Counted from the stretch's first letter, positions 1-64,000 are shown. The stretch: 64,000 bases of DNA from Thermococcus sp. JdF3 (GCF_012027495.1 NZ_SNUK01000001.1:186001-250000); one strand, 5' to 3'. The notes: generated by a model not told the origin, from the letters alone. Program-made: numbers and translations.

Positions 1-1
1 G

Positions 2-1177
2 AGGATCGTTAAGGCAAGGGAGATTCTGCCGAAGGTCGAGATAAGCGACGATTTGCTGAAGCTTTTGGCTGAAACGGTCGTTAACCTGGGAATCAAAACC
101 AACAGAGCTGAGATAGCCACGATAAAGACGGCCAAGGCAATAGCCGCCCTGAACGGAAGGAGAAGGGTCTCACTGGAAGAACTGGAAAAAGCTATGGAAC
201 TGGCTCTACCGCACCGCCTGAGGGACAGGCCGTTCCAAAAGCCACCTCAGATGCAGCCCCCAAAGCCTAAGGACGACAGCAAGCAGGATCACGACCACAA
301 ACACGAGCATAAGCATGAGCACAAGAAGGAAGAAAAAAATGAAAGGATGAACCAGGGGTCTCGAAGTCAGGGGATTGGAAATTTAGAGCAAAATTTTCGC
401 TCAAGCGAAGCTAAAATCCCAAGGATAGAGAGCAAAAACTTTGATGGAGGCGGATTCACAGGATACCGCTCCTCGAGGGACGTCAGCGTTACAGTGGTAA
501 ACTTCCCCAAAGGCATTCCAGTTTCGTACATTCCACCTGTCAACGGCAGGATTAAGGACGTTGATTTCTACAACTCCCTGGTTTGGGCAGTTTTAAATGG
601 CAAAAGGCCCCCAATAAAGCTCGATTTAAACGATATCCGCGTTAGGGTCAGGAAGGCAAAGGCACCAACGCTCTGGGTTCTGCTCCTGGATTCGAGCGGA
701 AGCATGGCCGTGCAGAAGAGGATAAGCATCGCGAAGGGGATAGCTGAGAAGCTGGTTGAGAACGGCTACATCAAAAAGTCAAAGATGGCCCTGATCGTTG
801 CGAAAGGTAACCAGGCGGAGATATTCGTTCCACCCACCAAGAACTACTGGGAAGTGCTTGAGAAGATAGAGAACGTTCCGACTGGAGGGAGGACGCCTTT
901 AAGCTCCGCCCTCTACAATCTTCTGCTTTTGGCGAACAGGGAGAGGATGAAGGACCGGTCGGTCAAGGTGAGGGCCTTTCTAATAACCGACGGAAAGGCG
1001 AACGTACCGCTCTTTGGAAAGAGGATTAAGGAGGAAATAGTAGAGCTGGCCAGGGCGCTGAAAAAGAGGGATATTGAGCTCACGGTTTATGACACGAGAG
1101 GAAGGGGGATAAACCCGGGCCTGTCCCACGTTCCAATTCTGGAGCGGGTTGCTGGGGCGAAGGTGCACAAAGTTTAG
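2..1177 (+). CDS. AAA+ chelatase-like / VWA domain protein, 3' part (5' end outside window)
   Basis: The frame is open from base 2, so the gene begins before the window; 391 residues are visible. The first ~80 residues look like the lid domain of a ChlI/BchI (MoxR-type) AAA+ ATPase, with NRAE and ALPHRLRDRPF. A His/Lys/Glu-rich linker follows at about 290-345 (HDHKHEHKHEHK). The C-terminal half is a VWA domain with the MIDAS motif DSSGSM near 688-708, a GGRTPL threonine loop near 886 and ITDGKAN near 985. ChlI-ChlD fusions of this kind energise metal insertion or remodel protein complexes. The His-rich linker suggests metal binding, but there is no chelatase large subunit (CobN/ChlH) in view, so substrate and partner are unknown. 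Confidence 0.8.
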   Translation, partial: RIVKAREILPKVEISDDLLKLLAETVVNLGIKTNRAEIATIKTAKAIAALNGRRRVSLEELEKAMELALPHRLRDRPFQKPPQMQPPKPKDDSKQDHDHKHEHKHEHKKEEKNERMNQGSRSQGIGNLEQNFRSSEAKIPRIESKNFDGGGFTGYRSSRDVSVTVVNFPKGIPVSYIPPVNGRIKDVDFYNSLVWAVLNGKRPPIKLDLNDIRVRVRKAKAPTLWVLLLDSSGSMAVQKRISIAKGIAEKLVENGYIKKSKMALIVAKGNQAEIFVPPTKNYWEVLEKIENVPTGGRTPLSSALYNLLLLANRERMKDRSVKVRAFLITDGKANVPLFGKRIKEEIVELARALKKRDIELTVYDTRGRGINPGLSHVPILERVAGAKVHKV

Positions 1178-1310
1178 CCCTCTGAATCGTTCTGTGGCTG
1201 GAAGAACGGCTGCACGGATGTATGATGGGAGGCTGGGCCGTCGGAGGCTTTGGATTTCTGAAACCCTTGTCCATTACGTACCGTGCAGCTCTGAGGTGAT
1301 GCCAAGAAAC

Positions 1311-1326
1311 CGAAAACTTTATAAAT
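1311..1326 (+). promoter_or_regulatory. BRE/TATA of the thermosome gene
   Basis: CGAAAA (BRE-like) is followed directly by CTTTATAAAT, about 90 bases ahead of the thermosome ATG. This is the best TATA element in the 236-base gap, and it predicts an untranslated leader of about 60 nt. The rest of the gap (1178-1310) holds no gene I can support. Confidence 0.7.
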
Positions 1327-1413
1327 AATCCAAAGGAACGATAAAGCGGAAGCACAAATTGTAACTAAAACCTTTCACCCCTTAAAAACAAAAGCGGGCG
1401 GAGGTGAGGGGAG

Positions 1414-3048
1414 ATGGCCCAGCTCGCTGGACAGCCGGTTGTTATTCTGCCTGAGGGGACTCAGAGGTACGTTGGTAGGGACGCTCAGAGGCTGAACATT
1501 CTGGCCGCCAGGATTATTGCTGAAACCGTTAGGACCACCCTCGGCCCGAAGGGTATGGACAAGATGCTCGTCGACAGTCTCGGAGACATCGTCATCACCA
1601 ACGACGGTGCCACCATCCTCGACGAGATGGACATCCAGCACCCGGCTGCCAAGATGATGGTTGAGGTTGCCAAGACCCAGGACAAGGAGGCCGGTGATGG
1701 TACCACCACCGCCGTTGTCATCGCTGGCGAGCTTCTCAGGAAGGCCGAGGAGCTCCTCGACCAGAACATCCACCCGAGCATAATCATCAAGGGTTACGCC
1801 CTGGCCGCCGAGAAGGCCCAGGAGATACTCGACAACATGGCCAGGGAGATCGACGTTGAGGACGCCGAGACCCTCAAGAAGGCCGCGGTCACCTCTATCA
1901 CCGGTAAGGCCGCCGAGGAGGAGCGCGAGTACCTCGCCGAGATAGCCGTTGACGCCGTCAGGCAGGTTGCCGAGAAGGTCGACGGCACCTACAAGGTCGA
2001 CCTCGACAACATCAAGTTCGAGAAGAAGGAGGGCGGCAGCGTCAGGGACACCAGGCTCATCAGGGGCGTTGTCATCGACAAGGAGGTCGTCCACCCGGGA
2101 ATGCCGAAGAGGGTTGAGAACGCCAGGATAGCCCTCATCAACGAGGCCCTCGAGGTCAAGGAGACCGAGACCGACGCCGAGATAAGGATCACCAGCCCGG
2201 AGCAGCTCCAAGCCTTCCTCGAGCAGGAGGAGCGCATGCTCCGCGAGATGGTCGAGAAGATCAGGGAGGTTGGCGCTAACGTCGTCTTCGTCCAGAAGGG
2301 CATCGACGACCTCGCCCAGCACTACCTCGCCAAGTACGGCATCCTTGCCGTCAGGCGCGTCAAGAAGAGCGACATGGAGAAGCTCGCCAAGGCCACCGGC
2401 GCCAAGATCGTCACCAACGTCCGTGACCTCACTGCCGAGGACCTCGGTGAGGCCGAGCTCGTTGAGCAGAGGAAGGTCGCCGGCGAGAACATGATCTTCG
2501 TCGAGGGCTGCAAGAACCCGAAGGCCGTGACCATACTCATCAGGGGCGGTACCGAGCACGTCGTCGACGAGGTCGAGAGGGCCCTTGAGGATGCCGTCAA
2601 GGTCGTCAAGGACATCGTCGAGGACGGCAAGATAGTCGCTGCCGGCGGTGCTCCGGAGATCGAGCTCGCCATCAGGCTCGACGAGTTCGCCAAGGAGGTC
2701 GGCGGCAAGGAGCAGCTTGCCATCGAGAACTTCGCTGAGGCCCTCAAGGTCATCCCGAGGACCCTGGCAGAGAACGCCGGTCTCGACCCGATCGAGATCC
2801 TCGTGAAGGTCATCGCCGCCCACAAGGAGAAGGGCCCGACCGTCGGTGTCGACGTCTTCGAGGGCGAGCCCGCCGACATGATGGAGAAGGGCGTCATCGC
2901 CCCGGTCAGGGTCACCAAGCAGGCCATTAAGAGCGCCAGCGAGGCTGCGATAATGATTCTCAGGATCGACGACGTCATCGCCGCCAGCAAGCTCGAGAAG
3001 GACAAGGGCGGCGAGGGCGGCAGCGACTTCGGAGGCGACCTTGACTGA
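1414..3048 (+). CDS. ths: Thermosome subunit (group II chaperonin)
   Basis: 544 residues, the normal length for an archaeal thermosome subunit. Family motifs are clear: [13 protein letters not shown] and NDGATIL near the N-terminus, GDGTTTAVV for ATP hydrolysis near residues 90-98, and GGGAPE-type sequence (AAGGAPEIE) in the second half of the equatorial domain. It forms the double-ring ATP-dependent protein-folding chamber in the cytosol. The C-terminus ([13 protein letters not shown]) is acidic and glycine-rich instead of carrying a long GGM tail. GAGGTGAGGGGAG just before the ATG is a strong ribosome binding site. Codon use is strongly biased to GAG/AAG/CTC, as in a highly expressed gene. 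Thermococcus species usually have two paralogues; I cannot tell which one this is. Confidence 0.97.
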
Positions 3049-3082
3049 AGGCCTTTAACTTCTTCTTTCCTTTCGACACCTC

Positions 3083-3098
3083 CGAAAAGCATTTTTAG
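3083..3098 (+). promoter_or_regulatory. Promoter of the ABC exporter, leaderless type
   Basis: CGAAAAG followed by CATTTTTAG lies about 26 bases before the ATG at 3120, and no ribosome binding site precedes that ATG. This spacing fits transcription starting at or next to the start codon. Confidence 0.55.
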
Positions 3099-3119
3099 TC
3101 CAATGAGAACTTTTCTTGT

Positions 3120-4001
3120 ATGCCCTCCATTGAGGTAAGAGGCCTCTCCAAATGGTACGGCTCAAAAAAGGCCCTCAGCGACGTTTCCTTCACCGTGGAA
3201 GAGGGCGAGATAGTGGGAATAATCGGGCCAAACGGTGCCGGAAAGACGACGCTGATAAGGATTCTGAGCTGTCTCCTGAAGCCCGACTCCGGTGAGGTTA
3301 GGATTTTTGGAAGGAAGCACTGTGAAGCAAAAGACCTTTTCGCGCTCCTCCCACAGGACGTTAAGGCCCATTTCTACACGCTCACTCCGAGGGACTACGT
3401 CTATCACTACCTCAGGATGAGGGGGTTAAGCAGAAGTGAAGCCCTGCAAAGGGTCGATGAGGCCATGGAACTCTTGGGAATAGACTACGCGGACGAACCC
3501 ATGTCCACCCTTTCCGGGGGCATGGTCAGGAGGGCCCTGCTGACCATGGTCCTCTCGGCCCATGCGAGGCTCTACTTCCTGGACGAGCCCACCGTTGGCC
3601 TGGACGTCGAGAACAGGCTCAACCTGTGGGAGGTTCTCCGGAAAAAGGCGGAGGAATCAACGATAGTCCTCACCGGCCACTACCTCAACGAGATATCGAG
3701 CGTCTGCGACCGCGTTCTCCTCCTGAAGGACGGCCAGGTGAAAGCCTTCGGAAGGCCCGAGAGGGTTGCGAGGGACTACCTGAGCGGTCTTCACTCGAAG
3801 ATCGTCGCCTTTGAAGACGTTAAGCTTGAGGGCTTTCTCCTGAAAAAGGCCGGGAGAAATACCCACATCTACACCCGCTCCAAGCGTGAGGAGAAGGAGA
3901 TAATGGAAGTCCTCGAAAGCTCAGGAGTGCCCTTCAGAAGGGAGAGTCTGACGATAGAGGACGTGTTCATCGCGGGTGGTCTCGATGATGGCGCTGATTG
4001 A
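3120..4001 (+). CDS. ABC transporter ATP-binding protein
   Basis: 293-residue ABC ATPase. Visible motifs are Walker A GPNGAGKT (about residues 36-43), the Q-loop LLPQD, the signature LSGGM, Walker B YFLDEPT with D-loop GLD, and the H-loop TGHY. It has the architecture of the CcmA/drug-exporter (ABC-2) group and should power the permease encoded next to it, whose start lies inside its last codons. The ~80-residue C-terminal extension after the H-loop is usual for this group. Substrate unknown. Confidence 0.93.
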   Translation: MPSIEVRGLSKWYGSKKALSDVSFTVEEGEIVGIIGPNGAGKTTLIRILSCLLKPDSGEVRIFGRKHCEAKDLFALLPQDVKAHFYTLTPRDYVYHYLRMRGLSRSEALQRVDEAMELLGIDYADEPMSTLSGGMVRRALLTMVLSAHARLYFLDEPTVGLDVENRLNLWEVLRKKAEESTIVLTGHYLNEISSVCDRVLLLKDGQVKAFGRPERVARDYLSGLHSKIVAFEDVKLEGFLLKKAGRNTHIYTRSKREEKEIMEVLESSGVPFRRESLTIEDVFIAGGLDDGAD

Positions 4002-4668
4002 GTACTACGCCAGAGCACTGACTAGGGGGAGGTTCTCCCTCATCAGCTTCGCGATTCAGCCGCTCTCCTTCATCTTCATAGTCTACGTCGTGAGCGGGGG
4101 CAGGTTCCTGAACACTGCCCTTGCTGGAGCGGTCGTCAGCTTCATAGTCGGGGTCGGCATAGCAGACCTGGCGATAGAACTCGTTGGAATGAAGACGCGT
4201 TCGAGGTTCTACGACATCCTCATGTCCCTTCCGGGAAGCGGCTGGAAGAAAGCCCTGGGAATTTCCATAGGTATGAGCGTTCCTGCCCTGCCCTATGTCC
4301 TTCTCCTCACGGTTCTCCTCCTCACGCGCCTTGGAGCCTGGGCAGTCCCCGGGATAATCCTCGGGATAATATCCCTCTGGCTGTGGAGCGCCGGGATAGG
4401 CTTCCTCCTTGGCGTGAGGATGAAGGAACCCGTTAGGACGATAAGGCTCTCGAACATACTCGTAACCGGTCTTACGGTGTTCCCGCCGGTTTACTATCCC
4501 CCCAGCGTTCTGCCCGATGGCCTTGCCAGAATCCTCATGCTCCTCCCAACGGTGAGCGCCTCACGGCTGATATCCGGGAACGGCGATCTGGGGAATCTCC
4601 TCGTGACGACCTTCTGGGGACTCACCGGCCTGCTCTTCCTGGCTAGATTCAGGGGGCTTGAGGGGTAA
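3985..4668 (+). CDS. ABC-2 type transporter permease
   Basis: About 227 residues with six or so hydrophobic segments (for example FIFIVYVVSG, LPYVLLLTVLLLT and PGIILGIISLWLWSAGIGFLLG) and the PPVYYPPSVLP stretch typical of ABC-2 membrane subunits. The likely start is one of two adjacent ATGs (3985 or 3988), preceded by GGTGG; it overlaps the ATPase gene by about 17 bases, so the two are translationally coupled. The 3' end overlaps the convergent taw3 gene by 20 bases. Forms an exporter with the upstream ATPase; substrate unknown. Confidence 0.88.
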   Translation: MMALIEYYARALTRGRFSLISFAIQPLSFIFIVYVVSGGRFLNTALAGAVVSFIVGVGIADLAIELVGMKTRSRFYDILMSLPGSGWKKALGISIGMSVPALPYVLLLTVLLLTRLGAWAVPGIILGIISLWLWSAGIGFLLGVRMKEPVRTIRLSNILVTGLTVFPPVYYPPSVLPDGLARILMLLPTVSASRLISGNGDLGNLLVTTFWGLTGLLFLARFRGLEG

Positions 4669-5251
4669 GCCCACCTATTTCCTCCTCCAACCTCTTCAGC
4701 TTCCCCTTGAAGCGCCTCACCTGGGAGTTGGCAATTCCAACGATTCTCTCGATGTATGCCTCATCGACCCAGAGCTCCCCGTCTGCTCCGAGCGGAACGT
4801 CCATCCTCTCGGTGGAGCGTATCTCAACGAGGAGCTTCTTGTGGCTCACGCTCTTGATGTTGCTGTACTTGAAGCCCAGCCCGATGGCGAGGTTGAGCAA
4901 TCTAACCGCGTCCTCCATCGTCCTCGCGCCGACGTGAAGAATCGGACTCCTCACGAGGAACCAGAGCTGGCCCTTTGAGTGCTTTCCTATGGCTTCAAGG
5001 ACTTCCTCGACGGAAACTTCCCTGTGCCACTTGCCGAGCCAGACGGAATTGACCTTGTCGCCGAAGTCTGGCATCTCCATGACCGAAATCCTGCCCGAGC
5101 ACGAGGAGGTGGTGAAGTAGTTCTCAAGTGAGTTGATTTTCTCGAGAAGTGAGATGATGTCCCCGTCTACTTTTCCCTCTGCCAAAGCCTTCCTCAGGCC
5201 CGCCATTGCTTTAGCCTTCTGCTCGTCGAAGTTCTTCGTGTAGAGGAACAT
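4649..5251 (-). CDS. taw3: tRNA(Phe) wyosine-pathway methyltransferase Taw3
   Basis: 200 residues matching the TYW3/Taw3 family. An N-terminal helix is followed by NYFTTSSCSGRISV, which carries the family's conserved SSCSGR motif, and later by WLGKWHREV and LVRSPILHVGARTMEDA. Taw3 methylates N4 of the demethylwyosine intermediate at G37 of tRNA-Phe, using SAM. taw1, acting earlier in the same pathway, is at 59782-60783. The gene stands alone, convergent with the ABC permease. Confidence 0.9.
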   Translation of the reverse strand: MFLYTKNFDEQKAKAMAGLRKALAEGKVDGDIISLLEKINSLENYFTTSSCSGRISVMEMPDFGDKVNSVWLGKWHREVSVEEVLEAIGKHSKGQLWFLVRSPILHVGARTMEDAVRLLNLAIGLGFKYSNIKSVSHKKLLVEIRSTERMDVPLGADGELWVDEAYIERIVGIANSQVRRFKGKLKRLEEEIGGLTPQAP

Positions 5252-5283
5252 TCTTCACACCTGCCCGCCATTTTGACAGGGTG

Positions 5284-5309
5284 TACCCCCGGAACATGTT
5301 TCGGGGGTA
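5284..5309. repeat. 26-base near-perfect palindrome between helicase and taw3
   Basis: The arms TACCCCCG and CGGGGGTA flank a GAACATGTTT core, which is itself nearly palindromic. The site lies 5 bases beyond the helicase stop codon and about 33 bases before the taw3 start. It could be an operator for taw3 or a stem-loop ending the helicase transcript; no T-run follows on the minus strand, so a protein-binding site is somewhat more likely. Confidence 0.6.
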
Positions 5310-5313
5310 TCCA

Positions 5314-7440
5314 TTAAAAAGGATTGTAGGGTGCGTCCCCATAGATTGACTGCATTCTGTCCCTGTCCTTTTTCCTGACTTTTTCGGCATCTTTTGGAAC
5401 ATCTATTGACGCTTCCGTCTCCGAAATCCCAAGAATTCCCCTCACGTGGTCTATGGATATACTTGCTGGTGGTTCGGTTAGTTCTTTTGCATCAACCACC
5501 GTCTCCCTCTCCTCTACAAACTCCACAAGCCTCTTGTAGGTCGGGTGGGCACTTAAAGTCGAGGAGTCGCCTATCAAAATCAGCTTCCTCTTAGCCCTCG
5601 TCAGCGAGACGTTCAAGCGCCTCAAATCCTTCAGGAAGCCCAGCTCACCCTTCCTGTTGGAGCGAACGAAGGAGAGAACGATTACCTCCTTCTCGCGCCC
5701 CTGGTAGCCGTCGACCGTCTTCACCTCAACTTCCTCCGGCAAAAGCGAGCGTATCAGGTCGCGCTGGTCGTCGTAGGGCGTTATGACCCCAACCCACTCC
5801 GGCCTGAGGCCGAGCTCTAGAAGTCTTTCAACTGCCCCTTTAACGAGCCCCGCCTCAAGCGGGTTCTCCCTGCTCTCGCTACCATACCTCTGCCTCTCGA
5901 AGCGGTCTTCTCTCTTTGACGTGTCTATGAAAACCAGCACGTTCTCTGGCTTGAGAACTTCTCCCCAGATATCGCCCCCATCAGGCGACTCCACGCCCAG
6001 ATCCGCCAGCGTTATGCTCCTCACGCTCTCGTGGGCCTCTATCTTTCCACCGTAGAACTCCCTGCTCGGGAACTCCATCAGGCGCTCGTTCATCCTGTAC
6101 TGGACGGTGAGCATCTCACTCTTTCCAGGATAGCGCTCGATCAGGCCCTCGAAGAGCGTCTTGCTAAGCTCCTTCGCCTTCTCACTGAGTATCGTCGGGG
6201 GCAGCTGTTTGTGGTCTCCAGCTAAAACGAACCGCCTCACCCTGTTGATTGGTATGAGGACGCTCGGTATCGTCGCCTGAGTGGCCTCGTCTATTACCGC
6301 GACATCGTAGGAGCCGTAGTCAACGACATCAAGGCCGGCAGAGGAGTTCGTCGTTAAAACAACGTCGGCATCGCGGATGATTTCCCTTGCGATTCTCTCC
6401 TCAAGCTTTCCGGCATCGTCGAAGGTCTTCTGAACCTGCCGGTTGATCTTGATCCACTCCGCCATCTCGCGGATCAAGCGGGCTGGAACACCCCTCGTCC
6501 CGATCCCTTTCGAGGCCAGCCTGAGGATTTCCCTGTCGCTCAGCCCGCGCCTGTACTTCGGGGACGGCTTAGTGAATGTGTCGCGCTTCTCAGCGAGGTT
6601 CTGGCCGATAACCCTCAACTCCCTCAGCTCGCCGTACAGCTCGTGCCGGGTTATGAGGTAAGCTAAGGTCGTCTCGTGGAGGCTCTTTGAGACCCTGCTC
6701 GGGTGACCGACGCGAACCACCTTAATGCCCGAATGGACCAGCCTCTCCACCAGGTTGTCCACGGCAACGTTGCTTTCGGCCGTTGCCAGAACCTTGTTGC
6801 CCCTCTCCACCTCCTGCCTTATCAGCTCGGCGAGAGTCCTCGTCTTGCCGGTTCCGAACGGGCCGTGAATCAGGAAGAAGTCGGGACTGCCCAAAGCCCT
6901 TGCCACGGCTTTCCTCTGGCTCGCGTTCAGGCTTCTGTCAAAGGGCGTGAACTCGACTTCCCCGCTCTCCTTGGGCTCCCTCAGACCGAGGTAAAGCTCC
7001 AGCGCTTTCCTCCCGCTCTCGCGAAGGGCCTCAAGGTTCTCAAGCCAGCGCTTGAAGGTTATGTCGTTGGCGTACAGGTCGATGCGGACTCCCTTCAAAG
7101 CCCACTCTGGAACGGTTTCCAAAGCCACGGTTATGAAGCGCTTCCCCTTCTCCACGACCGTTCCAACCAGGTCGCTCTTCAGCGGGTCTCGCCTGCTCAC
7201 GACGACGAGGTCGCCAACGCTTATCTCCGTTTTTATCTCCCGGTCTCGGCCGTATTTCACCAGAAAGTAGCCCAGTTCCTCCCCAACGACCTTCCCGTTG
7301 AGTCCCAGAACGGCCCTCCCGACTTTCTCCCTCTCGCGCCCGCTCAGCCTTTTCATCTCCAGGCGCATGGCCTCTATCTCGGCCTTACGCTCCATCTCGA
7401 CGAGTATCTTGAGGTGGGCAATAAATCTTTCAGGCTCCAT
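5314..7440 (-). CDS. Superfamily 1B helicase, Upf1/IGHMBP2-like
   Basis: About 708 residues. An N-terminal beta-barrel/stalk region of ~170 residues is followed by the full SF1 motif set: [54 protein letters not shown] and [13 protein letters not shown]. These order as in IGHMBP2/Upf1-type 5'-3' helicases acting on RNA or DNA. The ATG at 7440 is preferred over an upstream TTG (7452) because GGGGGAG lies 4 bases before it. About 60 C-terminal residues after motif VI are charged and look specific to Thermococcales. Confidence 0.92.
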
Positions 7441-8557
7441 TCTCTCCCCCAATCTGGGAGAAGAGAGGGAGTTTAAAAAGTTAGGTCAAAAAGGAAATGA
7501 AGAGGGTCTGTTCTGTCACTTCTTAGGAACAAGTGTTTCCTTTATAGTTCTGGGATTGAGCCACCTGAGCAGGTTAAGCCATGAACCGGCTTTGTCATTG
7601 GTTCCACTCCATCTCGAACCGCCGAAAGGCTGTCTGCCAACGATTGCCCCGGTGGGCTTGTCGTTTATGTAGAAATTCCCTGCCGCGTATCTGAGCATCT
7701 TTTCGGCCTTCACTATTGCATACCTATCTCTGGCGAAGATTGAGCCGGTGAGGCCATACGGTGAGGTTTCGTTGCACAGGCGGAGTGTCTCTTCGTATTT
7801 GTCGTCGTCGTAAACATAGACCGTCACAACGGGCCCAAATATTTCCTCGGTCATGAGCTTTCCTTTTGGATTCCTCGTGAGGATAACCGTCGGCTCGATG
7901 AACCAGCCCTTACCTGAGTCGTAGTGGCCTCCGTAGATAATCTCATACTCCTCGGGGTGTGCTTTGGCGTACTCTATGTACGACACGATTTTCTTAAATG
8001 CCCCCTCATCTATGACCGCGCCCATGTGGTTGCTCAAATCATCAACGGGGCCGTACTTGATTCTCGGCAGCTCCGCAAGGAGGCCCTCTCTAATGGCTGG
8101 CCACAGACTCTTTGGAACGTAAACCCTTGAAACGGCTGAGCACTTCTGACCCTGATATCCGAAGCCGCCACGAATTATGTTCGTCACAACTGCCTTCACG
8201 TCTGCAGAGCTGTGGACGAATATGAAGTCCTTCCCCCCGGTTTCGCCCACAATCCTTGGGATATTCTTGTATCCGGTGATGTTTTCGCTTATTCTCTTCC
8301 AGAGCTTGACGAGGGTTTCATGACTTCCAGTGAAGTGAAGCCCAGTGAAGTCAGGATGGCTTAGAACAACGTCGGACCATTTGCTTGGAAACGGTACGAA
8401 GTTTATAACGCCATCTGGGAGCCCGGCTTCCATGAGTATCTTCATTATTTCAAAGTTTGCAAATATCACCGAGCGGGAAGGTTTCCAGAGAACGACATTT
8501 CCAACCATCGCCGGCGCGGTTGGCAGGTTTCCTCCAATTGAGTAGAAGTTGAAGGGT

Positions 8558-8690
8558 CTGACCTCCTCCCTGCCGTGAGGGGCGAGGGTTGGCTAACCCC
8601 TCGCCAGTGACGGGGAGGTTTGAGGGGTCTCATTAAAGCCCAACTCAAAGCGGGCTTTCAGCCCCTCTGGCCGGGCCTCCGGCCAGTTAC
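8558..8690 (-). ncRNA. Predicted omega RNA (TnpB guide RNA) at the tnpB 3' end
   Basis: The last ~100 bases of tnpB and the right end contain successive hairpins: CTGGCCGG/CCGGCCAG at 8667-8686, AGCCC/GGGCT near 8634-8653, and GGCGAGGGGTT/AACCCTCGCC at 8581-8606. TnpB proteins of this family use an RNA from this region with its 3' guide formed by the flanking host DNA, here the aldehyde dehydrogenase sequence starting ACCCTTCAAC. Folding and expression were not tested; boundaries are approximate. Confidence 0.5.
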
Positions 8691-9903
8691 CCCTCCTCTG
8701 GGCGTAAAGACCGCTCAGATTTGGGGTTATCGTTTTTACCACCTTCTTCAAAATGTTAAACGCCCCAACAAGGTCAGCGTTAAAAACAAGCCCCGTTGCG
8801 CGACACTTAAACAATCCACGAACGAACCTCGCCCCCTCGTGGGGCTTCCCGCAGACAGGGCACGTTTGCGAAGTGAAAGCCTCACCAACAACCATAACTT
8901 CAATACCATACTCCTCAGCCACTTCCTTCAAGCGTTTAATGACCGTGTTAAACCGCCACACGTGAGAGAGGAGGAAATTCTGCTTTTTACCCTTACCAGA
9001 GTTTCGAGCTATGCCTCTTGGGTAGCCGACGACGATTTTAGAGACACCCAACTCGTAGAGCCTCTGGACTGTTCCCCTAACTGCGGTATTAATGTAGTGC
9101 TTTGCCTGAAGTTTAGCCCCCTCGTGCATTCTTTTGAGCCTTCTGCTCGTCTTCTGACCACTTTTATTGAGTTTTGACTGGTAGTCCGCAATCTTCCTCC
9201 TCCAGTAGAAGTCAATGCTTTTGAGAGGCCTCCCGTTTACGAGAAAGCTTTCTCCACTCTCGACATAAACTGCCATTAAATTGTTCACTCCAAGGTCAAT
9301 CCCCGCTGAAAGGCCCCCCTTTGGTCTTCTCGGGAGCTTAACCCATTCCTCACCTTCAAGTTTCTCCTCCACCGTAAGGCTAACGTGAGCATACCACTTG
9401 CGTTTAACTTCGTCATAAGTTATTTCTAAACGTCCCTGCCTGCCCTTCAGGTGTATTCTTCCCTTGAACTGGATTTCCAAGCGTTTGAACTTGCCAAGGC
9501 CTTTGAGGATTAACCTGTTCCCCTCAATCCTGTACTGGTCGTTTCTCAGGACGATTAAGGGTTTCCGCCCTCCGTCTTCCTTGAGATAGTTCGGTGGTTT
9601 TGGTTTCAGCCAGTCGGGGAGTTCACCGTTCCGTTTTTTCCTGAGGAGTGAGAAGAAGCTTCTCCAAGCTTCTGCATTCTTTCTCGCTATTTGTTGGACT
9701 GTGGCTGAACCGATTTCTTTCTTAAACTCATCGTAAACGGTTTTTTCCGTCGTGTTGAAGTCCACGATTTGCCCTTGGAAGAACTGCTGCCGCCTGAGGT
9801 AGTTCACCCTATTCCAGACTTTGGCCCCACGGTCGGCTAACTGGAGGAGAATTTTCTCCTGCTCCTTTGATGGTTGAAGTTTGACTGTTACCGAACGCTT
9901 CAT
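8593..9903 (-). CDS. tnpB: TnpB RNA-guided nuclease / IS605 OrfB
   Basis: 436 residues. Visible are the helix-turn-helix-like N-terminus (MKRSVTVKLQPSKEQE), the RuvC-like nuclease motifs AGIDLGVNNL (Asp), VVGEAFTSQTC (Glu) and FNADLVGAFNI (Asp), and a zinc-finger region starting CPVC. The second half of the finger reads CRATG, so only three of four usual cysteines are present; my recollection is that this is common in archaeal copies, not a sign of decay. TnpB cuts DNA at sites specified by its omega RNA and promotes element retention. The frame is intact. Confidence 0.93.
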   Translation of the reverse strand: MKRSVTVKLQPSKEQEKILLQLADRGAKVWNRVNYLRRQQFFQGQIVDFNTTEKTVYDEFKKEIGSATVQQIARKNAEAWRSFFSLLRKKRNGELPDWLKPKPPNYLKEDGGRKPLIVLRNDQYRIEGNRLILKGLGKFKRLEIQFKGRIHLKGRQGRLEITYDEVKRKWYAHVSLTVEEKLEGEEWVKLPRRPKGGLSAGIDLGVNNLMAVYVESGESFLVNGRPLKSIDFYWRRKIADYQSKLNKSGQKTSRRLKRMHEGAKLQAKHYINTAVRGTVQRLYELGVSKIVVGYPRGIARNSGKGKKQNFLLSHVWRFNTVIKRLKEVAEEYGIEVMVVGEAFTSQTCPVCGKPHEGARFVRGLFKCRATGLVFNADLVGAFNILKKVVKTITPNLSGLYAQRRGNWPEARPEGLKARFELGFNETPQTSPSLARG

Positions 9904-10583
9904 TTCAAGTTATGGTATGAATTTTAAGCTTTAAAAAAGTGTTGCTTTCCTGCTGAATGGCTGGTTGGGTTGATTATTGCATCCCCACCGTGAACGGAGA
10001 GGCTTTCAAGAGAAAAATGTAACTGCGAGTATGAATCCCTCTAAGGGACGCCAGTCAGTTCTGTTCATCTCCCCTGGCGCTTGGTCTGGCTGTTGCTCGT
10101 AGATAAATCTGATGTAGTAGGGGTTGAACCTCCAGAAATCAACAAGCTCGGCCAGGTCAATCTCTGCCTCGTAGGGGTTCTTTGAGAGGTTCATCATTAT
10201 CGCTGCAATGTTTCTTTTCCTGTACTTCCCGGCAAGCAAATCTGCGGCCTTACGGAATATTGCAACCCGGTGGTACCAGTCCAGCCCGGACCAATCCTCC
10301 CATGCTGAAAGGGCACATTCTATTGCCTCTTTCAGCTCATCCTCTCCAGCTAAGTGAGCTTTTGCGAGCACAACATCCTGGTCGTGTGGGGCCCTTATCT
10401 CTATAACCTCTCCGGTTTTTATCTTCCTCCCTCCAATAATCAGGGGAATTTCTTCGGTCGTTTTCTTGATCCTTTCGATTTCTCTCAGAAGTTCCTCCCT
10501 TTCCTTTGTTCCGCTGGAGTAGCTCAGTATGCTGTCCATCTCATTTTTCGGCTTCTCAACTGCCCATATCATACCTCGCCACC

Positions 10584-12092
10584 TCATTCAATATCAAATT
10601 TAACCCCCTGTGCGAGAGGCAAGTCCCTGCTATAATTCACAGTTGCAGTCTGCCTCCTTGCGTAGAACTTCCACGCATCACCTCCCGCTTCTCTTCCGAC
10701 TCCGGTGTCTTTCTCCCCTCCGAACGCTCCGCCTATCTCCGCTCCAGCAGTGCTCGTGTTTACATTGGCTATACCGCAGTCAGAATGGGCTAAGAAGTAC
10801 TCCGCTTCCCTTAGGTCGTTCGTGAATATTGCAGAAGAGAGACCCTGTGGAACCGAGTTGTTGAGTTCAAGGGCCTCCTCGATGGTGGAGTACTTGAAGA
10901 CATAGAGTATTGGAGTGAATGTTTCCTCATTTACTACCCTCATATCCGGGTGCGCTTCGATTATCGTGGGTATAACGTAACAGCCCTTTAGTCTCTTTCC
11001 GCCATAAAGAATCCTGCCCCCTTCTGCAACTGCCCTCTCTATGGCTCCCTCATACTTCTTAACGGCCTCTTCGTCTATTAGAGGCCCAATCAGCGTATCC
11101 GGCTCGAATGGATTGCCGATTTTTACGCCCTTGTACACTTTTATCAGCTTGTCCAAGAACTCGTCGTAGATTCTTTCATGCAGAATTAAGCGGCGGGTTG
11201 TTGTACATCTCTGTCCGGCAGTTGCGAGGGCTCCAAAAGCGACTCCCTTGAGCGCAATTCTCATGTCTGCCTTATCGCTGACTATAGCTGCGTTGTTCCC
11301 GCCGAGTTCGAGTATTACCCTTCCAATGCGCTTTGCAACCTTCTCATACACCTTTCTCCCTGTTGCGGTCGAGCCGGTGAAAGATATCAGCGGCAGCCTC
11401 TTGTCTTCTGCCATCCAGTTGCCGACGGTAGAACCTTTGCCAATTACAAGGAAGAATATTGGCGGAAGTCCGTGGCGCTCAAGGACGCTGTTGACGATTT
11501 TGGTGGTTGCTATTGCGGTCAGAGGTGCCTTCGTTGATGGCTTCCACACAACTACATCGCCGACTGCGGCCGCTATGAACGCGTTCCACGACCACACCGC
11601 ACAGGGGAAGTTAAAGGCTGTAATAACACCTATCGGGCCGAGGGGATGCCACCTCTCGCAGAGAACGTGGTCTTTCCTCTCGCTCGCGATCGTAAGCCCA
11701 TAGAGTTGCCGCGAAAGACCGACTGCAAAGTCTGCGATGTCTATCATCTCCTGGACTTCTCCCCTGCCCTCAGTCAGTATCTTTCCGACCTCAAGAGTAA
11801 CCAGTCTTGCTAGTGCTTCCTTCTTTTGTCTTAGTTCGTCTCCAATCTCCCTGATAATCTGTCCCCTCTCCGGTGCGGGAATTTCGCTCCAGACATCAAA
11901 TGATTCCTGCGCCTTTTTGATAACCATTTCATAGTCATCTCTCCCTGCGATTGCGACTTTTGCAATCTCTTTTCCATCTATGGGCGAATGAGAGGATATT
12001 AACTCCCTCCCATAGATGGGCATCCATTCCCCATAGAAGACTCCAGAATTGACCTCTGACAATTCCAATTTGCCTAATATATCCTTGGGCAT
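10584..12092 (-). CDS. Aldehyde dehydrogenase, ALDH7 (aminoadipate-semialdehyde dehydrogenase)-like
   Basis: About 502 residues. ALDH hallmarks are FNFPCAVWSWNAF, VVWKPS, FTGSTATGRKV, LELGGNNAAIV (general base Glu) and GQRCTTTRRL (catalytic Cys). The NNA after ELGG and CTTTRRL are typical of the ALDH7/antiquitin branch, which oxidises alpha-aminoadipic semialdehyde in lysine or pipecolate catabolism; the substrate here is not established. ATG 12092 follows GGGGGTGA and is preferred to the in-frame GTG/ATG further up. The stop codon overlaps an ATG of the next ALDH (ATGA), so the two form an operon. The promoter shares an operator-like motif with the neighbouring ALDH gene. Confidence 0.88.
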   Translation of the reverse strand: MPKDILGKLELSEVNSGVFYGEWMPIYGRELISSHSPIDGKEIAKVAIAGRDDYEMVIKKAQESFDVWSEIPAPERGQIIREIGDELRQKKEALARLVTLEVGKILTEGRGEVQEMIDIADFAVGLSRQLYGLTIASERKDHVLCERWHPLGPIGVITAFNFPCAVWSWNAFIAAAVGDVVVWKPSTKAPLTAIATTKIVNSVLERHGLPPIFFLVIGKGSTVGNWMAEDKRLPLISFTGSTATGRKVYEKVAKRIGRVILELGGNNAAIVSDKADMRIALKGVAFGALATAGQRCTTTRRLILHERIYDEFLDKLIKVYKGVKIGNPFEPDTLIGPLIDEEAVKKYEGAIERAVAEGGRILYGGKRLKGCYVIPTIIEAHPDMRVVNEETFTPILYVFKYSTIEEALELNNSVPQGLSSAIFTNDLREAEYFLAHSDCGIANVNTSTAGAEIGGAFGGEKDTGVGREAGGDAWKFYARRQTATVNYSRDLPLAQGVKFDIE

Positions 12093-12140
12093 CGGGTCAC
12101 CCCCTGGGCCTCTGGTCGGTATAACTATCCCCACGAGGAA

Positions 12141-12163
12141 TTTAAACATTTTGTGTAAACAAA
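12141..12163 (-). promoter_or_regulatory. Promoter/operator-like motif of the ALDH7-like gene
   Basis: On the minus strand TTTGTTTACACAAA, an imperfect palindrome, runs straight into ATGTTTAAAT, which is placed to act as TATA box. The same 23 bases with one difference occur at 13793-13815 in front of the other ALDH gene, which suggests a common regulator. Confidence 0.6.
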
Positions 12164-12237
12164 AGCACTTAAGTTAAACAGAAGTGTTTGGCTATCACAA
12201 AAATATCTGAGAAATCTGAGGAGAAATCCGGGAAAGG

Positions 12238-13755
12238 TTAGATGTACTCCCACACCCCGTATTCTCTGTAGTTCCTGACTATTGTTTTTGTTGTGGTAAA
12301 TTGTTCAATGGAGTAACCTATGCCTTCCCTTCCGATTCCGCTGTCTTTCATCCCTCCAAATGGATAGTATCCGATGCCGTGTCTCGGAAACTCGTTTATG
12401 AATACTGCCCCAACTTCAAGCCTTCTTGCGACTTTCCTTGCTCTGGCATCATTTGTGCTGAAGACTGCCGCATCAAGGCCAAAGCGGGAAGAATTTGCCA
12501 GCTCGACGGCTTCGTCTTCATTTTTGACCCTGACTAAAAGCGTCAGCGGGCCGAACACATCCTCTTGGAATGCCCTCAGCTTTGGAAGTGTCTCCTTTCT
12601 GACCTCGAGGAGAACCGGCCACACGTAGTTTCCCCTGCGCTTGAATTCTGTCAGTGGCTTTGCGCCTTTTCCAACGGCATCCCGATAGAGTTCTTCAATT
12701 GTCACTGCACTTTTCTCATCGATCAGCGGCCCCATTATGGCGTTTTCATCTTCGAGTGGATTTTTGGGATCAATCCCCCTGAGTCTCTCCACGAGCATGT
12801 CCTTGAGATTCTCATATATTTCCTTCTCTGCAAAGATTATCCTTATGGCATCGCATCTCTGCCCGGAGTAGCTTACCATTCCCTTGATGAGTTTTTCTAC
12901 GGTTGTTTCGAGATCGGCGTCATCCAGAACTATTGCGGGGTCTTTTCCGCCGAGCTCCATGTGGTATGCCTTTATTCCCCCGGTTTTGAGAAGGTGCTCT
13001 CCAACCTCAGTGCTTCCCGTGAAGGTTATTGCCCTGATTCTCTTGTTTGCCACGACTCTATCCATGTCTCTGCCGGCTATGGTCAGAAGTGCAAAGCTCT
13101 CTCTTGGAAGCCCGGAGAGTTCGAGAACCCTTATGAATAAGAGCGGTGCAATCGGGTCAAGTGATGCAGGCTTAAGCAGAACGGCATTTCCGCTGAGCAG
13201 TGCTGGGATAACCTTTGCGGCGGATATGAAGAGGGGATAATTGTATGGACTTATGGCCAGAACTACCCCATAGGGCTCTCTCTTTACAATTCCTTCGCTT
13301 TCGAGGGTCTCTTCACTCCAGTCTCCGGGAATGTAGTCCCCCAGAAGTCTTCTTGACTCCATCGTTGTCTTTTCCAGACGTTCGATTGTTGCCATGACCT
13401 CACCCTTGGCATTGCTCAAGGGCTTTCCGGCGTCGAGCATTAACACCCTGGTGAAATCGTCGAATGCCTCTCTCATGAGCCGGGCAGCCTTTAAAAACGC
13501 CTTTATCCTTTTTTCTCCGGGAAAGTTTCTTATAGCCTCCCTTCCTTTTGTATAGACTGCATCAATGGCCTCCTCAAGTTGTTCCCCGTTCAGTTTTGAA
13601 ACCCTTGCAATGACTTCATTGTTTATCGGACTTCTGACCTCGATGAAGCTCTCTCCAAAAACCCAGCCTCCTGCTGAATATGTAGCGAACTCCACCACTC
13701 CATCGTCTCCAATCCGGCATACCTCCTTAAAGATTTCGTGCTTCAGTTCGAACAT
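12238..13755 (-). CDS. Aldehyde dehydrogenase, archaeal GapN-like
   Basis: 505 residues. Motifs are SPYNYPLF, LLKPAS, ITFTGSTEVGE, MELGGKDPAIV (catalytic Glu) and SGQRCDAIR (catalytic Cys). YNYPLF and CDAIR are features I associate with archaeal non-phosphorylating glyceraldehyde-3-phosphate dehydrogenase, which makes 3-phosphoglycerate with NADP. However, the gene sits with two amino-acid-type ALDHs and has no TATCAC-N5-GTGATA glycolytic (TGM) box upstream, so another semialdehyde substrate is possible. The ATG follows GGGTGAT. Codon use is visibly more A/T-rich than in the flanking guaB/nad genes, as in the whole ALDH block, which hints at horizontal acquisition. Confidence 0.82.
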   Translation of the reverse strand: MFELKHEIFKEVCRIGDDGVVEFATYSAGGWVFGESFIEVRSPINNEVIARVSKLNGEQLEEAIDAVYTKGREAIRNFPGEKRIKAFLKAARLMREAFDDFTRVLMLDAGKPLSNAKGEVMATIERLEKTTMESRRLLGDYIPGDWSEETLESEGIVKREPYGVVLAISPYNYPLFISAAKVIPALLSGNAVLLKPASLDPIAPLLFIRVLELSGLPRESFALLTIAGRDMDRVVANKRIRAITFTGSTEVGEHLLKTGGIKAYHMELGGKDPAIVLDDADLETTVEKLIKGMVSYSGQRCDAIRIIFAEKEIYENLKDMLVERLRGIDPKNPLEDENAIMGPLIDEKSAVTIEELYRDAVGKGAKPLTEFKRRGNYVWPVLLEVRKETLPKLRAFQEDVFGPLTLLVRVKNEDEAVELANSSRFGLDAAVFSTNDARARKVARRLEVGAVFINEFPRHGIGYYPFGGMKDSGIGREGIGYSIEQFTTTKTIVRNYREYGVWEYI

Positions 13756-13792
13756 AATATATCACCCGGAGAGATACATAACTAAAGGAATA

Positions 13793-13815
13793 TTTAAACA
13801 TTTTGCGTAAACAAA
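13793..13815 (-). promoter_or_regulatory. Promoter/operator-like motif of the GapN-like gene
   Basis: Minus-strand TTTGTTTACGCAAA followed by ATGTTTAAAT, 22 of 23 bases identical to 12141-12163. A further related box, GTTTTCGTAAAC, lies at 13838-13849, giving two GTAAAC half-sites about 40 bases apart. Confidence 0.6.
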
Positions 13816-13935
13816 TGGGATTACTTTAAATAGAATTGTTTTCGTAAACTCCTGGCCCAACGGACTTGTAGAAGCAAATGGACGCATTATCTAAATCTAC
13901 GGAAAGACCTTGGCCTGTTGTGCTTTTCCTACCTG

Positions 13936-13965
13936 TGAAGATCTGGCTATTGAAGATCTGGCTAT
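13936..13965. repeat. Tandem duplication, 2 x 15 bp
   Basis: The 15-mer TGAAGATCTGGCTAT occurs twice in perfect head-to-tail array directly beside the solo IS left end. The wider gap 13816-14113 (about 300 bases) holds this duplication, the solo left end and no gene I can support. Confidence 0.85.
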
Positions 13966-13967
13966 AA

Positions 13968-14013
13968 TGACACCAACCCCTGCCTTGGAAGGCCGGGCTT
14001 TCAAAAGGAAAAT
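13968..14013 (-). mobile_element. Solo left end of an IS200/IS605-type element
   Basis: On the minus strand the sequence ATTTTCCTTTTGAAAGCC followed by a GCCTT/AAGGC hairpin matches the left end of the tnpB element at 10018 (ATTTTTCTCTTGAAAGCC plus hairpin), and in both cases TAC immediately precedes it. No tnpB or right end follows. It is either a deletion remnant or a small non-autonomous derivative. Confidence 0.6.
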
Positions 14014-14113
14014 GTAGAAGGCTGGAAGAGGTCAGCCCATGCGAGTTTCCTCACCGCTCGGACGAAACTTCCCTCATCATCCCGAAAGGAGTGGGGAAGA
14101 GGGGGTTAAAAAG

Positions 14114-14389
14114 CTAAGCCCTCTCGGAAGAAATCACCGAGACTATGTCCCTGTGGAAGGACTTTAGGGCCTTCCAGTGCCGCTCGTCAATCTCGTTGCT
14201 CCACGAGACCCTCTTGTAGAACCTTTCCAGGTCGTCGAGCAGGTACTCCAGGTACTCCCTGCGTCCCCTCTCCACGCCGATGCCGTTGCTCAAGAGCTTG
14301 CCCCTCAGAAACGGCATGACCTCCGACGGCCGGCCGAGAGCCGCCCAGAAGAGACCTTCCTTCAGGATTTCACCCAAAAGTTCTTCCAA
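14114..14389 (-). CDS. Small protein of unknown function
   Basis: 91 residues from a TTG start (14389), with GAGGT about 11 bases upstream; no ATG or GTG is available before the upstream in-frame stop. The product is helical and charged (LLDDLERFYKRVSWSNEIDERHW) with no recognised domain. The weak start and position next to transposon debris mean it could be the remnant of a longer gene. Not assigned a function. Confidence 0.45.
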   Translation of the reverse strand: MEELLGEILKEGLFWAALGRPSEVMPFLRGKLLSNGIGVERGRREYLEYLLDDLERFYKRVSWSNEIDERHWKALKSFHRDIVSVISSERA

Positions 14390-14503
14390 ACCAAAGCCAC
14401 TTACCTCGGAAACCTTTTCCTTAGCGATGGGTTTGGTACTCCCCCCTCATGGTAATCACCGGTTCTAGGAGTGTTCGGGGGTATTTGTAATTTTTGGTGG
14501 AAC

Positions 14504-14522
14504 TTTTGCCCATCTGGCAAAA
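14504..14522. promoter_or_regulatory. Inverted repeat upstream of guaB
   Basis: Perfect 7-base arms TTTTGCC and GGCAAAA separated by CATCT, about 120 bases ahead of the guaB TATA box. It may be an operator or a stem-loop; nothing else in 14450-14620 is recognisable. Confidence 0.35.
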
Positions 14523-14620
14523 TAGACAAAAATTTGGGGATGTATTTGGTCTTATATCCAATTTACTGTCCGCTGAATGTCATTTGGTCAACAGGATGGT
14601 CGGGCGGTGCGGCGGGGAGC

Positions 14621-14636
14621 GGAAACCCTTAAAAAC
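14621..14636 (+). promoter_or_regulatory. guaB promoter
   Basis: GGAAACC followed by CTTAAAAAC, about 45 bases before the guaB ATG, fits BRE plus TATA. GGAGGCG at about 14666 is the ribosome binding site. Confidence 0.55.
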
Positions 14637-14656
14637 CCCTGCCAGGTTCATGTTAA

Positions 14657-16141
<1,485 letters not shown>

Positions 16142-16158
16142 TTCCCTCCCCTCTTTTT

Positions 16159-16172
16159 GAAAACCTTATAAG
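16159..16172 (+). promoter_or_regulatory. nadB promoter
   Basis: GAAAA then CCTTATAAG, about 33 bases before the nadB ATG. A small inverted repeat CCCAG-TCCAG-CTGGG (16181-16195) lies where transcription should begin and merges with the GGGGAGAG ribosome binding site, so it could occlude the start when bound or folded. Confidence 0.55.
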
Positions 16173-16202
16173 GCGTTTCTCCCAGTCCAGCTGGGGAGAG
16201 CT

Positions 16203-17603
16203 ATGACCAGCGTTGGAATCATCGGAAGCGGTGCCGCGGGATTAACGGCGGCCGTAGCCCTGGCGAGACGGGGCTTCGACGTGACGGTCATCGGTAAGGG
16301 GATAAAGGAGAGCAACTCCTACCTCGCTCAGGCAGGGATAGCGTTTCCCATTCTCGACGGCGATTCTCCCAGGGCTCACGTTCTCGACACGATCAGGGCT
16401 GGCAAGTACCTCAACGATGAGGAGGTCGTGTGGAGCGTTGTGTCCAAGGCGAGCGAGGCCTACGAGTTTCTCCTCTCGATAGGTCTGGAGTTCGAGGCCA
16501 ACGAGACCGAGGGGGGACACTCTTTCTCCAGGGTTTTCACGATTAAGAACGAGACCGGGAAGCATCTAATGAAGCTCCTTCACCTGGCGGCGAGGGAAGC
16601 GGGCGTTCACTTCGTCGAGGGCCTTGCCGAGGAGCTGGCCGTTCGAGACGGCAGGGCCTACGGGGTCTTCCTCGACGGCGAGCTCCTCAGGTTTGACGCC
16701 ATCGTTATAGCTACGGGCGGCTTCGCCTCGCTCTTCAGGTACACGGCCGGTTCCCCCCTCAACCTCGGCACCCTCATCGGCGATGCCGTTATGAAAGGCG
16801 CCCCAGCGAGGGATTTGGAGTTCGTTCAGTTCCACCCGACGGGCTACATCGGAAGGAGGGGCGTCTTCCTCGTCAGCGAGGCCGTCCGCGGTGCCGGGGC
16901 AAAGCTGGTGACGGAAGACGGCGAGCGCTTCGTTAACGAGCTCTCCACGAGGGACATCGTCGCGAGGGCGATATACAACCAGATGAAGGCCGGTAAGAGG
17001 GTCTTCCTTGACGCGACTGGCATAGAGGACTTCAAGAGGCGCTTCCCCCAGATATACGCCTTCCTGAGAAACGACGGGCTGGATCCGTCAAAGGGCCCAA
17101 TCCCCGTTTCCCCAATAGCTCACTACACCATCGGGGGAGTGGCGGTTGACCCCTGGTATCGTACGGGCATCGAAAATCTCTATGCGATAGGCGAGGCGAT
17201 GAGCAACGGCTTCCACGGGGCGAACAGACTCGCCAGCAACTCGCTCCTCGAGTGCATCGTTTCCGGCCTCGAGGTGGCAAGAACCATCGCGAGGGACAGG
17301 CCGAGGTGCAGGGAGGTCAAGGAGCCGGCCTATCACGGCCACGAGCCTGGAGACGTTGACTCCCTCAGGGAGCTCCTCTGGGAGAAAGCCGGGATCGTCA
17401 GAAGCGCGAAAACGTTGAGAGAAGGCCTCAAGGAGCTTGAAAGCATCGAGGCCGACCCGAGGCTTAAGGTACTCGCGAGGGGAGTCCTCGAGTGCGCTCT
17501 CGCGAGGGAGGAAAGCAGGGGCGCCCACTACCGCGAGGACTTCCCCGTCATGAGGAAGGAGTTCGAGAGGCCGAGCTTCTTCGACGGTAGGTGCAGGCTC
17601 TAA
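16203..17603 (+). CDS. nadB: L-aspartate oxidase
   Basis: 466 residues. N-terminal FAD-binding motif GIIGSGAAGLTAA, then FHPTGYI, the SEAVRGAGAKLV active-site region, HYTIGGVAVD, and the C-terminal FAD motif GEAMSNGFHGANRLASNSLLE, all typical of the succinate dehydrogenase/NadB flavoprotein family. Together with nadA and nadC in the next 5 kb it indicates NadB: aspartate to iminoaspartate, the first step of NAD synthesis. The C-terminal helical domain is short compared with the ~530-residue bacterial enzymes, as in other Thermococcales. Confidence 0.93.
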   Translation: MTSVGIIGSGAAGLTAAVALARRGFDVTVIGKGIKESNSYLAQAGIAFPILDGDSPRAHVLDTIRAGKYLNDEEVVWSVVSKASEAYEFLLSIGLEFEANETEGGHSFSRVFTIKNETGKHLMKLLHLAAREAGVHFVEGLAEELAVRDGRAYGVFLDGELLRFDAIVIATGGFASLFRYTAGSPLNLGTLIGDAVMKGAPARDLEFVQFHPTGYIGRRGVFLVSEAVRGAGAKLVTEDGERFVNELSTRDIVARAIYNQMKAGKRVFLDATGIEDFKRRFPQIYAFLRNDGLDPSKGPIPVSPIAHYTIGGVAVDPWYRTGIENLYAIGEAMSNGFHGANRLASNSLLECIVSGLEVARTIARDRPRCREVKEPAYHGHEPGDVDSLRELLWEKAGIVRSAKTLREGLKELESIEADPRLKVLARGVLECALAREESRGAHYREDFPVMRKEFERPSFFDGRCRL

Positions 17604-17648
17604 CCGCTTGTCTTTTAAGCTTTGACTTCAACTTCCATTGGTGATACC

Positions 17649-17849
17649 ATGTCGAGGGCCATTGAAGCCGTGTACGAGAACGGGGTAATAAAGCCTCTAA
17701 AACCCCTTTCACTTCCCTCAAAGCGCATAGTAATTTACATCGAGGAGAAACGGTTCTCCGAGCTGATCGATGAGCTTGAGCTTGAGGCCAAGGAGGACGT
17801 TGACAGAACCTTAAACGCGGTGAGGGATAGAGATGAGGGTAGTTCTTGA
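17649..17849 (+). CDS. Antitoxin of DUF104 (AF2212-like) family
   Basis: 66 residues: RAIEAVYENGVIKPLKPL then SKRIVIYIEE, the hallmark of DUF104 small beta-barrel antitoxins, followed by an acidic helix that would wrap the toxin. The ATG follows GGTGATACC. Its end overlaps the PIN toxin start by 17 bases. Related antitoxins are at 26397 and 46569. Confidence 0.82.
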   Translation: MSRAIEAVYENGVIKPLKPLSLPSKRIVIYIEEKRFSELIDELELEAKEDVDRTLNAVRDRDEGSS

Positions 17850-18303
17850 TACCAGTATCCTTGCTAAGGCGCTATTAAAACCCCGAAGGAGCCTCCCGCC
17901 CGAGGTCTACACTCGGGAATCGAACACTCACAAGAAGGCCAGATTGGTCGTCAAGCTCTGCGATGGTCACGATGTTATGTTTCCGAGGGCAGGATTGGTC
18001 GAAATTGCGAGTGTGCTCAAAAGAAACGGGCATGGAGCGGTTATATTGAAAGTCATTGAATCCATTTCAATTTCATATACCATCGTTGACGAGGACGAAA
18101 TTTTTGAGAATGCCCTTGAAGTGGCATCTCTCACAGGAGCTTCAGGTTTTGATACCTACTTCATAGCCTTGGCGAAGTCCACGGATGCATTGCTTATAAC
18201 TGATGATGTGAAGATGTCAAAGCATGCCTTGGCTGTGGGGATCAACGTTCTGCTTCTTAGAGAGGCCAGCGAGGAGCGCATCAGGGAAGTTTTGAAGCCT
18301 TAA
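17833..18303 (+). CDS. PIN-domain toxin (VapC-like ribonuclease)
   Basis: 156 residues with the PIN acidic residues in order: VVLDTSILAK (Asp), RAGLVEIASVL (Glu), GFDTYFIALA (Asp) and LLITDD (Asp). It probably cleaves RNA unless bound by the overlapping DUF104 antitoxin. The pair is inserted between nadB and nadA on the same strand and has a lower GC, less biased codon use than its neighbours, suggesting acquisition. Confidence 0.85.
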   Translation: MRVVLDTSILAKALLKPRRSLPPEVYTRESNTHKKARLVVKLCDGHDVMFPRAGLVEIASVLKRNGHGAVILKVIESISISYTIVDEDEIFENALEVASLTGASGFDTYFIALAKSTDALLITDDVKMSKHALAVGINVLLLREASEERIREVLKP

Positions 18304-18313
18304 CCAAAGGTGT

Positions 18314-18332
18314 CCAAAAACCCTTTTAATCC
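18314..18332 (+). promoter_or_regulatory. nadA promoter
   Basis: CCAAAAA then CCCTTTTAATC, about 40 bases ahead of the nadA ATG, so nadA need not rely on read-through from the toxin gene. Confidence 0.5.
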
Positions 18333-18366
18333 CCCTCTTCTACCACAATCCAGGCGAGGTGAGAGT

Positions 18367-19275
18367 ATGGAGAAGGAGACGCTCATAGCCGAGATTGAAC
18401 GTCTCAAGGAAGAGAGGAACGCCATAATCATGGCCCACAACTACCAGCTCCCGGAGGTTCAGGACATAGCGGACTTCCTCGGCGACAGCCTGGAGCTCGC
18501 GAGGAAGGCTGTGAACGTTGATGCCGACGTCATAGTCTTCGCGGGAGTGGACTTCATGGCAGAAACCGCCAAAATCCTCAATCCGGAGAAGACCGTCCTC
18601 CTGCCGGCGAGGAGGGCAACCTGCGCGATGGCCAACATGCTGAAGGTCGAGCACATCCTCAGGGCCAAGGAGCAGTACCCGGACGCGCCCGTGGTTCTCT
18701 ACGTAAACACCACCGCCGAGACCAAGGCCTACGCCGACGTTACGGTTACCTCCGCCAACGCCGTCAAAATAGTGGAGAAGCTCGATTCTGATGTCATAAT
18801 CTTCGGTCCCGACAAGAACCTTGCGAGCTACGTGGCCAGGGTCACCGGAAAGAAGGTCGTCCCCGTCCCCGAGTACGGCCACTGCTACGTGCACAGGCAG
18901 TTCACCATTGAGGACGTTGAGAGGGCCAAAAAACTCTATCCGAACGCCAAGCTGATGGTTCACCCGGAGTGCGAGCCGGAGGTGCAGGAGAGGGCAGATA
19001 TCATAGTCTCCACGGGCGGAATGATAAGGCGCGCACCGGAATGGAACGAGTGGGTGGTATTCACCGAGCACGAGATGGTTTACCGCCTTCAGAAGCTCTA
19101 CCCGGATATTAAGTTCCACCCGGCTAAAGAAGACGCGGTCTGCATCGGCATGAAGGCGATAACGCTCAACCACATCTACGAGTCGCTCAGGGACATGAAG
19201 TACGAGGTTGAAGTTCCGGAGGATATAGCCGAGAAAGCTAAGAGGGCCATCGAGAAGATGCTGGAGATGAGTTAA
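18367..19275 (+). CDS. nadA: Quinolinate synthase
   Basis: 302 residues from the ATG after [31 protein letters not shown] is split over the substrate-binding start; the three cysteines that ligate the [4Fe-4S] cluster are in RRATCAM, HPECEPE and AVCIGMKA. It condenses iminoaspartate (from NadB) with dihydroxyacetone phosphate to quinolinate, which NadC at 20650 then uses. Confidence 0.96.
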
Positions 19276-19315
19276 GTCTGGAGGGAAAGATTCCACCATT
19301 TTTGTTAAGTAGGGA

Positions 19316-19331
19316 GGGAAACTTTTTAAGG
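19316..19331 (+). promoter_or_regulatory. Promoter of the DUF4143-type ATPase, leaderless type
   Basis: GGGAA followed by ACTTTTTAAG about 27 bases before the ATG at 19353, which has no ribosome binding site of its own. Confidence 0.5.
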
Positions 19332-19352
19332 ATTTTTACCTCTTCATTTAAC

Positions 19353-20663
19353 ATGAGCCGCGAGGAAACGATAGCCCAAATTGTGATGGACTACCTCAAT
19401 CTCAGCGTTGAGGGTGTCGAGCGGGAGCTGAGCGTTCCAGAGGACATCCGGATAAACAAGGCAATAACAATAATCGGCCCAAGAAGGGCCGGAAAGACAT
19501 TTTACATCCTTCAAAAGTTTTCCAAACTGAGGAATGCCGGTAAAGCGGCCGTCTTCTTCCCCCTCGACGATGACAGAATATTCCCTCCAACGCCCGATGA
19601 CCTTTCAACCCTCGTGAGGGTGTTCTACGAGCTCTTCCCAGATGCCGATGAGAAGTACCTTTTTCTCGACGAGATTCAGAACGTCCCCAACTGGGAGCTT
19701 TTCGTTAAGCGTGTCCTGGAGCGCGATGGGTTCAGGGTTTACTTGACCGGCTCCTCCTCAAAGCTCCTCAGCGGGGAGATAGCGACAGCCCTCCGCGGAA
19801 GGACGCTGACGTTTGAGATGATGCCCTTCAGCTTCCGGGAGTTCCTCAGGGCCAAGGGGATTGAGGTGGGCAGGTATCTCTCGACGAGAGAAGAGGCGGT
19901 TGTCAAGACCCTTCTGAGGGAGTATCTGGAGTTCGGCGGCTTTCCAGAGGTCGTTCTTATCGAGGACAGGTACCTAAAGCGGAAAACGCTTTCCGAGTAC
20001 GTGGATGTGATGCTCTACCGCGACGTTGTTGAACGGCATGGGATAAAGAATCTAAAGGCGGTCAGGCTGTTCCTGAAGCTCCTCATAACGTCCTTTGCTA
20101 AGGAGTTCTCGGTGAACCGAACGGCCAGGTACATGAAGGGCATTGGCGTGGACGTCAGCAAGAACACCCTCTACAGCTACTTCGACTACTTTGAAGAAGC
20201 TTACATGGTCTTCCCGCTCAAGAAGTTTTCCTACAACCTGAAGGAGGTTGAGAAGAGCCTTCCAAAGGTTTACATCGTTGATACCGGCCTGATAAACGCC
20301 TACTCGCTTCGCTTTGGGGAGACCATCGGCAGGCTCATTGAGAACGCCGTTTTCCTTGAACTCAGAAGGCGCGAGAGGGAGCTCTACTACTTCAAGGACG
20401 AGCGTGGAAGAGAGGTTGATTTCCTCGTGAAGGAGGGAAAGGATATCCTGGAGCTCATACAGGTCAGTTATTCACTCGAAAGCCCTGAAACGTTCGAACG
20501 GGAGGTCTCGGCACTGCTGAGTGCCTCGGAGAAACTCGACTGCGAAAACCTAACGATAATAAACTGGGACAGAGATGACATCATTGAGGTCAGGGGGAAA
20601 AAGGTCAGGCTCGTCCCTCTCTGGAAGTTCCTGCTTGGAGGTGAGGGTGATGATAAATCTTAG
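19353..20663 (+). CDS. AAA ATPase with C-terminal DUF4143 (archaeal ATPase family)
   Basis: 436 residues. Walker A GPRRAGKT near residue 50, Walker B YLFLDEIQN, a sensor-like LTGSSSKLL, then a winged-helix segment and a C-terminal DUF4143 region ending in REVDFLVKEG...LELIQV, which resembles a PD-(D/E)xK nuclease core. Such ATPases are very common and variable in Thermococcales, and their role is unknown. The last 14 bases overlap the nadC start, so nadC translation is tied to it. Confidence 0.85.
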   Translation: MSREETIAQIVMDYLNLSVEGVERELSVPEDIRINKAITIIGPRRAGKTFYILQKFSKLRNAGKAAVFFPLDDDRIFPPTPDDLSTLVRVFYELFPDADEKYLFLDEIQNVPNWELFVKRVLERDGFRVYLTGSSSKLLSGEIATALRGRTLTFEMMPFSFREFLRAKGIEVGRYLSTREEAVVKTLLREYLEFGGFPEVVLIEDRYLKRKTLSEYVDVMLYRDVVERHGIKNLKAVRLFLKLLITSFAKEFSVNRTARYMKGIGVDVSKNTLYSYFDYFEEAYMVFPLKKFSYNLKEVEKSLPKVYIVDTGLINAYSLRFGETIGRLIENAVFLELRRRERELYYFKDERGREVDFLVKEGKDILELIQVSYSLESPETFEREVSALLSASEKLDCENLTIINWDRDDIIEVRGKKVRLVPLWKFLLGGEGDDKS

Positions 20664-21483
20664 TTATCTCCTGCAATTTATAGAAGAGGACGCCCCCTTC
20701 GGAGACGTCACGAGCGAGGCGGTCATACCTGAAGGAACGAAGGCCAAAGCAGTAATCATCGCGAAGGGGGAAGGAATAATAGCGGGAGTCGAGGAAGCCA
20801 AGGCCCTCTTCGAGCACTTCGGGGTTAAAGTGGATGTTAAGAAACGCGACGGAGAGGGAGTTAGGAAGGGTGATACCATCCTCGAGCTTGAGGGCAACGC
20901 GAGGGCAATACTTCTCGTCGAGAGGACGGCTTTGAACGTCATGGGCAGAATGAGCGGCATAGCCACCGAGGTCAGGAAGCTGGTCGAGAAGGTTAAAGCC
21001 GTAAACCCCAAGGTTCGGGTTGCAGGAACTAGAAAAACCCTGCTCAAGCCTATAGACAAGAGGGCGATACTCATAGGTGGCGGTGAACCCCACCGCTTCT
21101 CGCTGAGCGACGCGATACTGATAAAGGACAACCACCTCGCGCTCGTCCCGCTGGAGGAGGCGATAAAGAGGGCCAGGGCCTTCTCCGCCTACAAGGTCGT
21201 CGAGGTTGAGGTCGAGAGCCTTGAGGACGCACTAAAAGCCGCCAGGGCAGGGGCCGACGTCGTGATGCTCGACAACATGAGTCCGGCCGAGATAGCCGAG
21301 GTTTTAACTGTTCTCAAGCGGGAAGGGCTCAGGGAGAGGGTTAAAATTGAAGTCAGCGGTGGAATAACGCCAGAGAACATAACCGAGTACGCCGAGCTTG
21401 ACATCGACGTGATAAGCCTCGGCTACCTGACGCACTCTGTGAAGAACTTCGACGTCAGCCTTGAGATAATTGGAAAGATATGA
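20650..21483 (+). CDS. nadC: Nicotinate-nucleotide pyrophosphorylase (quinolinate phosphoribosyltransferase)
   Basis: 277 residues from ATG 20650 (preceded by GGAGGTGAGGGTG). Family motifs are EDAPFGDVTSEAV, ERTALNVMGRMSGIAT, GTRKTLLKPIDK, LIKDNHL and VEVEVESLEDA. It makes nicotinate mononucleotide from quinolinate and PRPP, completing the pathway begun by nadB and nadA. It has no clear promoter of its own and probably depends on the upstream ATPase transcript. Confidence 0.96.
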   Translation: MINLSYLLQFIEEDAPFGDVTSEAVIPEGTKAKAVIIAKGEGIIAGVEEAKALFEHFGVKVDVKKRDGEGVRKGDTILELEGNARAILLVERTALNVMGRMSGIATEVRKLVEKVKAVNPKVRVAGTRKTLLKPIDKRAILIGGGEPHRFSLSDAILIKDNHLALVPLEEAIKRARAFSAYKVVEVEVESLEDALKAARAGADVVMLDNMSPAEIAEVLTVLKREGLRERVKIEVSGGITPENITEYAELDIDVISLGYLTHSVKNFDVSLEIIGKI

Positions 21484-21488
21484 ACGGG

Positions 21489-21531
21489 GATTTTTCGTCT
21501 TTTTCTGGTTTTTTCGAGGAGTTTTTTATTT
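21489..21531 (+). terminator. T-rich termination region after nadC
   Basis: Four T-runs (TTTTT, TTTTT, TTTTTT and TTTTTT) follow the nadC stop within 45 bases. Oligo-T tracts are the usual archaeal intrinsic terminators. Confidence 0.6.
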
Positions 21532-21554
21532 CTCAGTGAACTTTCCGGGGCAGG

Positions 21555-21580
21555 GTTTATATTCAAGTTTTTCCTTGAAT
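21555..21580 (+). promoter_or_regulatory. pdxS promoter with overlapping inverted repeat
   Basis: GTTTATAT (21555-21562) is the TATA box. Directly on it begins a perfect inverted repeat ATTCAAG-TTTTTC-CTTGAAT (21561-21580), so a protein bound there would block polymerase recruitment. Confidence 0.55.
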
Positions 21581-21615
21581 TTAATTGCAAGCCAAAACTT
21601 GAAAAGGTGAGGGAG

Positions 21616-22623
21616 ATGGGAAGGCTCGACGTTATCGAGGCTAAGGGTACCGAGAGGCTCAAGAGGGGCTTTGCAAAGATGGTGAAGGGCGGCGTCATAA
21701 TGGACGTCACCAACGCTGAGCAGGCGAGGATTGCGGAGGAAGCGGGTGCCGTCTCTGTCATGGCCCTCCACCGCGTTCCAGCTGATATCAGGAAGGCAGG
21801 TGGCGTTGCCAGAATGGCCCCGATAGAGAAGATTCAGGAGATAATGGACGCGGTTACGATTCCGGTCATGGCGAAGGTGAGGATCGGCCACGTGGCGGAG
21901 GCCAAAATACTCGAGGCCCTCGGTGTGGACATGATCGACGAGAGCGAGGTTCTCACGCCTTCCGACCCGTTCTTCCACATAGACAAGAGAGAATTTGCCG
22001 TTCCCTTCGTCTGCGGAGCCAGAAATCTCGGCGAGGCCGTCAGGAGGATATGGGAAGGCTCGGCCATGATCAGAACCAAGGGCGAGGCCGGAACCGGCAA
22101 CATCGTCGAGGCGGTCAGGCACGTCCGCCTAGTCGCCGAGGGGATAAGGCAGATTCAGGCCATGACCGACGAGCAGGTCTACGGGGTTGCGGAGAAGTTC
22201 GCAGAGCCCTACCTCCGGCTTGCCCTCAACGTCAAGGAGATAGCCGGCCTCCCAACGAGGGTCCTTGAGAACGAGCCAATTTACGGCCACCACACCTACC
22301 GCGAGATTGTCGATGGCCTCTACAGGGTTCTCCTCGAGATAAAGAAGCTCGGCCGCCTTCCTGTTGTGAACTTCGCGGCCGGAGGAGTTGCAACGCCGGC
22401 CGATGCTGCCTTGATGATGCAGATGGGAATGGACGGCGTCTTCGTCGGCTCGGGAATCTTCAAGAGCTCCCAGCCCGAGAAGATGGCCAGGGCCATAGTC
22501 GAGGCCGTCAACCACTGGGACGAGCCGGATGTTCTCGTCGAGATAAGCAGGGAAATAGGGGAGCCGATGAAGGGTCAGGACATCGAAGAGCTCGAAGTCC
22601 GCCTTGAGGAGAGGGGCGTCTGA
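21616..22623 (+). CDS. pdxS: Pyridoxal 5'-phosphate synthase, synthase subunit
   Basis: 335 residues from the ATG after GGTGAGGGAG. A (beta/alpha)8 barrel with [20 protein letters not shown] near the N-terminus, the Lys-containing [17 protein letters not shown] and [16 protein letters not shown]. It builds PLP from ribose 5-phosphate, glyceraldehyde 3-phosphate and ammonia delivered by PdxT, encoded 30 bases downstream. Confidence 0.97.
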
Positions 22624-22653
22624 GTCCTTTTCAACTCTTTTGGAGGGGTTGAA

Positions 22654-23247
22654 ATGGTCAAGGTGGGTGTCATAGGCCTCCAGGGCGACGTCAGCGAGCA
22701 CATAGAGGCGAGCAAAAGGGCTTTGGAGAACCTCGGGGTTTCCGGCGAGGTCATCTGGCTCAGGAAGCCGGAACAGCTCGAGGAAATCTCTGCAATCATA
22801 ATCCCAGGCGGCGAGAGCACGACCATCTCGAGGCTCATGGTGAAGAGCGGCCTCCTCGAGCCAGTCAGGAAGCTCGGTGAGGAAGGGCTTCCGATAATGG
22901 GCACCTGTGCGGGTTTGATAATGCTCTCGAAGGAGGTAGTCGGCGCCACTCCGGAGCAGAGGTTCCTCGAGCTTCTCGACGTCCGAGTTAATAGAAACGC
23001 CTACGGCAGGCAGGTGGACAGCTTTGAGGCGCCGATAAAGCTAGCTTTCAGCGAAGAACCCTTCCCCGGTGTCTTCATCCGCGCCCCGAGGATAGTAGAA
23101 CTCCTCAGCGACAGGGTGAGGCCGATAGCCTGGCTCGGTGAGAGGGTCGTTGGCGTTGAGGGAGACAACATCATCGGCCTGGAGTTCCACCCCGAGCTGA
23201 CCGACGACACGAGGGTTCACGAGCACTTCCTGCGGAAGGCCCTGTAA
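22654..23247 (+). CDS. pdxT: Pyridoxal 5'-phosphate synthase, glutaminase subunit
   Basis: 197 residues; class I glutamine amidotransferase with the oxyanion strand IIPGGESTTISRL, nucleophile GTCAGLIML and the His/Glu pair GLEFHPEL. GGAGGGGTTGAA precedes the ATG. Forms the PLP synthase dodecamer complex with PdxS. The last 31 bases overlap the convergent gene ending at 23217. Confidence 0.97.
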   Translation: MVKVGVIGLQGDVSEHIEASKRALENLGVSGEVIWLRKPEQLEEISAIIIPGGESTTISRLMVKSGLLEPVRKLGEEGLPIMGTCAGLIMLSKEVVGATPEQRFLELLDVRVNRNAYGRQVDSFEAPIKLAFSEEPFPGVFIRAPRIVELLSDRVRPIAWLGERVVGVEGDNIIGLEFHPELTDDTRVHEHFLRKAL

Positions 23248-24206
23248 GCCGGAACCAATGCCAGCACAATGAAACTTGCGGGGCCGCATATTCCGGAGCT
23301 TTCGTTTTTCGCTCCTTTTTTATTGGATGCCTCGCCGCAAACAACATCCGAAGCGAAGCCGGACCCTTTCTGGAATTCTTGGAGCTGGAAAACCTTGAGC
23401 CTTTCCCCGTTGTTTGGATAGTAGAACAGGCGAAGGTCTTCTCTCTCCACGGGCGAGCCGTTGACATGGTAATCATAGGGGTAGTACAGTATAACTCCCT
23501 CTCCCACGATTGCTGAGGCAAAGCCTTTAATGTCTCCCCCAACTCTCAATGATGAAACGACCTTATCAACGACGTTTATCGGAACGGGGACAACGGCACT
23601 GCCGTTGGAGGCGTAGCCGTCTCCATAAACGTAGAAGCTTCCCATCGGAACGCCGTGCTCCATTGCGTAGTAAACCGGCGTCTTCTCAGGAAAACCCGAA
23701 AAGTTCGCCGGGTCCACGCTTTCTCCTATCCAGAACTTCCTGGCTTCCACTCTGCTTCCGTTCTGGAACTCAATTGAAAAGGCTTTTTTTCTGTAATACA
23801 CAACAACGCGCGAGACTTCCCCCTGGGGAACGACAACGGAAGTCCCACCTATTAACCAGCACTTCCCATCCCGGACGCGGTAGGCCTCGACCCCGCGCGT
23901 GCTGTTTTCTGGAACGTAGAACTCCCTAAGGAATATCCACGAGCCGTTGTCGGGGATAATATAGGCTCCGTCGTTCACAGCACCTGCATTATCGCAGAAA
24001 AGGCAGGTGCGATAGAATGGGACAAGGGTTCCATTTGAGAAGTAGTAGAAATCGGCACCCAGCTCGCCGTTCTCACCTGCCCAGCGGTAGATGACAAACG
24101 CATCGCCTTTCCCTGGAACCACGACGAGCTGGGGGGCCGCGTAGTTGTTAACAAGCAGAATTTCTATTACAGCCAAAAATAGACAGATGAATTTTTTTGT
24201 TACCAT
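23217..24206 (-). CDS. Secreted protein with C-terminal CGP-CTERM-like anchor
   Basis: About 329 residues. An N-terminal hydrophobic stretch (FICLFLAVIEILLV) is a signal peptide or anchor; the ectodomain is beta-rich with NGS/NGT sites and a CLFC pair. The C-terminus SSGICGPASFIVLALVPAYRAFRRK is a Cys-Gly-Pro tripeptide, a hydrophobic helix and a basic tail, i.e. the CGP-CTERM sorting signal of Thermococcales; similar tails are at 31.5, 33.7 and 34.7 kb. No functional domain recognised. Confidence 0.75.
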   Translation of the reverse strand: MVTKKFICLFLAVIEILLVNNYAAPQLVVVPGKGDAFVIYRWAGENGELGADFYYFSNGTLVPFYRTCLFCDNAGAVNDGAYIIPDNGSWIFLREFYVPENSTRGVEAYRVRDGKCWLIGGTSVVVPQGEVSRVVVYYRKKAFSIEFQNGSRVEARKFWIGESVDPANFSGFPEKTPVYYAMEHGVPMGSFYVYGDGYASNGSAVVPVPINVVDKVVSSLRVGGDIKGFASAIVGEGVILYYPYDYHVNGSPVEREDLRLFYYPNNGERLKVFQLQEFQKGSGFASDVVCGEASNKKGAKNESSGICGPASFIVLALVPAYRAFRRKCS

Positions 24207-24267
24207 CCCGGACACAGCCCCCGAACCGTGTCTATCACCTTGAGCTGGAGAAATTTTCCTACCCGAC

Positions 24268-24278
24268 TTTATAAATTT
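24268..24278 (-). promoter_or_regulatory. Promoter of the CGP-CTERM protein gene
   Basis: Minus-strand AATTTATAAAG is a good TATA box 62 bases before the ATG. The leader contains GACAC...GTGTC, a stem that would lie between GGTGAT and the start codon. Confidence 0.5.
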
Positions 24279-24331
24279 TTTCCTGGTGATCTGAAATATT
24301 TTAACAAATTTTCATCAATTTTTGTCAGAAA

Positions 24332-24340
24332 GTTTTTATT
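24332..24340 (+). promoter_or_regulatory. fdhA promoter
   Basis: GAAA followed by GTTTTTATT, about 35 bases before the start codon; GGTGG at 24362-24366 is the ribosome binding site. Confidence 0.5.
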
Positions 24341-24370
24341 TTTGCTGTCTATTTGTTTGTAGGTGGTATG

Positions 24371-26371
24371 ATGAAGGAGCCCAGGACAGTCGTGTGCCCC
24401 TACTGCGGCTTTGGCTGCAGGCTTCTCGTTGATCCCAAGACGATGAAGGTTAAACCCCACCGCGGCGAGCCCAATAGGGGCAAGCTCTGCCCCAAGGGTC
24501 TCCACGCGACTGAGTTCGTTCTTTCCGGGGACAGGCTCAAGCGCCCCCTTAAGCGTGAGGGCTCTAGGATGAGGCCGATAAGCTGGGGGCAGGCCATCGA
24601 GGAGATAGCGGGTAAACTCCTCGAAATCCGCGAACTGTATGGGGCGGATGCCGTTGCCTTCATAGCCTCATCGAAGGTGAGCAACGAGGAGAACTACCTC
24701 CTCCAGAAGATTGCGCGGCTTTTCGGCACCAACAACATAGACAACTGCGCTCGTCTTTGCCACGAGGCGAGTGTTCATGCCCTCAAGATGACAGTTGGGG
24801 CGGGAGCACAGACCAACCCCTACGAAGACCTGGGGAGATTCGGGGTTATACTCATCTGGGGCTACAATCCTGCCGAGACCCATCCCGTTGTCATGGACTA
24901 CATCCTGAGGGCCAAGAGGAACGGGGCGAAGGTAATCGTCGTTGACGTCAGGGAAACCAGGACAATGGCCTTCGCGGACTACAGCCTCGTTATTCGCCCG
25001 GGGACGGACATAGCCCTCGCAAACGCCATGATGAATGTCATAATCCTGGAGGAGCTCTACGACGAGGAGTTCATAAAGACCAGAACCTCTGGCTTTTCAG
25101 AGGTCAGGATGGCGGTGAGAAAGTACACGCCGGAGTACGCGGAGAAGGTAACCGGAATTCCGGCTGAAACGATCAGAGAAGTTGCGAGAACCTTTGCCCT
25201 CGCGGGAAGCGGCGCGATAATGTGGGGCATGGGGCTGACACAGCACGTTTCAGGCGTTGAGAACGTTATGGCCGTTATAGACCTAGCCCTGCTCCTTGGC
25301 TACATCGGCGAAAAAGGCGGCCTCTACCCGATGCGCGGTCAGAACAACGTTCAGGGCGCGGCATACATGGGAGCGCTGAGTGAGTTCCTGCCGGGCTACG
25401 TTCTGCTGACCGACGAGAGGTTCAGGAAGCGGGTGGCGAAGATATGGGGCGTGGAAGACCTTCCAACGGAGCGCGGGCTCTACCTCACGGAGCTCTGGGA
25501 GGCAATAGAGAGCGGCGACGTCAGGGCGCTCTACATAGTTGGGGAAAACCCTGCCGTCAGCGAGGCGGACTTCACCCGCGTTAGGGAAGCCCTCAGGAAG
25601 CTCGATCTCCTCGTCGTCCAGGATATTTTCATGACGCGCACAGCAAGGTACGCCCACTACGTTCTGCCGGCTTCAGCCTTTTGCGAGAAGGAAGGCTCGT
25701 ACATGAACAGTGAGAGGAGGATTCAGTGGAGCCACAAGGTCTGCGAGCCAATGGGTGATTCGAAGCCCGACTGGGAAATACTGACCATGCTCGGCAAGGC
25801 CCTCGGTTTGCCCGGATTCAATTACTCAAGCGTTGAAGAGATCACCGCCGAGTACTTCCGCCTCTTCCCTTCGCTGGAGGAGAGGAGCGTCGACGAGCTG
25901 AATGTTGGGGATGGGATGTTCCTTCCGAAGAAGAGGCTCCACACCTGGGAGTTCGCAACCCCCGACGGGAAGGCCAGGTTCATCGCGGTGGAGCAGGTGC
26001 AGCCCTGGGAGAGGCCGGACTATGAGTATCCTTTCATCCTCACCACCATCAGGCTGATAAGCCACTACAACACCGGCGAAATGACGCTGCGCAGCCCCTC
26101 GCTCGTCAGGCTGATGGGAGAGCCCAGGGTGCTGATAAACAGGAGCGACGCGGAGAGGCTTGGAATTCACGACGGAGACTGGGTCGAGATCGAGACGAGG
26201 CGCGGGAAGATTAGAATGAGGGCCAAGCTTGGCCGGATTCCCTCAGGCGTCGTTGCTGTTCCATTCCACTTCAAGGCGAACAAAATAACGAGCCCTGCCC
26301 TGAACAAAGCTGGAACACCGGAGCTCAAGTTCTCGGCATGTAGGGTGAGGAAGCTCGGTGACAATCTTTAA
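24371..26371 (+). CDS. fdhA: Formate dehydrogenase catalytic (alpha) subunit, molybdopterin/tungstopterin type
   Basis: 666 residues. An N-terminal [4Fe-4S] motif CPYCGFGC...CPKG, then the active-site stretch NNIDNCARLCHEAS, where the Cys of LCH stands at the position occupied by Sec or Cys in formate dehydrogenases, followed by molybdopterin-binding regions (GYNPAETHP and MRGQNNVQG) and the C-terminal MopB-type barrel (MTLRSPSLVRLMG). It should interconvert formate and CO2. No FdhB, hydrogenase, ferredoxin or formate channel gene adjoins it, so the redox partner is unknown. ATG 24368 is an equally possible start. Confidence 0.88.
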   Translation: MKEPRTVVCPYCGFGCRLLVDPKTMKVKPHRGEPNRGKLCPKGLHATEFVLSGDRLKRPLKREGSRMRPISWGQAIEEIAGKLLEIRELYGADAVAFIASSKVSNEENYLLQKIARLFGTNNIDNCARLCHEASVHALKMTVGAGAQTNPYEDLGRFGVILIWGYNPAETHPVVMDYILRAKRNGAKVIVVDVRETRTMAFADYSLVIRPGTDIALANAMMNVIILEELYDEEFIKTRTSGFSEVRMAVRKYTPEYAEKVTGIPAETIREVARTFALAGSGAIMWGMGLTQHVSGVENVMAVIDLALLLGYIGEKGGLYPMRGQNNVQGAAYMGALSEFLPGYVLLTDERFRKRVAKIWGVEDLPTERGLYLTELWEAIESGDVRALYIVGENPAVSEADFTRVREALRKLDLLVVQDIFMTRTARYAHYVLPASAFCEKEGSYMNSERRIQWSHKVCEPMGDSKPDWEILTMLGKALGLPGFNYSSVEEITAEYFRLFPSLEERSVDELNVGDGMFLPKKRLHTWEFATPDGKARFIAVEQVQPWERPDYEYPFILTTIRLISHYNTGEMTLRSPSLVRLMGEPRVLINRSDAERLGIHDGDWVEIETRRGKIRMRAKLGRIPSGVVAVPFHFKANKITSPALNKAGTPELKFSACRVRKLGDNL

Positions 26372-26396
26372 AAAACCTTTTTTTAAACTATTACCC

Positions 26397-26585
26397 ATGT
26401 CCAAGGTGATAGTTGCCCTCTACCGTGGGGACGTCCTAATACCCCTTGAAAAGCTTGACCTTCCCCCCGGTGTCAAGCTGAGGATAAGGATCGAAGGAGT
26501 GGAAGGACGGGACGAACTCAAGGAGCTCGGTTACCTGAAACTTCTCCAGGAGGGCGATGACGCTGAGGAACTCTTCGAAATTTAG
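26397..26585 (+). CDS. DUF104-like antitoxin
   Basis: 62 residues: VIVALYRGDVLIPLEKLDLPPG then KLRIRIEG, followed by an acidic helix, as in the other two DUF104 antitoxins here. It starts 26 bases after fdhA and overlaps the MazF-type toxin gene by 29 bases. Intact although its toxin is broken. Confidence 0.75.
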   Translation: MSKVIVALYRGDVLIPLEKLDLPPGVKLRIRIEGVEGRDELKELGYLKLLQEGDDAEELFEI

Positions 26586-26916
26586 GCAGGGCGACGTTGT
26601 CCTGCTCGAACTGCCATTTACTAACTACGTTGGGAGCAAGCTCCGGCCGGTTCTCGTGGTCAGCTCCGACGAGCTAAACGCCATAAGTGACGACATCGTT
26701 GTGATTAAAATCACGAGCCGGTCGCACTTCGCCGAGTTCCAGGTTGAACTCTCGTGAAAGGACCTCGTTTTAGGAAAGCTGAAAAAGAAGAGCTACGTAG
26801 ACTGTTCGTCGGTCTTCACGGTCGAAAAATCGCTCGTGATAAAGTGCATAGCCAGACTCAGCGAGGAAAAACTCAATGAGGTCAAGGAGACGCTGAGGAG
26901 AACCTTTTCCCTCTAA
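26557..26916 (+). pseudogene. MazF/PemK-type toxin with in-frame stop
   Basis: The N-terminal 66 codons read KFRQGDVVLLELPFTNYVGSKLRPV, the hallmark of the MazF/PemK ribonuclease fold. A TGA at 26755-26757 interrupts the frame after FQVELS; the same frame then continues for 52 codons (GKLKKKSYVDCSSVFTVEKS) to a TAA at 26914, giving the full ~118-residue MazF length. A single base change explains the break. The stop codon overlaps the convergent purF stop. Confidence 0.85.
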
Positions 26917-28247
26917 AACCTGAAGGCCCACTCAGGATACTCTCCGGTGAGGCACGCCAGGCAGAGGCCTCTCCTCCCAACGGCTTTTTTCAGCCCTTCG
27001 ACGCTGAGGTACGCCAGGCTGTCCGCTCCTATGGATTCCCTCACCTTCTCAACGCTTCCAAATGCCGCTATGAGTTCGTGTCTCGTCGGAATGTCCACCC
27101 CCATGTAGCACGGGTGCCTTATCGGCGGGGAGGCTATCCTGACGTGAACCTCCCTCGCGCCGGCCTTTCTGAGCATGGCGACGATGCGCTTCATAGTAGT
27201 CCCCCTGACGATTGAGTCATCGACCAGCACGACGCTCTTCCCCTCTATTACCTCCCTCACCGGCGAGAGCTTGAGCTTAACCTTCAGCTCGCGGTAGAAC
27301 TGGCCGGGGGTTATGAACGTCCGCCCTATGTAGCGGTTCTTTATGAGACCCTCTGAGTAGGGAATCCCGCTGACCCTGGAGAAACCAAGAGCCGCCGCCC
27401 TCCCGGAATCCGGCACGGCTATGACAACGTCTCCGTCGGCCGGGCTCTCCCTGGCCAGCTCCTGCCCCATCCTGACCCTCGCGAGGTATACGTTTACACC
27501 GTCTATCGTGCTGTCCGGGCGGGCGAAGTAAATGTATTCAAAGACGCAGCCGTGGCGTTTTTCCGTGGCAAGGATGCGGTTTTCAATTTCATCCTCCGAG
27601 AGAAGAAAGACCTCCCCCGGCTTGACGTCCCTCACCTCCTCCACGAAGAGCCTCAACGCGGAATCCTCCGAGGCGAAATAGTGACCGTCCCCAACCCCGT
27701 AGCTGAGCGGCCTGAAGCCGACCGGGTCCCTGGCCACGAGTATCTTCCCGTCGAAGAGGAGGGCCACGGAGTAGGCTCCCTTTACCTCGCTGAAAACTTC
27801 CCGCATAGCCTCGAACTCGTCTCCAGTCTCGCGAAGGTGCCAGAGAAAAGAAATCCCCAGCAGCTCGGAATCTACCGAGTGCCTGAACTTAACTCCCAGC
27901 CGTTCGTAGTGCCTCCTGAGGGGAAGGAAATTCGTGAGAGTCCCGTTGTGGGCAACGGCTATCCTTTTCCCGCAACAGCCGGTCTCAAGTGGCTGGGTTT
28001 CGGTGGGGGAGCCGGAGGTCGAGTATCTGACGTGGGCTATCGCCGTGCTGGATTTGAGCTTTGCCAGCTCACCGTTCCTGAAGACCTCCGAGACGAGTCC
28101 CCTTCCAGCAACGGTACGTATACGGTGCTTCCACACGCTTATTCCCGCGCTCTCCTGCCCCCTGTGCTGCAGTGCTATCAGCGCGTAGTAGGCTTTTTTT
28201 GGAGCATTCTCGGCAACCGCTGCAAAGACGCCGCACTTCTCCCTCAT
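26913..28247 (-). CDS. purF: Amidophosphoribosyltransferase
   Basis: 444 residues from MREKCGVFA; Cys5 would become the N-terminal nucleophile after removal of four residues. The glutaminase domain has [10 protein letters not shown]; the phosphoribosyltransferase domain has [15 protein letters not shown]-terminal [10 protein letters not shown] and the internal [15 protein letters not shown] suggest Fe-S ligands like those of the Bacillus-type enzyme. First step of purine synthesis (PRPP to phosphoribosylamine). Divergent from purC. Confidence 0.97.
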
Positions 28248-28286
28248 GAGGAACCCCGCCAATTTTTTGACTTTAACATGTCAATA

Positions 28287-28297
28287 AGTATAAACTC
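28287..28297 (-). promoter_or_regulatory. purF promoter
   Basis: Minus-strand AGTTTATACTT is the likely TATA box about 45 bases before the purF start; TGACATGTTAAAGTCA just downstream is an imperfect inverted repeat (TGAC...GTCA). Confidence 0.45.
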
Positions 28298-28368
28298 TGA
28301 CGCCGTACTTTAGCCGTTTTGTGTTTAAAAGCTTTGCCCATTGATTGACACTCACATGCCAAAATAAG

Positions 28369-28378
28369 CCTTAAATAC
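28369..28378 (+). promoter_or_regulatory. purC promoter
   Basis: CCTTAAATAC as TATA. TTGACA...ATG...AAAA upstream of it (28344-28366) is partly repeated in front of the purD TATA box. GGTGAAGTCC is the ribosome binding site. Confidence 0.5.
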
Positions 28379-28409
28379 TGAAAGATTTTACATAAAGATG
28401 GTGAAGTCC

Positions 28410-29102
28410 ATGCAGGTTTATGAAGGTAAGGCCAAGAAGGTTATCCCTCTCGACGATGGAAAGGCCATTATGGAGTTCAAGGACGATGCTACGGCCTTCG
28501 ATGGTAAAAAGAAGGGCCAATTTAAGGGCAAGGGCTGGCTCAACGCCCAGATCAGCGCGGTTCTTTTCAAAGTCCTTGAGGAGGGGGGCGTTAAGACGCA
28601 CTTCATAGGCATCGCGGGTGACAACAGGCTCATCGTTGAGAGGCTCAGGATGTATCCCGTCGAGGTCGTGGTTAGAAACGTCGTTGCCGGAAGCCTGAAG
28701 AAGCGCCTTCCGCTTGAGGAGGGAACTGAGCTGCCGGAGCCGATAGTCGAGCTTTACTACAAGGACGACAGCCTCGGCGATCCTATGATAAACCACCACC
28801 ACGCCAGGGTTCTCGGGATAAGCGAGAGCGAGATAAGGGAGATGGAGCGGATTGCCCTCAGGGTGAACGAGGTCCTCAGGGAGTACTTTGCCGAGCGTGG
28901 AATCATACTGGTCGACTTCAAGCTGGAGTTTGGAAAGAACGAGAGGGGTGAGATAATCCTCGGTGACGAGATAAGCCCGGACACCTGCCGCTTCTGGGAC
29001 GCCGAAACCAGGGAGAGCCTCGACAAGGACGTCTTCCGCTTCGACAGGGGCGACCTCATCAACGCCTACGAGGAGCTGTACAGGAGGCTTACGGGGGCTT
29101 AG
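28410..29102 (+). CDS. purC: SAICAR synthetase
   Basis: 230 residues from the second ATG (28410), chosen because GGTGAAGTCC precedes it as in purD. Motifs are YEGKAKKV, DDATAFDGKK, VRNVVAGSL, GDEISPDTCRFWD and DKDVFR. It joins CAIR with aspartate using ATP. Divergent from purF; its 3' end overlaps a 52-codon gene on the other strand by 14 bases. Confidence 0.97.
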   Translation: MQVYEGKAKKVIPLDDGKAIMEFKDDATAFDGKKKGQFKGKGWLNAQISAVLFKVLEEGGVKTHFIGIAGDNRLIVERLRMYPVEVVVRNVVAGSLKKRLPLEEGTELPEPIVELYYKDDSLGDPMINHHHARVLGISESEIREMERIALRVNEVLREYFAERGIILVDFKLEFGKNERGEIILGDEISPDTCRFWDAETRESLDKDVFRFDRGDLINAYEELYRRLTGA

Positions 29103-29247
29103 CCTCGTAGGTTATCCAGACGGTGTAGCAGCCCTTCGCGTCTTCCTCCACCACTATTTTCCTCAGCCGGATTCCGTACTCGCTTACGGCCTTTTCCACG
29201 ACGGCCGGCAGGTTCTCAAGGAATGCCTTCCTCTTGACCGTGAACAT
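29089..29247 (-). CDS. 52-residue protein of unknown function
   Basis: Begins MFTVKRKAFLENLPAVVEKA and ends TVWITYEAKPP; mixed alpha/beta, no known domain seen. It starts 4 bases after the DUF835-type gene with GAGGTG directly ahead of the ATG, and follows its codon style, so it is probably the last gene of the purM transcript. It ends inside the convergent purC gene. Confidence 0.55.
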   Translation of the reverse strand: MFTVKRKAFLENLPAVVEKAVSEYGIRLRKIVVEEDAKGCYTVWITYEAKPP

Positions 29248-29251
29248 CACC

Positions 29252-30310
29252 TCAATCACCCACATTAAGCACCTGCCTCAATGTTTTAAGCTGTTTCTCG
29301 CTCGGGCTTCTCTCATCAAGAACAAGGAGTAGCATTCCTCCGTAGAGTGTTACGTAGTCCGAGAGCGTGGCGAGGAACTTCATAAGGGAGCGGAAGTCGT
29401 CGTACATCATCAGATACTCCAGTCCCTCGATGACCACCACTCCGGTGACACCCTCGCGGTGAGCTTCAGCCAGATACGAGCGGGTTCTCTCGATTATCCT
29501 GTGGAGCTGGGTAGGCCCGATGTTTCCGGGTTCTTCAATGGTGGTAAGCGAGTGCACCTCCCATTTATCCGGCAGGTCTCTCTTTCTCGTGAAGGCCAGC
29601 ACCGGGAACTCTGAAAGGGCCTCAATGTAGGACGCGAACCTGTCAGGGGGGACGATGAAAACTCCCTTCTTTATGACGTCCGGCCCGATGGTTTTTCCGA
29701 CGTGCCTGAACCTCTCGGATAGGACGACTTGAAGGAAAGCTATAACTTCAAGGACGTTAAAGAAGGCTCCCAGCGTGAAGCCTATTGGGGCGAACCATTC
29801 CACGGGTCTGAGGAAGGGATAGTCCATCTTGTGAACTCCATGGAGGATGATGACGGCGCTGAGGAGAGTTCCGGAGCGTGGATAGAACCTCCGAACACTC
29901 CATAGAATAACACCCGCAAATGTGTAGAATATCCCTGAAATCCCGAAAGAGATGTATATGGGAACGGGTTTCGTGACGTAGCTTGCGTACAGGATTATGT
30001 AACTGGAAACCGTGAGGGGGAGTGTTAGGGCGACGAGTTTTAGGGAACGTGTCGAAACGCCTACGGCTTCCTCGTCAAGGAGAGACACGACTCCTCCGAC
30101 GAGAAAGGAAACGCCAGCCGCATGAAACAGCGGAATACCCACTTCAAGTCCCGTGAAATCTGAAACTGTGGAGAGTGACGAGCTCAGAAAAAAGAGGGCC
30201 CAGAGCAGCAAAGAATCCCTCCGGTAGCGCCTCCAGTTGAGGAAAAGTGCCAATCCGGCGACCACCTTGAGGGAAAAGCTGAGGAGCTGACTTGTAAGGA
30301 GCAGGTTCAT
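29252..30310 (-). CDS. Membrane protein with C-terminal DUF835 domain
   Basis: About 352 residues from the ATG after GGGGGT (an ATG 12 bases earlier is possible). Seven or so hydrophobic segments fill the first ~210 residues; the soluble C-terminal part (VFIVPPDRFASYIEALSEFPVLAF ... VVVIEGLEYLMMYDDFRSLMKFL) is of the archaeal DUF835 type, a RecA-like fold without obvious Walker motifs seen in sensor-like proteins. Lies 35 bases after purM on the same strand. Role unknown; a membrane sensor is a guess. Confidence 0.75.
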   Translation of the reverse strand: MNLLLTSQLLSFSLKVVAGLALFLNWRRYRRDSLLLWALFFLSSSLSTVSDFTGLEVGIPLFHAAGVSFLVGGVVSLLDEEAVGVSTRSLKLVALTLPLTVSSYIILYASYVTKPVPIYISFGISGIFYTFAGVILWSVRRFYPRSGTLLSAVIILHGVHKMDYPFLRPVEWFAPIGFTLGAFFNVLEVIAFLQVVLSERFRHVGKTIGPDVIKKGVFIVPPDRFASYIEALSEFPVLAFTRKRDLPDKWEVHSLTTIEEPGNIGPTQLHRIIERTRSYLAEAHREGVTGVVVIEGLEYLMMYDDFRSLMKFLATLSDYVTLYGGMLLLVLDERSPSEKQLKTLRQVLNVGD

Positions 30311-30345
30311 CCAAACCCCCATTAAAGTTTTTGGGTTTTCATGAA

Positions 30346-31347
30346 TTAAAGCCTTACCCTGTAGTTCTCAACGATTATCCCCCGCTCCTCCCCCACCGTT
30401 CCGAGTTCAAAGCTCTTGAAGTGTTTGTTTAGGATTTCCAAAGCGGCCTCCTTCTCCCCCTGTGGGACCACCACGACGAAGCCGACCCTCATGTTGAAAA
30501 CGCGGAACATCTCCTCCAGGGGGACGCCGTTCTCGTGGATCAGCCTGAATATCCCCTCGATTGGTGGCATCTTCAGCCTGAAGCCGTAGCCCGTGAGGCG
30601 CTTGAGGTTGGTCAGCCCGCCCCCGGTTATGTGTGCCAGCCCGTGAACCTCAACGCTTTCCAGCAGCTCAAGAACTGCCTTCACGTAAATCCTCGTTGGC
30701 TCCAAAAGCCACTCCCAGAGCTTCCTGCCCTCGTACTCGTAGTCGAGGCCGTATTTAGGGATTAGAAGCTTCCTTGCAAGGGTCAGGCCGTTGGAGTGGA
30801 TTCCCGAACTGGCGATCCCGATGACGGCGTCGCCGGGCCTTATCTTCTCACCCGTGATGACCTTCTCTCTATCCACCACGCCGATGGCGGTTCCCGCCAA
30901 ATCGAAGCCGTTTATCAAATCGGGCATAACCGCCGTTTCCCCGCCGACTATCGCTATTCCCGCATGTCTCGCCCCCTCGTGGAGGCCCTTCCCTATTTCC
31001 CCAAAAACCTTCTCGTTCGGCTCCTTTACGGCAAGGTAATCGACGAGGGCAACCGGCTCCGCCCCAACGCAGAGCAGGTCGTTCACGTTCATGGCTATCA
31101 TGTCTATCCCTATCGTGTCGAACTTCCCAACGGCCTCGGCAACGAGCACCTTGGTTCCAACTCCATCTGTGGTCATCGCGAGGTAAAAGCTTCCGAAGTC
31201 GAGCAGGGCCGAGTAGTGGCCTATCCCGCTCGGCTCACCGGGTTTTCCTCTCCTGAACTCGAAGGTCGCCTTTGCGAGGTCTATGATTCCCCCGAGGGCC
31301 CTCGCAGTCTTTTCGTCATCAACTCCAGCCTGGGCGTAGGTGGGCAT
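30346..31347 (-). CDS. purM: Phosphoribosylformylglycinamidine cyclo-ligase (AIR synthetase)
   Basis: 333 residues from the ATG after GGTGATGCTC. Begins [10 protein letters not shown]; further motifs are [42 protein letters not shown] and [11 protein letters not shown]. It closes the imidazole ring of AIR. Confidence 0.97.
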
Positions 31348-31377
31348 GAGCATCACCGCCGATAGTTCTCGAGCATG

Positions 31378-31387
31378 CTTAAAAGGT
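31378..31387 (-). promoter_or_regulatory. purM promoter
   Basis: Minus-strand CCTTTTAAGC about 31 bases ahead of the start. Confidence 0.45.
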
Positions 31388-31443
31388 TTGCCGTGTTCAT
31401 GCTAAATCCCATTAAAAAAGATTGAAAATTGAACATTTAACTG

Positions 31444-32448
31444 TCAATTAAGGCGCCTGAGCAGGGGCAACGCGCCCAGCAGGACGAGCAGTCCGGGCCC
31501 GCAGACCTTATTTCCTGCCCCCGACGGTGTTTTCGTCCTTCCAGTGCTCCCGGACGGCGGACTATGGGTTTCCCTTAGACCTACACTATTCGTGGTCTGT
31601 GTCCCCGGGGGTTTGCATACGAGCGGCCCAAGACTCATTGAAATTTTGAGGGGAGACGCAACTCCATTCTTGGGAACGAAGATTAGGGGGGCATCTTCGA
31701 TGCCGCTACCTGCTGGAAGTCTCACCGGCGTTTCGCTGACGATAACAACCCCGTTACGGGCTCTAAAGGCCGTAAAATTCGCGCTGGAGGCATTTATGCT
31801 GCCGGGCAGCTGTAAAGCGTAGCGCCTCTCCCCGAGGGTGAAAGTTAGGGTTCCGCCTTTGAGTTCTACGGGAGTGCCCTTCAGGCCCTTATGTGGCAGC
31901 CTTATATGCGAGGCGTTTATTTCGCGGCCCTCACAGCTCTTGGTGACAGTCCCGTTGGAGTACTCCGTAACAACGCACCTTGAGACCCTCTCAATGCATC
32001 CATCGTCAAAGCGGTAAACCTCGGTTACCGTAACGTCCTTAAAGAGCGTAAAGTTGTGAGGTTCGCCGTTGATAGAGACGGTAACGTTTCTGTAGGGCAC
32101 CTTAGCCTCTTCCACCCTAACAGCGTAGAGCGTCCCGTTTATAAAGCCCACGGGGGTGGTGTTGGTTAGGAGTGAATTAACGCTCCCGAGCAGGAATGCC
32201 TCTTTCCCATCGGTCAATATGTAGTAATTCCTGTTCGAATCCGGCAGGTCCAGTTTGCTCACCCATTCCCCGGCCACCATCTCGCACGTCCAGCTCACAT
32301 GGCCAACCACGATTAGGAGCCAGCCGTTGACTTGGTGAACCGACTCGACAACGTAGGTCTCGGCAGGGGTGCAGTCCGCCGTTGCCGTGGGAAAAGAGAG
32401 CAACAACAGCAAAATGGAGAAAATCAACAGAGGTTTTGGATTATACAT
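31444..32448 (-). CDS. Secreted CGP-CTERM protein, cassette A
   Basis: 334 residues. Signal peptide MYNPKPLLIFSILLLLLSFPTATA, then an ectodomain starting DCTPAETYVV with several NGT/NVT/NFT glycosylation-type sites and paired cysteines, a Ser/Thr-rich stalk, and the C-terminal anchor KVCGPGLLVLLGALPLLRRLN. It is a clear paralogue of the protein at 33636-34646 (shared NGWLLI, CEMVAGEW, YYILTDG and PHNFTLFKDV). The ATG follows GTGAGGAGT and overlaps the DUF4855-type gene by 8 bases. Function unknown; surface-exposed. Confidence 0.82.
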   Translation of the reverse strand: MYNPKPLLIFSILLLLLSFPTATADCTPAETYVVESVHQVNGWLLIVVGHVSWTCEMVAGEWVSKLDLPDSNRNYYILTDGKEAFLLGSVNSLLTNTTPVGFINGTLYAVRVEEAKVPYRNVTVSINGEPHNFTLFKDVTVTEVYRFDDGCIERVSRCVVTEYSNGTVTKSCEGREINASHIRLPHKGLKGTPVELKGGTLTFTLGERRYALQLPGSINASSANFTAFRARNGVVIVSETPVRLPAGSGIEDAPLIFVPKNGVASPLKISMSLGPLVCKPPGTQTTNSVGLRETHSPPSGSTGRTKTPSGAGNKVCGPGLLVLLGALPLLRRLN

Positions 32449-33421
32449 ACTCCTCACCGAATCTTCTTGAAAATCCCTCCATTTCTCGAATGACATCAAA
32501 ATCCACACTAAAGTAGTATGCCAGATTCCCGTATTTCCAGCCCAATGCGTCTTTTTGAGCGGTTATGTACTGGAAGGCTGTTTCTTTTGCATCATTTGTA
32601 TATTGAATCAAGCACTCATGCGTAAATCTGGGGCCGCATCTTTCTATTAGAGATTCCCTGAAGTTTTCTTCAATGTGTGTTTTGGAGATGTAGTTATAGA
32701 GGAGACTTCTGTCTGCTTCCATTTCCATAAATACATTAAATGCATCATGCCTGTTTTTAAGAGACTCAAGGGTTCTAATCCATTCTACAAGCTTTTCATA
32801 GTTATATCTGTAAGTGTGTTTCCCATCTGAAATTATAGACTTTTGGTAATAGTTCGGTTGCACGAACACATAATCAAAGAACTCAAATGCTCCTGGGTAC
32901 TTTCCCATAGGGAATATATTCGTTCCTGCAAGATTCAGCGTGCATGCGGATGGAATCCAGATGAACTCAAAACCATTGTTGTGAATGCTTTCTGCCATGT
33001 CTCTAATAATGCTGAAGGAAATCCCTGCCTGTTTTTGTATCTGGTCCTCTTTAAACATCCATGCATTTTCTAATGTCCAGTAGAACCCTTTGAGGTTCGT
33101 GTCGCTTGACGTCATAAAGTCCTCGATCCACCCGGCCCAATATGACCCCTCAAACCTGCCGGCAGTATCCCCCACTGGGCGCTTGCTGGGGTTGAAGAAA
33201 GGAATAGGGGCATAATAAGATATATCCATCTCATCTTGCAGATATCTGGAAAGATAGTGTGCATCTTCACGTCCATTTCCTGTATATCGTATATGCTTAT
33301 AGGAAAACAGCACAACGGCAGAGTCAAAACCCAAGTTTCTGAACTCTCTTGCAGTGCCACTCATTCTTGACTTATACCCGGAGCCGTTCCACTTAACCCA
33401 CCACAGACCAAACTTCGACAT
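32441..33421 (-). CDS. DUF4855-like TIM-barrel protein, cassette A
   Basis: 326 residues, no signal peptide. Motifs shared with the copy at 35661: KFGLWWVKW, RYTGNG, YYAPIPFF, SYWAGWIEDFM, GFYWTLENAW, FIWIPS, FDYVFVQPNYYQ, FMEMEADRS and AYYFSVD. The WIP...QPNYY pattern and invariant acidic residues recall DUF4855, a glycoside-hydrolase-like barrel; this assignment is from memory of the family pattern. It is translated just before the secreted partner. Low GC and unbiased codons relative to the pur genes. Confidence 0.7.
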   Translation of the reverse strand: MSKFGLWWVKWNGSGYKSRMSGTAREFRNLGFDSAVVLFSYKHIRYTGNGREDAHYLSRYLQDEMDISYYAPIPFFNPSKRPVGDTAGRFEGSYWAGWIEDFMTSSDTNLKGFYWTLENAWMFKEDQIQKQAGISFSIIRDMAESIHNNGFEFIWIPSACTLNLAGTNIFPMGKYPGAFEFFDYVFVQPNYYQKSIISDGKHTYRYNYEKLVEWIRTLESLKNRHDAFNVFMEMEADRSLLYNYISKTHIEENFRESLIERCGPRFTHECLIQYTNDAKETAFQYITAQKDALGWKYGNLAYYFSVDFDVIREMEGFSRRFGEEYV

Positions 33422-33588
33422 AAGGAATCACCAACTGCTAGTAGTTAATGACCATATAAAAACCTTCTGGTTAAACAAAACCATTAAAAACGTCCTAAAA
33501 GTTCCAAAATAGGTTGAAATTATGGCATAGTAATCCCTTACTCCTGCGTATTTGTGGAGAAGTGTGGAGTTGTTTGCCATTTTTCTGC
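33396..33588 (-). repeat. Long conserved leader repeat, copy A
   Basis: Nearly identical to 36670-36864. It covers the first codons and the upstream region of the DUF4855-type gene. Positions 33454-33524 (71 bases) match 36729-36799 without a difference, and 43 bases ending at 33588 match the end of copy B exactly. Confidence 0.92.
33454..33463 (-). promoter_or_regulatory. Promoter of cassette A
   Basis: Minus-strand GTTTTTATAT forms the TATA box inside the conserved repeat, 33 bases before the ATG; GGTGATTCCTT is the ribosome binding site. Confidence 0.6.
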
Positions 33589-33635
33589 ATAAAAAATGGC
33601 CTAAAGGTTTAAAAATTAACAATTTAATGTTAATT

Positions 33636-34646
33636 TTAGTGCCTTCTCAGCAGGAGACCCGTCGTAGTGGCTAGAATTATGAACGCGGGCCCGCAGATTT
33701 TGCTGTTTTCTTTTGTGCTGGTGGGATGAGAGGGGGTGGTTTTGATTGGTGGGGTGTGGGGAGTGTCCGTTGAATTCGCCGTGACGTTCTCACCCGCTGA
33801 TTTGGTCGTGTTCACGCTCGCCTTCTCACAGACGAACTTTTCCAGGCTCAAAACACTGGGAGGACGGACGGTTTTGTTCTCAACCGTAAAGAGTAGAGGG
33901 ACCTCATCAATACTTACCCCTACCGGGACCTGGATGACTCCAGTGTTAATCAAGACAGCCCCCCGTTTTGCCATAAACGCTTCCAGCTTCAGATTTGAAG
34001 CGTTGACCCCCTCAGGGAGTGCGAGGGTGTAGCTTTTTCTTCTTAATGTAAAGTGGAGCCTTCCGTTCTCAATTCTTACGGGAGAGCCAGCGAGGGAAAC
34101 GTTAGGAGGTTTAAAGGCAGAGGCGTTCCAGATGAATCCCCTGCAGGTGTTTATTTTTGTCCCGTTGGGATATGAAACGATTCTGCACGTTGAAACGTTT
34201 TCCAAGCAGGTTCCGTTGAACCTGTAGAGCGTCTTCACTATCACGTTTTTGAGAAGTGTGAAGTTGTGGGGTCTGCCTTCAACTGTAATGGTTATGTTTT
34301 GATATGGAACGCGGGTGCTGGTGACGGTTAAAACGTAGAGCGTCCCGCTCATAAACCCGACAGAAATTCTCTGCCCGATGCCGGTGCCTCCAAGCAGGAT
34401 TGTTTTGTTCCCGTCGGTGAGGAGGTAGTACTCATCGGGTATGCCAACCAGCACCGGCGTCCATTCTCCTGCTATCATCTCGCAGGCATAACTGTTCTTG
34501 ACAACTTCAATGAGGAGCCAGCCGTTGAAAGAGCTGATTGAATTTACAGAATAAAGCTCATACGACGAGCAATCCGCCGAAACGAGCGGAAGGGAGAAGA
34601 GCAGGAGAAATATTACCGCAAGTCCGGAAAAGTTCGTTTTCTTCAC
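33636..34646 (-). CDS. Secreted CGP-CTERM protein, cassette B
   Basis: About 336 residues from GTG 34646 (GTG 34655 is also possible; GGGAGG precedes both). Signal peptide ending FSLPLVSA, ectodomain starting DCSSYELYSV, many N-glycosylation-type sites, a Thr/Pro-rich stalk (TPHTPPIKTTPSHPTST) and the anchor KICGPAFIILATTTGLLLRRH. Paralogue of 31444-32448. Overlaps the preceding gene by a few bases. Confidence 0.82.
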   Translation of the reverse strand: MKKTNFSGLAVIFLLLFSLPLVSADCSSYELYSVNSISSFNGWLLIEVVKNSYACEMIAGEWTPVLVGIPDEYYLLTDGNKTILLGGTGIGQRISVGFMSGTLYVLTVTSTRVPYQNITITVEGRPHNFTLLKNVIVKTLYRFNGTCLENVSTCRIVSYPNGTKINTCRGFIWNASAFKPPNVSLAGSPVRIENGRLHFTLRRKSYTLALPEGVNASNLKLEAFMAKRGAVLINTGVIQVPVGVSIDEVPLLFTVENKTVRPPSVLSLEKFVCEKASVNTTKSAGENVTANSTDTPHTPPIKTTPSHPTSTKENSKICGPAFIILATTTGLLLRRH

Positions 34647-35677
34647 CTCCTGCACCTCCCTGCAGTAACGACCGCTGAAATTAGAGTGGCAAGAACGAGC
34701 AACCCCGATCCGCAGATGCCATCTTTGGTTTCTTTCGTGCTGGTTGGTGTTTTCGTTGTATTTGATGAGATTGTTGTTCTGTTAGGGGCGGTACTAGTCC
34801 CAGCGGTCGTGCTGGTGGATGTAGTCACGTTCGCTTTCTCGCAGACCGTCACGTTGGCTATCTTAACACTGTCTGGGAACCAGTAGCGTAGAAAGGGGGC
34901 GTTCGGCGGGACGAAGTCGTCCCTTGTAACGTTCATGTTAAGGTAAACGAGGGTGATGTTCTTCACGTGACCCTCCTTTTTGAGGAGGAAGTAAATCGGA
35001 AAAACGCTCGAATTGACGACTTCAGTGGGGCCAGGAGACCACCTCAGCGCGTTCTTGCTCATTGTGATCCACACGTCGCTCATATTTGCGTAGTCCCATT
35101 TTTTGAAGCTCGGGGACTGAAGCTCAATCCGCCAGCCATTTATCTCGTCGCTGATTTTTCCCCTTGGGAGCTTAAGCCAGCTAACATTGACCAGCCCAAT
35201 GCATAAGTTTTTTGGATTGAAGAGGTAGATGCCATGGACATGAGTCATCGGAGGGTAGAACGTAAGGTTCAGGTACCAGCTCCCGTTTATGAAGCGCGCA
35301 CCATTAAGAGAATGGCTGAGAATGTAGGGGTAAAGGGCCCTGAACTGGTCAAGGAGGGTGCTATAGTTTGGGTAAAGAGCTCTGAACGCAGGCGTGAAGT
35401 TGAGAATGTGGAGCTGGGAGTCATTGAAGTAGAAGAGATATTCCTCTCCCCCAAGAACCTCCCCGGTGGTTGCGTTGGCGCAGTTGATTCCCGAGAGGGG
35501 AGGACAGTATGGCTCGTAAGTGAGGATGAGGAGAGGGATAAAAGCGTCGCTTCCGTTGGAGATGACGGAGTACCGAACGTTATAGACGTAATCGACTGAT
35601 TCAACTGAAACCACCGTTTTGGAAAAGAGGGTGAGGAAGAGGAACAGGATGACGATGGTTTTAAACGTACGGTTCAT
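34643..35677 (-). CDS. Secreted protein with CGS-type C-terminal anchor, cassette B
   Basis: 344 residues; signal peptide (FKTIVILFLFLTLFSKTVVS), ectodomain with many Asn-glycosylation-type sites, a Ser/Thr-rich stalk (TTSTSTTAGTSTAPNRTT) and a C-terminus GICGSGLLVLATLISAVV plus basic tail, i.e. the CGP-CTERM layout with Ser for Pro. Not obviously related in its ectodomain to the other two secreted proteins. Its ATG overlaps the DUF4855-type gene by 17 bases. No counterpart exists in cassette A. Confidence 0.78.
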   Translation of the reverse strand: MNRTFKTIVILFLFLTLFSKTVVSVESVDYVYNVRYSVISNGSDAFIPLLILTYEPYCPPLSGINCANATTGEVLGGEEYLFYFNDSQLHILNFTPAFRALYPNYSTLLDQFRALYPYILSHSLNGARFINGSWYLNLTFYPPMTHVHGIYLFNPKNLCIGLVNVSWLKLPRGKISDEINGWRIELQSPSFKKWDYANMSDVWITMSKNALRWSPGPTEVVNSSVFPIYFLLKKEGHVKNITLVYLNMNVTRDDFVPPNAPFLRYWFPDSVKIANVTVCEKANVTTSTSTTAGTSTAPNRTTISSNTTKTPTSTKETKDGICGSGLLVLATLISAVVTAGRCRR

Positions 35678-36695
35678 TGAGTTCCCTCCGGCAACGTTCT
35701 TGGAGTGCGTCTATCACTTTGAGGTCATTGCTGAAGTAGTAGGCCCGGTCCGATGGTTCCCATCCGATGTCGTGTAATGCCCTCATGTAATCCAGGGCAT
35801 AGTTTATTGCTTTCCCATGCTCGTGCTCCTTGCAGTTTTCATAACAGGTTTTGAGGTTGCGGTCACACGTCATGTTTTCGGGGCATTTGGAGGAATACCC
35901 GCACGGAATGCCCCGGACGGTCCTGTCTGCTTCCATCTCTATTGAGACCGTTGTCGTGGAGTTGGGGTTTTGTTCTTTGATTTTCTTTGGGAGTTCTTCG
36001 TAAATCCAACGGATTTTCTCTACGAGTTTCTCGTAAGTGTAGGGCAAACCGTGGTTCCCCTTTTCATCGAGTGTTGGATACTGATAATAGTTTGGCTGGA
36101 CGAAGACATAATCAAAGTAGCCTCCGATTTTGAGTATTCCATCAAAAGCATCCTTACGCAAGTATGTCACACCCCTGTTCCCAGTTGCTGGAATCCAGAT
36201 TAGTTCCTGCCCGTGGTCGTGAACGTAGTTGGACATCTTTTGAATGAATTCCACAGACACACCGGTGCCATCATTGGGAGTAGTTTGAAGACAGCTCTCG
36301 TAACTCCAGTAAAAGCCGAGCCTGTTGCTGTCAACGACACTAAGGACACCGTCAATCCAGTCCTTCCAGTAGGAATTATTGAATCCCTCGGACGGGTTAT
36401 CCCTCGGTTTTTTACTCTCGTACTTGTAGAAAGGGATCGGCACGTAGTAATTCATGCTGCCGATCCTTGATGAGAGCCACAAAGCCATGCGAAGCCCATC
36501 ATCATAACCGTTTCCAGTATAGTTGATTCCCTTTCCTTCTCCACTGAGGAAGACTACCCTGTCAAAACCCCTGTTCTTGAACCACTGGACGGCTTCATCG
36601 TAAGAAGTTGGCCGTTTTCCTCCAAGGGTCATCCTCGAGGTGTAAGTTCTAAGATTCTCGTCCCATCGGACCCACCACAGACCAAACTTCAACAT
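35661..36695 (-). CDS. DUF4855-like TIM-barrel protein, cassette B
   Basis: 344 residues; shares the whole motif series with 32441-33421 (KFGLWWVRW, NYTGNGYDD, YYVPIPFY, SYWKDWIDGV, GFYWSYE, LIWIPATG, FDYVFVQPNYYQ, SIEMEADR and AYYFSND). It carries an extra Cys-rich insertion near the C-terminus (CGYSSKCPENMTCDRNLKTC), unusual for a protein without signal peptide. Function unknown; a glycosidase-like fold is inferred. Confidence 0.7.
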   Translation of the reverse strand: MLKFGLWWVRWDENLRTYTSRMTLGGKRPTSYDEAVQWFKNRGFDRVVFLSGEGKGINYTGNGYDDGLRMALWLSSRIGSMNYYVPIPFYKYESKKPRDNPSEGFNNSYWKDWIDGVLSVVDSNRLGFYWSYESCLQTTPNDGTGVSVEFIQKMSNYVHDHGQELIWIPATGNRGVTYLRKDAFDGILKIGGYFDYVFVQPNYYQYPTLDEKGNHGLPYTYEKLVEKIRWIYEELPKKIKEQNPNSTTTVSIEMEADRTVRGIPCGYSSKCPENMTCDRNLKTCYENCKEHEHGKAINYALDYMRALHDIGWEPSDRAYYFSNDLKVIDALQERCRRELNEPYV

Positions 36696-36864
36696 AAGGA
36701 ATCCCCAACTGCCAGTAGTTAACAGCCAATATAAAAACCTTCTGGTTAAACAAAACCATTAAAAACGTCCTAAAAGTTCCAAAATAGGTTGAAATTATGA
36801 GAGTGGTAATCCCTTACTCCCGCGTATTTGTGGAGAAGTGTGGAGTTGTTTGCCATTTTTCTGC
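36670..36864 (-). repeat. Long conserved leader repeat, copy B
   Basis: Partner of 33396-33588. It occupies most of the 231-base gap between the cassette B genes and purT and ends 7 bases before the purT TATA region, so the duplicated DNA abuts the purT promoter. Confidence 0.92.
36729..36738 (-). promoter_or_regulatory. Promoter of cassette B
   Basis: Minus-strand GTTTTTATAT, the same TATA element as in cassette A, 34 bases before the ATG. Confidence 0.6.
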
Positions 36865-36870
36865 TTAAAA

Positions 36871-36882
36871 AGGCTTAAATAT
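36871..36882 (+). promoter_or_regulatory. purT promoter
   Basis: AGGCTTAAATAT about 45 bases ahead of the purT ATG; GAGGTGATCCTT is the ribosome binding site. Confidence 0.5.
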
Positions 36883-36926
36883 GGGCAATTTTTAACATTT
36901 TAACGTCAAAACTTGAGGTGATCCTT

Positions 36927-38222
36927 ATGATTAAGCCCCGCGATGAGCTCGGAACTGCTATGACCGATTCTGCCCAGAAGATAGTGCTCCTCGGAAGCGG
37001 TGAGCTTGGAAAGGAGATAGCCATCGAGGCCCAGCGCCTCGGCGTGGAAGTTATCGCCGTTGACCGCTACGCCAACGCTCCGGCCATGCAGGTTGCACAC
37101 CGCTCCTACGTCGGTGACATGAAGAACGCTGACTTCCTCTGGAGCGTCATCGAGCGCGAAAGGCCGGATGCGATAATCCCTGAGATAGAGGCCATAAACC
37201 TTGACGCCCTCTTCGAGCTTGAGAAGGACGGCCACTTCGTCGTCCCGAACGCCAAGGCCACGTGGATAGCGATGCACCGCGAGAGGACGAGGGAAGCCCT
37301 CGCGAAGGAAGCTAAAGTTCCGACCTCACGCTACGCCTACGCAACGACCCTCGACGAGCTCTACGATGCCTGCGAGAAGATCGGCTACCCCTGCCACACC
37401 AAGGCCATAATGAGCTCCTCGGGAAAGGGCTCCTACTTCGTGAAGGGCCCGGAGGACGTTCCGAAGGCCTGGGAGGTGGCCAAGATGGAGGCCCGCGGCA
37501 GCGCCGACAAGATAATCGTCGAGGAGCACATAGACTTCGACGTTGAGATAACCGAGCTTGCCGTCAGGCACTACGACGAGAACGGTGAGATCGTTACCAC
37601 CTTCCCGAAGCCGGTCGGCCACTACCAGATTGACGGCGACTATCACGCGAGCTGGCAGCCGGCGGAGATAAGCGAAAAGGCCGAGCGCGAGGTTTACAGG
37701 GTAGCCAAGCGCATAACGGACGTCCTCGGCGGCCTCGGACTGTTTGGCGTTGAGATGTTCGTTAAGGGCGACAAGGTCTGGGCGAACGAGGTCTCCCCGA
37801 GGCCCCACGATACGGGCATGGTTACGCTTGCATCCCATCCTACAGGGTTCTCCGAGTTCGGACTCCACCTCAGGGCAGTCCTCGGCCTTTCGATACCCGG
37901 CGAGTGGGTCGAAGAGTATCGTCTGTTCCCGCTCCTAACGCCCGCAGCTACTCACGTAATCAAGGCCAACGTTTCAGGCTACTCCCCGCGCTTCCGCGGC
38001 TTGGTCAGAGCCATGAGCGTCCCCAGCTCGACGATTCGTCTCTTTGGAAAGCCTGAGGCATACCCTGGCAGAAGGCTGGGTGTTGCGCTCGCGTGGGACA
38101 GGGATGTGCAGGAGGCAAAGAGACGTGCCGAGATGGTGGCGCATATGGTTGAGCTTAGAACCCGGAGTTCAGAGTGGCACTCCCAGGATTATGAAAAAGC
38201 CGGTCATCTCTGCGGGCTCTAG
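36927..38222 (+). CDS. purT: Formate-dependent phosphoribosylglycinamide formyltransferase
   Basis: 431 residues; ATP-grasp enzyme with GSGELGKEIAIEAQRLG at the N-terminus, PEIEAIN, IMSSSGKGSYFV, EEHIDFDVEITELAVR, EVSPRPHDTGMVTL and FGKPEAYPGRRLGVALA. It formylates GAR using formate and ATP instead of formyl-tetrahydrofolate, in keeping with the PurP-type enzymes below. Confidence 0.97.
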   Translation: MIKPRDELGTAMTDSAQKIVLLGSGELGKEIAIEAQRLGVEVIAVDRYANAPAMQVAHRSYVGDMKNADFLWSVIERERPDAIIPEIEAINLDALFELEKDGHFVVPNAKATWIAMHRERTREALAKEAKVPTSRYAYATTLDELYDACEKIGYPCHTKAIMSSSGKGSYFVKGPEDVPKAWEVAKMEARGSADKIIVEEHIDFDVEITELAVRHYDENGEIVTTFPKPVGHYQIDGDYHASWQPAEISEKAEREVYRVAKRITDVLGGLGLFGVEMFVKGDKVWANEVSPRPHDTGMVTLASHPTGFSEFGLHLRAVLGLSIPGEWVEEYRLFPLLTPAATHVIKANVSGYSPRFRGLVRAMSVPSSTIRLFGKPEAYPGRRLGVALAWDRDVQEAKRRAEMVAHMVELRTRSSEWHSQDYEKAGHLCGL

Positions 38223-38243
38223 CCCCTCCTCTCTTTGTTTAGG

Positions 38244-38261
38244 GTATGCACCAATGCATAC
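38244..38261. repeat. Inverted repeat in the purT-purE gap
   Basis: Perfect GTATGCA-CCAA-TGCATAC. The surrounding gap 38223-38462 is A/T-rich, carries no open frame longer than about 16 codons that I can find and shows nothing else recognisable. Confidence 0.5.
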
Positions 38262-38462
38262 AATCGGTCCAATAGTTTGGATAAAATCCGAAAAATTTAA
38301 ATTTTAGTATTCCAACTACATGCGTCTGGTGTTTGCTGGAATAAGATGCTTGAATGATGGGCCGATTTAAATATATGGATGAAACAAGTCGTGTGGAATA
38401 ATGCGTTGTGCGGGTTAAAATATTGGAATCGGGGGGTTTCCCCTCATTTCATTATATTTTGG

Positions 38463-38891
38463 CTACATTCTTCCCTTTTCGCGGTATTCCTCAAGCTTTT
38501 TTCTGAGCTTTTCATCCCCTAGCGCCAGAATCTCAACCGCCAGCAGGGCCGCGTTCTTTCCGTTGTCTATTCCCACTGCAGCAACCGGAACTCCGGGCGG
38601 CATCTGGGCTATGCTGAGGAGGGCGTCGAGGCCGTCGAGCTTCGCCGAAACGGGGACTCCTATAACGGGCTTAACTGTGTGGGCCGCTATCACACCCGGC
38701 AGCGCGGCGCTCAGACCTGCAATGGCGATGAAAACGTCGTAGTCTTTCCTGGCCAGCTCCTCAACCTTCTTCGGATTCCTGTGGGCCGAGGCGACCTCAA
38801 CGTCGTACTCAACGCCAAACTCGTCGAGAACTGCCGTAACCTTCTCCGCTATATGGGAATCGCTCCTGCTTCCCATCACCACGAGCACCTT
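38463..38891 (-). CDS. purE: 5-(carboxyamino)imidazole ribonucleotide mutase / AIR carboxylase, PurE
   Basis: 142 residues from the ATG after [49 protein letters not shown] and GVDNGKN-like ([12 protein letters not shown]) motifs are typical. It converts N5-CAIR or AIR to CAIR. No purK is in the window. Divergent from purD. Confidence 0.95.
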
Positions 38892-38923
38892 CATGGACTT
38901 CACCGGAGGAAGTTCACTTCGAC

Positions 38924-38934
38924 CTTTATAAATT
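38924..38934 (-). promoter_or_regulatory. purE promoter
   Basis: Minus-strand AATTTATAAAG, 33 bases before the start. Confidence 0.55.
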
Positions 38935-38958
38935 TTGTCATTTCAATGTAAAAACAAA

Positions 38959-38969
38959 GCTTAAAAACT
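38959..38969 (+). promoter_or_regulatory. purD promoter
   Basis: GCTTAAAAACT as TATA, preceded by TTGTCA...ATG...AAAA as at purC; GGTGAAGCTC is the ribosome binding site. Confidence 0.55.
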
Positions 38970-38999
38970 TAAGTTTTTGACAAATACATGGTGAAGCTC

Positions 39000-40316
39000 A
39001 TGAAGGTTCTGCTCGTTGGAGGCGGCGGTAGGGAGAACGCCATCGGTGAGGCGCTCGTGAGAAGCGGCGCCGAGCTGTACGTCGTTTCGAAGCACAGAAA
39101 CCCCGGGCTGGCAAGGCTGGCAAAGGACTACGGTCTGGCCAGGGAAACGGATATCGAGAAAGTTATCGAACTCGCCAGGGGATGGGGAATAGAACTTGCC
39201 TTCATAGGCCCGGAGGCCCCCCTGGAGAGGGGGATCGTTGATGCGCTCGAGGAGAAGGGTATCCCTGCGGTGGGGCCGACCAGGGAAGCTGCACAGCTCG
39301 AGACCAACAAGGCCTTCGCTAGGGCCTTCATGGAGAAGTATGAGATTCCCGGCAGGAAGCTCTTCCGTGTCTTTGAGGACGTTACCGAGATGCGCTCGTG
39401 GATAGACGACTTCGGGAAGCCCGTCGTTGTGAAGCCCCTTGGCCTGACGGGCGGTAAGGGAGTTAAGGTCGTTGGCTACCAGTTGCGGGACAACGAGGAG
39501 GCCAAAGCCTACGCCGAGGAACTCATCAGGAGGGACGGTAAAGTCCTCATCGAGGAGCGCACCGACGGCGTTGAGTTCACCTTCCAGGTCTTTACGGATG
39601 GAAAGAAAGTGATTCCGATGCCCCTCGCCCAGGACTACCCCCACGCCTATGAGAACGACGAGGGGCCGATAACAGGGGGCATGGGCTCATACTCGTGCGC
39701 GAACGGCCTGCTGCCCTTCGTGACGCGCGAGGACTACGAAAAGGCCCTGGAGACGCTCAGGGCGACGGTCGAGGCGATGAGGAAGGAAGGAATCCCCTAC
39801 AGGGGAATTCTCTACGGCCAGTTCATGCTCTCCAAAGACGGTCCCGTCATAATCGAGTACAACGCCCGTTTCGGCGACCCCGAGGCGATGAACGTCCTCC
39901 CGCTCCTCAGGACGGGCCTGCTTGAGATCGCTGAGGGAATCGTTGACGGCAACCTTGGGAAGGCGGAGTTCGAAAACAAAGCCACCGTCGTCAAGTACCT
40001 CGCACCGAGGGGCTATCCAACGAACCCGATTAAAGGCGTTAAGGTCGAGGTAGATGAGGAAGCCGTTGTTAAAGCCGGAGCGAAGCTCTACTACGCGTCC
40101 ATTGATGAGAACTTTACGCTCCTCGGCTCGCGCGCCATAGCGGTCGTTGGAATCGCCGAAACCCAGGAGGGGGCGGAGAAGATAGCGCAGAGCGCCATCG
40201 GCCACGTGAAGGGTGAGCTCTTCTACCGCAGAGACGTGGGCACGAGGGAGAGCGTTGAGAAGAGGATTGGGCTGATGAGGGAGTTTGGAAAGGAGTTCGA
40301 GCCGAATTCATGCTGA
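39000..40316 (+). CDS. purD: Phosphoribosylamine-glycine ligase
   Basis: 438 residues from ATG 39000. ATP-grasp protein: VLLVGGGGRENAIGEAL, GPEAPLERGIVDALE, KPLGLTGGKGVKVV, PLAQDYPHAYENDEGP, NARFGDPEAMNVLPLL. It makes GAR from phosphoribosylamine, glycine and ATP. First gene of the purD-purP-purS-purQ-purL-purP run, in which the gaps never exceed 11 bases. Confidence 0.97.
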   Translation: MKVLLVGGGGRENAIGEALVRSGAELYVVSKHRNPGLARLAKDYGLARETDIEKVIELARGWGIELAFIGPEAPLERGIVDALEEKGIPAVGPTREAAQLETNKAFARAFMEKYEIPGRKLFRVFEDVTEMRSWIDDFGKPVVVKPLGLTGGKGVKVVGYQLRDNEEAKAYAEELIRRDGKVLIEERTDGVEFTFQVFTDGKKVIPMPLAQDYPHAYENDEGPITGGMGSYSCANGLLPFVTREDYEKALETLRATVEAMRKEGIPYRGILYGQFMLSKDGPVIIEYNARFGDPEAMNVLPLLRTGLLEIAEGIVDGNLGKAEFENKATVVKYLAPRGYPTNPIKGVKVEVDEEAVVKAGAKLYYASIDENFTLLGSRAIAVVGIAETQEGAEKIAQSAIGHVKGELFYRRDVGTRESVEKRIGLMREFGKEFEPNSC

Positions 40317-40326
40317 GGTGGTTAAC

Positions 40327-41469
40327 ATGATAAGCCGCGAGGAAATTTTGGGAGTCCTTGAGAGGTACGACCCTGAGAAGATAACCGTCGGCGTCCTCGG
40401 AAGCCACTCCGCGCTGGACATAGCCGATGGAGCAAAGGAGGAGGGCCTTCCAGTTTTAGTTGTCGCCCAGAGGGGCAGGCACAGGACCTACGCCGAGTAC
40501 TTCAAGCTGAGGAAGACGAGGGATAACCTAACCAAGGGCTTCATTGACGAGGTAATCGTCCTCGAGAAGTTTGCCCAAATCATTGACGTCCCGGAGGAGC
40601 TGGTAAGGAGGAACGTAATCTTTGTGCCAAACCGCTCCTTCGTGGTCTACACGGGCATAGACAGGGTGGAGAACGACTTCCGCGTTCCGCTCTTCGGGAG
40701 CAGGAACCTCCTCAGGAGCGAGGAGAGGAGCGAGGAGAAGAGCTACTACTGGCTCCTTGAGAAGGCCGGGCTTCCCTATCCGGAGCCCGTTAAGCCGGAG
40801 GAGATTGACGAGGTCGGCCTCGTCATCGTCAAGCTGCCGCACGCGAAGAAGAGGCTTGAGCGCGGCTTCTTCACGGCGGCAAGTTACAAGGAGTTCCGCG
40901 AGAAGGCGGAGAGGCTCATCAGGCTCGGCGTAATCACCGAGGAGGACCTCGTGAGGGCCAGAATCGAGCGCTACATCATAGGCCCGGTCTTCAACTTCGA
41001 CTTCTTCTACTCGCCGATAGATGGGGAGATTGAGCTCCTGGGAATCGACTGGCGCTTCGAAACCAGCTTAGACGGCCACGTTCGCCTGCCCGCTTCCCAG
41101 CAGCTGACCCTGCCGGAGCACCAGTTCGAGCCTGAATACACCGTGACGGGCCACGCTTCCTCAACGCTCCGTGAGAGCCTTCTGGAGAAGGTCTTCGACA
41201 TGGCCGAGCGCTACGTCAGGGCGACGCGGGAGTACTATCCACCCGGAATAATCGGGCCCTTTACGCTCCAGACGGCCGTTGACAAGGATCTCAACTTCTA
41301 CATCTACGATGTAGCCCCGAGGACGGGCGGTGGAACCAACATCCACATGGCGATGGGTCACCCCTACGGTAACGCCCTCTGGAGGAAGCCGATGAGCACC
41401 GGAAGGAGGATTGCCCTCGAGATAAAGCGCGCGGTTGAGCTGGACGAGCTTGAGAAGGTGGTAACGTGA
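40327..41469 (+). CDS. PurP-family ATP-grasp enzyme, divergent paralogue
   Basis: 380 residues. Related over its length to the PurP at 44538 (both have SHSALdI/qI, GSxSrnl-type substrate loops, RYIIGPVFNFDFFYS versus [15 protein letters not shown], and the C-terminal PMSTGRRIALE). PurP proper makes FAICAR from AICAR, formate and ATP. This longer paralogue, placed between purD and purS, is of uncertain reaction; it may be a second FAICAR synthetase or use a related substrate. Confidence 0.85.
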   Translation: MISREEILGVLERYDPEKITVGVLGSHSALDIADGAKEEGLPVLVVAQRGRHRTYAEYFKLRKTRDNLTKGFIDEVIVLEKFAQIIDVPEELVRRNVIFVPNRSFVVYTGIDRVENDFRVPLFGSRNLLRSEERSEEKSYYWLLEKAGLPYPEPVKPEEIDEVGLVIVKLPHAKKRLERGFFTAASYKEFREKAERLIRLGVITEEDLVRARIERYIIGPVFNFDFFYSPIDGEIELLGIDWRFETSLDGHVRLPASQQLTLPEHQFEPEYTVTGHASSTLRESLLEKVFDMAERYVRATREYYPPGIIGPFTLQTAVDKDLNFYIYDVAPRTGGGTNIHMAMGHPYGNALWRKPMSTGRRIALEIKRAVELDELEKVVT

Positions 41470-41479
41470 GGTGGTTGAA

Positions 41480-41722
41480 ATGAAGTGGAAGGTTACCGTC
41501 ATCGTTCGCCTCAAGGAAGGCCTCAACGACCCGGAAGGAAGGGTCATAGGAAACGCCCTCAGGAACCTAGGTTTTGCCGTGGAGAACCTTCGCGTTCCCA
41601 AGTACTTCGAGTTCGAGCTGGAGAGCGAGAAGCCTGAGCAAGAGGTCGAGGAGATGTGCAGAAAGCTCCTTGCCAACCCCCTGATCCACAACTACGAGTA
41701 CAGCATCGAACCGGTGAGCTGA
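41480..41722 (+). CDS. purS: FGAM synthase subunit PurS
   Basis: 80 residues from MKWKVTVIV after [32 protein letters not shown] is the family signature. Structural bridge of the PurLQS complex; one base separates it from purQ. Confidence 0.95.
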
Positions 41723-41723
41723 G

Positions 41724-42395
41724 ATGGTTCGCTTTGCTGTGATAGCCTTTCCGGGAACCAACTGCGACTTCGAAACGGAGAGGGCCATACGAAGGGCCGG
41801 TGCAGAGGCCGAGCGCGTCTGGTACAGAGTCAATCTCAAGGACTTCGACGGCGTGGTTTTGCCCGGCGGCTTCAGCTACGCCGACTACCTCAGGGCCGGA
41901 GCGATAGCGGCGAGGCAGGGGATTATGGAGGAGGTTAAGGAGTTCGCCCGCGAGGGAAGGCCCGTTCTGGGGATATGCAACGGCTTTCAAATCCTTACTG
42001 AGGCCGGTCTTCTGCCCGGGGCTTTGAGGCCCAACAGGGTTCCGCGGTTCCTCTGCAGGTGGGTCCACCTCCGCGTTGAAGACACTGAAACGCCCTTTAC
42101 TACCCTTTACGAGCCCGGCGAGGTTATCAGAATGCCGATAGCCCACGCGGAGGGTAACTACTACGTAGACGACCCCTCTAAGGTCAGAATCGTCTTCCAG
42201 TACAGCGACGAAAAGGGTAACGTAACCGAAAAAGCGAACCCAAACGGCTCGGTTCTCAACATAGCGGCCGTAGCCAACGAGGGGGGCAACGTCCTCGGAA
42301 CCATGCCCCACCCGGAGCGCGCGAGCGACCGCTTTCTGGGTAGCGAGGACGGTCTGAGGCTCTTCAGGAGCATGGTGGAGTGGGCGAGGAGGTGA
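41724..42395 (+). CDS. purQ: FGAM synthase glutaminase subunit PurQ
   Basis: 223 residues; [31 protein letters not shown], the nucleophile GICNGFQIL and His in MPHPERA. Supplies ammonia to PurL. Confidence 0.97.
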
Positions 42396-42399
42396 TGGA

Positions 42400-45533
<3,134 letters not shown>

Positions 45534-45558
45534 AACTGTCTAATTTCCGCTCGGATAG

Positions 45559-45568
45559 GTTTATAAAT
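45559..45568 (+). promoter_or_regulatory. guaAB promoter
   Basis: GTTTATAAAT, about 34 bases before the start; GGTGGTGCTC is the ribosome binding site. Confidence 0.6.
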
Positions 45569-45601
45569 TGACGTCCGAATGGTTGGCAAAAGGTGGTGCT
45601 C

Positions 45602-46525
45602 ATGTGGGAGAGGTTCATCGAGGAGAAAGTTGAGGAGATAAGGAATACGGTCGGTGACGGGAAGGCCATAATAGCGCTCTCCGGCGGCGTTGACAGCTCG
45701 GTCGCAGCGGTGCTTGCTTACAAGGCCATAGGCGATAGACTCCACGCCGTCTTTGTGAACACCGGCTTCATGAGGAAGAACGAGCCGGAATTCGTCGTCA
45801 GGACCTTCCGCGACGAGTTCGGGCTCAACCTGCACTACGTCGATGCCGGCGAGCGCTTTTTCAGAGAGCTCAAAGGCGTAACCGATCCGGAGGAGAAGAG
45901 GAAGATAATCGGCAGGGTCTTCATCGAGGTCTTCGAGGAGGTCGCAAGGGAGATTGACGCCCAGTTTCTCATTCAGGGAACCATAGCCCCGGACTGGATT
46001 GAGAGCAGGGGCAAAATCAAGAGCCACCACAACGTTGGAGGTCTGCCCGAGAGGCTCAACCTCAAGCTAATCGAGCCACTCCGCGACCTCTACAAGGACG
46101 AGGTCAGGGAGCTTGGCAGGGAGCTCGGCCTCCCGGAGAAGATATACAACCGCATGCCCTTCCCGGGGCCTGGTCTTGCCGTCCGCGTCCTCGGCGAGGT
46201 CACTCCGGAGAAGGTCGCCATCGTTAGGGAGGCAAACGCCATAGTCGAGGAGGAAATCGAGAGGGCCGGGCTGAGGCCCTGGCAGGCCTTCGCCGTTCTG
46301 CTGGGAGTGAAGACCGTCGGCGTTCAGGGCGACATAAGGGCCTACAAGGAAACGATAGCGGTTCGCGTCGTTGAGAGCCTCGACGGCATGACGGCAAATG
46401 CCATGAACGTCCCCTTCGAGGTCCTCCAGAGAATAGCCTTCAGGATAACGAGCGAGATTCCCGATGTTGGAAGGGTGCTCTACGACATCACCAACAAGCC
46501 TCCAGCAACGATTGAGTTCGAGTGA
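45602..46525 (+). CDS. guaAB: GMP synthase, ATP-pyrophosphatase subunit B
   Basis: 307 residues; PP-loop [73 protein letters not shown] and C-terminal KPPATIEFE. Adenylates XMP and transfers ammonia to give GMP. In many archaea the two GMP synthase subunits are encoded separately, as here; subunit A begins at 47191, beyond a TA pair. Confidence 0.97.
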
Positions 46526-46568
46526 GAACCTTTATTTATTTTCAAGGGGAGTTTAAAACGGTGAGAGT

Positions 46569-46760
46569 ATGGAAGTCATAGAAGCCGTCTACGAAGATGG
46601 GGTCCTAAAGCCCCTCAAAAAGCCCCACTTGAGGGAGGGGGAGAAGGTCAGGATAAAAATAATCGCGAGGGATATCGCGGAGTTCATCAGGACAGCAGAA
46701 GGAATCGAGAGGCCCAGAAAAGACCCCCTTCAAATGCTGAATGAGGTGAGGGAGCGTTGA
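46569..46760 (+). CDS. DUF104-family antitoxin
   Basis: 63 residues; [22 protein letters not shown] then [10 protein letters not shown], the DUF104 pattern, followed by an acidic/basic helix. GGTGAGAGT precedes the ATG. Its TGA stop lies inside the toxin's TTGA start. Confidence 0.85.
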
Positions 46761-47194
46761 GGTTCGTCCTCGATGCGTCGCTTCTCATCGATGCCTTTTC
46801 TATCTACGACGAAACGAGGCGGGAACTCGCGCTGGGGGTTTTCGATGCCATCAAGGATCACGAGCTCTACGCTCCCAGGATATGCCAGGTTGAGTTCGTG
46901 AACGTCCTGAGAAGATTCACACCGGAGGAAAACGTCAGGAAGTTCCTGGGGGTGTTTGATTTCATAACCCTCGTTGGGGAGTCCGAATTCTTTGAGACCG
47001 CCCTTGAGCTTTCCTTCAGGATTCACTCACGCGCAGCTGACTCCTGTTACATTGCAGCTGCAAAGACGTTGAATGCAGTTCTATTAACCAATGACCGCAG
47101 AATGGCCGAGAACTCTCGTGAGGTCGGTGTGTCAGCTTTTTATCTGCTTGAGGAGTCTAACGAGTTTTTCAAGCTCGTGGGGGTGAATGGATGA
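46757..47194 (+). CDS. PIN-domain toxin (VapC-like)
   Basis: 145 residues from a TTG start that overlaps the antitoxin stop. PIN acidic residues: [39 protein letters not shown] and LLTNDRRM. Its TGA stop overlaps the guaAA ATG (ATGATAG), so synthesis of the toxin and of GMP synthase subunit A is coupled. Confidence 0.87.
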
Positions 47195-47757
47195 TAGTCA
47201 TAATGGACAACGGGGGCCAGTACGTCCACAGGATTTGGAGGACTTTGCGCTATCTGGGTGTCGAGGCGAGGATAATCCCGAACACAACGCCGCTTGAGGA
47301 GATAAAGGCGATGAAGCCCAAAGGCATAATCTTCTCCGGCGGACCGGACATAAACAGGACCGGCAACTGCTCCGCTGTTCTTGAGCACTACGAGGAGTTC
47401 AACGTCCCAGTCCTCGGCATCTGCCTCGGCCACCAGCTGATAGCGAGGCACTTCGGAGGGAAGGTCGGCAGGGGTGAGAAGGCCGAGTACAGCCTCGTTG
47501 AGATTGAAATAATCGAGGAGAACGACATCTTCCGCGGGCTTCCGGAGAGGCTCAGGGTCTGGGAGAGCCACATGGACGAGGTGAAGGAGCTGCCCGAGGG
47601 CTTCAAGCTCCTCGCGAGGAGCGAGACCTGTCCGGTCGAGGCCATGAAGCACGAGAGCCTTCCCATCTACGGCGTCCAGTTCCATCCAGAGGTTGCCCAC
47701 ACCGAGCACGGCTCCGAGATATACCGCAACTTTGCGGAGCTCTGCGGCGAGCTCTAG
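47191..47757 (+). CDS. guaAA: GMP synthase, glutamine amidotransferase subunit A
   Basis: 188 residues; [30 protein letters not shown], nucleophile [15 protein letters not shown] and catalytic His in [15 protein letters not shown]. Provides ammonia to the B subunit. It has no visible promoter and no spacing from the toxin gene. Confidence 0.97.
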
Positions 47758-47880
47758 TCAGCTGGTCCATCCCCTCATCATCTTTTTTCGGCAGCGGGTT
47801 TGTTCATCATCCCGTCATTTTCAAATCCGTGTCGTTGTTTAAACGTTACTATTTACGATATCTGATTGCAAACACGAAAA

Positions 47881-47890
47881 CTTTTTAAAA
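47881..47890 (+). promoter_or_regulatory. Promoter of the 91-residue gene
   Basis: CGAAAA followed by CTTTTTAAAA, about 35 bases before the GTG start. Confidence 0.5.
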
Positions 47891-47919
47891 TTCCGTGGGT
47901 TACTATTTGTGGTGATAGT

Positions 47920-48195
47920 GTGGGGCACACTGTGTACTACCGGATCGAGGTCTCGGATTGGGAGGGGTTCCGTGAGTTCATCGCCGGAATCTGCGGGGGG
48001 CTTGGGTTGGAGTTGATCCTGGGGGACGAGAGCATCCTGATCATTCCCGGGTGCCGCGGTGTCGAGCCGCTGGAGATCAGAAAAAAAGGCAGGGGATTCG
48101 TCAAGACGAACCTCATCGAGCCCTGCCACTCGCTCTACCTTCTCGTCCTTCACTCGGTTTCTTCCTTCGGCTCGGTTGAGCTCTGGGAGGACTGA
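47920..48195 (+). CDS. 91-residue protein of unknown function
   Basis: Starts at GTG 47920 after GTGGTGATA; the frame is open further upstream, but no start there fits the promoter. Sequence begins MGHTVYYRIEVSDWEGF and has a mixed alpha/beta pattern with two cysteines (CGGLGLE and PGCRGVE). No domain recognised. The last 46 bases overlap the convergent DUF2101-like gene. Confidence 0.6.
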   Translation: MGHTVYYRIEVSDWEGFREFIAGICGGLGLELILGDESILIIPGCRGVEPLEIRKKGRGFVKTNLIEPCHSLYLLVLHSVSSFGSVELWED

Positions 48196-48908
48196 TCGAG
48201 GTAGACCTCCAGTATCCTTGAGGGTCTGGCGCTACGGAAGGCCCTGTCCTCAACCAGAACCTTCACCACTCTTCCCGGTTCGGCCTCCGGGACGGCTGGA
48301 AGCCAGTAGAGGCCGGGCTTGACGTTCGCCGCTATGTCGTCGTGGATGAATACCCTCACGAGATCGTTTCTGACCTCTTCAACGACGCCGTAGGTGTGGT
48401 CCCTTCCGAAGGTCGCCTTGAAGTAGTGGCGGAAGGCGAGAACCACTATGGCTATGGCAGAAACGTAGGCGTAGTGGTGGTAGATTTCTGGAGATGTGAG
48501 CCTCAGCAGGGAGTATCCAAGGAAGGCGAGGAAAGAGATGGTGGAGATTCCATAGTAAAAAACCCTGTACGGTTTTTCTTCGATGAGAAAGCTGCCGTGG
48601 CGGATGAGGACGTACCTCAGGTAGATGAAATACGGGACGGCCACTGACAGGACGTGGACGGGTTTCCCCCCGAGCAGAATTATCAGGAAGTTCGCGGCCA
48701 GGTATGCCATGAAGCAGAGCTGGAGGTGGAGGCTGATGAGTTCGTGGATTGTGAACGTCTTTGCCCTCATTATCCTGGAGGAAAGCGGAAATCTGGGAGG
48801 ACTTTTTGAGGGAGTCGGAAACGCGAGTTTTCTAATTTTATTCCCCGCTTTTATCACCGCCTCCTCCGCCACTCTCCCTATGTCGTAGAGGGTATCCTCC
48901 AGGCTCAT
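48150..48908 (-). CDS. DUF2101-like membrane protein, last gene of the CetZ/pilin operon
   Basis: 252 residues: a soluble N-terminus, three to four hydrophobic segments (HLQLCFMAYLAANFLIILL, VHVLSVAVPYFIYL, GISTISFLAFLGYSLL and AYVSAIAIVVLAF) and a cytosolic C-terminal domain (YGVVEEVRNDLVRVFIHDDIAANV...GLYWLP). This resembles the archaeal DUF2101 family, assigned from memory. It follows the last pilin-like gene by 18 bases, so it belongs to the same transcript. Role unknown. Confidence 0.7.
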   Translation of the reverse strand: MSLEDTLYDIGRVAEEAVIKAGNKIRKLAFPTPSKSPPRFPLSSRIMRAKTFTIHELISLHLQLCFMAYLAANFLIILLGGKPVHVLSVAVPYFIYLRYVLIRHGSFLIEEKPYRVFYYGISTISFLAFLGYSLLRLTSPEIYHHYAYVSAIAIVVLAFRHYFKATFGRDHTYGVVEEVRNDLVRVFIHDDIAANVKPGLYWLPAVPEAEPGRVVKVLVEDRAFRSARPSRILEVYLDQSSQSSTEPKEETE

Positions 48909-48926
48909 TATTTAACCCCCTTTTGC

Positions 48927-50030
48927 TTATTCACCGAACACAAGCAGCCTCGTTACCGAGTCGAGCTTAAAGCTGGGAACTTCAGTGGATACGGATTCTC
49001 CCTGTACATCACACTCTTCACCTTCTAGGGCGCATTTGAGGAAGTAGTAGGAGACGCTCGTATAGTCCGATGGAACGTTAGCGCCAAGGCTTGTGAGGGC
49101 CCCGAGCAGGGTCGGATCTATGTTGGAGTCCGGAATCATAAACGTCTCAAGCCCGACCGGCAGTTCAGCGGCGTAACCTAAATCGCTCCGGAACTGTCCT
49201 GAGAGGAACACGTAGTAGTTGTGGTTTTTCATACTTCCCTCGAACCTGTCCAGAATCGTGGGGTAGTACATTCCTGCACTGGAGTTGTCCGGGATGCCTA
49301 TGTAACACCAGTTGAGGGTAAGCTCGTCAATGTCCTCCTCCCGCGTGGCGTTGTAGTAGCCGTAGGTCTCTCCGGGGAACGGTATGCGGCAGGGGGTTAT
49401 CACCCTGGTGTAGAGGCCGTTCAGCTCCCTTACTATGAATGGGTCCTCAAATCCAACTATGCTCACGACGGAGTATATGTACTGATCCTTTCCCTGGGGC
49501 AGGTCTCCTGAGTACATCACGGTGCCGGAGCTATCCGTTATTGTGATGTTCTTCACCTTCACCCTCACCGCCACGTGAAAGGCATCCAGAGGCCCCACGG
49601 TAACTTCAATGTGATTCGCGACGAACTCATCCGGACTTGAGGGGGTTATTTCCAGCCCGATCGAGTGGAGATAATCGACGGTGTTTGAGAACCACGTCTT
49701 TAGGGTTATGTTCACCATCCCCTCCTGGGGCGAGCCTTCAATGGTGCCATCTATCATGAGGTTCTTCAGCTCGCGGGAAGCGTTGTCCACGAAGTCGTTG
49801 TTGATCACGTACTCGGTCAGGGTCAGGTAGGCCCTCTTGAAGCTGAGCTCCACGATGTTCTGAAGGTCATCCTGAATCCCGTTCACGCTGAAGTACTGTC
49901 TCTCCACGAGGGTTCTCTGGGACTGGGCGGTTATTATGTAGCTCGACGCCTGCTGGTAGGTGGCCGCCAGAAGGAGCAGCGGTATCGCCAGGAGCAAAAC
50001 TGTGGCGTTGAGCAGGTAGCCCCTGCGCAT
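48927..50030 (-). CDS. Pilin-like protein 6
   Basis: 367 residues. MRRGYLLNATVLLLAIPLLLLAA is a short basic leader plus hydrophobic helix; RRG before the helix is the prepilin-peptidase type. The large ectodomain is beta-rich with four or more cysteines (CRIPFPG, NWCYIG, KCALEGEECDVQG). ATG 50030 overlaps the upstream stop as TGATG. Probably a minor pilin-like surface component. Confidence 0.75.
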   Translation of the reverse strand: MRRGYLLNATVLLLAIPLLLLAATYQQASSYIITAQSQRTLVERQYFSVNGIQDDLQNIVELSFKRAYLTLTEYVINNDFVDNASRELKNLMIDGTIEGSPQEGMVNITLKTWFSNTVDYLHSIGLEITPSSPDEFVANHIEVTVGPLDAFHVAVRVKVKNITITDSSGTVMYSGDLPQGKDQYIYSVVSIVGFEDPFIVRELNGLYTRVITPCRIPFPGETYGYYNATREEDIDELTLNWCYIGIPDNSSAGMYYPTILDRFEGSMKNHNYYVFLSGQFRSDLGYAAELPVGLETFMIPDSNIDPTLLGALTSLGANVPSDYTSVSYYFLKCALEGEECDVQGESVSTEVPSFKLDSVTRLLVFGE

Positions 50031-52561
50031 CACTCACCCCTCCATATCCTGAGGGACACCTGTATGGCGCCTGCCGTTGCGGGGACGTTCTTCACTCCGA
50101 TGGCCTTTCCTGCCAGGCCCTTCAGCTCAATGCGTATCGGGTTGTCCGCCGCTCCGGGCATTCTGTCCCTGTCAAGCTCTATCACGTCTTTTGGATAATC
50201 CTCCGCTCCGAGGTTCAGGAACAGGCGGTAGATGGCATCGTCAAGGGCGTAGTTCCAGGGGTTCAGATCCCTGGCTTCCAGGGGCATTGGGGTCTCGCTC
50301 GGCGGGCAGTTTCCGATGATGACGTTTCCCGAGTAGGTTTCGTCCCCAAGTTTGTAGTGGTAGGTCAGGTTGTAGCCGCAGGCGTTGTTCTGGGCGTAGC
50401 GTGTGAAGATTTTTCCATACGGGACGTAGCCCCTCAGGAAGTAGTGGACTATGGCGCGGCTCACCCAGGCCCTGAAGCCATAGTTAGCGTCCTCACTCTC
50501 AATTCGGAATGTGTTGGTTGAACCGTTCACCATTATGTTATCCGCCACCTTGGTGTATGCAACGCGTATGAGATACAAATCAAGAGGAAACCTGAGGAAC
50601 TCACTCTGGTAAGGCCCTTCTTTGAGGATTATGCTCTTTGATAAATCTACCACTCCTGGAGTGTAGCTTATTCCCGTCCAAACGTCGACGTACCACGGGA
50701 TTGCCTTATCTGGAAGATAGTAGCTGAAGTGCATCTCTGTATCGCTGTCTGAGCTGAGTTCGTGCGTTTCCTCTATCGGTATGGTGAATTTCGTCATCGT
50801 GACCCTCGAGGCGTAGGTTATGTTGATGTACGAGTCCGGGTAACCATAGAGAACTCTCCGGCTGTTCCACTCGGAGCGGTAATCCTGGCCGGCGTACCTA
50901 ACTGACTTGGTTTCGTTGTCGTAGTAGGCATCCAGCATTATCACGAGGTTGAAGTTCCTCTTGCTGAGTTCTTCCAGGGTTGTGTAATTGGTAAGTTCCC
51001 CGAGGAGAGTGGCGTTGTCTATGGAGAGCGTCGTGTAGCCGCCGTCGAGGCCGGTCTTCTCGTATATGGGATTCAGGCCCGTCCCGTTGGAATAGTAAAT
51101 CCTGACCTCGTGAACCCCTTCGACGGTGAGCTTAATGTTTATACCCGTAATGTTGCCCGGGACGAAGAGGGAGTTGAGGTAGTATATCCCGGTCCCCTCG
51201 CTCGTTACGTTGTAAAGCCTTACCAGGCCGGGGTCATCGACCTTCGGCGCTGAAGTCCTGTACTTCAGGTTTATCCAGCTGCCGCTTCCGAAACCCACTT
51301 CTCTGGCACTATCATACCTCGACACTTCCAGCTCGACAACATTGGTTGGTTTTATCTCATCGACGGGGATTGAAAGTTCGCCTTCGGTGTCACTCCAGAC
51401 CATGTTGTTGAAGCGTATTTTGTCGAATGTATTCCACACCTTTCGTGTGTAAACGCTTAAAACCCCCTCAATGGGCGTGAGATCCTCCGGAAGCTCAACA
51501 GTGAAGTTCACGTCGAGGGTGTTGTCGGGGGAATCAGATCCAGAAGCATAAATGTACCATCCATACTCCCAACTCCACTTCCACGTTATCTCAACATAAA
51601 CGCCGTCGCTGAGGGAAACATAAACCACATTGCCGTTCTGGTCTTCGTAGTAGACTTCGGTTACTTTGTACAGTTCAGTTGTACTTCCCTGAACATAAGA
51701 CACGTGAAGATCCAATGTTTTCCAACCATCCGTCAATCTAACCCGTGTTACATGTCCCGAAAAGAAGTTTACCCAATATGAAACACTCCACCCGCTCAGG
51801 TCTTCGTCTATATCCACATTTCCCCTGCTGTAGCTTCCAATAATCCTGAAACTCCCAAACTTCACCTTACTGGGGTATCCACTGTAGGTACTGTAGAGTA
51901 TGCAAAGAGTAGACACGGCTAGAGAACGCCCGTTATATGTTGCATAGGATACGTCCGGTTTTGGATCGGTACAGTATTCCCCTCCGGCCAGAACCCTCTG
52001 TATCCCGACGAGCTTCTCCTGGGAGGTTACCATCTTCGTGAGGTACGCCTTCGCCACGTAGCCCCTCGGCGTCTCGTTGGAGATGTATCCGCTGACCATA
52101 ATGGTTGTGGAGCCAACGTCGCTCGCGTTCTTGTAGGAGTTGTCAAAGGTCAGGTAAGGGCTGGTGTAGTTGTTTATTATGAGCTGGTATTTGTAACCCT
52201 TCGCGATGTTGTCCAGGAGGTATTTCATTATGGCCTCGGCCCTCTGCCGGTACTCGGTCGAGTTCAGCGCCCAGTAGGTTGCCACTATCTGGAGCGGAGG
52301 CATCTGGGGACTCACGTACGTGAGGTCGAGCGTTCCGTCGTCCATCCAGTCCTCTATGGTTGTTGAGGGGACGAGATTGCTCAGAGGGACCGTTCTGAAG
52401 GTTTCCAGCAGGTTCTGGGCCACCTGCTTGTTTTCCCCCCGAATCTGGGTAAGGTACACGCCGGAAGCGTTTTCCGTTACTCCAATTATGCCCACCACTA
52501 TGACAGTGATCAGCGTCAGGGCGAGGAGGGCATCCAGGGTGAATATAAAGCCCCGTCTCAT
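50030..52561 (-). CDS. Giant pilin-like protein 5
   Basis: 843 residues. MRRGFIFTLDALLALTLITVIVVGIIGV gives a prepilin-type N-terminus (RRG then F, with an acidic D five residues on), followed by an ectodomain of about 800 residues with many aromatic, Asn and Thr residues. It is far larger than ordinary archaeal pilins. Overlaps its neighbour by ATGA. A structural tip or adhesin role is a guess. Confidence 0.78.
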   Translation of the reverse strand: MRRGFIFTLDALLALTLITVIVVGIIGVTENASGVYLTQIRGENKQVAQNLLETFRTVPLSNLVPSTTIEDWMDDGTLDLTYVSPQMPPLQIVATYWALNSTEYRQRAEAIMKYLLDNIAKGYKYQLIINNYTSPYLTFDNSYKNASDVGSTTIMVSGYISNETPRGYVAKAYLTKMVTSQEKLVGIQRVLAGGEYCTDPKPDVSYATYNGRSLAVSTLCILYSTYSGYPSKVKFGSFRIIGSYSRGNVDIDEDLSGWSVSYWVNFFSGHVTRVRLTDGWKTLDLHVSYVQGSTTELYKVTEVYYEDQNGNVVYVSLSDGVYVEITWKWSWEYGWYIYASGSDSPDNTLDVNFTVELPEDLTPIEGVLSVYTRKVWNTFDKIRFNNMVWSDTEGELSIPVDEIKPTNVVELEVSRYDSAREVGFGSGSWINLKYRTSAPKVDDPGLVRLYNVTSEGTGIYYLNSLFVPGNITGINIKLTVEGVHEVRIYYSNGTGLNPIYEKTGLDGGYTTLSIDNATLLGELTNYTTLEELSKRNFNLVIMLDAYYDNETKSVRYAGQDYRSEWNSRRVLYGYPDSYINITYASRVTMTKFTIPIEETHELSSDSDTEMHFSYYLPDKAIPWYVDVWTGISYTPGVVDLSKSIILKEGPYQSEFLRFPLDLYLIRVAYTKVADNIMVNGSTNTFRIESEDANYGFRAWVSRAIVHYFLRGYVPYGKIFTRYAQNNACGYNLTYHYKLGDETYSGNVIIGNCPPSETPMPLEARDLNPWNYALDDAIYRLFLNLGAEDYPKDVIELDRDRMPGAADNPIRIELKGLAGKAIGVKNVPATAGAIQVSLRIWRGE

Positions 52562-54000
52562 GGCTCATCCCACACGTGGAGTCTTATTATCGTTGTATCT
52601 AGCCTCGGTTTGAGAGCCCATTTTAAATCATGGATGAATTCAATTTTTACATCTTCTTCCCTGTTCCATCCATCAAGAGAATAAAACCACATTCCTATGG
52701 TATCGCCGATTTGGGGATCTCCAAAAAGGTCTTTGACAGGTATGGAAATCGAGGTTGTAGTCCCTGAATATAGGACTATTTTTTCGTCCTCGCGAATCAG
52801 TACTGCCTTGAGGTTCTCTTCAGGTTTTTCCTTATAAATAAAAAGCCCCCTTGTTTTTGGACCCGAAATTATTACAAATGACATATTCCCCCCACTGTCA
52901 GGAACGTTTACCCTAAAGTATGCACTGTCCGGTAGAAAATTTCCAAGAGTTCCATAGACCATTGGTGTCTCGGCTGATGGGGGCGCTGAGAGGTTGTACT
53001 CAAGCCTCCCAACTGTTACTATTCTGCGTTCCATATTGATCCACGGAGAATTGTTCATGGAATTACTGATTATGTCCTGATCTTTAAAGATACTCCCATT
53101 TATTACTGCCCACCTGTACGTTGGTTCGTCAAGGGTTTCTAAGATTGACGCGAAGGTATACTCTCCCTTAATCTTGGGGGTCTGGTTATCATATGCAGAA
53201 ACCGTCACGACAACATTTCCTTTTCCTGAGAACTTGAAGGAATACGGACAGCTACCTCCTCCAAAATTAATCTTGAAATTACTGACCTCTTCACCCGTTA
53301 TATAGATGTCAACCACTGTCCCACTTGGGAGTTCCTTCACGTATTCATAATTGCCCCTCTTTGCAGTTAATGTAACGTCCTGAGCTAGGACAAATTTTAC
53401 TCGATCCCCTTCTTCAAGGTCTATATTGTTGCCATTTTTTAGCGTGCATATCTCGTTATTGATGTACGTCCTGCCTTCCCTAACTATTTCTACATAGCTG
53501 ACGGTAAACGCAGTGTTCCCGGGTTCTCCAGAGATTTCAAAGTTTATTCCAGGGGGGTTTCCGTTTGGGTTCGAGAAGGTCATGTTTTCAATGTAGACCC
53601 GTGGGAACCTCCCCTCAATGCTTATATTGAAACTTGAGACGAAGGTTTCTATCATGAAATCTTTCCATTCGGCAAGCCTCATGAGTTTTTCTTTAACATC
53701 ATCTAAGGAGGAGTTAAGCGCCATAAGTTTTTCATAATCAATGGTGTGGGGCTCATCTGGACTCCTCAGTCCGATGACTTGGGCATCCTTGGCATGGATT
53801 TCCCAGTCCTCCGGCTCCCCCGGGCTTTTCGTCAGGACGTCGAGCATGTTGTCGGCTATGTTGGCCCTCTCGTACCATCCCACCATCGAGGCTATCTCGC
53901 TCCTCAGGCTCTCCGAGGTCGCCGAGACAGTACCGAGTATCATGATTACAAGAACTATTGATATGAGTGCGTCCATAGAAAATAGCTGGCCGCGTCTCAC
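52558..54000 (-). CDS. Large pilin-like protein 4
   Basis: 480 residues from a GTG that overlaps the preceding stop (GTGA). N-terminus MRRGQLFSMDALISIVLVIMILGT is of prepilin type. The ectodomain contains Ig-like, beta-rich stretches (NTAFTVSYVEIVREG and VVVTVSAYDNQTPKIKG) and is lower in GC than the flanking genes in its middle third. Confidence 0.78.
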   Translation of the reverse strand: MRRGQLFSMDALISIVLVIMILGTVSATSESLRSEIASMVGWYERANIADNMLDVLTKSPGEPEDWEIHAKDAQVIGLRSPDEPHTIDYEKLMALNSSLDDVKEKLMRLAEWKDFMIETFVSSFNISIEGRFPRVYIENMTFSNPNGNPPGINFEISGEPGNTAFTVSYVEIVREGRTYINNEICTLKNGNNIDLEEGDRVKFVLAQDVTLTAKRGNYEYVKELPSGTVVDIYITGEEVSNFKINFGGGSCPYSFKFSGKGNVVVTVSAYDNQTPKIKGEYTFASILETLDEPTYRWAVINGSIFKDQDIISNSMNNSPWINMERRIVTVGRLEYNLSAPPSAETPMVYGTLGNFLPDSAYFRVNVPDSGGNMSFVIISGPKTRGLFIYKEKPEENLKAVLIREDEKIVLYSGTTTSISIPVKDLFGDPQIGDTIGMWFYSLDGWNREEDVKIEFIHDLKWALKPRLDTTIIRLHVWDEP

Positions 54001-54503
54001 GATACCACCTCCGACGTCTCGCCGACGGTGACGTTGAACTCCACCAGCCTCCCCCCATAGTACAGGTGGCCGCCATCGAGCCGGAATCCCCTCACGTCTT
54101 TAAGGTACTCCCTGAAGAATCTCCCGAGGCCCTTGGCTATTTTGGAGTCCCTTGAGGAGTCCGAAGAAAGGTCATGCGTGAATTTTACGGTTATCGTAAC
54201 TTTCTCATCGCTTTCAGAGGTTACGCCAAGTCCGGCGAACCTGAACCCCACGCTTCCGTATTCTGTGTAATTCTTTATGATATCATTCAACGCCTCGTAC
54301 TCAGGTTTGTCGCTGATCACCCCTGTCTCGATGTAAACGGCGGCCTGGGCCGCGGCGTCCCTCACCGCCGCCAGCATAACGGAATCCCCGCTCTCCTGGG
54401 TGTAGAGCGGGATGATGACAACTACCCCCGCGAGGATTATCCCAACTATGAAGAGCATCTCGACTGAGGTTTGGCCCTTACGGCTTCTCACTAACCCTAA
54501 CAT
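53997..54503 (-). CDS. Pilin-like protein 3 (class III signal peptide)
   Basis: About 168 residues from ATG 54503, preceded by GGTGGGATGG; GTG 54491 is an alternative. VRSRKGQTSVEMLFIVGIILAGVVVIIPLY is the canonical class III signal (KG before Q, E at +5, then the helix). Overlaps the preceding gene by about 26 bases. Confidence 0.85.
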   Translation of the reverse strand: MLGLVRSRKGQTSVEMLFIVGIILAGVVVIIPLYTQESGDSVMLAAVRDAAAQAAVYIETGVISDKPEYEALNDIIKNYTEYGSVGFRFAGLGVTSESDEKVTITVKFTHDLSSDSSRDSKIAKGLGRFFREYLKDVRGFRLDGGHLYYGGRLVEFNVTVGETSEVVS

Positions 54504-54927
54504 CCATCCCACCGGCGGTCTCGTTGTACTGGCAGACTATCCAGAGTTCGTTATTTGAGGGGGTGAGGGTGACGGTGCTGTTGGAGATGAGCGGCACGGG
54601 AATCCTCTGGACGGTCGTGTATTTCCCCCCGTTGATCTCCGCCTCGACCTTCAGTTCGTTGGATGTCTCGTTCAGCGTGATCTCTAGGTACTCCCCGCTT
54701 TTCAGCTCGAAAGGAGGTGTTTTTTTAACCGCGAATCCATCGCCGGCCGCGTAGACCTTAACTATGGTGTCCCTCAGGTCTATGGCAAAGACCTTAACCT
54801 TGGTCGAGGTGTCGAGGTTTCTTGCCCCTTCCACCTCGTGGGTTGCGAGGCTTATCAGGCTGACCACGGTCAGCGTCATGAGGGTCACAGCAAAGAGAAG
54901 GTCGAGGCTCAGCTGTGCTTCTCTCAT
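54478..54927 (-). CDS. Pilin-like protein 2
   Basis: 149 residues from the ATG one base after the previous stop. MREAQLSLDLLFAVTLMTLTVVSLISLA is a class III-like N-terminus with EA before Q instead of KG. A small beta-rich ectodomain follows (VEAEINGGKYTTVQRIPVPL). Confidence 0.78.
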   Translation of the reverse strand: MREAQLSLDLLFAVTLMTLTVVSLISLATHEVEGARNLDTSTKVKVFAIDLRDTIVKVYAAGDGFAVKKTPPFELKSGEYLEITLNETSNELKVEAEINGGKYTTVQRIPVPLISNSTVTLTPSNNELWIVCQYNETAGGMDVRVSEKP

Positions 54928-54928
54928 C

Positions 54929-55636
54929 TCACCCACCCGGGTTGATGTTTATCCTCAGCTCCTTGGCCGTTGTGTTGTATGACCACGAGTCGCCTCTGTC
55001 GGGGTTCCACTCGACGACGATTTTCAATTCGGAGGGCAAATCCGCTGGCTCCACGATTATACCGTATAGGGTGTACGTGGAGCCGCTTTTGGCCCCGCAC
55101 TCCTTGGAGAACTGCCCACTGGGATTATCAATGGATATCTGGGAGAATGGAGGGGATGGTATTACCCCCCAGATTGAACTGTTATCGCTGAGCTTTTTTG
55201 AGTAGATTGCCGCGCCATGAAACACGTTCTTGTCGTCTCCGGTGGTGAGGGGTTCAAAGGGAGCCGTTTTGTTTGTGATGAACACGTAGGTGCCGGGTCT
55301 GCCCGACATGTTGCAGTACGTTATGAACACGGCGGGGTTCTCTACTCCGGATGCCCTCTCAACGTACCCGGCGTTCTTCAGGTAGGTCAGCTTAACGTAG
55401 GTCGTCGCCTTTGAGCCCGGCCCCTGGGCATACACCTGGCTTATGGTATTGGAGATGGCGTTCGCCAGGCTCTTCTCCTCGAGGGCAATCTGGATCCGCA
55501 GGTTCTCAACCGATGGTGAGCCCTCACTGAAGGAGACGTTCCTCACGGAGTATATCAGGAGGATTGTGAGCAGCCCGAAGATGAACAGGAACTCGAGGGA
55601 TATCTGGGCCCTCCCGGTGTTGCTTTTCTTGATCAT
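54929..55636 (-). CDS. Pilin-like protein 1 (class III signal peptide)
   Basis: 235 residues from ATG 55636 after GAGAGAGGT. GRAQISLEFLFIFGLLTILLIY matches the archaeal class III signal (RA before Q, E at +5). Ectodomain with a possible disulfide pair (TYCNMSG and SKECGAKSG). First of six consecutive pilin-like genes. Confidence 0.83.
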   Translation of the reverse strand: MIKKSNTGRAQISLEFLFIFGLLTILLIYSVRNVSFSEGSPSVENLRIQIALEEKSLANAISNTISQVYAQGPGSKATTYVKLTYLKNAGYVERASGVENPAVFITYCNMSGRPGTYVFITNKTAPFEPLTTGDDKNVFHGAAIYSKKLSDNSSIWGVIPSPPFSQISIDNPSGQFSKECGAKSGSTYTLYGIIVEPADLPSELKIVVEWNPDRGDSWSYNTTAKELRININPGG

Positions 55637-55674
55637 ACCTCTCTCCCTCAAATGGTATATCCACGAACATCTAT

Positions 55675-56304
55675 TTAATCGTTACTCTCCGGTTTTCCGA
55701 CGTTTACAACGGCAAAAAGGCCGGTTCCGAGCCGTTTGGTTTCAACGCCGAAGTAATCCCCGCTGAATATCTTGAACCTGTATCTCTCCGGCTGAAGGGA
55801 GTGCTTTTCCACGAGTCCGGCCAGTTCGTCGATGAAGAACTGCGTCAGCTCGTAGTATACCAGGTCGAGCCTCTCGCGGGTGATGTCTCGGACGAAGAGG
55901 ACAACTGGAAGTGCTGCCAGCCCCGCGATGAAGTACGGCTGCCCCAGGATTGCCGTTGCGGCTGCAGTGAAGGCGATCAGTGCCCCTGTAACGGCGTAGG
56001 CTATCTTTTCCCTCTTCCTTGCTTCCTTGATTTCCCTGACCTTTTCCTCCCAGATGTCGAGGAGTGCGGGGTTGTAGAAATCAAAGGCGGTGTGGCGCTT
56101 TCCCTTCGCTATCCTCTCCCTGATGAGGTCGTCCCAGTCGTCCCTGTAGTAGATGACCTCCCCGTGGAGCTTCGCCCGCTCGGCATCGAGGGAGGAGATA
56201 ATCCTGATGATGTCCTCGGCGCTCTCGTGTGCTATGTGGGCGTAGACCTCCTTCTCGTCGAGGTCGAGGGCCACCTCAACGGAGTCTTTTATCGGCTCAC
56301 TCAT
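55675..56304 (-). CDS. Membrane protein of unknown function, between cetZ and the pilins
   Basis: 209 residues. A charged, helical N-terminal region (about 1-110; HESAEDIIRIISSLDAERAKLHG and DDWDDLIRERIAKGKRH) precedes two adjacent transmembrane helices (YAVTGALIAFTAAATAIL and FIAGLAALPVVLFV) and a C-terminal soluble domain. No signal peptide; termini are predicted cytosolic. Start overlaps the cetZ stop by 8 bases. A plausible membrane adaptor for the CetZ-like protein, but that is inference. Confidence 0.75.
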   Translation of the reverse strand: MSEPIKDSVEVALDLDEKEVYAHIAHESAEDIIRIISSLDAERAKLHGEVIYYRDDWDDLIRERIAKGKRHTAFDFYNPALLDIWEEKVREIKEARKREKIAYAVTGALIAFTAAATAILGQPYFIAGLAALPVVLFVRDITRERLDLVYYELTQFFIDELAGLVEKHSLQPERYRFKIFSGDYFGVETKRLGTGLFAVVNVGKPESND

Positions 56305-57448
56305 ACTTCTCCCTCCTGAGCCTCTTGCTTACATCTTCGATGTCGGGGTACTCCCCGTCGGGGATTCCCTTGGCGTACACGTCATCGAAGTCGGGCAGGC
56401 CGCGTAAGAGCTCCTTCTTTTTGTTCTCCGCTTCCTCCTTTGCCTCCATGAAGGACTGGGCGTACCGCTTGGCGGTGATGATGATGTCCTCGATGCTCCT
56501 GCTCTCGTAGATGCCGCTGAGGAGCGTAACGACCTCGACCTCCCTCTCGCGCGGGTCAGGGTAGAAGCCGCGGAATATCTGCTTGCCCCTTATCTTGTTG
56601 GTGAGGTAGTTGAGCGCCTCGAATATGTCGGCGGCCTTCAGGGTCTCCGGCGGCCCGTGAATCGCGACCAGTCCGTACAGCGCGGATTCGATGTTCGCCT
56701 CAAGGTACAGGCCCTCGCTCTCGAAGGACCGGGTGATGAGTCTTGAAAGGCTTTTTATCTTGCCCGCGTCCGCCTTGGCGTAGCCGACCGTTGCAAAGCT
56801 TCCAAAGGCCTTGAGGACGAACTTCAGGTCGCTCGCGTCGAGGGTCTGTTCGCCTGGAACGTCAACCAGGGCCAAAAGGGACGCTATCCTCTCGACTATC
56901 GTGTAATTAATCCTCTCGTAGGCTTTGCTTATGTCGTCGCCCCCTTCCTTGAGCTTGTTGTTGTCTATGGCTATTATCGAGTCCGCTATCTTTGAGAGCT
57001 TGTCGATTGTTATCGCGGCGTTGATGGTGGGCCTTATCCCCTCCTCCTTGAGGGGGAGTGCACCGATGGCCACCACCAGGGAGTCAGGGTACTCCTCTTT
57101 GAGCGCCTCGGCCAGGACGGGCGTTCCTCCGGCGCCCGTTCCGCCGCCGAAGCCGAAGGTCAGGAAGAATATGTCGACATCCTCGTAGCCGATTATTGAA
57201 CCTACCTTGCGCATGACGAGGGGCAAATCGCGCTTCATGGCCTCCCTGCCGAGTATCGGGTTCGCGTTGACCCCCTTGCCGCCGGTCAGGCTCTCGCCTA
57301 TGAGTATCCTCCGCTCATGGGGGACATGCTTGAGGTACTCCAGGTCGCCCCTGGATGTGTTCACAGCGAGCGCCTCAAAATCGACGAGGGAAAAGAGGTC
57401 GGCGATTTTAGTCCCGCACTGACCGACCCCTATGATTAGAGCCCTCAC
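56297..57448 (-). CDS. cetZ: CetZ-like tubulin/FtsZ superfamily GTPase
   Basis: 383 residues from a GTG start. N-terminal VGQCGTKIADLF, the tubulin signature GFGGGTGAGGTPVL (GTP-binding T4 loop), GALPLKEEGIRPTINAAITI and an Asn-rich IDNNKLKEGGDD loop place it in the tubulin superfamily, and the QCG start suggests the archaeal CetZ branch and not FtsZ1/2. CetZ proteins in haloarchaea control cell shape and motility. Here the gene is embedded in a surface-protein operon. The C-terminal ~60 residues are a charged helix that could bind a partner. Confidence 0.88.
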   Translation of the reverse strand: MRALIIGVGQCGTKIADLFSLVDFEALAVNTSRGDLEYLKHVPHERRILIGESLTGGKGVNANPILGREAMKRDLPLVMRKVGSIIGYEDVDIFFLTFGFGGGTGAGGTPVLAEALKEEYPDSLVVAIGALPLKEEGIRPTINAAITIDKLSKIADSIIAIDNNKLKEGGDDISKAYERINYTIVERIASLLALVDVPGEQTLDASDLKFVLKAFGSFATVGYAKADAGKIKSLSRLITRSFESEGLYLEANIESALYGLVAIHGPPETLKAADIFEALNYLTNKIRGKQIFRGFYPDPREREVEVVTLLSGIYESRSIEDIIITAKRYAQSFMEAKEEAENKKKELLRGLPDFDDVYAKGIPDGEYPDIEDVSKRLRREKYE

Positions 57449-57455
57449 TTCTCTA

Positions 57456-59699
57456 TCACCCCGCGTCCAGGAGCTTTATCTCGTTGGGGTCAATGACGCC
57501 GTTTCCGTTGGAGTCCTTCGCCTCGAGCACCAGGTATTTTCCGTGGAAGTACTTGAAGAGGCCGGAGGTAAATATGAGCTCCACGGCCCCGCTGCTCTGC
57601 TCGTCGAAGAGAACCATCAGCACGTGGCCGTCCTGAGTCCTGCCGGGTATTATGACTATGGTGCTGGCCAGGGGGTATGTTCTGCCGTTTACCGTCACCA
57701 GCTGGCCCCTGACCTCGAGGGTCACCTCGCCGTTGTACTTCGAGACGTTGATGTCGTCGGGGGCGGCCAGGAAGATGTGGTTTCCATCCTCCACATTGGA
57801 AACCCCTTCCTTCAGATCCACACTCGACCCGAATTCCTCGAGTTGGGGCGCGATGGTCTCGGCGACCGCCCTGTATTCCCCGGCGTAGTGAAGTTCCCAC
57901 AATCCGCCGCGGAGGGCGGTTATGGTCTCGTAGAGGGTTACTCCCGGCAGGAACTTGACGTCCTTAATGAACTCGAGGGCAAGGGCGGTGTCCACGGTCG
58001 TCTTCGTCCCGTTGTGGAGGTTGTCGATGACCCACTTTAGGGCGTCGTCCTTTACGTCGTATCCGAGGGCGTCCAGGACCTCCGCGGCCCGCACGGTGTA
58101 CTCCATCGAACTCACTCCCGACGAAACCTCTCCCAGCATGTTTTCGCTTCTGCCAAAGTGCCCCCAGGAGCCGTCGTGGAGTCTCTGGGCCATCAGCCAG
58201 TCCGAGTGCGGGCCCAGCTTCTCAATATCTGTGATCCCCGTGAGGGACTCCAGAACTGTCACTGTGGTTGGGACGTTCTTTCCGACCATAACACTCAGCA
58301 GGTGGTTGAGTATTATGCCCCATCCGTCCGGGGTCACCGACAGGAGCCACTCCCTGGAGGCGTTGATGTCATCCCCCTTCGCGCCGAGCTCCAGCAGCAG
58401 GTCAAGACCCATCGCCGTTTCGTACGGCTGGGGTATGGAGAAGTACCCGGCCCACCTGCCAGGAAAGACCTCCAGAGAGCGTGTGAAGTTCAGGAGTTCC
58501 TCCTTTTCGTCGTCGCTCAGGTCGCCAAACTCCGCGAGAAGTTTGACTGTGTAGTAGTACTCTTCGGTCACGGTCCCGTGGAGTACCGCATCGTCCTTGG
58601 CGGCGGTCAGGTGTTCCCGCGCCCATTTTATGGCCAGATCAACACTTTCCGGCACGGGGGTGCATGTCTTCAGCGCCCGAACCGCGTAGTAGGTTGCCTT
58701 TGCTGATCCGTGGGTCCCGGTGTAGATTCCCCAGCTTCCGTCGGAGTTCTGGCTTTCGGCCAGCGCTGAACACAGCTCCCCCTTGGGGTTGGTGAAGTTT
58801 CCTGAGAGCCTGTCGGCCACGCTTGAGAACGCCATAACCGCGTAGGCGGTGGGGATGATGGAGTCCGTGTCATGGAATGGTCCCTCACTGCTGATTAGAT
58901 AATACGTCCCGTTGTGGTTGCCGAGCAGTTCGAGAACCGTCAGCGCCTGGACGGTGTCAAAACTCAGCGGTTCGTAGAGAACCAGGGCGTAGGTGAGCAT
59001 GGCCCTCTCCCTTTCGTTGAGTCCGTCAGAGGACAGGAGTTCCTTGCACCTCTCCAAATCCGCAGTCACGTTTCCGTAACCAACGGCTTTAAACGCTATG
59101 AGCCTGAGAGCCAGGTAGTCCGGCCTCAAATCCCCGGCCCTCTCCAGGTATTCGGCCCCGGCTTCAACCGCGATGCTGTTCTCGGGCGTTAAACCGATGT
59201 TCCCGAGTGCCCAGAGCGAGAGTGCGGTCGGGTAGAACTCCGTGGGGGAGTCCGCCAGATACCCCCATCCCTCCCCATTAAACGCTGTTAGAAGATACGT
59301 CCTGCCATCCCGTATTGCTATTTCAATGTCGTTTTCGCTGATTCCGGTATAGTATTCCTCCATAAGCTCTCTAACGGCTCCAAGGGCAATCAGAACAGTC
59401 GCAGTGTCCTGGGGAGTGCTCACCTCGCCCCGGTAGTGGCCCCAGCCCCCATCCGGGTTCTGAATCTGGAGAAGCTCCTTCGTGACGTTCGCTACGACGG
59501 AGAGCGCGTCTGTACTGTTCTGGGCCTTTCCGACGGTGGAAACGAGGGCAGTTAAAAGCAGGGCTTTTTCGGGGACTTCGTTTGTGTCCGTCACGGTGTA
59601 TGTGATGAATCCAAGGGACTCATCTATTACACTTGCCGCACTGGCATAAGGGAGCACAAAGAGCATGAACAGAATTACGGCAGTTAACGTCCTCCTCAT
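57456..59699 (-). CDS. Secreted alpha/alpha-toroid (prenyltransferase/squalene-cyclase-like repeat) protein
   Basis: 747 residues. Signal peptide MRRTLTAVILFMLFVLPYASA. Repeats of the QNPDGGWG type recur: QNPDGGWGHYRG, AFNGEGWGYL, QNSDGSWGIYTG and RLHDGSWGHFG, diagnostic of an alpha/alpha toroid as in squalene cyclases, prenyltransferases and complement C3d-like domains; a DxDD cyclase motif is not evident, so binding and not catalysis is likelier. A beta-rich region follows and the protein ends in DSNGNGVIDPNEIKLL, an EF-hand/dockerin-like calcium loop. First gene of the operon, 8 bases before cetZ. Confidence 0.83.
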   Translation of the reverse strand: MRRTLTAVILFMLFVLPYASAASVIDESLGFITYTVTDTNEVPEKALLLTALVSTVGKAQNSTDALSVVANVTKELLQIQNPDGGWGHYRGEVSTPQDTATVLIALGAVRELMEEYYTGISENDIEIAIRDGRTYLLTAFNGEGWGYLADSPTEFYPTALSLWALGNIGLTPENSIAVEAGAEYLERAGDLRPDYLALRLIAFKAVGYGNVTADLERCKELLSSDGLNERERAMLTYALVLYEPLSFDTVQALTVLELLGNHNGTYYLISSEGPFHDTDSIIPTAYAVMAFSSVADRLSGNFTNPKGELCSALAESQNSDGSWGIYTGTHGSAKATYYAVRALKTCTPVPESVDLAIKWAREHLTAAKDDAVLHGTVTEEYYYTVKLLAEFGDLSDDEKEELLNFTRSLEVFPGRWAGYFSIPQPYETAMGLDLLLELGAKGDDINASREWLLSVTPDGWGIILNHLLSVMVGKNVPTTVTVLESLTGITDIEKLGPHSDWLMAQRLHDGSWGHFGRSENMLGEVSSGVSSMEYTVRAAEVLDALGYDVKDDALKWVIDNLHNGTKTTVDTALALEFIKDVKFLPGVTLYETITALRGGLWELHYAGEYRAVAETIAPQLEEFGSSVDLKEGVSNVEDGNHIFLAAPDDINVSKYNGEVTLEVRGQLVTVNGRTYPLASTIVIIPGRTQDGHVLMVLFDEQSSGAVELIFTSGLFKYFHGKYLVLEAKDSNGNGVIDPNEIKLLDAG

Positions 59700-59717
59700 T
59701 CCCGTACACCTCTAACT

Positions 59718-59731
59718 ATCCCCTAGGGGAT
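59718..59731. promoter_or_regulatory. Palindromic operator candidate of the CetZ/pilin operon
   Basis: Perfect 14-base palindrome ATCCCCTAGGGGAT, placed about 20-25 bases downstream of the TATA box, i.e. over the expected transcription start. A related TATCCCGGGGAATA lies at 59754-59767 upstream of the TATA box. Confidence 0.6.
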
Positions 59732-59737
59732 GAAAAT

Positions 59738-59753
59738 AAATAAACTTTTTCCA
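59738..59753 (-). promoter_or_regulatory. Promoter of the CetZ/pilin operon
   Basis: Minus-strand GGAAAAAGTTTATTTA combines BRE-like and TATA-like sequence. It is the only convincing promoter for the ten genes downstream. Confidence 0.6.
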
Positions 59754-59781
59754 TATCCCGGGGAATAAAAAGGAACGGAGG

Positions 59782-60783
59782 TCAGTGTTTTATGAATCTG
59801 CCGCCGATTCCGGTTCCGTGGGAATCGACGTCGTCGCGCATTATGAGCACGACCCTGCTCGGCTCGTACTCGTCCTCGATGTGGTAGCCCGGGAGGTGCT
59901 TGACGAGTTCCTCGGCGAAGGCCCTGATCTCCTCGTGCCTCGGCATGTTGTTGATGGTCAGCCTGTTGCGCGAGAAGCCGACGAACATGTAAGCTTTTGC
60001 CTCAACGAACATCGGGTTGGCGAGCTTAATCAGCTCCGCGTAGCCCTCTGGGTTGTGCATGTTCTCGTCCTTGACGAGGGTCAGCCTTATCACCGTCCTG
60101 GTCTGGGCGTCCTTCATGAGCCCCAGCGTCTCCTTTATCTTCTCCCAACCGTCGGGAATCATCGGGACGTTAACGCGGTTGTAGGTCTCAATGTCCGGGG
60201 CGGTGAGGGAGACGTAGAGCTGGCTCGGCAGCTTGTCCTCGTTCTTCATCTCCTCGAGCCTCTCCGGAACCGTTCCGTTGGTGACTATGAAGGTGGTGAA
60301 TCCCCGCTTGTGGAACTCCTCCACCAGGTCGCCCATGTATGGGTAGAGCATCGGCTCACCGGAGAGGCTTATGGCGGCGTGCTTGGGGTTCCATGCCTCC
60401 TCGAACTTCTTCATGTTTATGCCTGGCATGCCCTTGTAGCCGACGAGGAGCTTTCTCTGGGCATTAATGCTTTCCTCAACGATGAAGGCCGGGTCGTCCC
60501 ACGGCTCCGGGAGCTCCGTGCCGAGGAAGCCCTCCATCGGGCGCCAGCAGAATATGCAGTTGTGGGTGCACCATGCCGTAACCGGCGTCATCTGCAGGCA
60601 GCGGTGGGAGTGTATGTTGTAGAACTTCTGCTTGTAGCAGAAGCGGTCGTGCTTTATGCTCTCCTTGAGCCAGTGGCAGAGCTTCACCGAGCTGTGCCTG
60701 CCCACGAGCGCGTAGTGCTGCTTCCTGAAGAGGCTCGCTATCTCCTCCGGCATGTTCGGGTTGGACTTGAACGTTAACGCCAT
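59782..60783 (-). CDS. taw1: tRNA 4-demethylwyosine synthase Taw1
   Basis: 333 residues from the ATG after AGGTGAGGCTA. Radical SAM cluster CTHNCIFCW; N-terminal cysteines (KLCHWLKE, RFCYKQKF and HRCLQM) for the second Fe-S cluster; SLSGEPMLYP and FIVTNGTVPE in the barrel. It condenses N1-methylguanosine-37 of tRNA-Phe with pyruvate-derived carbons to 4-demethylwyosine. Partner in the pathway: taw3 at 4649. Confidence 0.96.
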   Translation of the reverse strand: MALTFKSNPNMPEEIASLFRKQHYALVGRHSSVKLCHWLKESIKHDRFCYKQKFYNIHSHRCLQMTPVTAWCTHNCIFCWRPMEGFLGTELPEPWDDPAFIVEESINAQRKLLVGYKGMPGINMKKFEEAWNPKHAAISLSGEPMLYPYMGDLVEEFHKRGFTTFIVTNGTVPERLEEMKNEDKLPSQLYVSLTAPDIETYNRVNVPMIPDGWEKIKETLGLMKDAQTRTVIRLTLVKDENMHNPEGYAELIKLANPMFVEAKAYMFVGFSRNRLTINNMPRHEEIRAFAEELVKHLPGYHIEDEYEPSRVVLIMRDDVDSHGTGIGGRFIKH

Positions 60784-60827
60784 TAGCCTCACCTAATTCC
60801 TCTCTCCGGGTTGGCTTTGAACGAGCC

Positions 60828-60838
60828 TTTTAAAAAGG
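60828..60838 (-). promoter_or_regulatory. taw1 promoter
   Basis: Minus-strand CCTTTTTAAAAGG-type TATA about 45 bases before the start. The divergent gap also contains AATATTTT-ATTGTCG-AAAAATATT, an imperfect inverted repeat. Confidence 0.5.
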
Positions 60839-60910
60839 TGATGGGTCGGGTGTGTGGAGGATGCCGTTTCGCTGGGAATATTTTATTGTCGAAAAATATT
60901 TCGTCAATAT

Positions 60911-60927
60911 GCGAAAACTTTAAAAGC
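60911..60927 (+). promoter_or_regulatory. Promoter of the 45-codon gene, leaderless type
   Basis: GCGAAAA followed by CTTTAAAAGC, 25-30 bases before ATG 60948, which has no ribosome binding site. Confidence 0.55.
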
Positions 60928-60947
60928 GATCCGTTGATTCTACCTCC

Positions 60948-61085
60948 ATGTTTGGAAACATAAAACCGCGCCAGGAGATTAAGGCAAGGGAGATTGAAAT
61001 GGAGTTCTTCGAGGAGGACGGGGGCTTCCCGGAGAGGCCAAAGGTGAAGCTCCTCTTTGAGATCAAACGTCACCGCCTTGCATAG
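60948..61085 (+). CDS. 45-residue basic/acidic protein of unknown function
   Basis: Reads MFGNIKPRQEIKAREIEMEF, then EEDGGFPERPKVKLLFEIKR to the stop at 61085. Good BRE/TATA at leaderless spacing and GAG/AAG/CTC codon bias like the neighbours support a real gene. Its end overlaps the convergent methyltransferase gene by 23 bases. No domain recognised. Confidence 0.6.
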   Translation: MFGNIKPRQEIKAREIEMEFFEEDGGFPERPKVKLLFEIKRHRLA

Positions 61086-61653
61086 TGGCGTTTATCAACA
61101 GTATATCCTCAAAAAAGACGTGCACCCTAGCGGCTATTTTTCCCATCAAACCAACTTCCTCCAGCCTTCTCAGCGTTTCTTCCACCCCGGTTATCGAGCT
61201 CTGGACTATCTGGACGGTTCCGCCGGGTTTGAGATGTCCTGGAACCTCCCGAATGAACCGGTCGAGGACCTCCCTGCCGCCCTCGCCGCCAACCAGCGCC
61301 AGGTCTATCGGCTCCTCCGGCTCGCCGGGCAGGTAGGGGGCGTTGAAGGTTATCACGTCGAACTTCCCGTCAACCCTCTCAAACAGGTCGCTCACGCGAA
61401 ACTCGACGTTTTTGATGCCGTTTATCCTCGCGTTCTCTCCCGCCAGCTCAACGGCCAGCGGATTGATGTCCACTCCCAGAACAAAGCGGGCTTTTCTCGC
61501 CATCAGGAGTGCTATAAGCCCCGTGCCTGTTCCAACGTCGAGGGCCCGGTCGCCCTCCCTAACCGCGAGGTTCTCCGCCAGAAGGAACGTGTCCTCCGCC
61601 GGCTCGTAGACCTGGGGGTGGAGCTTGAGCTCGATGCCGTAGTAGGCGGGCAT
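61063..61653 (-). CDS. HemK2-type class I methyltransferase
   Basis: 196 residues. VYEPAEDTFLLAENL, SAM motif ALDVGTGTGLIALLMA, GVDINPLAVELA, and NAPYLPG in place of NPPY. This is the Mtq2/HemK2 branch, which methylates the Gln of the release-factor GGQ motif (with a partner such as Trm112 in some organisms). Downstream of rps27ae, with GATGGTACC before the ATG. Confidence 0.88.
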   Translation of the reverse strand: MPAYYGIELKLHPQVYEPAEDTFLLAENLAVREGDRALDVGTGTGLIALLMARKARFVLGVDINPLAVELAGENARINGIKNVEFRVSDLFERVDGKFDVITFNAPYLPGEPEEPIDLALVGGEGGREVLDRFIREVPGHLKPGGTVQIVQSSITGVEETLRRLEEVGLMGKIAARVHVFFEDILLINATMQGGDV

Positions 61654-61727
61654 GGTACCATCTGCCGCAACGTCTTTTTGAGGTTAACCCTTAAGGGGAT
61701 GTAGAAAAGCCTGAGAAAGGAGAGGAA

Positions 61728-61901
61728 TCACTTCCTCTTCCACTCGGTGTAGCCGCAGCGGCCGCAGCTCCAGCGGTCCTTGTGCTCGGCCATGAAGACG
61801 CCCGGACCGCAGCGCGGGCAGAACTTGCCCTTCCTCTTGACCTTTCCGCCCTGAACCTCGTAGAGCTTCCACTTCTGGCTGGTCTTCTTGCCCTTAGCCA
61901 T
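61728..61901 (-). CDS. rps27ae: 30S ribosomal protein S27ae
   Basis: 57 residues, [20 protein letters not shown] onwards. Zinc ribbon cysteines in FCPRCGPGV and [11 protein letters not shown]. Adjacent to rps24e as in other archaea (10 bases apart). Confidence 0.96.
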
Positions 61902-61911
61902 CTAAACCACC

Positions 61912-62208
61912 TCACTCCTCCTCCTTCTGAATGAGGCCGTCCCTAACGAGGATGTATTCCGGCTCGATGTAGAGCATCCTCTCCTTGCTCTCGTAGGCCT
62001 TGGCGTAGCCCCTGCTGACGCGGCTGCCGAAGTAGCTCCTTATGTACTGGAGAACCACGGTCTCGGGGTTGAGGTCGAGCATGGCAACGAGCTTGCCCTT
62101 GACGTCGGCCCTGCTCGGGGTGGCCTCTCCCTCGTGGATGACATCGAAGTATATCTCCTTCCTTCCGAGGAGCTTGTTCTCCCTTATCTCGGTAACCTTA
62201 ATCTCCAT
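61912..62208 (-). CDS. rps24e: 30S ribosomal protein S24e
   Basis: 98 residues; [26 protein letters not shown] and [17 protein letters not shown] are family signatures. Overlaps the dephospho-CoA kinase gene by 11 bases. Confidence 0.96.
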
Positions 62209-62731
62209 CGTGAATCACCTCCATCTTGGACATGAGCTTTCCACACTTGAGCTTGCATTCGGGGGTTACCTTTATAAGCACTACTCCCTCGTCCGGCTGG
62301 CCGTAGAGCACGAGGGTGCCCTCGGGGGCGTAGAGCACGGCGGGAATCGCCGCCAGGTCCTCCTCTCCGTACACCTTTATGTAAACACGCCTGCCCCTCG
62401 CGGCCAGTCCAAAGCCCTTTCTGATTGCGTTTAATAAAGCTTTCGTTATGGTTCCGGCCGGGTTCTGGACGGTCATCACGACCGCGCCTGGGTCTACGGA
62501 GGGATTGTAGGCTTTCCTCTTCGTCTTGTGGTCGTATATCGCCAGACTTGGCGATATACCAAGCTTGATGACGTTCTCGGTCACCACGTCGCCGACGGTG
62601 ACGACGCGCCTGGCCCTCTCAAGCTCTCCCCTAATCCTGATGTACGGCTCGGGGATCTCCCCCCGGACGAGCTCTCCGAGGGGGTCTTTGAGCTCCCTTC
62701 TGAGCTCGGGGGTGAGTACGAACCTCATCAT
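62198..62731 (-). CDS. GTP-dependent dephospho-CoA kinase (DUF359)
   Basis: 177 residues (start at either of two adjacent ATGs). [27 protein letters not shown] and [16 protein letters not shown] are the DUF359 signature; the Thermococcus kodakarensis member was shown to phosphorylate dephospho-CoA with GTP, the last step of CoA synthesis. Overlaps the Spt4 stop codon. Confidence 0.92.
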
Positions 62732-62916
62732 CTGACCCTTATGGCGTACTTTCCTGGGACCTCAACGCCCAGCTTCTGCGCTATCATCGACTTCTCGGGC
62801 TCGGTGATTATGACGAGGTCGAACCACTCGTCGCTGAGGTCCCTGCTGCCGCAGACCGGGCAGCGCTCCTCCGTGGTTATGTAGTGGCAGTGCCTGCAGG
62901 CGCGCTCCTTCGCCAT
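62728..62916 (-). CDS. spt4: Transcription elongation factor Spt4 (RpoE'')
   Basis: 62 residues; zinc ribbon CRHCHY...CPVCGSRD then DLVIITEPEKSMIAQKLG. Partner of Spt5. Start overlaps the rpoE' stop as TAATG. Confidence 0.96.
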   Translation of the reverse strand: MAKERACRHCHYITTEERCPVCGSRDLSDEWFDLVIITEPEKSMIAQKLGVEVPGKYAIRVR

Positions 62917-63476
62917 TACTCCTCAGCCTCCCTGCGCTTTTCCTTTTCCACCCAGTCCCTCTTTCCGAGGCCCGGCTGGCGCATGGTGAGGCCTATCTTG
63001 TTCTCCCTGATAACGCGGCTCTTGACGCTTATGGCTATTATCCTCGCCCTCGCCTCGTCGCCGAGCTTGAGGATCCTGTTGGTCTCCTTACCGATGAACT
63101 GCTTGTTCTTCTCGTCGAAGACGACGTAGTCGTCCATGAGCTGGCTGATGTGGACGAGGCCGTCCATCGGGCCTATCCTGATGAAGGCACCGTACGGGGC
63201 GACGTCTATGACCTCGCCCTCCACGACCTCGTGCATCTCGGGCTTCCAGACGAGGACGTTGAAGACGACCTCGTGGTAGGTTGCCCCGTCACCGGGGACG
63301 ATAACCCCCTGCCCGATGTCCTCAACGTCCATGACCGCCAGAACAACGCCCTCGTCGCGGTCGTAGATCCCTTCGTAGGCCTCACGAAGGACTATCTTGG
63401 CGGCCTCCTTGGGCTCCATGGTGAACATCCGGGGTGGAATCCTAACGACGTCCTTAATCTTGAGGAGCTTGTACAT
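62916..63476 (-). CDS. rpoE: RNA polymerase subunit Rpo7 (RpoE')
   Basis: 186 residues; N-terminal RNP-like domain (VVRIPPRMFTMEPKEAA and DGATYHEVVFNVLVWKPEMHEVVEG) and a C-terminal S1 domain (VDVAPYGAF-type IDVAPYGAFIRIGPMDGLVH). GGAGGTTAAGGC precedes the ATG. Forms the polymerase stalk with Rpo4. Confidence 0.97.
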   Translation of the reverse strand: MYKLLKIKDVVRIPPRMFTMEPKEAAKIVLREAYEGIYDRDEGVVLAVMDVEDIGQGVIVPGDGATYHEVVFNVLVWKPEMHEVVEGEVIDVAPYGAFIRIGPMDGLVHISQLMDDYVVFDEKNKQFIGKETNRILKLGDEARARIIAISVKSRVIRENKIGLTMRQPGLGKRDWVEKEKRREAEE

Positions 63477-63512
63477 GCCTTAACCTCCTTGAGGGAATAA
63501 GGGGAAAAGAAA

Positions 63513-64000
63513 TCACTCCTTCTTGCCGAACTTCTCCTTGTAGAGCTCGATGGCGCGGAGGATCTCCCTCTTGGCCTCCTCGGCGTTGCCCCAGCCCTCT
63601 ATCTGGGTGACCTTGCCCTGAAGCTCCTTATAGCGCTGGAAGAAGTGGGCAACCTCATCGAGGAAGGCCTTCGGGACGTCGTCTATGTCCTTCCAGTCGT
63701 CGAAGTACGGGTCCTCAACGGGGACGGCGAGGACCTTCCAGTCCTTGTCGCCGCTGTCCTCCATCTTCATTATGCCTATCGGTCTCGCCTCTATGAGGGT
63801 GAGCGGGTAAACCGGCTCGCGCATGATGACCATGATGTCGAAGGGATCACCGTCGTCGTACCAGGTCTGCGGGATTATTCCGTAGTCCACCGGGTAGAAG
63901 AACGGGCTGTAGAGCACTCTATCGAGCTTTATAAGGCCTGTCTTCTTGTCGAGCTCGTACTTGTTCCTGCTTCCCTTCGGGATCTCTATGAGAGCGTAAA
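63513..64000 (-). CDS. ppa: Inorganic pyrophosphatase, 3' part (5' end outside window)
   Basis: Open to the window edge; about 162 residues seen of the usual ~178. [32 protein letters not shown], the metal-binding DGDPFDIMV and [12 protein letters not shown] are those of family I pyrophosphatases. Hydrolyses pyrophosphate from biosynthesis. Confidence 0.97.

Follow-up and report, generated by a model that had tools for sequence, protein, structure and literature searches.

VARTIG is a hypervariable immunoglobulin (Ig)-domain module of the Thermococcales (PMC8416519). The gene cassettes considered in the present study, two of which lie in a window of 64,000 nucleotides of Thermococcus sp. JdF3 (bases 186001–250000 of contig 1; 2.1-Mb genome), consist of a gene encoding a DUF4855-like (β/α)8 barrel followed by genes encoding secreted proteins, and they share several features with VARTIG. 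Both kinds of module are essentially restricted to Thermococcales, are patchily distributed, encode exported or membrane proteins and include many fragments; in both, the first gene has a constant N-terminal part and a recombining C-terminal part and is followed by variable downstream genes. The first VARTIG gene, however, encodes a large secreted protein with several Ig domains, whereas that of the cassettes encodes a barrel devoid of a signal peptide, and Pfam searches of the window proteins and of ten further partners revealed no Ig domain. The cassettes also differ from VARTIG in having two or three genes, recurrent chromosomal sites and a common promoter. For the cassettes, DNA comparison reveals exchange between loci within one genome, whereas the authors of the VARTIG study detected none, and the main text of that paper makes no mention of barrels, hydrolases or CGP proteins (PMC8416519). 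VARTIG and the cassettes are unrelated in sequence.

Polymorphic toxin systems likewise combine a constant 5′ part with an exchangeable 3′ part and a neighbouring gene. The cassettes differ from them in that no toxin domain was found and in the position of the exchange boundary, which lies inside one enzyme fold; the putative active site of the cassette barrel needs both halves. In retaining glycosidases of clan GH-A, the catalytic glutamates are located after strands β4 and β7. Members of this clan, such as GH5 and GH17, share with the cassette barrel the (β/α)8 fold and glutamates after strands 4 and 7, but in these enzymes an Asn precedes the strand-4 acid/base Glu, unlike in the barrel, and the TM-scores are at most 0.47. 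The proteins encoded downstream of the barrel resemble CGP-CTERM (TIGR04288) proteins, since they are exported and can carry a C-terminal Cys-Gly-Pro, a hydrophobic segment and a basic end, but a CGx motif is found near the C-terminus in only 43 of 76 partners. Bacterial DUF4855 proteins have the same barrel core, strand-4 Glu, and QPNYY and ExExD motifs; in four bacterial genomes, the barrel is the C-terminal domain of long signal-bearing proteins with an N-terminal region that looks like SLH type by eye, whereas the cassettes encode the barrel as a protein of its own and have a separate gene for the exported, anchored part. One DUF4855 gene, BT0442 of Bacteroides thetaiotaomicron, is listed close to alpha-N-acetylglucosaminidase and SusC/D-type genes (PMC10434189). 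No description of the barrel–partner cassettes was found in the open-access literature, in agreement with a preliminary description of the locus, made from the DNA alone, which could match it to no described system.

Organisation of the purM–purT region

All five ORFs of the preliminary description are present at 31444–36695, all on the minus strand, with the gene overlaps reported there (Table 1). They form two tandem cassettes, A (barrel BA and secreted protein SPA) and B (barrel BB and two secreted proteins, SGB and SPB), bracketed by the divergent genes purM and purT; the purM–purT gap is only ~85–100 bp in five relatives without a cassette. The SGB and BB genes overlap by 17 nt. The translation start of SPA is probably not the listed upstream GTG; judging by the sequence, it appears to be the ATG at 32448 (MYNPKPLL..., 334 aa), which would give an 8-nt overlap with BA. 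SPA and SPB are 40% identical when aligned. An Rfam search of the window found no RNA family.

Table 1. Features of the purM–purT region, listed from purT to purM (window coordinates).
Feature	Coordinates	Strand	Description	Basis
purT	36918..38222	+	Gene bracketing the cassettes
17-bp word GTTTGCCATTTTTCTGC	36848..36864	+	In purT-side flank	Exact repeat
Cassette B promoter/upstream element	36696..36879	-		92% identical to cassette A element
Cassette B inverted repeat GTAAGGGATTAC	~36806-36817	-
Cassette B TATA box	~36730-36737	-
Barrel B (BB)	35661..36695	-	344 aa; DUF4855-like (β/α)8; putative retaining glycosidase without signal peptide; candidate catalytic E133, E255, also D257	Pfam, AlphaFold2, conservation in 76 barrels
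SGB	34643..35677	-	SG-type partner, 344 aa; signal peptide, ectodomain, T/S-rich stalk, CGS and C-terminal TM	Sequence; 16-member family alignment
SPB	33636..34655	-	SP-type second partner, 339 aa; signal peptide, all-β ectodomain, disordered stalk, CGP and C-terminal TM helix	TIGR04288 below cutoff, AlphaFold2
Second copy of GTTTGCCATTTTTCTGC	33572..33588	+	Between cassettes B and A	Exact repeat
Cassette A promoter/upstream element	33422..33605	-
Cassette A inverted repeat GTAAGGGATTAC	~33530-33541	-
Cassette A TATA box	~33455-33462	-
Barrel A (BA)	32441..33421	-	326 aa; DUF4855-like, mosaic	Pfam 29.5 bits; segment identities
SPA	31444..32508	-	SP-type partner, 354 aa as listed; signal peptide, ectodomain, CGP and C-terminal TM	Sequence; SPB alignment
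purM-side flank	31357..31443	.	purM-proximal part aligns to empty site of relatives; degenerate repeat copy
purM	30346..31356	-	Gene bracketing the cassettes

Barrel proteins

The Pfam search assigned both barrels to DUF4855 (PF16147), with whole-protein scores of 29.5 bits for BA and 32.4 bits for BB, above the gathering cutoff of 27 bits, the match spanning only the region of strands 4–6; 32 of 34 barrel relatives match the family at E ≤ 0.01. AlphaFold2 modelling of the barrel using the 34 relatives predicted eight strands in TIM-barrel order (mean pLDDT 94). Across 76 barrels, conservation is found in the strand cores, with loops that differ in length and sequence; the glutamate after strand 4 (E133) is kept in 75, that at the end of strand 7 (E255) in all 76 and D257 in 75, with Q200, Y203, Y204, W130 and W167 near-invariant as well. 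The E/E/D positions are also kept in bacterial DUF4855 proteins and in a distant Thermococcus lineage. A fold search against the PDB returned mostly GH17, GH18 and GH5 structures as top matches, though with TM-scores of only ~0.36–0.47, and a sequence search for a solved homologue of the barrel gave no match. The residue before the strand-4 glutamate (position 132) is mostly Y or L, with no conserved Asn.

The glycosidase-like, DUF4855-like character attributed to the barrel at the outset is thus borne out by the Pfam scores, the glycosidase-type fold and the active-site layout, and these features suggest that the barrel works like a retaining glycosidase. This activity is a predicted one, and membership of clan GH-A is not asserted, because the TM-scores lie at ~0.36–0.47 and the GH-A Asn is absent.

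Partner proteins and the compartment of the barrel

Comparison of trimmed bodies divided the partners into about ten families. Members of the SP family have six invariant Cys residues in the alignment, and the 16-member alignment of the SG family also shows conserved Cys. AlphaFold2 modelling of an SP partner (pLDDT 78) predicted an ectodomain of β-structure throughout, followed by a disordered stalk and a helix at the C-terminus, with no significant fold match in the PDB. Pfam searches of the three window partners found no family above cutoff; SPB scored 16.9 bits against TIGR04288, below the curated cutoff of 21, and SPA and SGB gave no match to this model. Nevertheless, a signal peptide, Cys-Gly-Pro, a TM segment and a basic C-terminus are visible in SPA and SPB, and SGB has Cys-Gly-Ser. 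An N-terminal signal or TM segment together with a C-terminal TM segment occurs in 74 of the 76 partners from full-length pairs, against 5 of 132 comparison genes.

Signal peptides are absent from all full-length barrels examined. A hidden signal peptide upstream of the annotated starts was considered and rejected for both window barrels: the in-frame LTRRFLYWLL upstream of barrel B overlaps the TATA box and lacks a start codon, and upstream of barrel A the reading frame is interrupted by a stop. N-glycosylation sequons are found at chance frequency in the barrels (141 observed, 130 expected; 1.08-fold) and are enriched 3.9-fold in the partners and 3.2-fold in other secreted proteins. Since sequons are at chance in the barrels and enriched in the partners, the sequences suggest that the barrel is cytosolic and that the partner is glycosylated and exposed at the surface. 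Evidence to the contrary came from a small classifier (training set of just 13 secreted and 74 cytosolic clusters), in which the barrels resembled extracellular proteins in composition and Cys content. The claims that the barrels have no signal peptide and that their partners are surface-anchored and heavily glycosylatable both stand.

Distribution and chromosomal sites

For 102 of the 113 barrel ORFs with available downstream DNA, the next gene lies on the same strand and its product carries a hydrophobic signal at the N-terminus; the exceptions are chiefly halves of broken barrels, and one probably has a wrong start. The barrel and partner genes overlap in 62 of 76 full-length pairs. The pairing is also seen in a distant lineage of 267-aa barrels (L203–L205, L208 and L212); a degenerate copy in Methanocaldococcus sp. 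SG1 shows it as well. The preliminary description had proposed that its reading would be refuted if barrel and secreted genes did not co-occur in other genomes; the co-occurrence holds throughout Thermococcaceae, so this refutation fails.

Of 115 genomes of the phylum, 53 contain barrel relatives, distributed over 7 of 12 genera; six of these seven belong to Thermococcaceae and one to another family of the same class. Genomes with matches have from one to eleven of them, many being fragments or containing stops. About half of the genomes of the phylum are without the cassette, so it is not essential. A search of viral contigs found no barrel relative; with no significant viral fold match either, a viral origin was rejected.

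The 76 full-length pairs are distributed over ten recurrent chromosomal sites, plus singletons, and the recurrent sites are used in several genera. The pur site is occupied in eight genomes with full-length pairs, representing four genera; cassette L177 is located downstream of purT and not between purM and purT (compare L111). Comparison of different sites revealed neither a conserved cassette 3′ end nor an attachment site; within the cassettes, neither a transposase nor an integrase was noticed.

Promoter element and repeated DNA

Cassettes A and B have ~185 bp of upstream DNA in common with 92% identity, which drops to 23–50% from the ORF start. In the window cassettes the TATA box lies ~35–42 nt upstream of the barrel ATG; cassettes of the core clade carry a GTAA-N-TTAC inverted repeat that precedes the start by ~107–122 nt, together with a TATA box near −40. 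The promoter repeat is present in 27 of 71 barrel promoters compared to 3 of 143 control genes, and the tested form occurs three times in the genome of the window, two of these occurrences being the cassette promoters.

The 17-bp word GTTTGCCATTTTTCTGC forms an exact repeat for which shuffled sequences give an expectation of 0.18. According to the empty-site alignment, the copy on the purT side is homologous to the purM–purT intergenic DNA of relatives without cassettes, and the word is part of the purT promoter region.

Mosaic structure of the cassettes and the history of A and B

The main result is one of mosaicism: related cassettes are either alike in the promoter and the N-half of the barrel and different in the C-half and the partner, or the reverse; in many pairs the N-halves are 80–91% identical and the C-halves about 33%, and other pairs display the opposite pattern. 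L171 and L172 are two loci of the same single-contig genome; between −79 and +400 of the barrel gene (about 480 bp) their identity is 100%, and beyond that point it is ~45%. L070 and L158 are 90–98% identical to about +460, mostly 30–60% identical through the C-half and the partner body, and mostly 80–98% identical again outward from the partner tail. Where different species carry cassettes at the same site, the flanking genes average 89% identity in a well-conserved subset, whereas the barrel C-halves average 48% and the partners reach 18% of the self score. Trees of the N- and C-halves of 39 barrels have 5 of 36 splits in common, and each half rejects the tree of the other (AU test with 5,000 resamplings, below the recommendation of the program). 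An N-half that is merely more conserved was rejected as an explanation, as the means for different sites are similar (0.39 for the N-half, 0.34 for the C-half) and pairs with C-half identity well above that of the N-half exist.

The similarity of partners follows that of the C-halves given the N-halves (partial Mantel 0.49; 0/500) and, more weakly, that of the N-halves given the C-halves (0.27; 0/500); partner families need 8 changes when mapped on the C-half tree, compared with 12 for the N-half tree and ~19 after shuffling. This co-inheritance could be explained by physical linkage alone, because the C-half and the partner are neighbours. A strict barrel–partner pairing was rejected, since C-halves can be uncoupled from partners and some similar C-halves adjoin unrelated partners. 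The fixed two- or three-part machine of the preliminary description is not supported by this, nor by the combination of one barrel type with about ten unrelated partner families. Half of the barrel gene has been repeatedly swapped together with the partner gene, in what looks like a built-in means of surface change.

Cassettes A and B had been taken for tandem copies that diverged. A shares the promoter of B, but its barrel segments match other cassettes: the N-terminal two thirds of BA resemble L078, L082 and L057, all from other sites, and the C-terminal part resembles L046 and L048 from a third site, as judged by segment identities. The 3′ end of cassette B, with its flank, matches the purM-side cassette of genome G024. 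Simple tandem duplication followed by divergence was therefore rejected, A and B having the same promoter and different coding DNA, and A being a mosaic. Because its segments match cassettes elsewhere, A looks like a recombinant unit assembled from other cassettes and not like a drifted B. In the simplest reading, B was resident first and a second unit was added via the repeated pur-promoter and cassette-promoter DNA, the coding part of A being drawn from other cassettes; such is the order of events that we infer.

Possible function and alternative explanations

We tentatively propose, as a plausible reading that falls somewhat short of probable, that the cassettes are a dispersed, recombining family that diversifies the cell surface of Thermococcaceae, with the enzyme tailoring surface glycans. 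The reading builds on the barrel–partner pairing, the mosaicism, the recurrent sites, the common promoter element, the conserved active-site layout and the contrast in sequons between barrel and partner. Against it speak the extracellular-like composition of the barrels, the secretion of their bacterial relatives, the low TM-scores, the missing GH-A Asn and the possible role of mere linkage in the joint inheritance of C-half and partner. The first gene encodes a putative (β/α)8 enzyme of DUF4855 type, which lacks an export signal and has two glutamates placed as in glycosidases. The second gene, which in most cases overlaps the first and is presumably coupled to it in translation, encodes a Sec-exported, heavily N-glycosylatable and C-terminally anchored protein. 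Diversity would be generated by homologous recombination, with the conserved promoter and the barrel N-half serving as the 5′ anchor and the partner tail or the chromosomal flank as the 3′ anchor, so that the segment in between (the barrel C-half and the partner ectodomain) could be exchanged between loci and species. As the most likely function, we infer that the barrel is an active enzyme that works in the cytoplasm on a glycan destined for the partner, for example a lipid-linked or other cytosolic oligosaccharide; swapping a module would then alter a surface protein and its sugars, with kin recognition or virus escape as the possible benefit.

Other readings assign the two products different roles. 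The barrel might be exported without a signal of its own, with or by its partner, and act as an anchored external glycosidase for which the partner is both anchor and substrate-binding subunit; this seems unlikely. It would accord with the long signal-bearing, seemingly SLH-anchored proteins that contain bacterial DUF4855 domains, with the secreted-like composition and Cys content of the barrels and with the gene overlap, which suggests matched amounts, but the full-length barrels examined have no signal peptide, their sequons are at chance when those of the partners and other secreted proteins are strongly enriched, and the partners are too unrelated for an obvious common docking domain. A conflict system comparable to polymorphic toxins, in which one product harms competitors, the other protects the producer and an arms race drives variation, appears quite unlikely: neither Pfam and PADLOC searches of the window proteins nor Pfam searches of ten further partners revealed a toxin or defence family, it is the enzyme-like product that has no secretion signal, and catalytic residues are present in both barrel halves, so that the variable half does not form a toxin domain of its own. 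What speaks for such a system is that the 5′ part is constant, that the exchangeable 3′ part tends to move together with the adjacent gene, and that the distribution is patchy and strain-specific with many broken copies.

The predicted location of a glycosidase-like barrel in the cytosol and of a surface protein outside, together with the DUF4855 gene near carbohydrate-use genes in Bacteroides, could also suggest a nutritional pair, in which the surface protein binds external oligosaccharides, the intracellular glycosidase degrades them after uptake and the diversity reflects diet. We consider this decidedly unlikely, as no transporter gene was seen as a constant component in the mapped loci, and about ten unrelated partner families and the joint exchange of half an enzyme with a surface protein suit recognition better than diet. 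Finally, the family may be selfish or neutral, its repeated promoter and barrel DNA recombining and its cassettes spreading without selection for surface diversity, as the many pseudogenised copies, the sites left empty in many genomes and the repeated DNA at the pur site would allow. The near-invariant active site, the retained promoter element and the gene pair kept across genera nevertheless indicate purifying selection, and the cassettes had no noticed transposase or integrase, which makes this explanation very unlikely.

Under the surface-diversification reading, the cassettes may be a second, hitherto undescribed system of this kind, where homologous recombination would exchange one block made up of a surface glycoprotein gene and the specificity half of an intracellular glycan enzyme, a proposal that we regard as possible but rather doubtful; with the same reservation, the identity of the protein and its sugar coat would change together, for kin recognition or escape from viruses. 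To our knowledge, self/non-self recognition and the variation of virus receptors are poorly understood in archaea. If the reading is true, the cassettes represent a hypervariable module of Thermococcales unrelated to VARTIG, and their behaviour is open to experiment because the recombination anchors are visible in the DNA and a putative enzyme lies at the core. The uncharacterised DUF4855 family would gain a biological context as well as a candidate active site, and the presence of a surface-gene cassette amid purine genes would be explained, the intergenic region being one of about ten recurrent sites.

Relatives of the barrel and its partner

A distant, conserved lineage of 267-aa barrels occurs in several Thermococcus genomes (loci L203, L204, L205, L208 and L212); its members keep the E/E/D motifs, the candidate active-site residues, and have an exported partner of their own, 282–286 aa long. 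The barrel of Methanocaldococcus sp. SG1 (L122) has suffered an internal loss, with the strand-4 region missing, and is followed by an intact-looking exported protein of 494 aa. The bacterial DUF4855 proteins (L123–L126) are about 810–830 aa long and carry a signal peptide and an SLH-like N-terminal region, the barrel motifs being located near the C-terminus.

Features of the compared regions
Feature	Position	Remark
DUF835 protein	29252–30322	between purC and purM; Pfam, 95.7 bits
purM–purT intergenic DNA with conserved word	31357–31443 (purM side); 36847–36930 (purT side)	
Barrel and exported protein, Methanocaldococcus sp. SG1	L122:4863–6968	

Surroundings of the pur genes

The word AATTTTTAACATTTTAACGTCAAAAC and neighbouring words are conserved in the purM–purT intergenic DNA and are present in most of the Thermococcus genomes searched, where a second copy often lies about 2 kb away; they may be the operator of a purine regulator. 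The N-terminal region of the DUF835 protein appears membrane-embedded, and a DUF835-like gene is again found near the pur genes of relatives, e.g., at L059 and L104.

Broken cassettes

Many genomes contain barrels broken by stops or frameshifts (loci L068, L076, L181, L182, L192, L199 and L202), and the partners beside them are in some cases intact and in others also broken, indicating that the birth and decay of the cassettes are fast.
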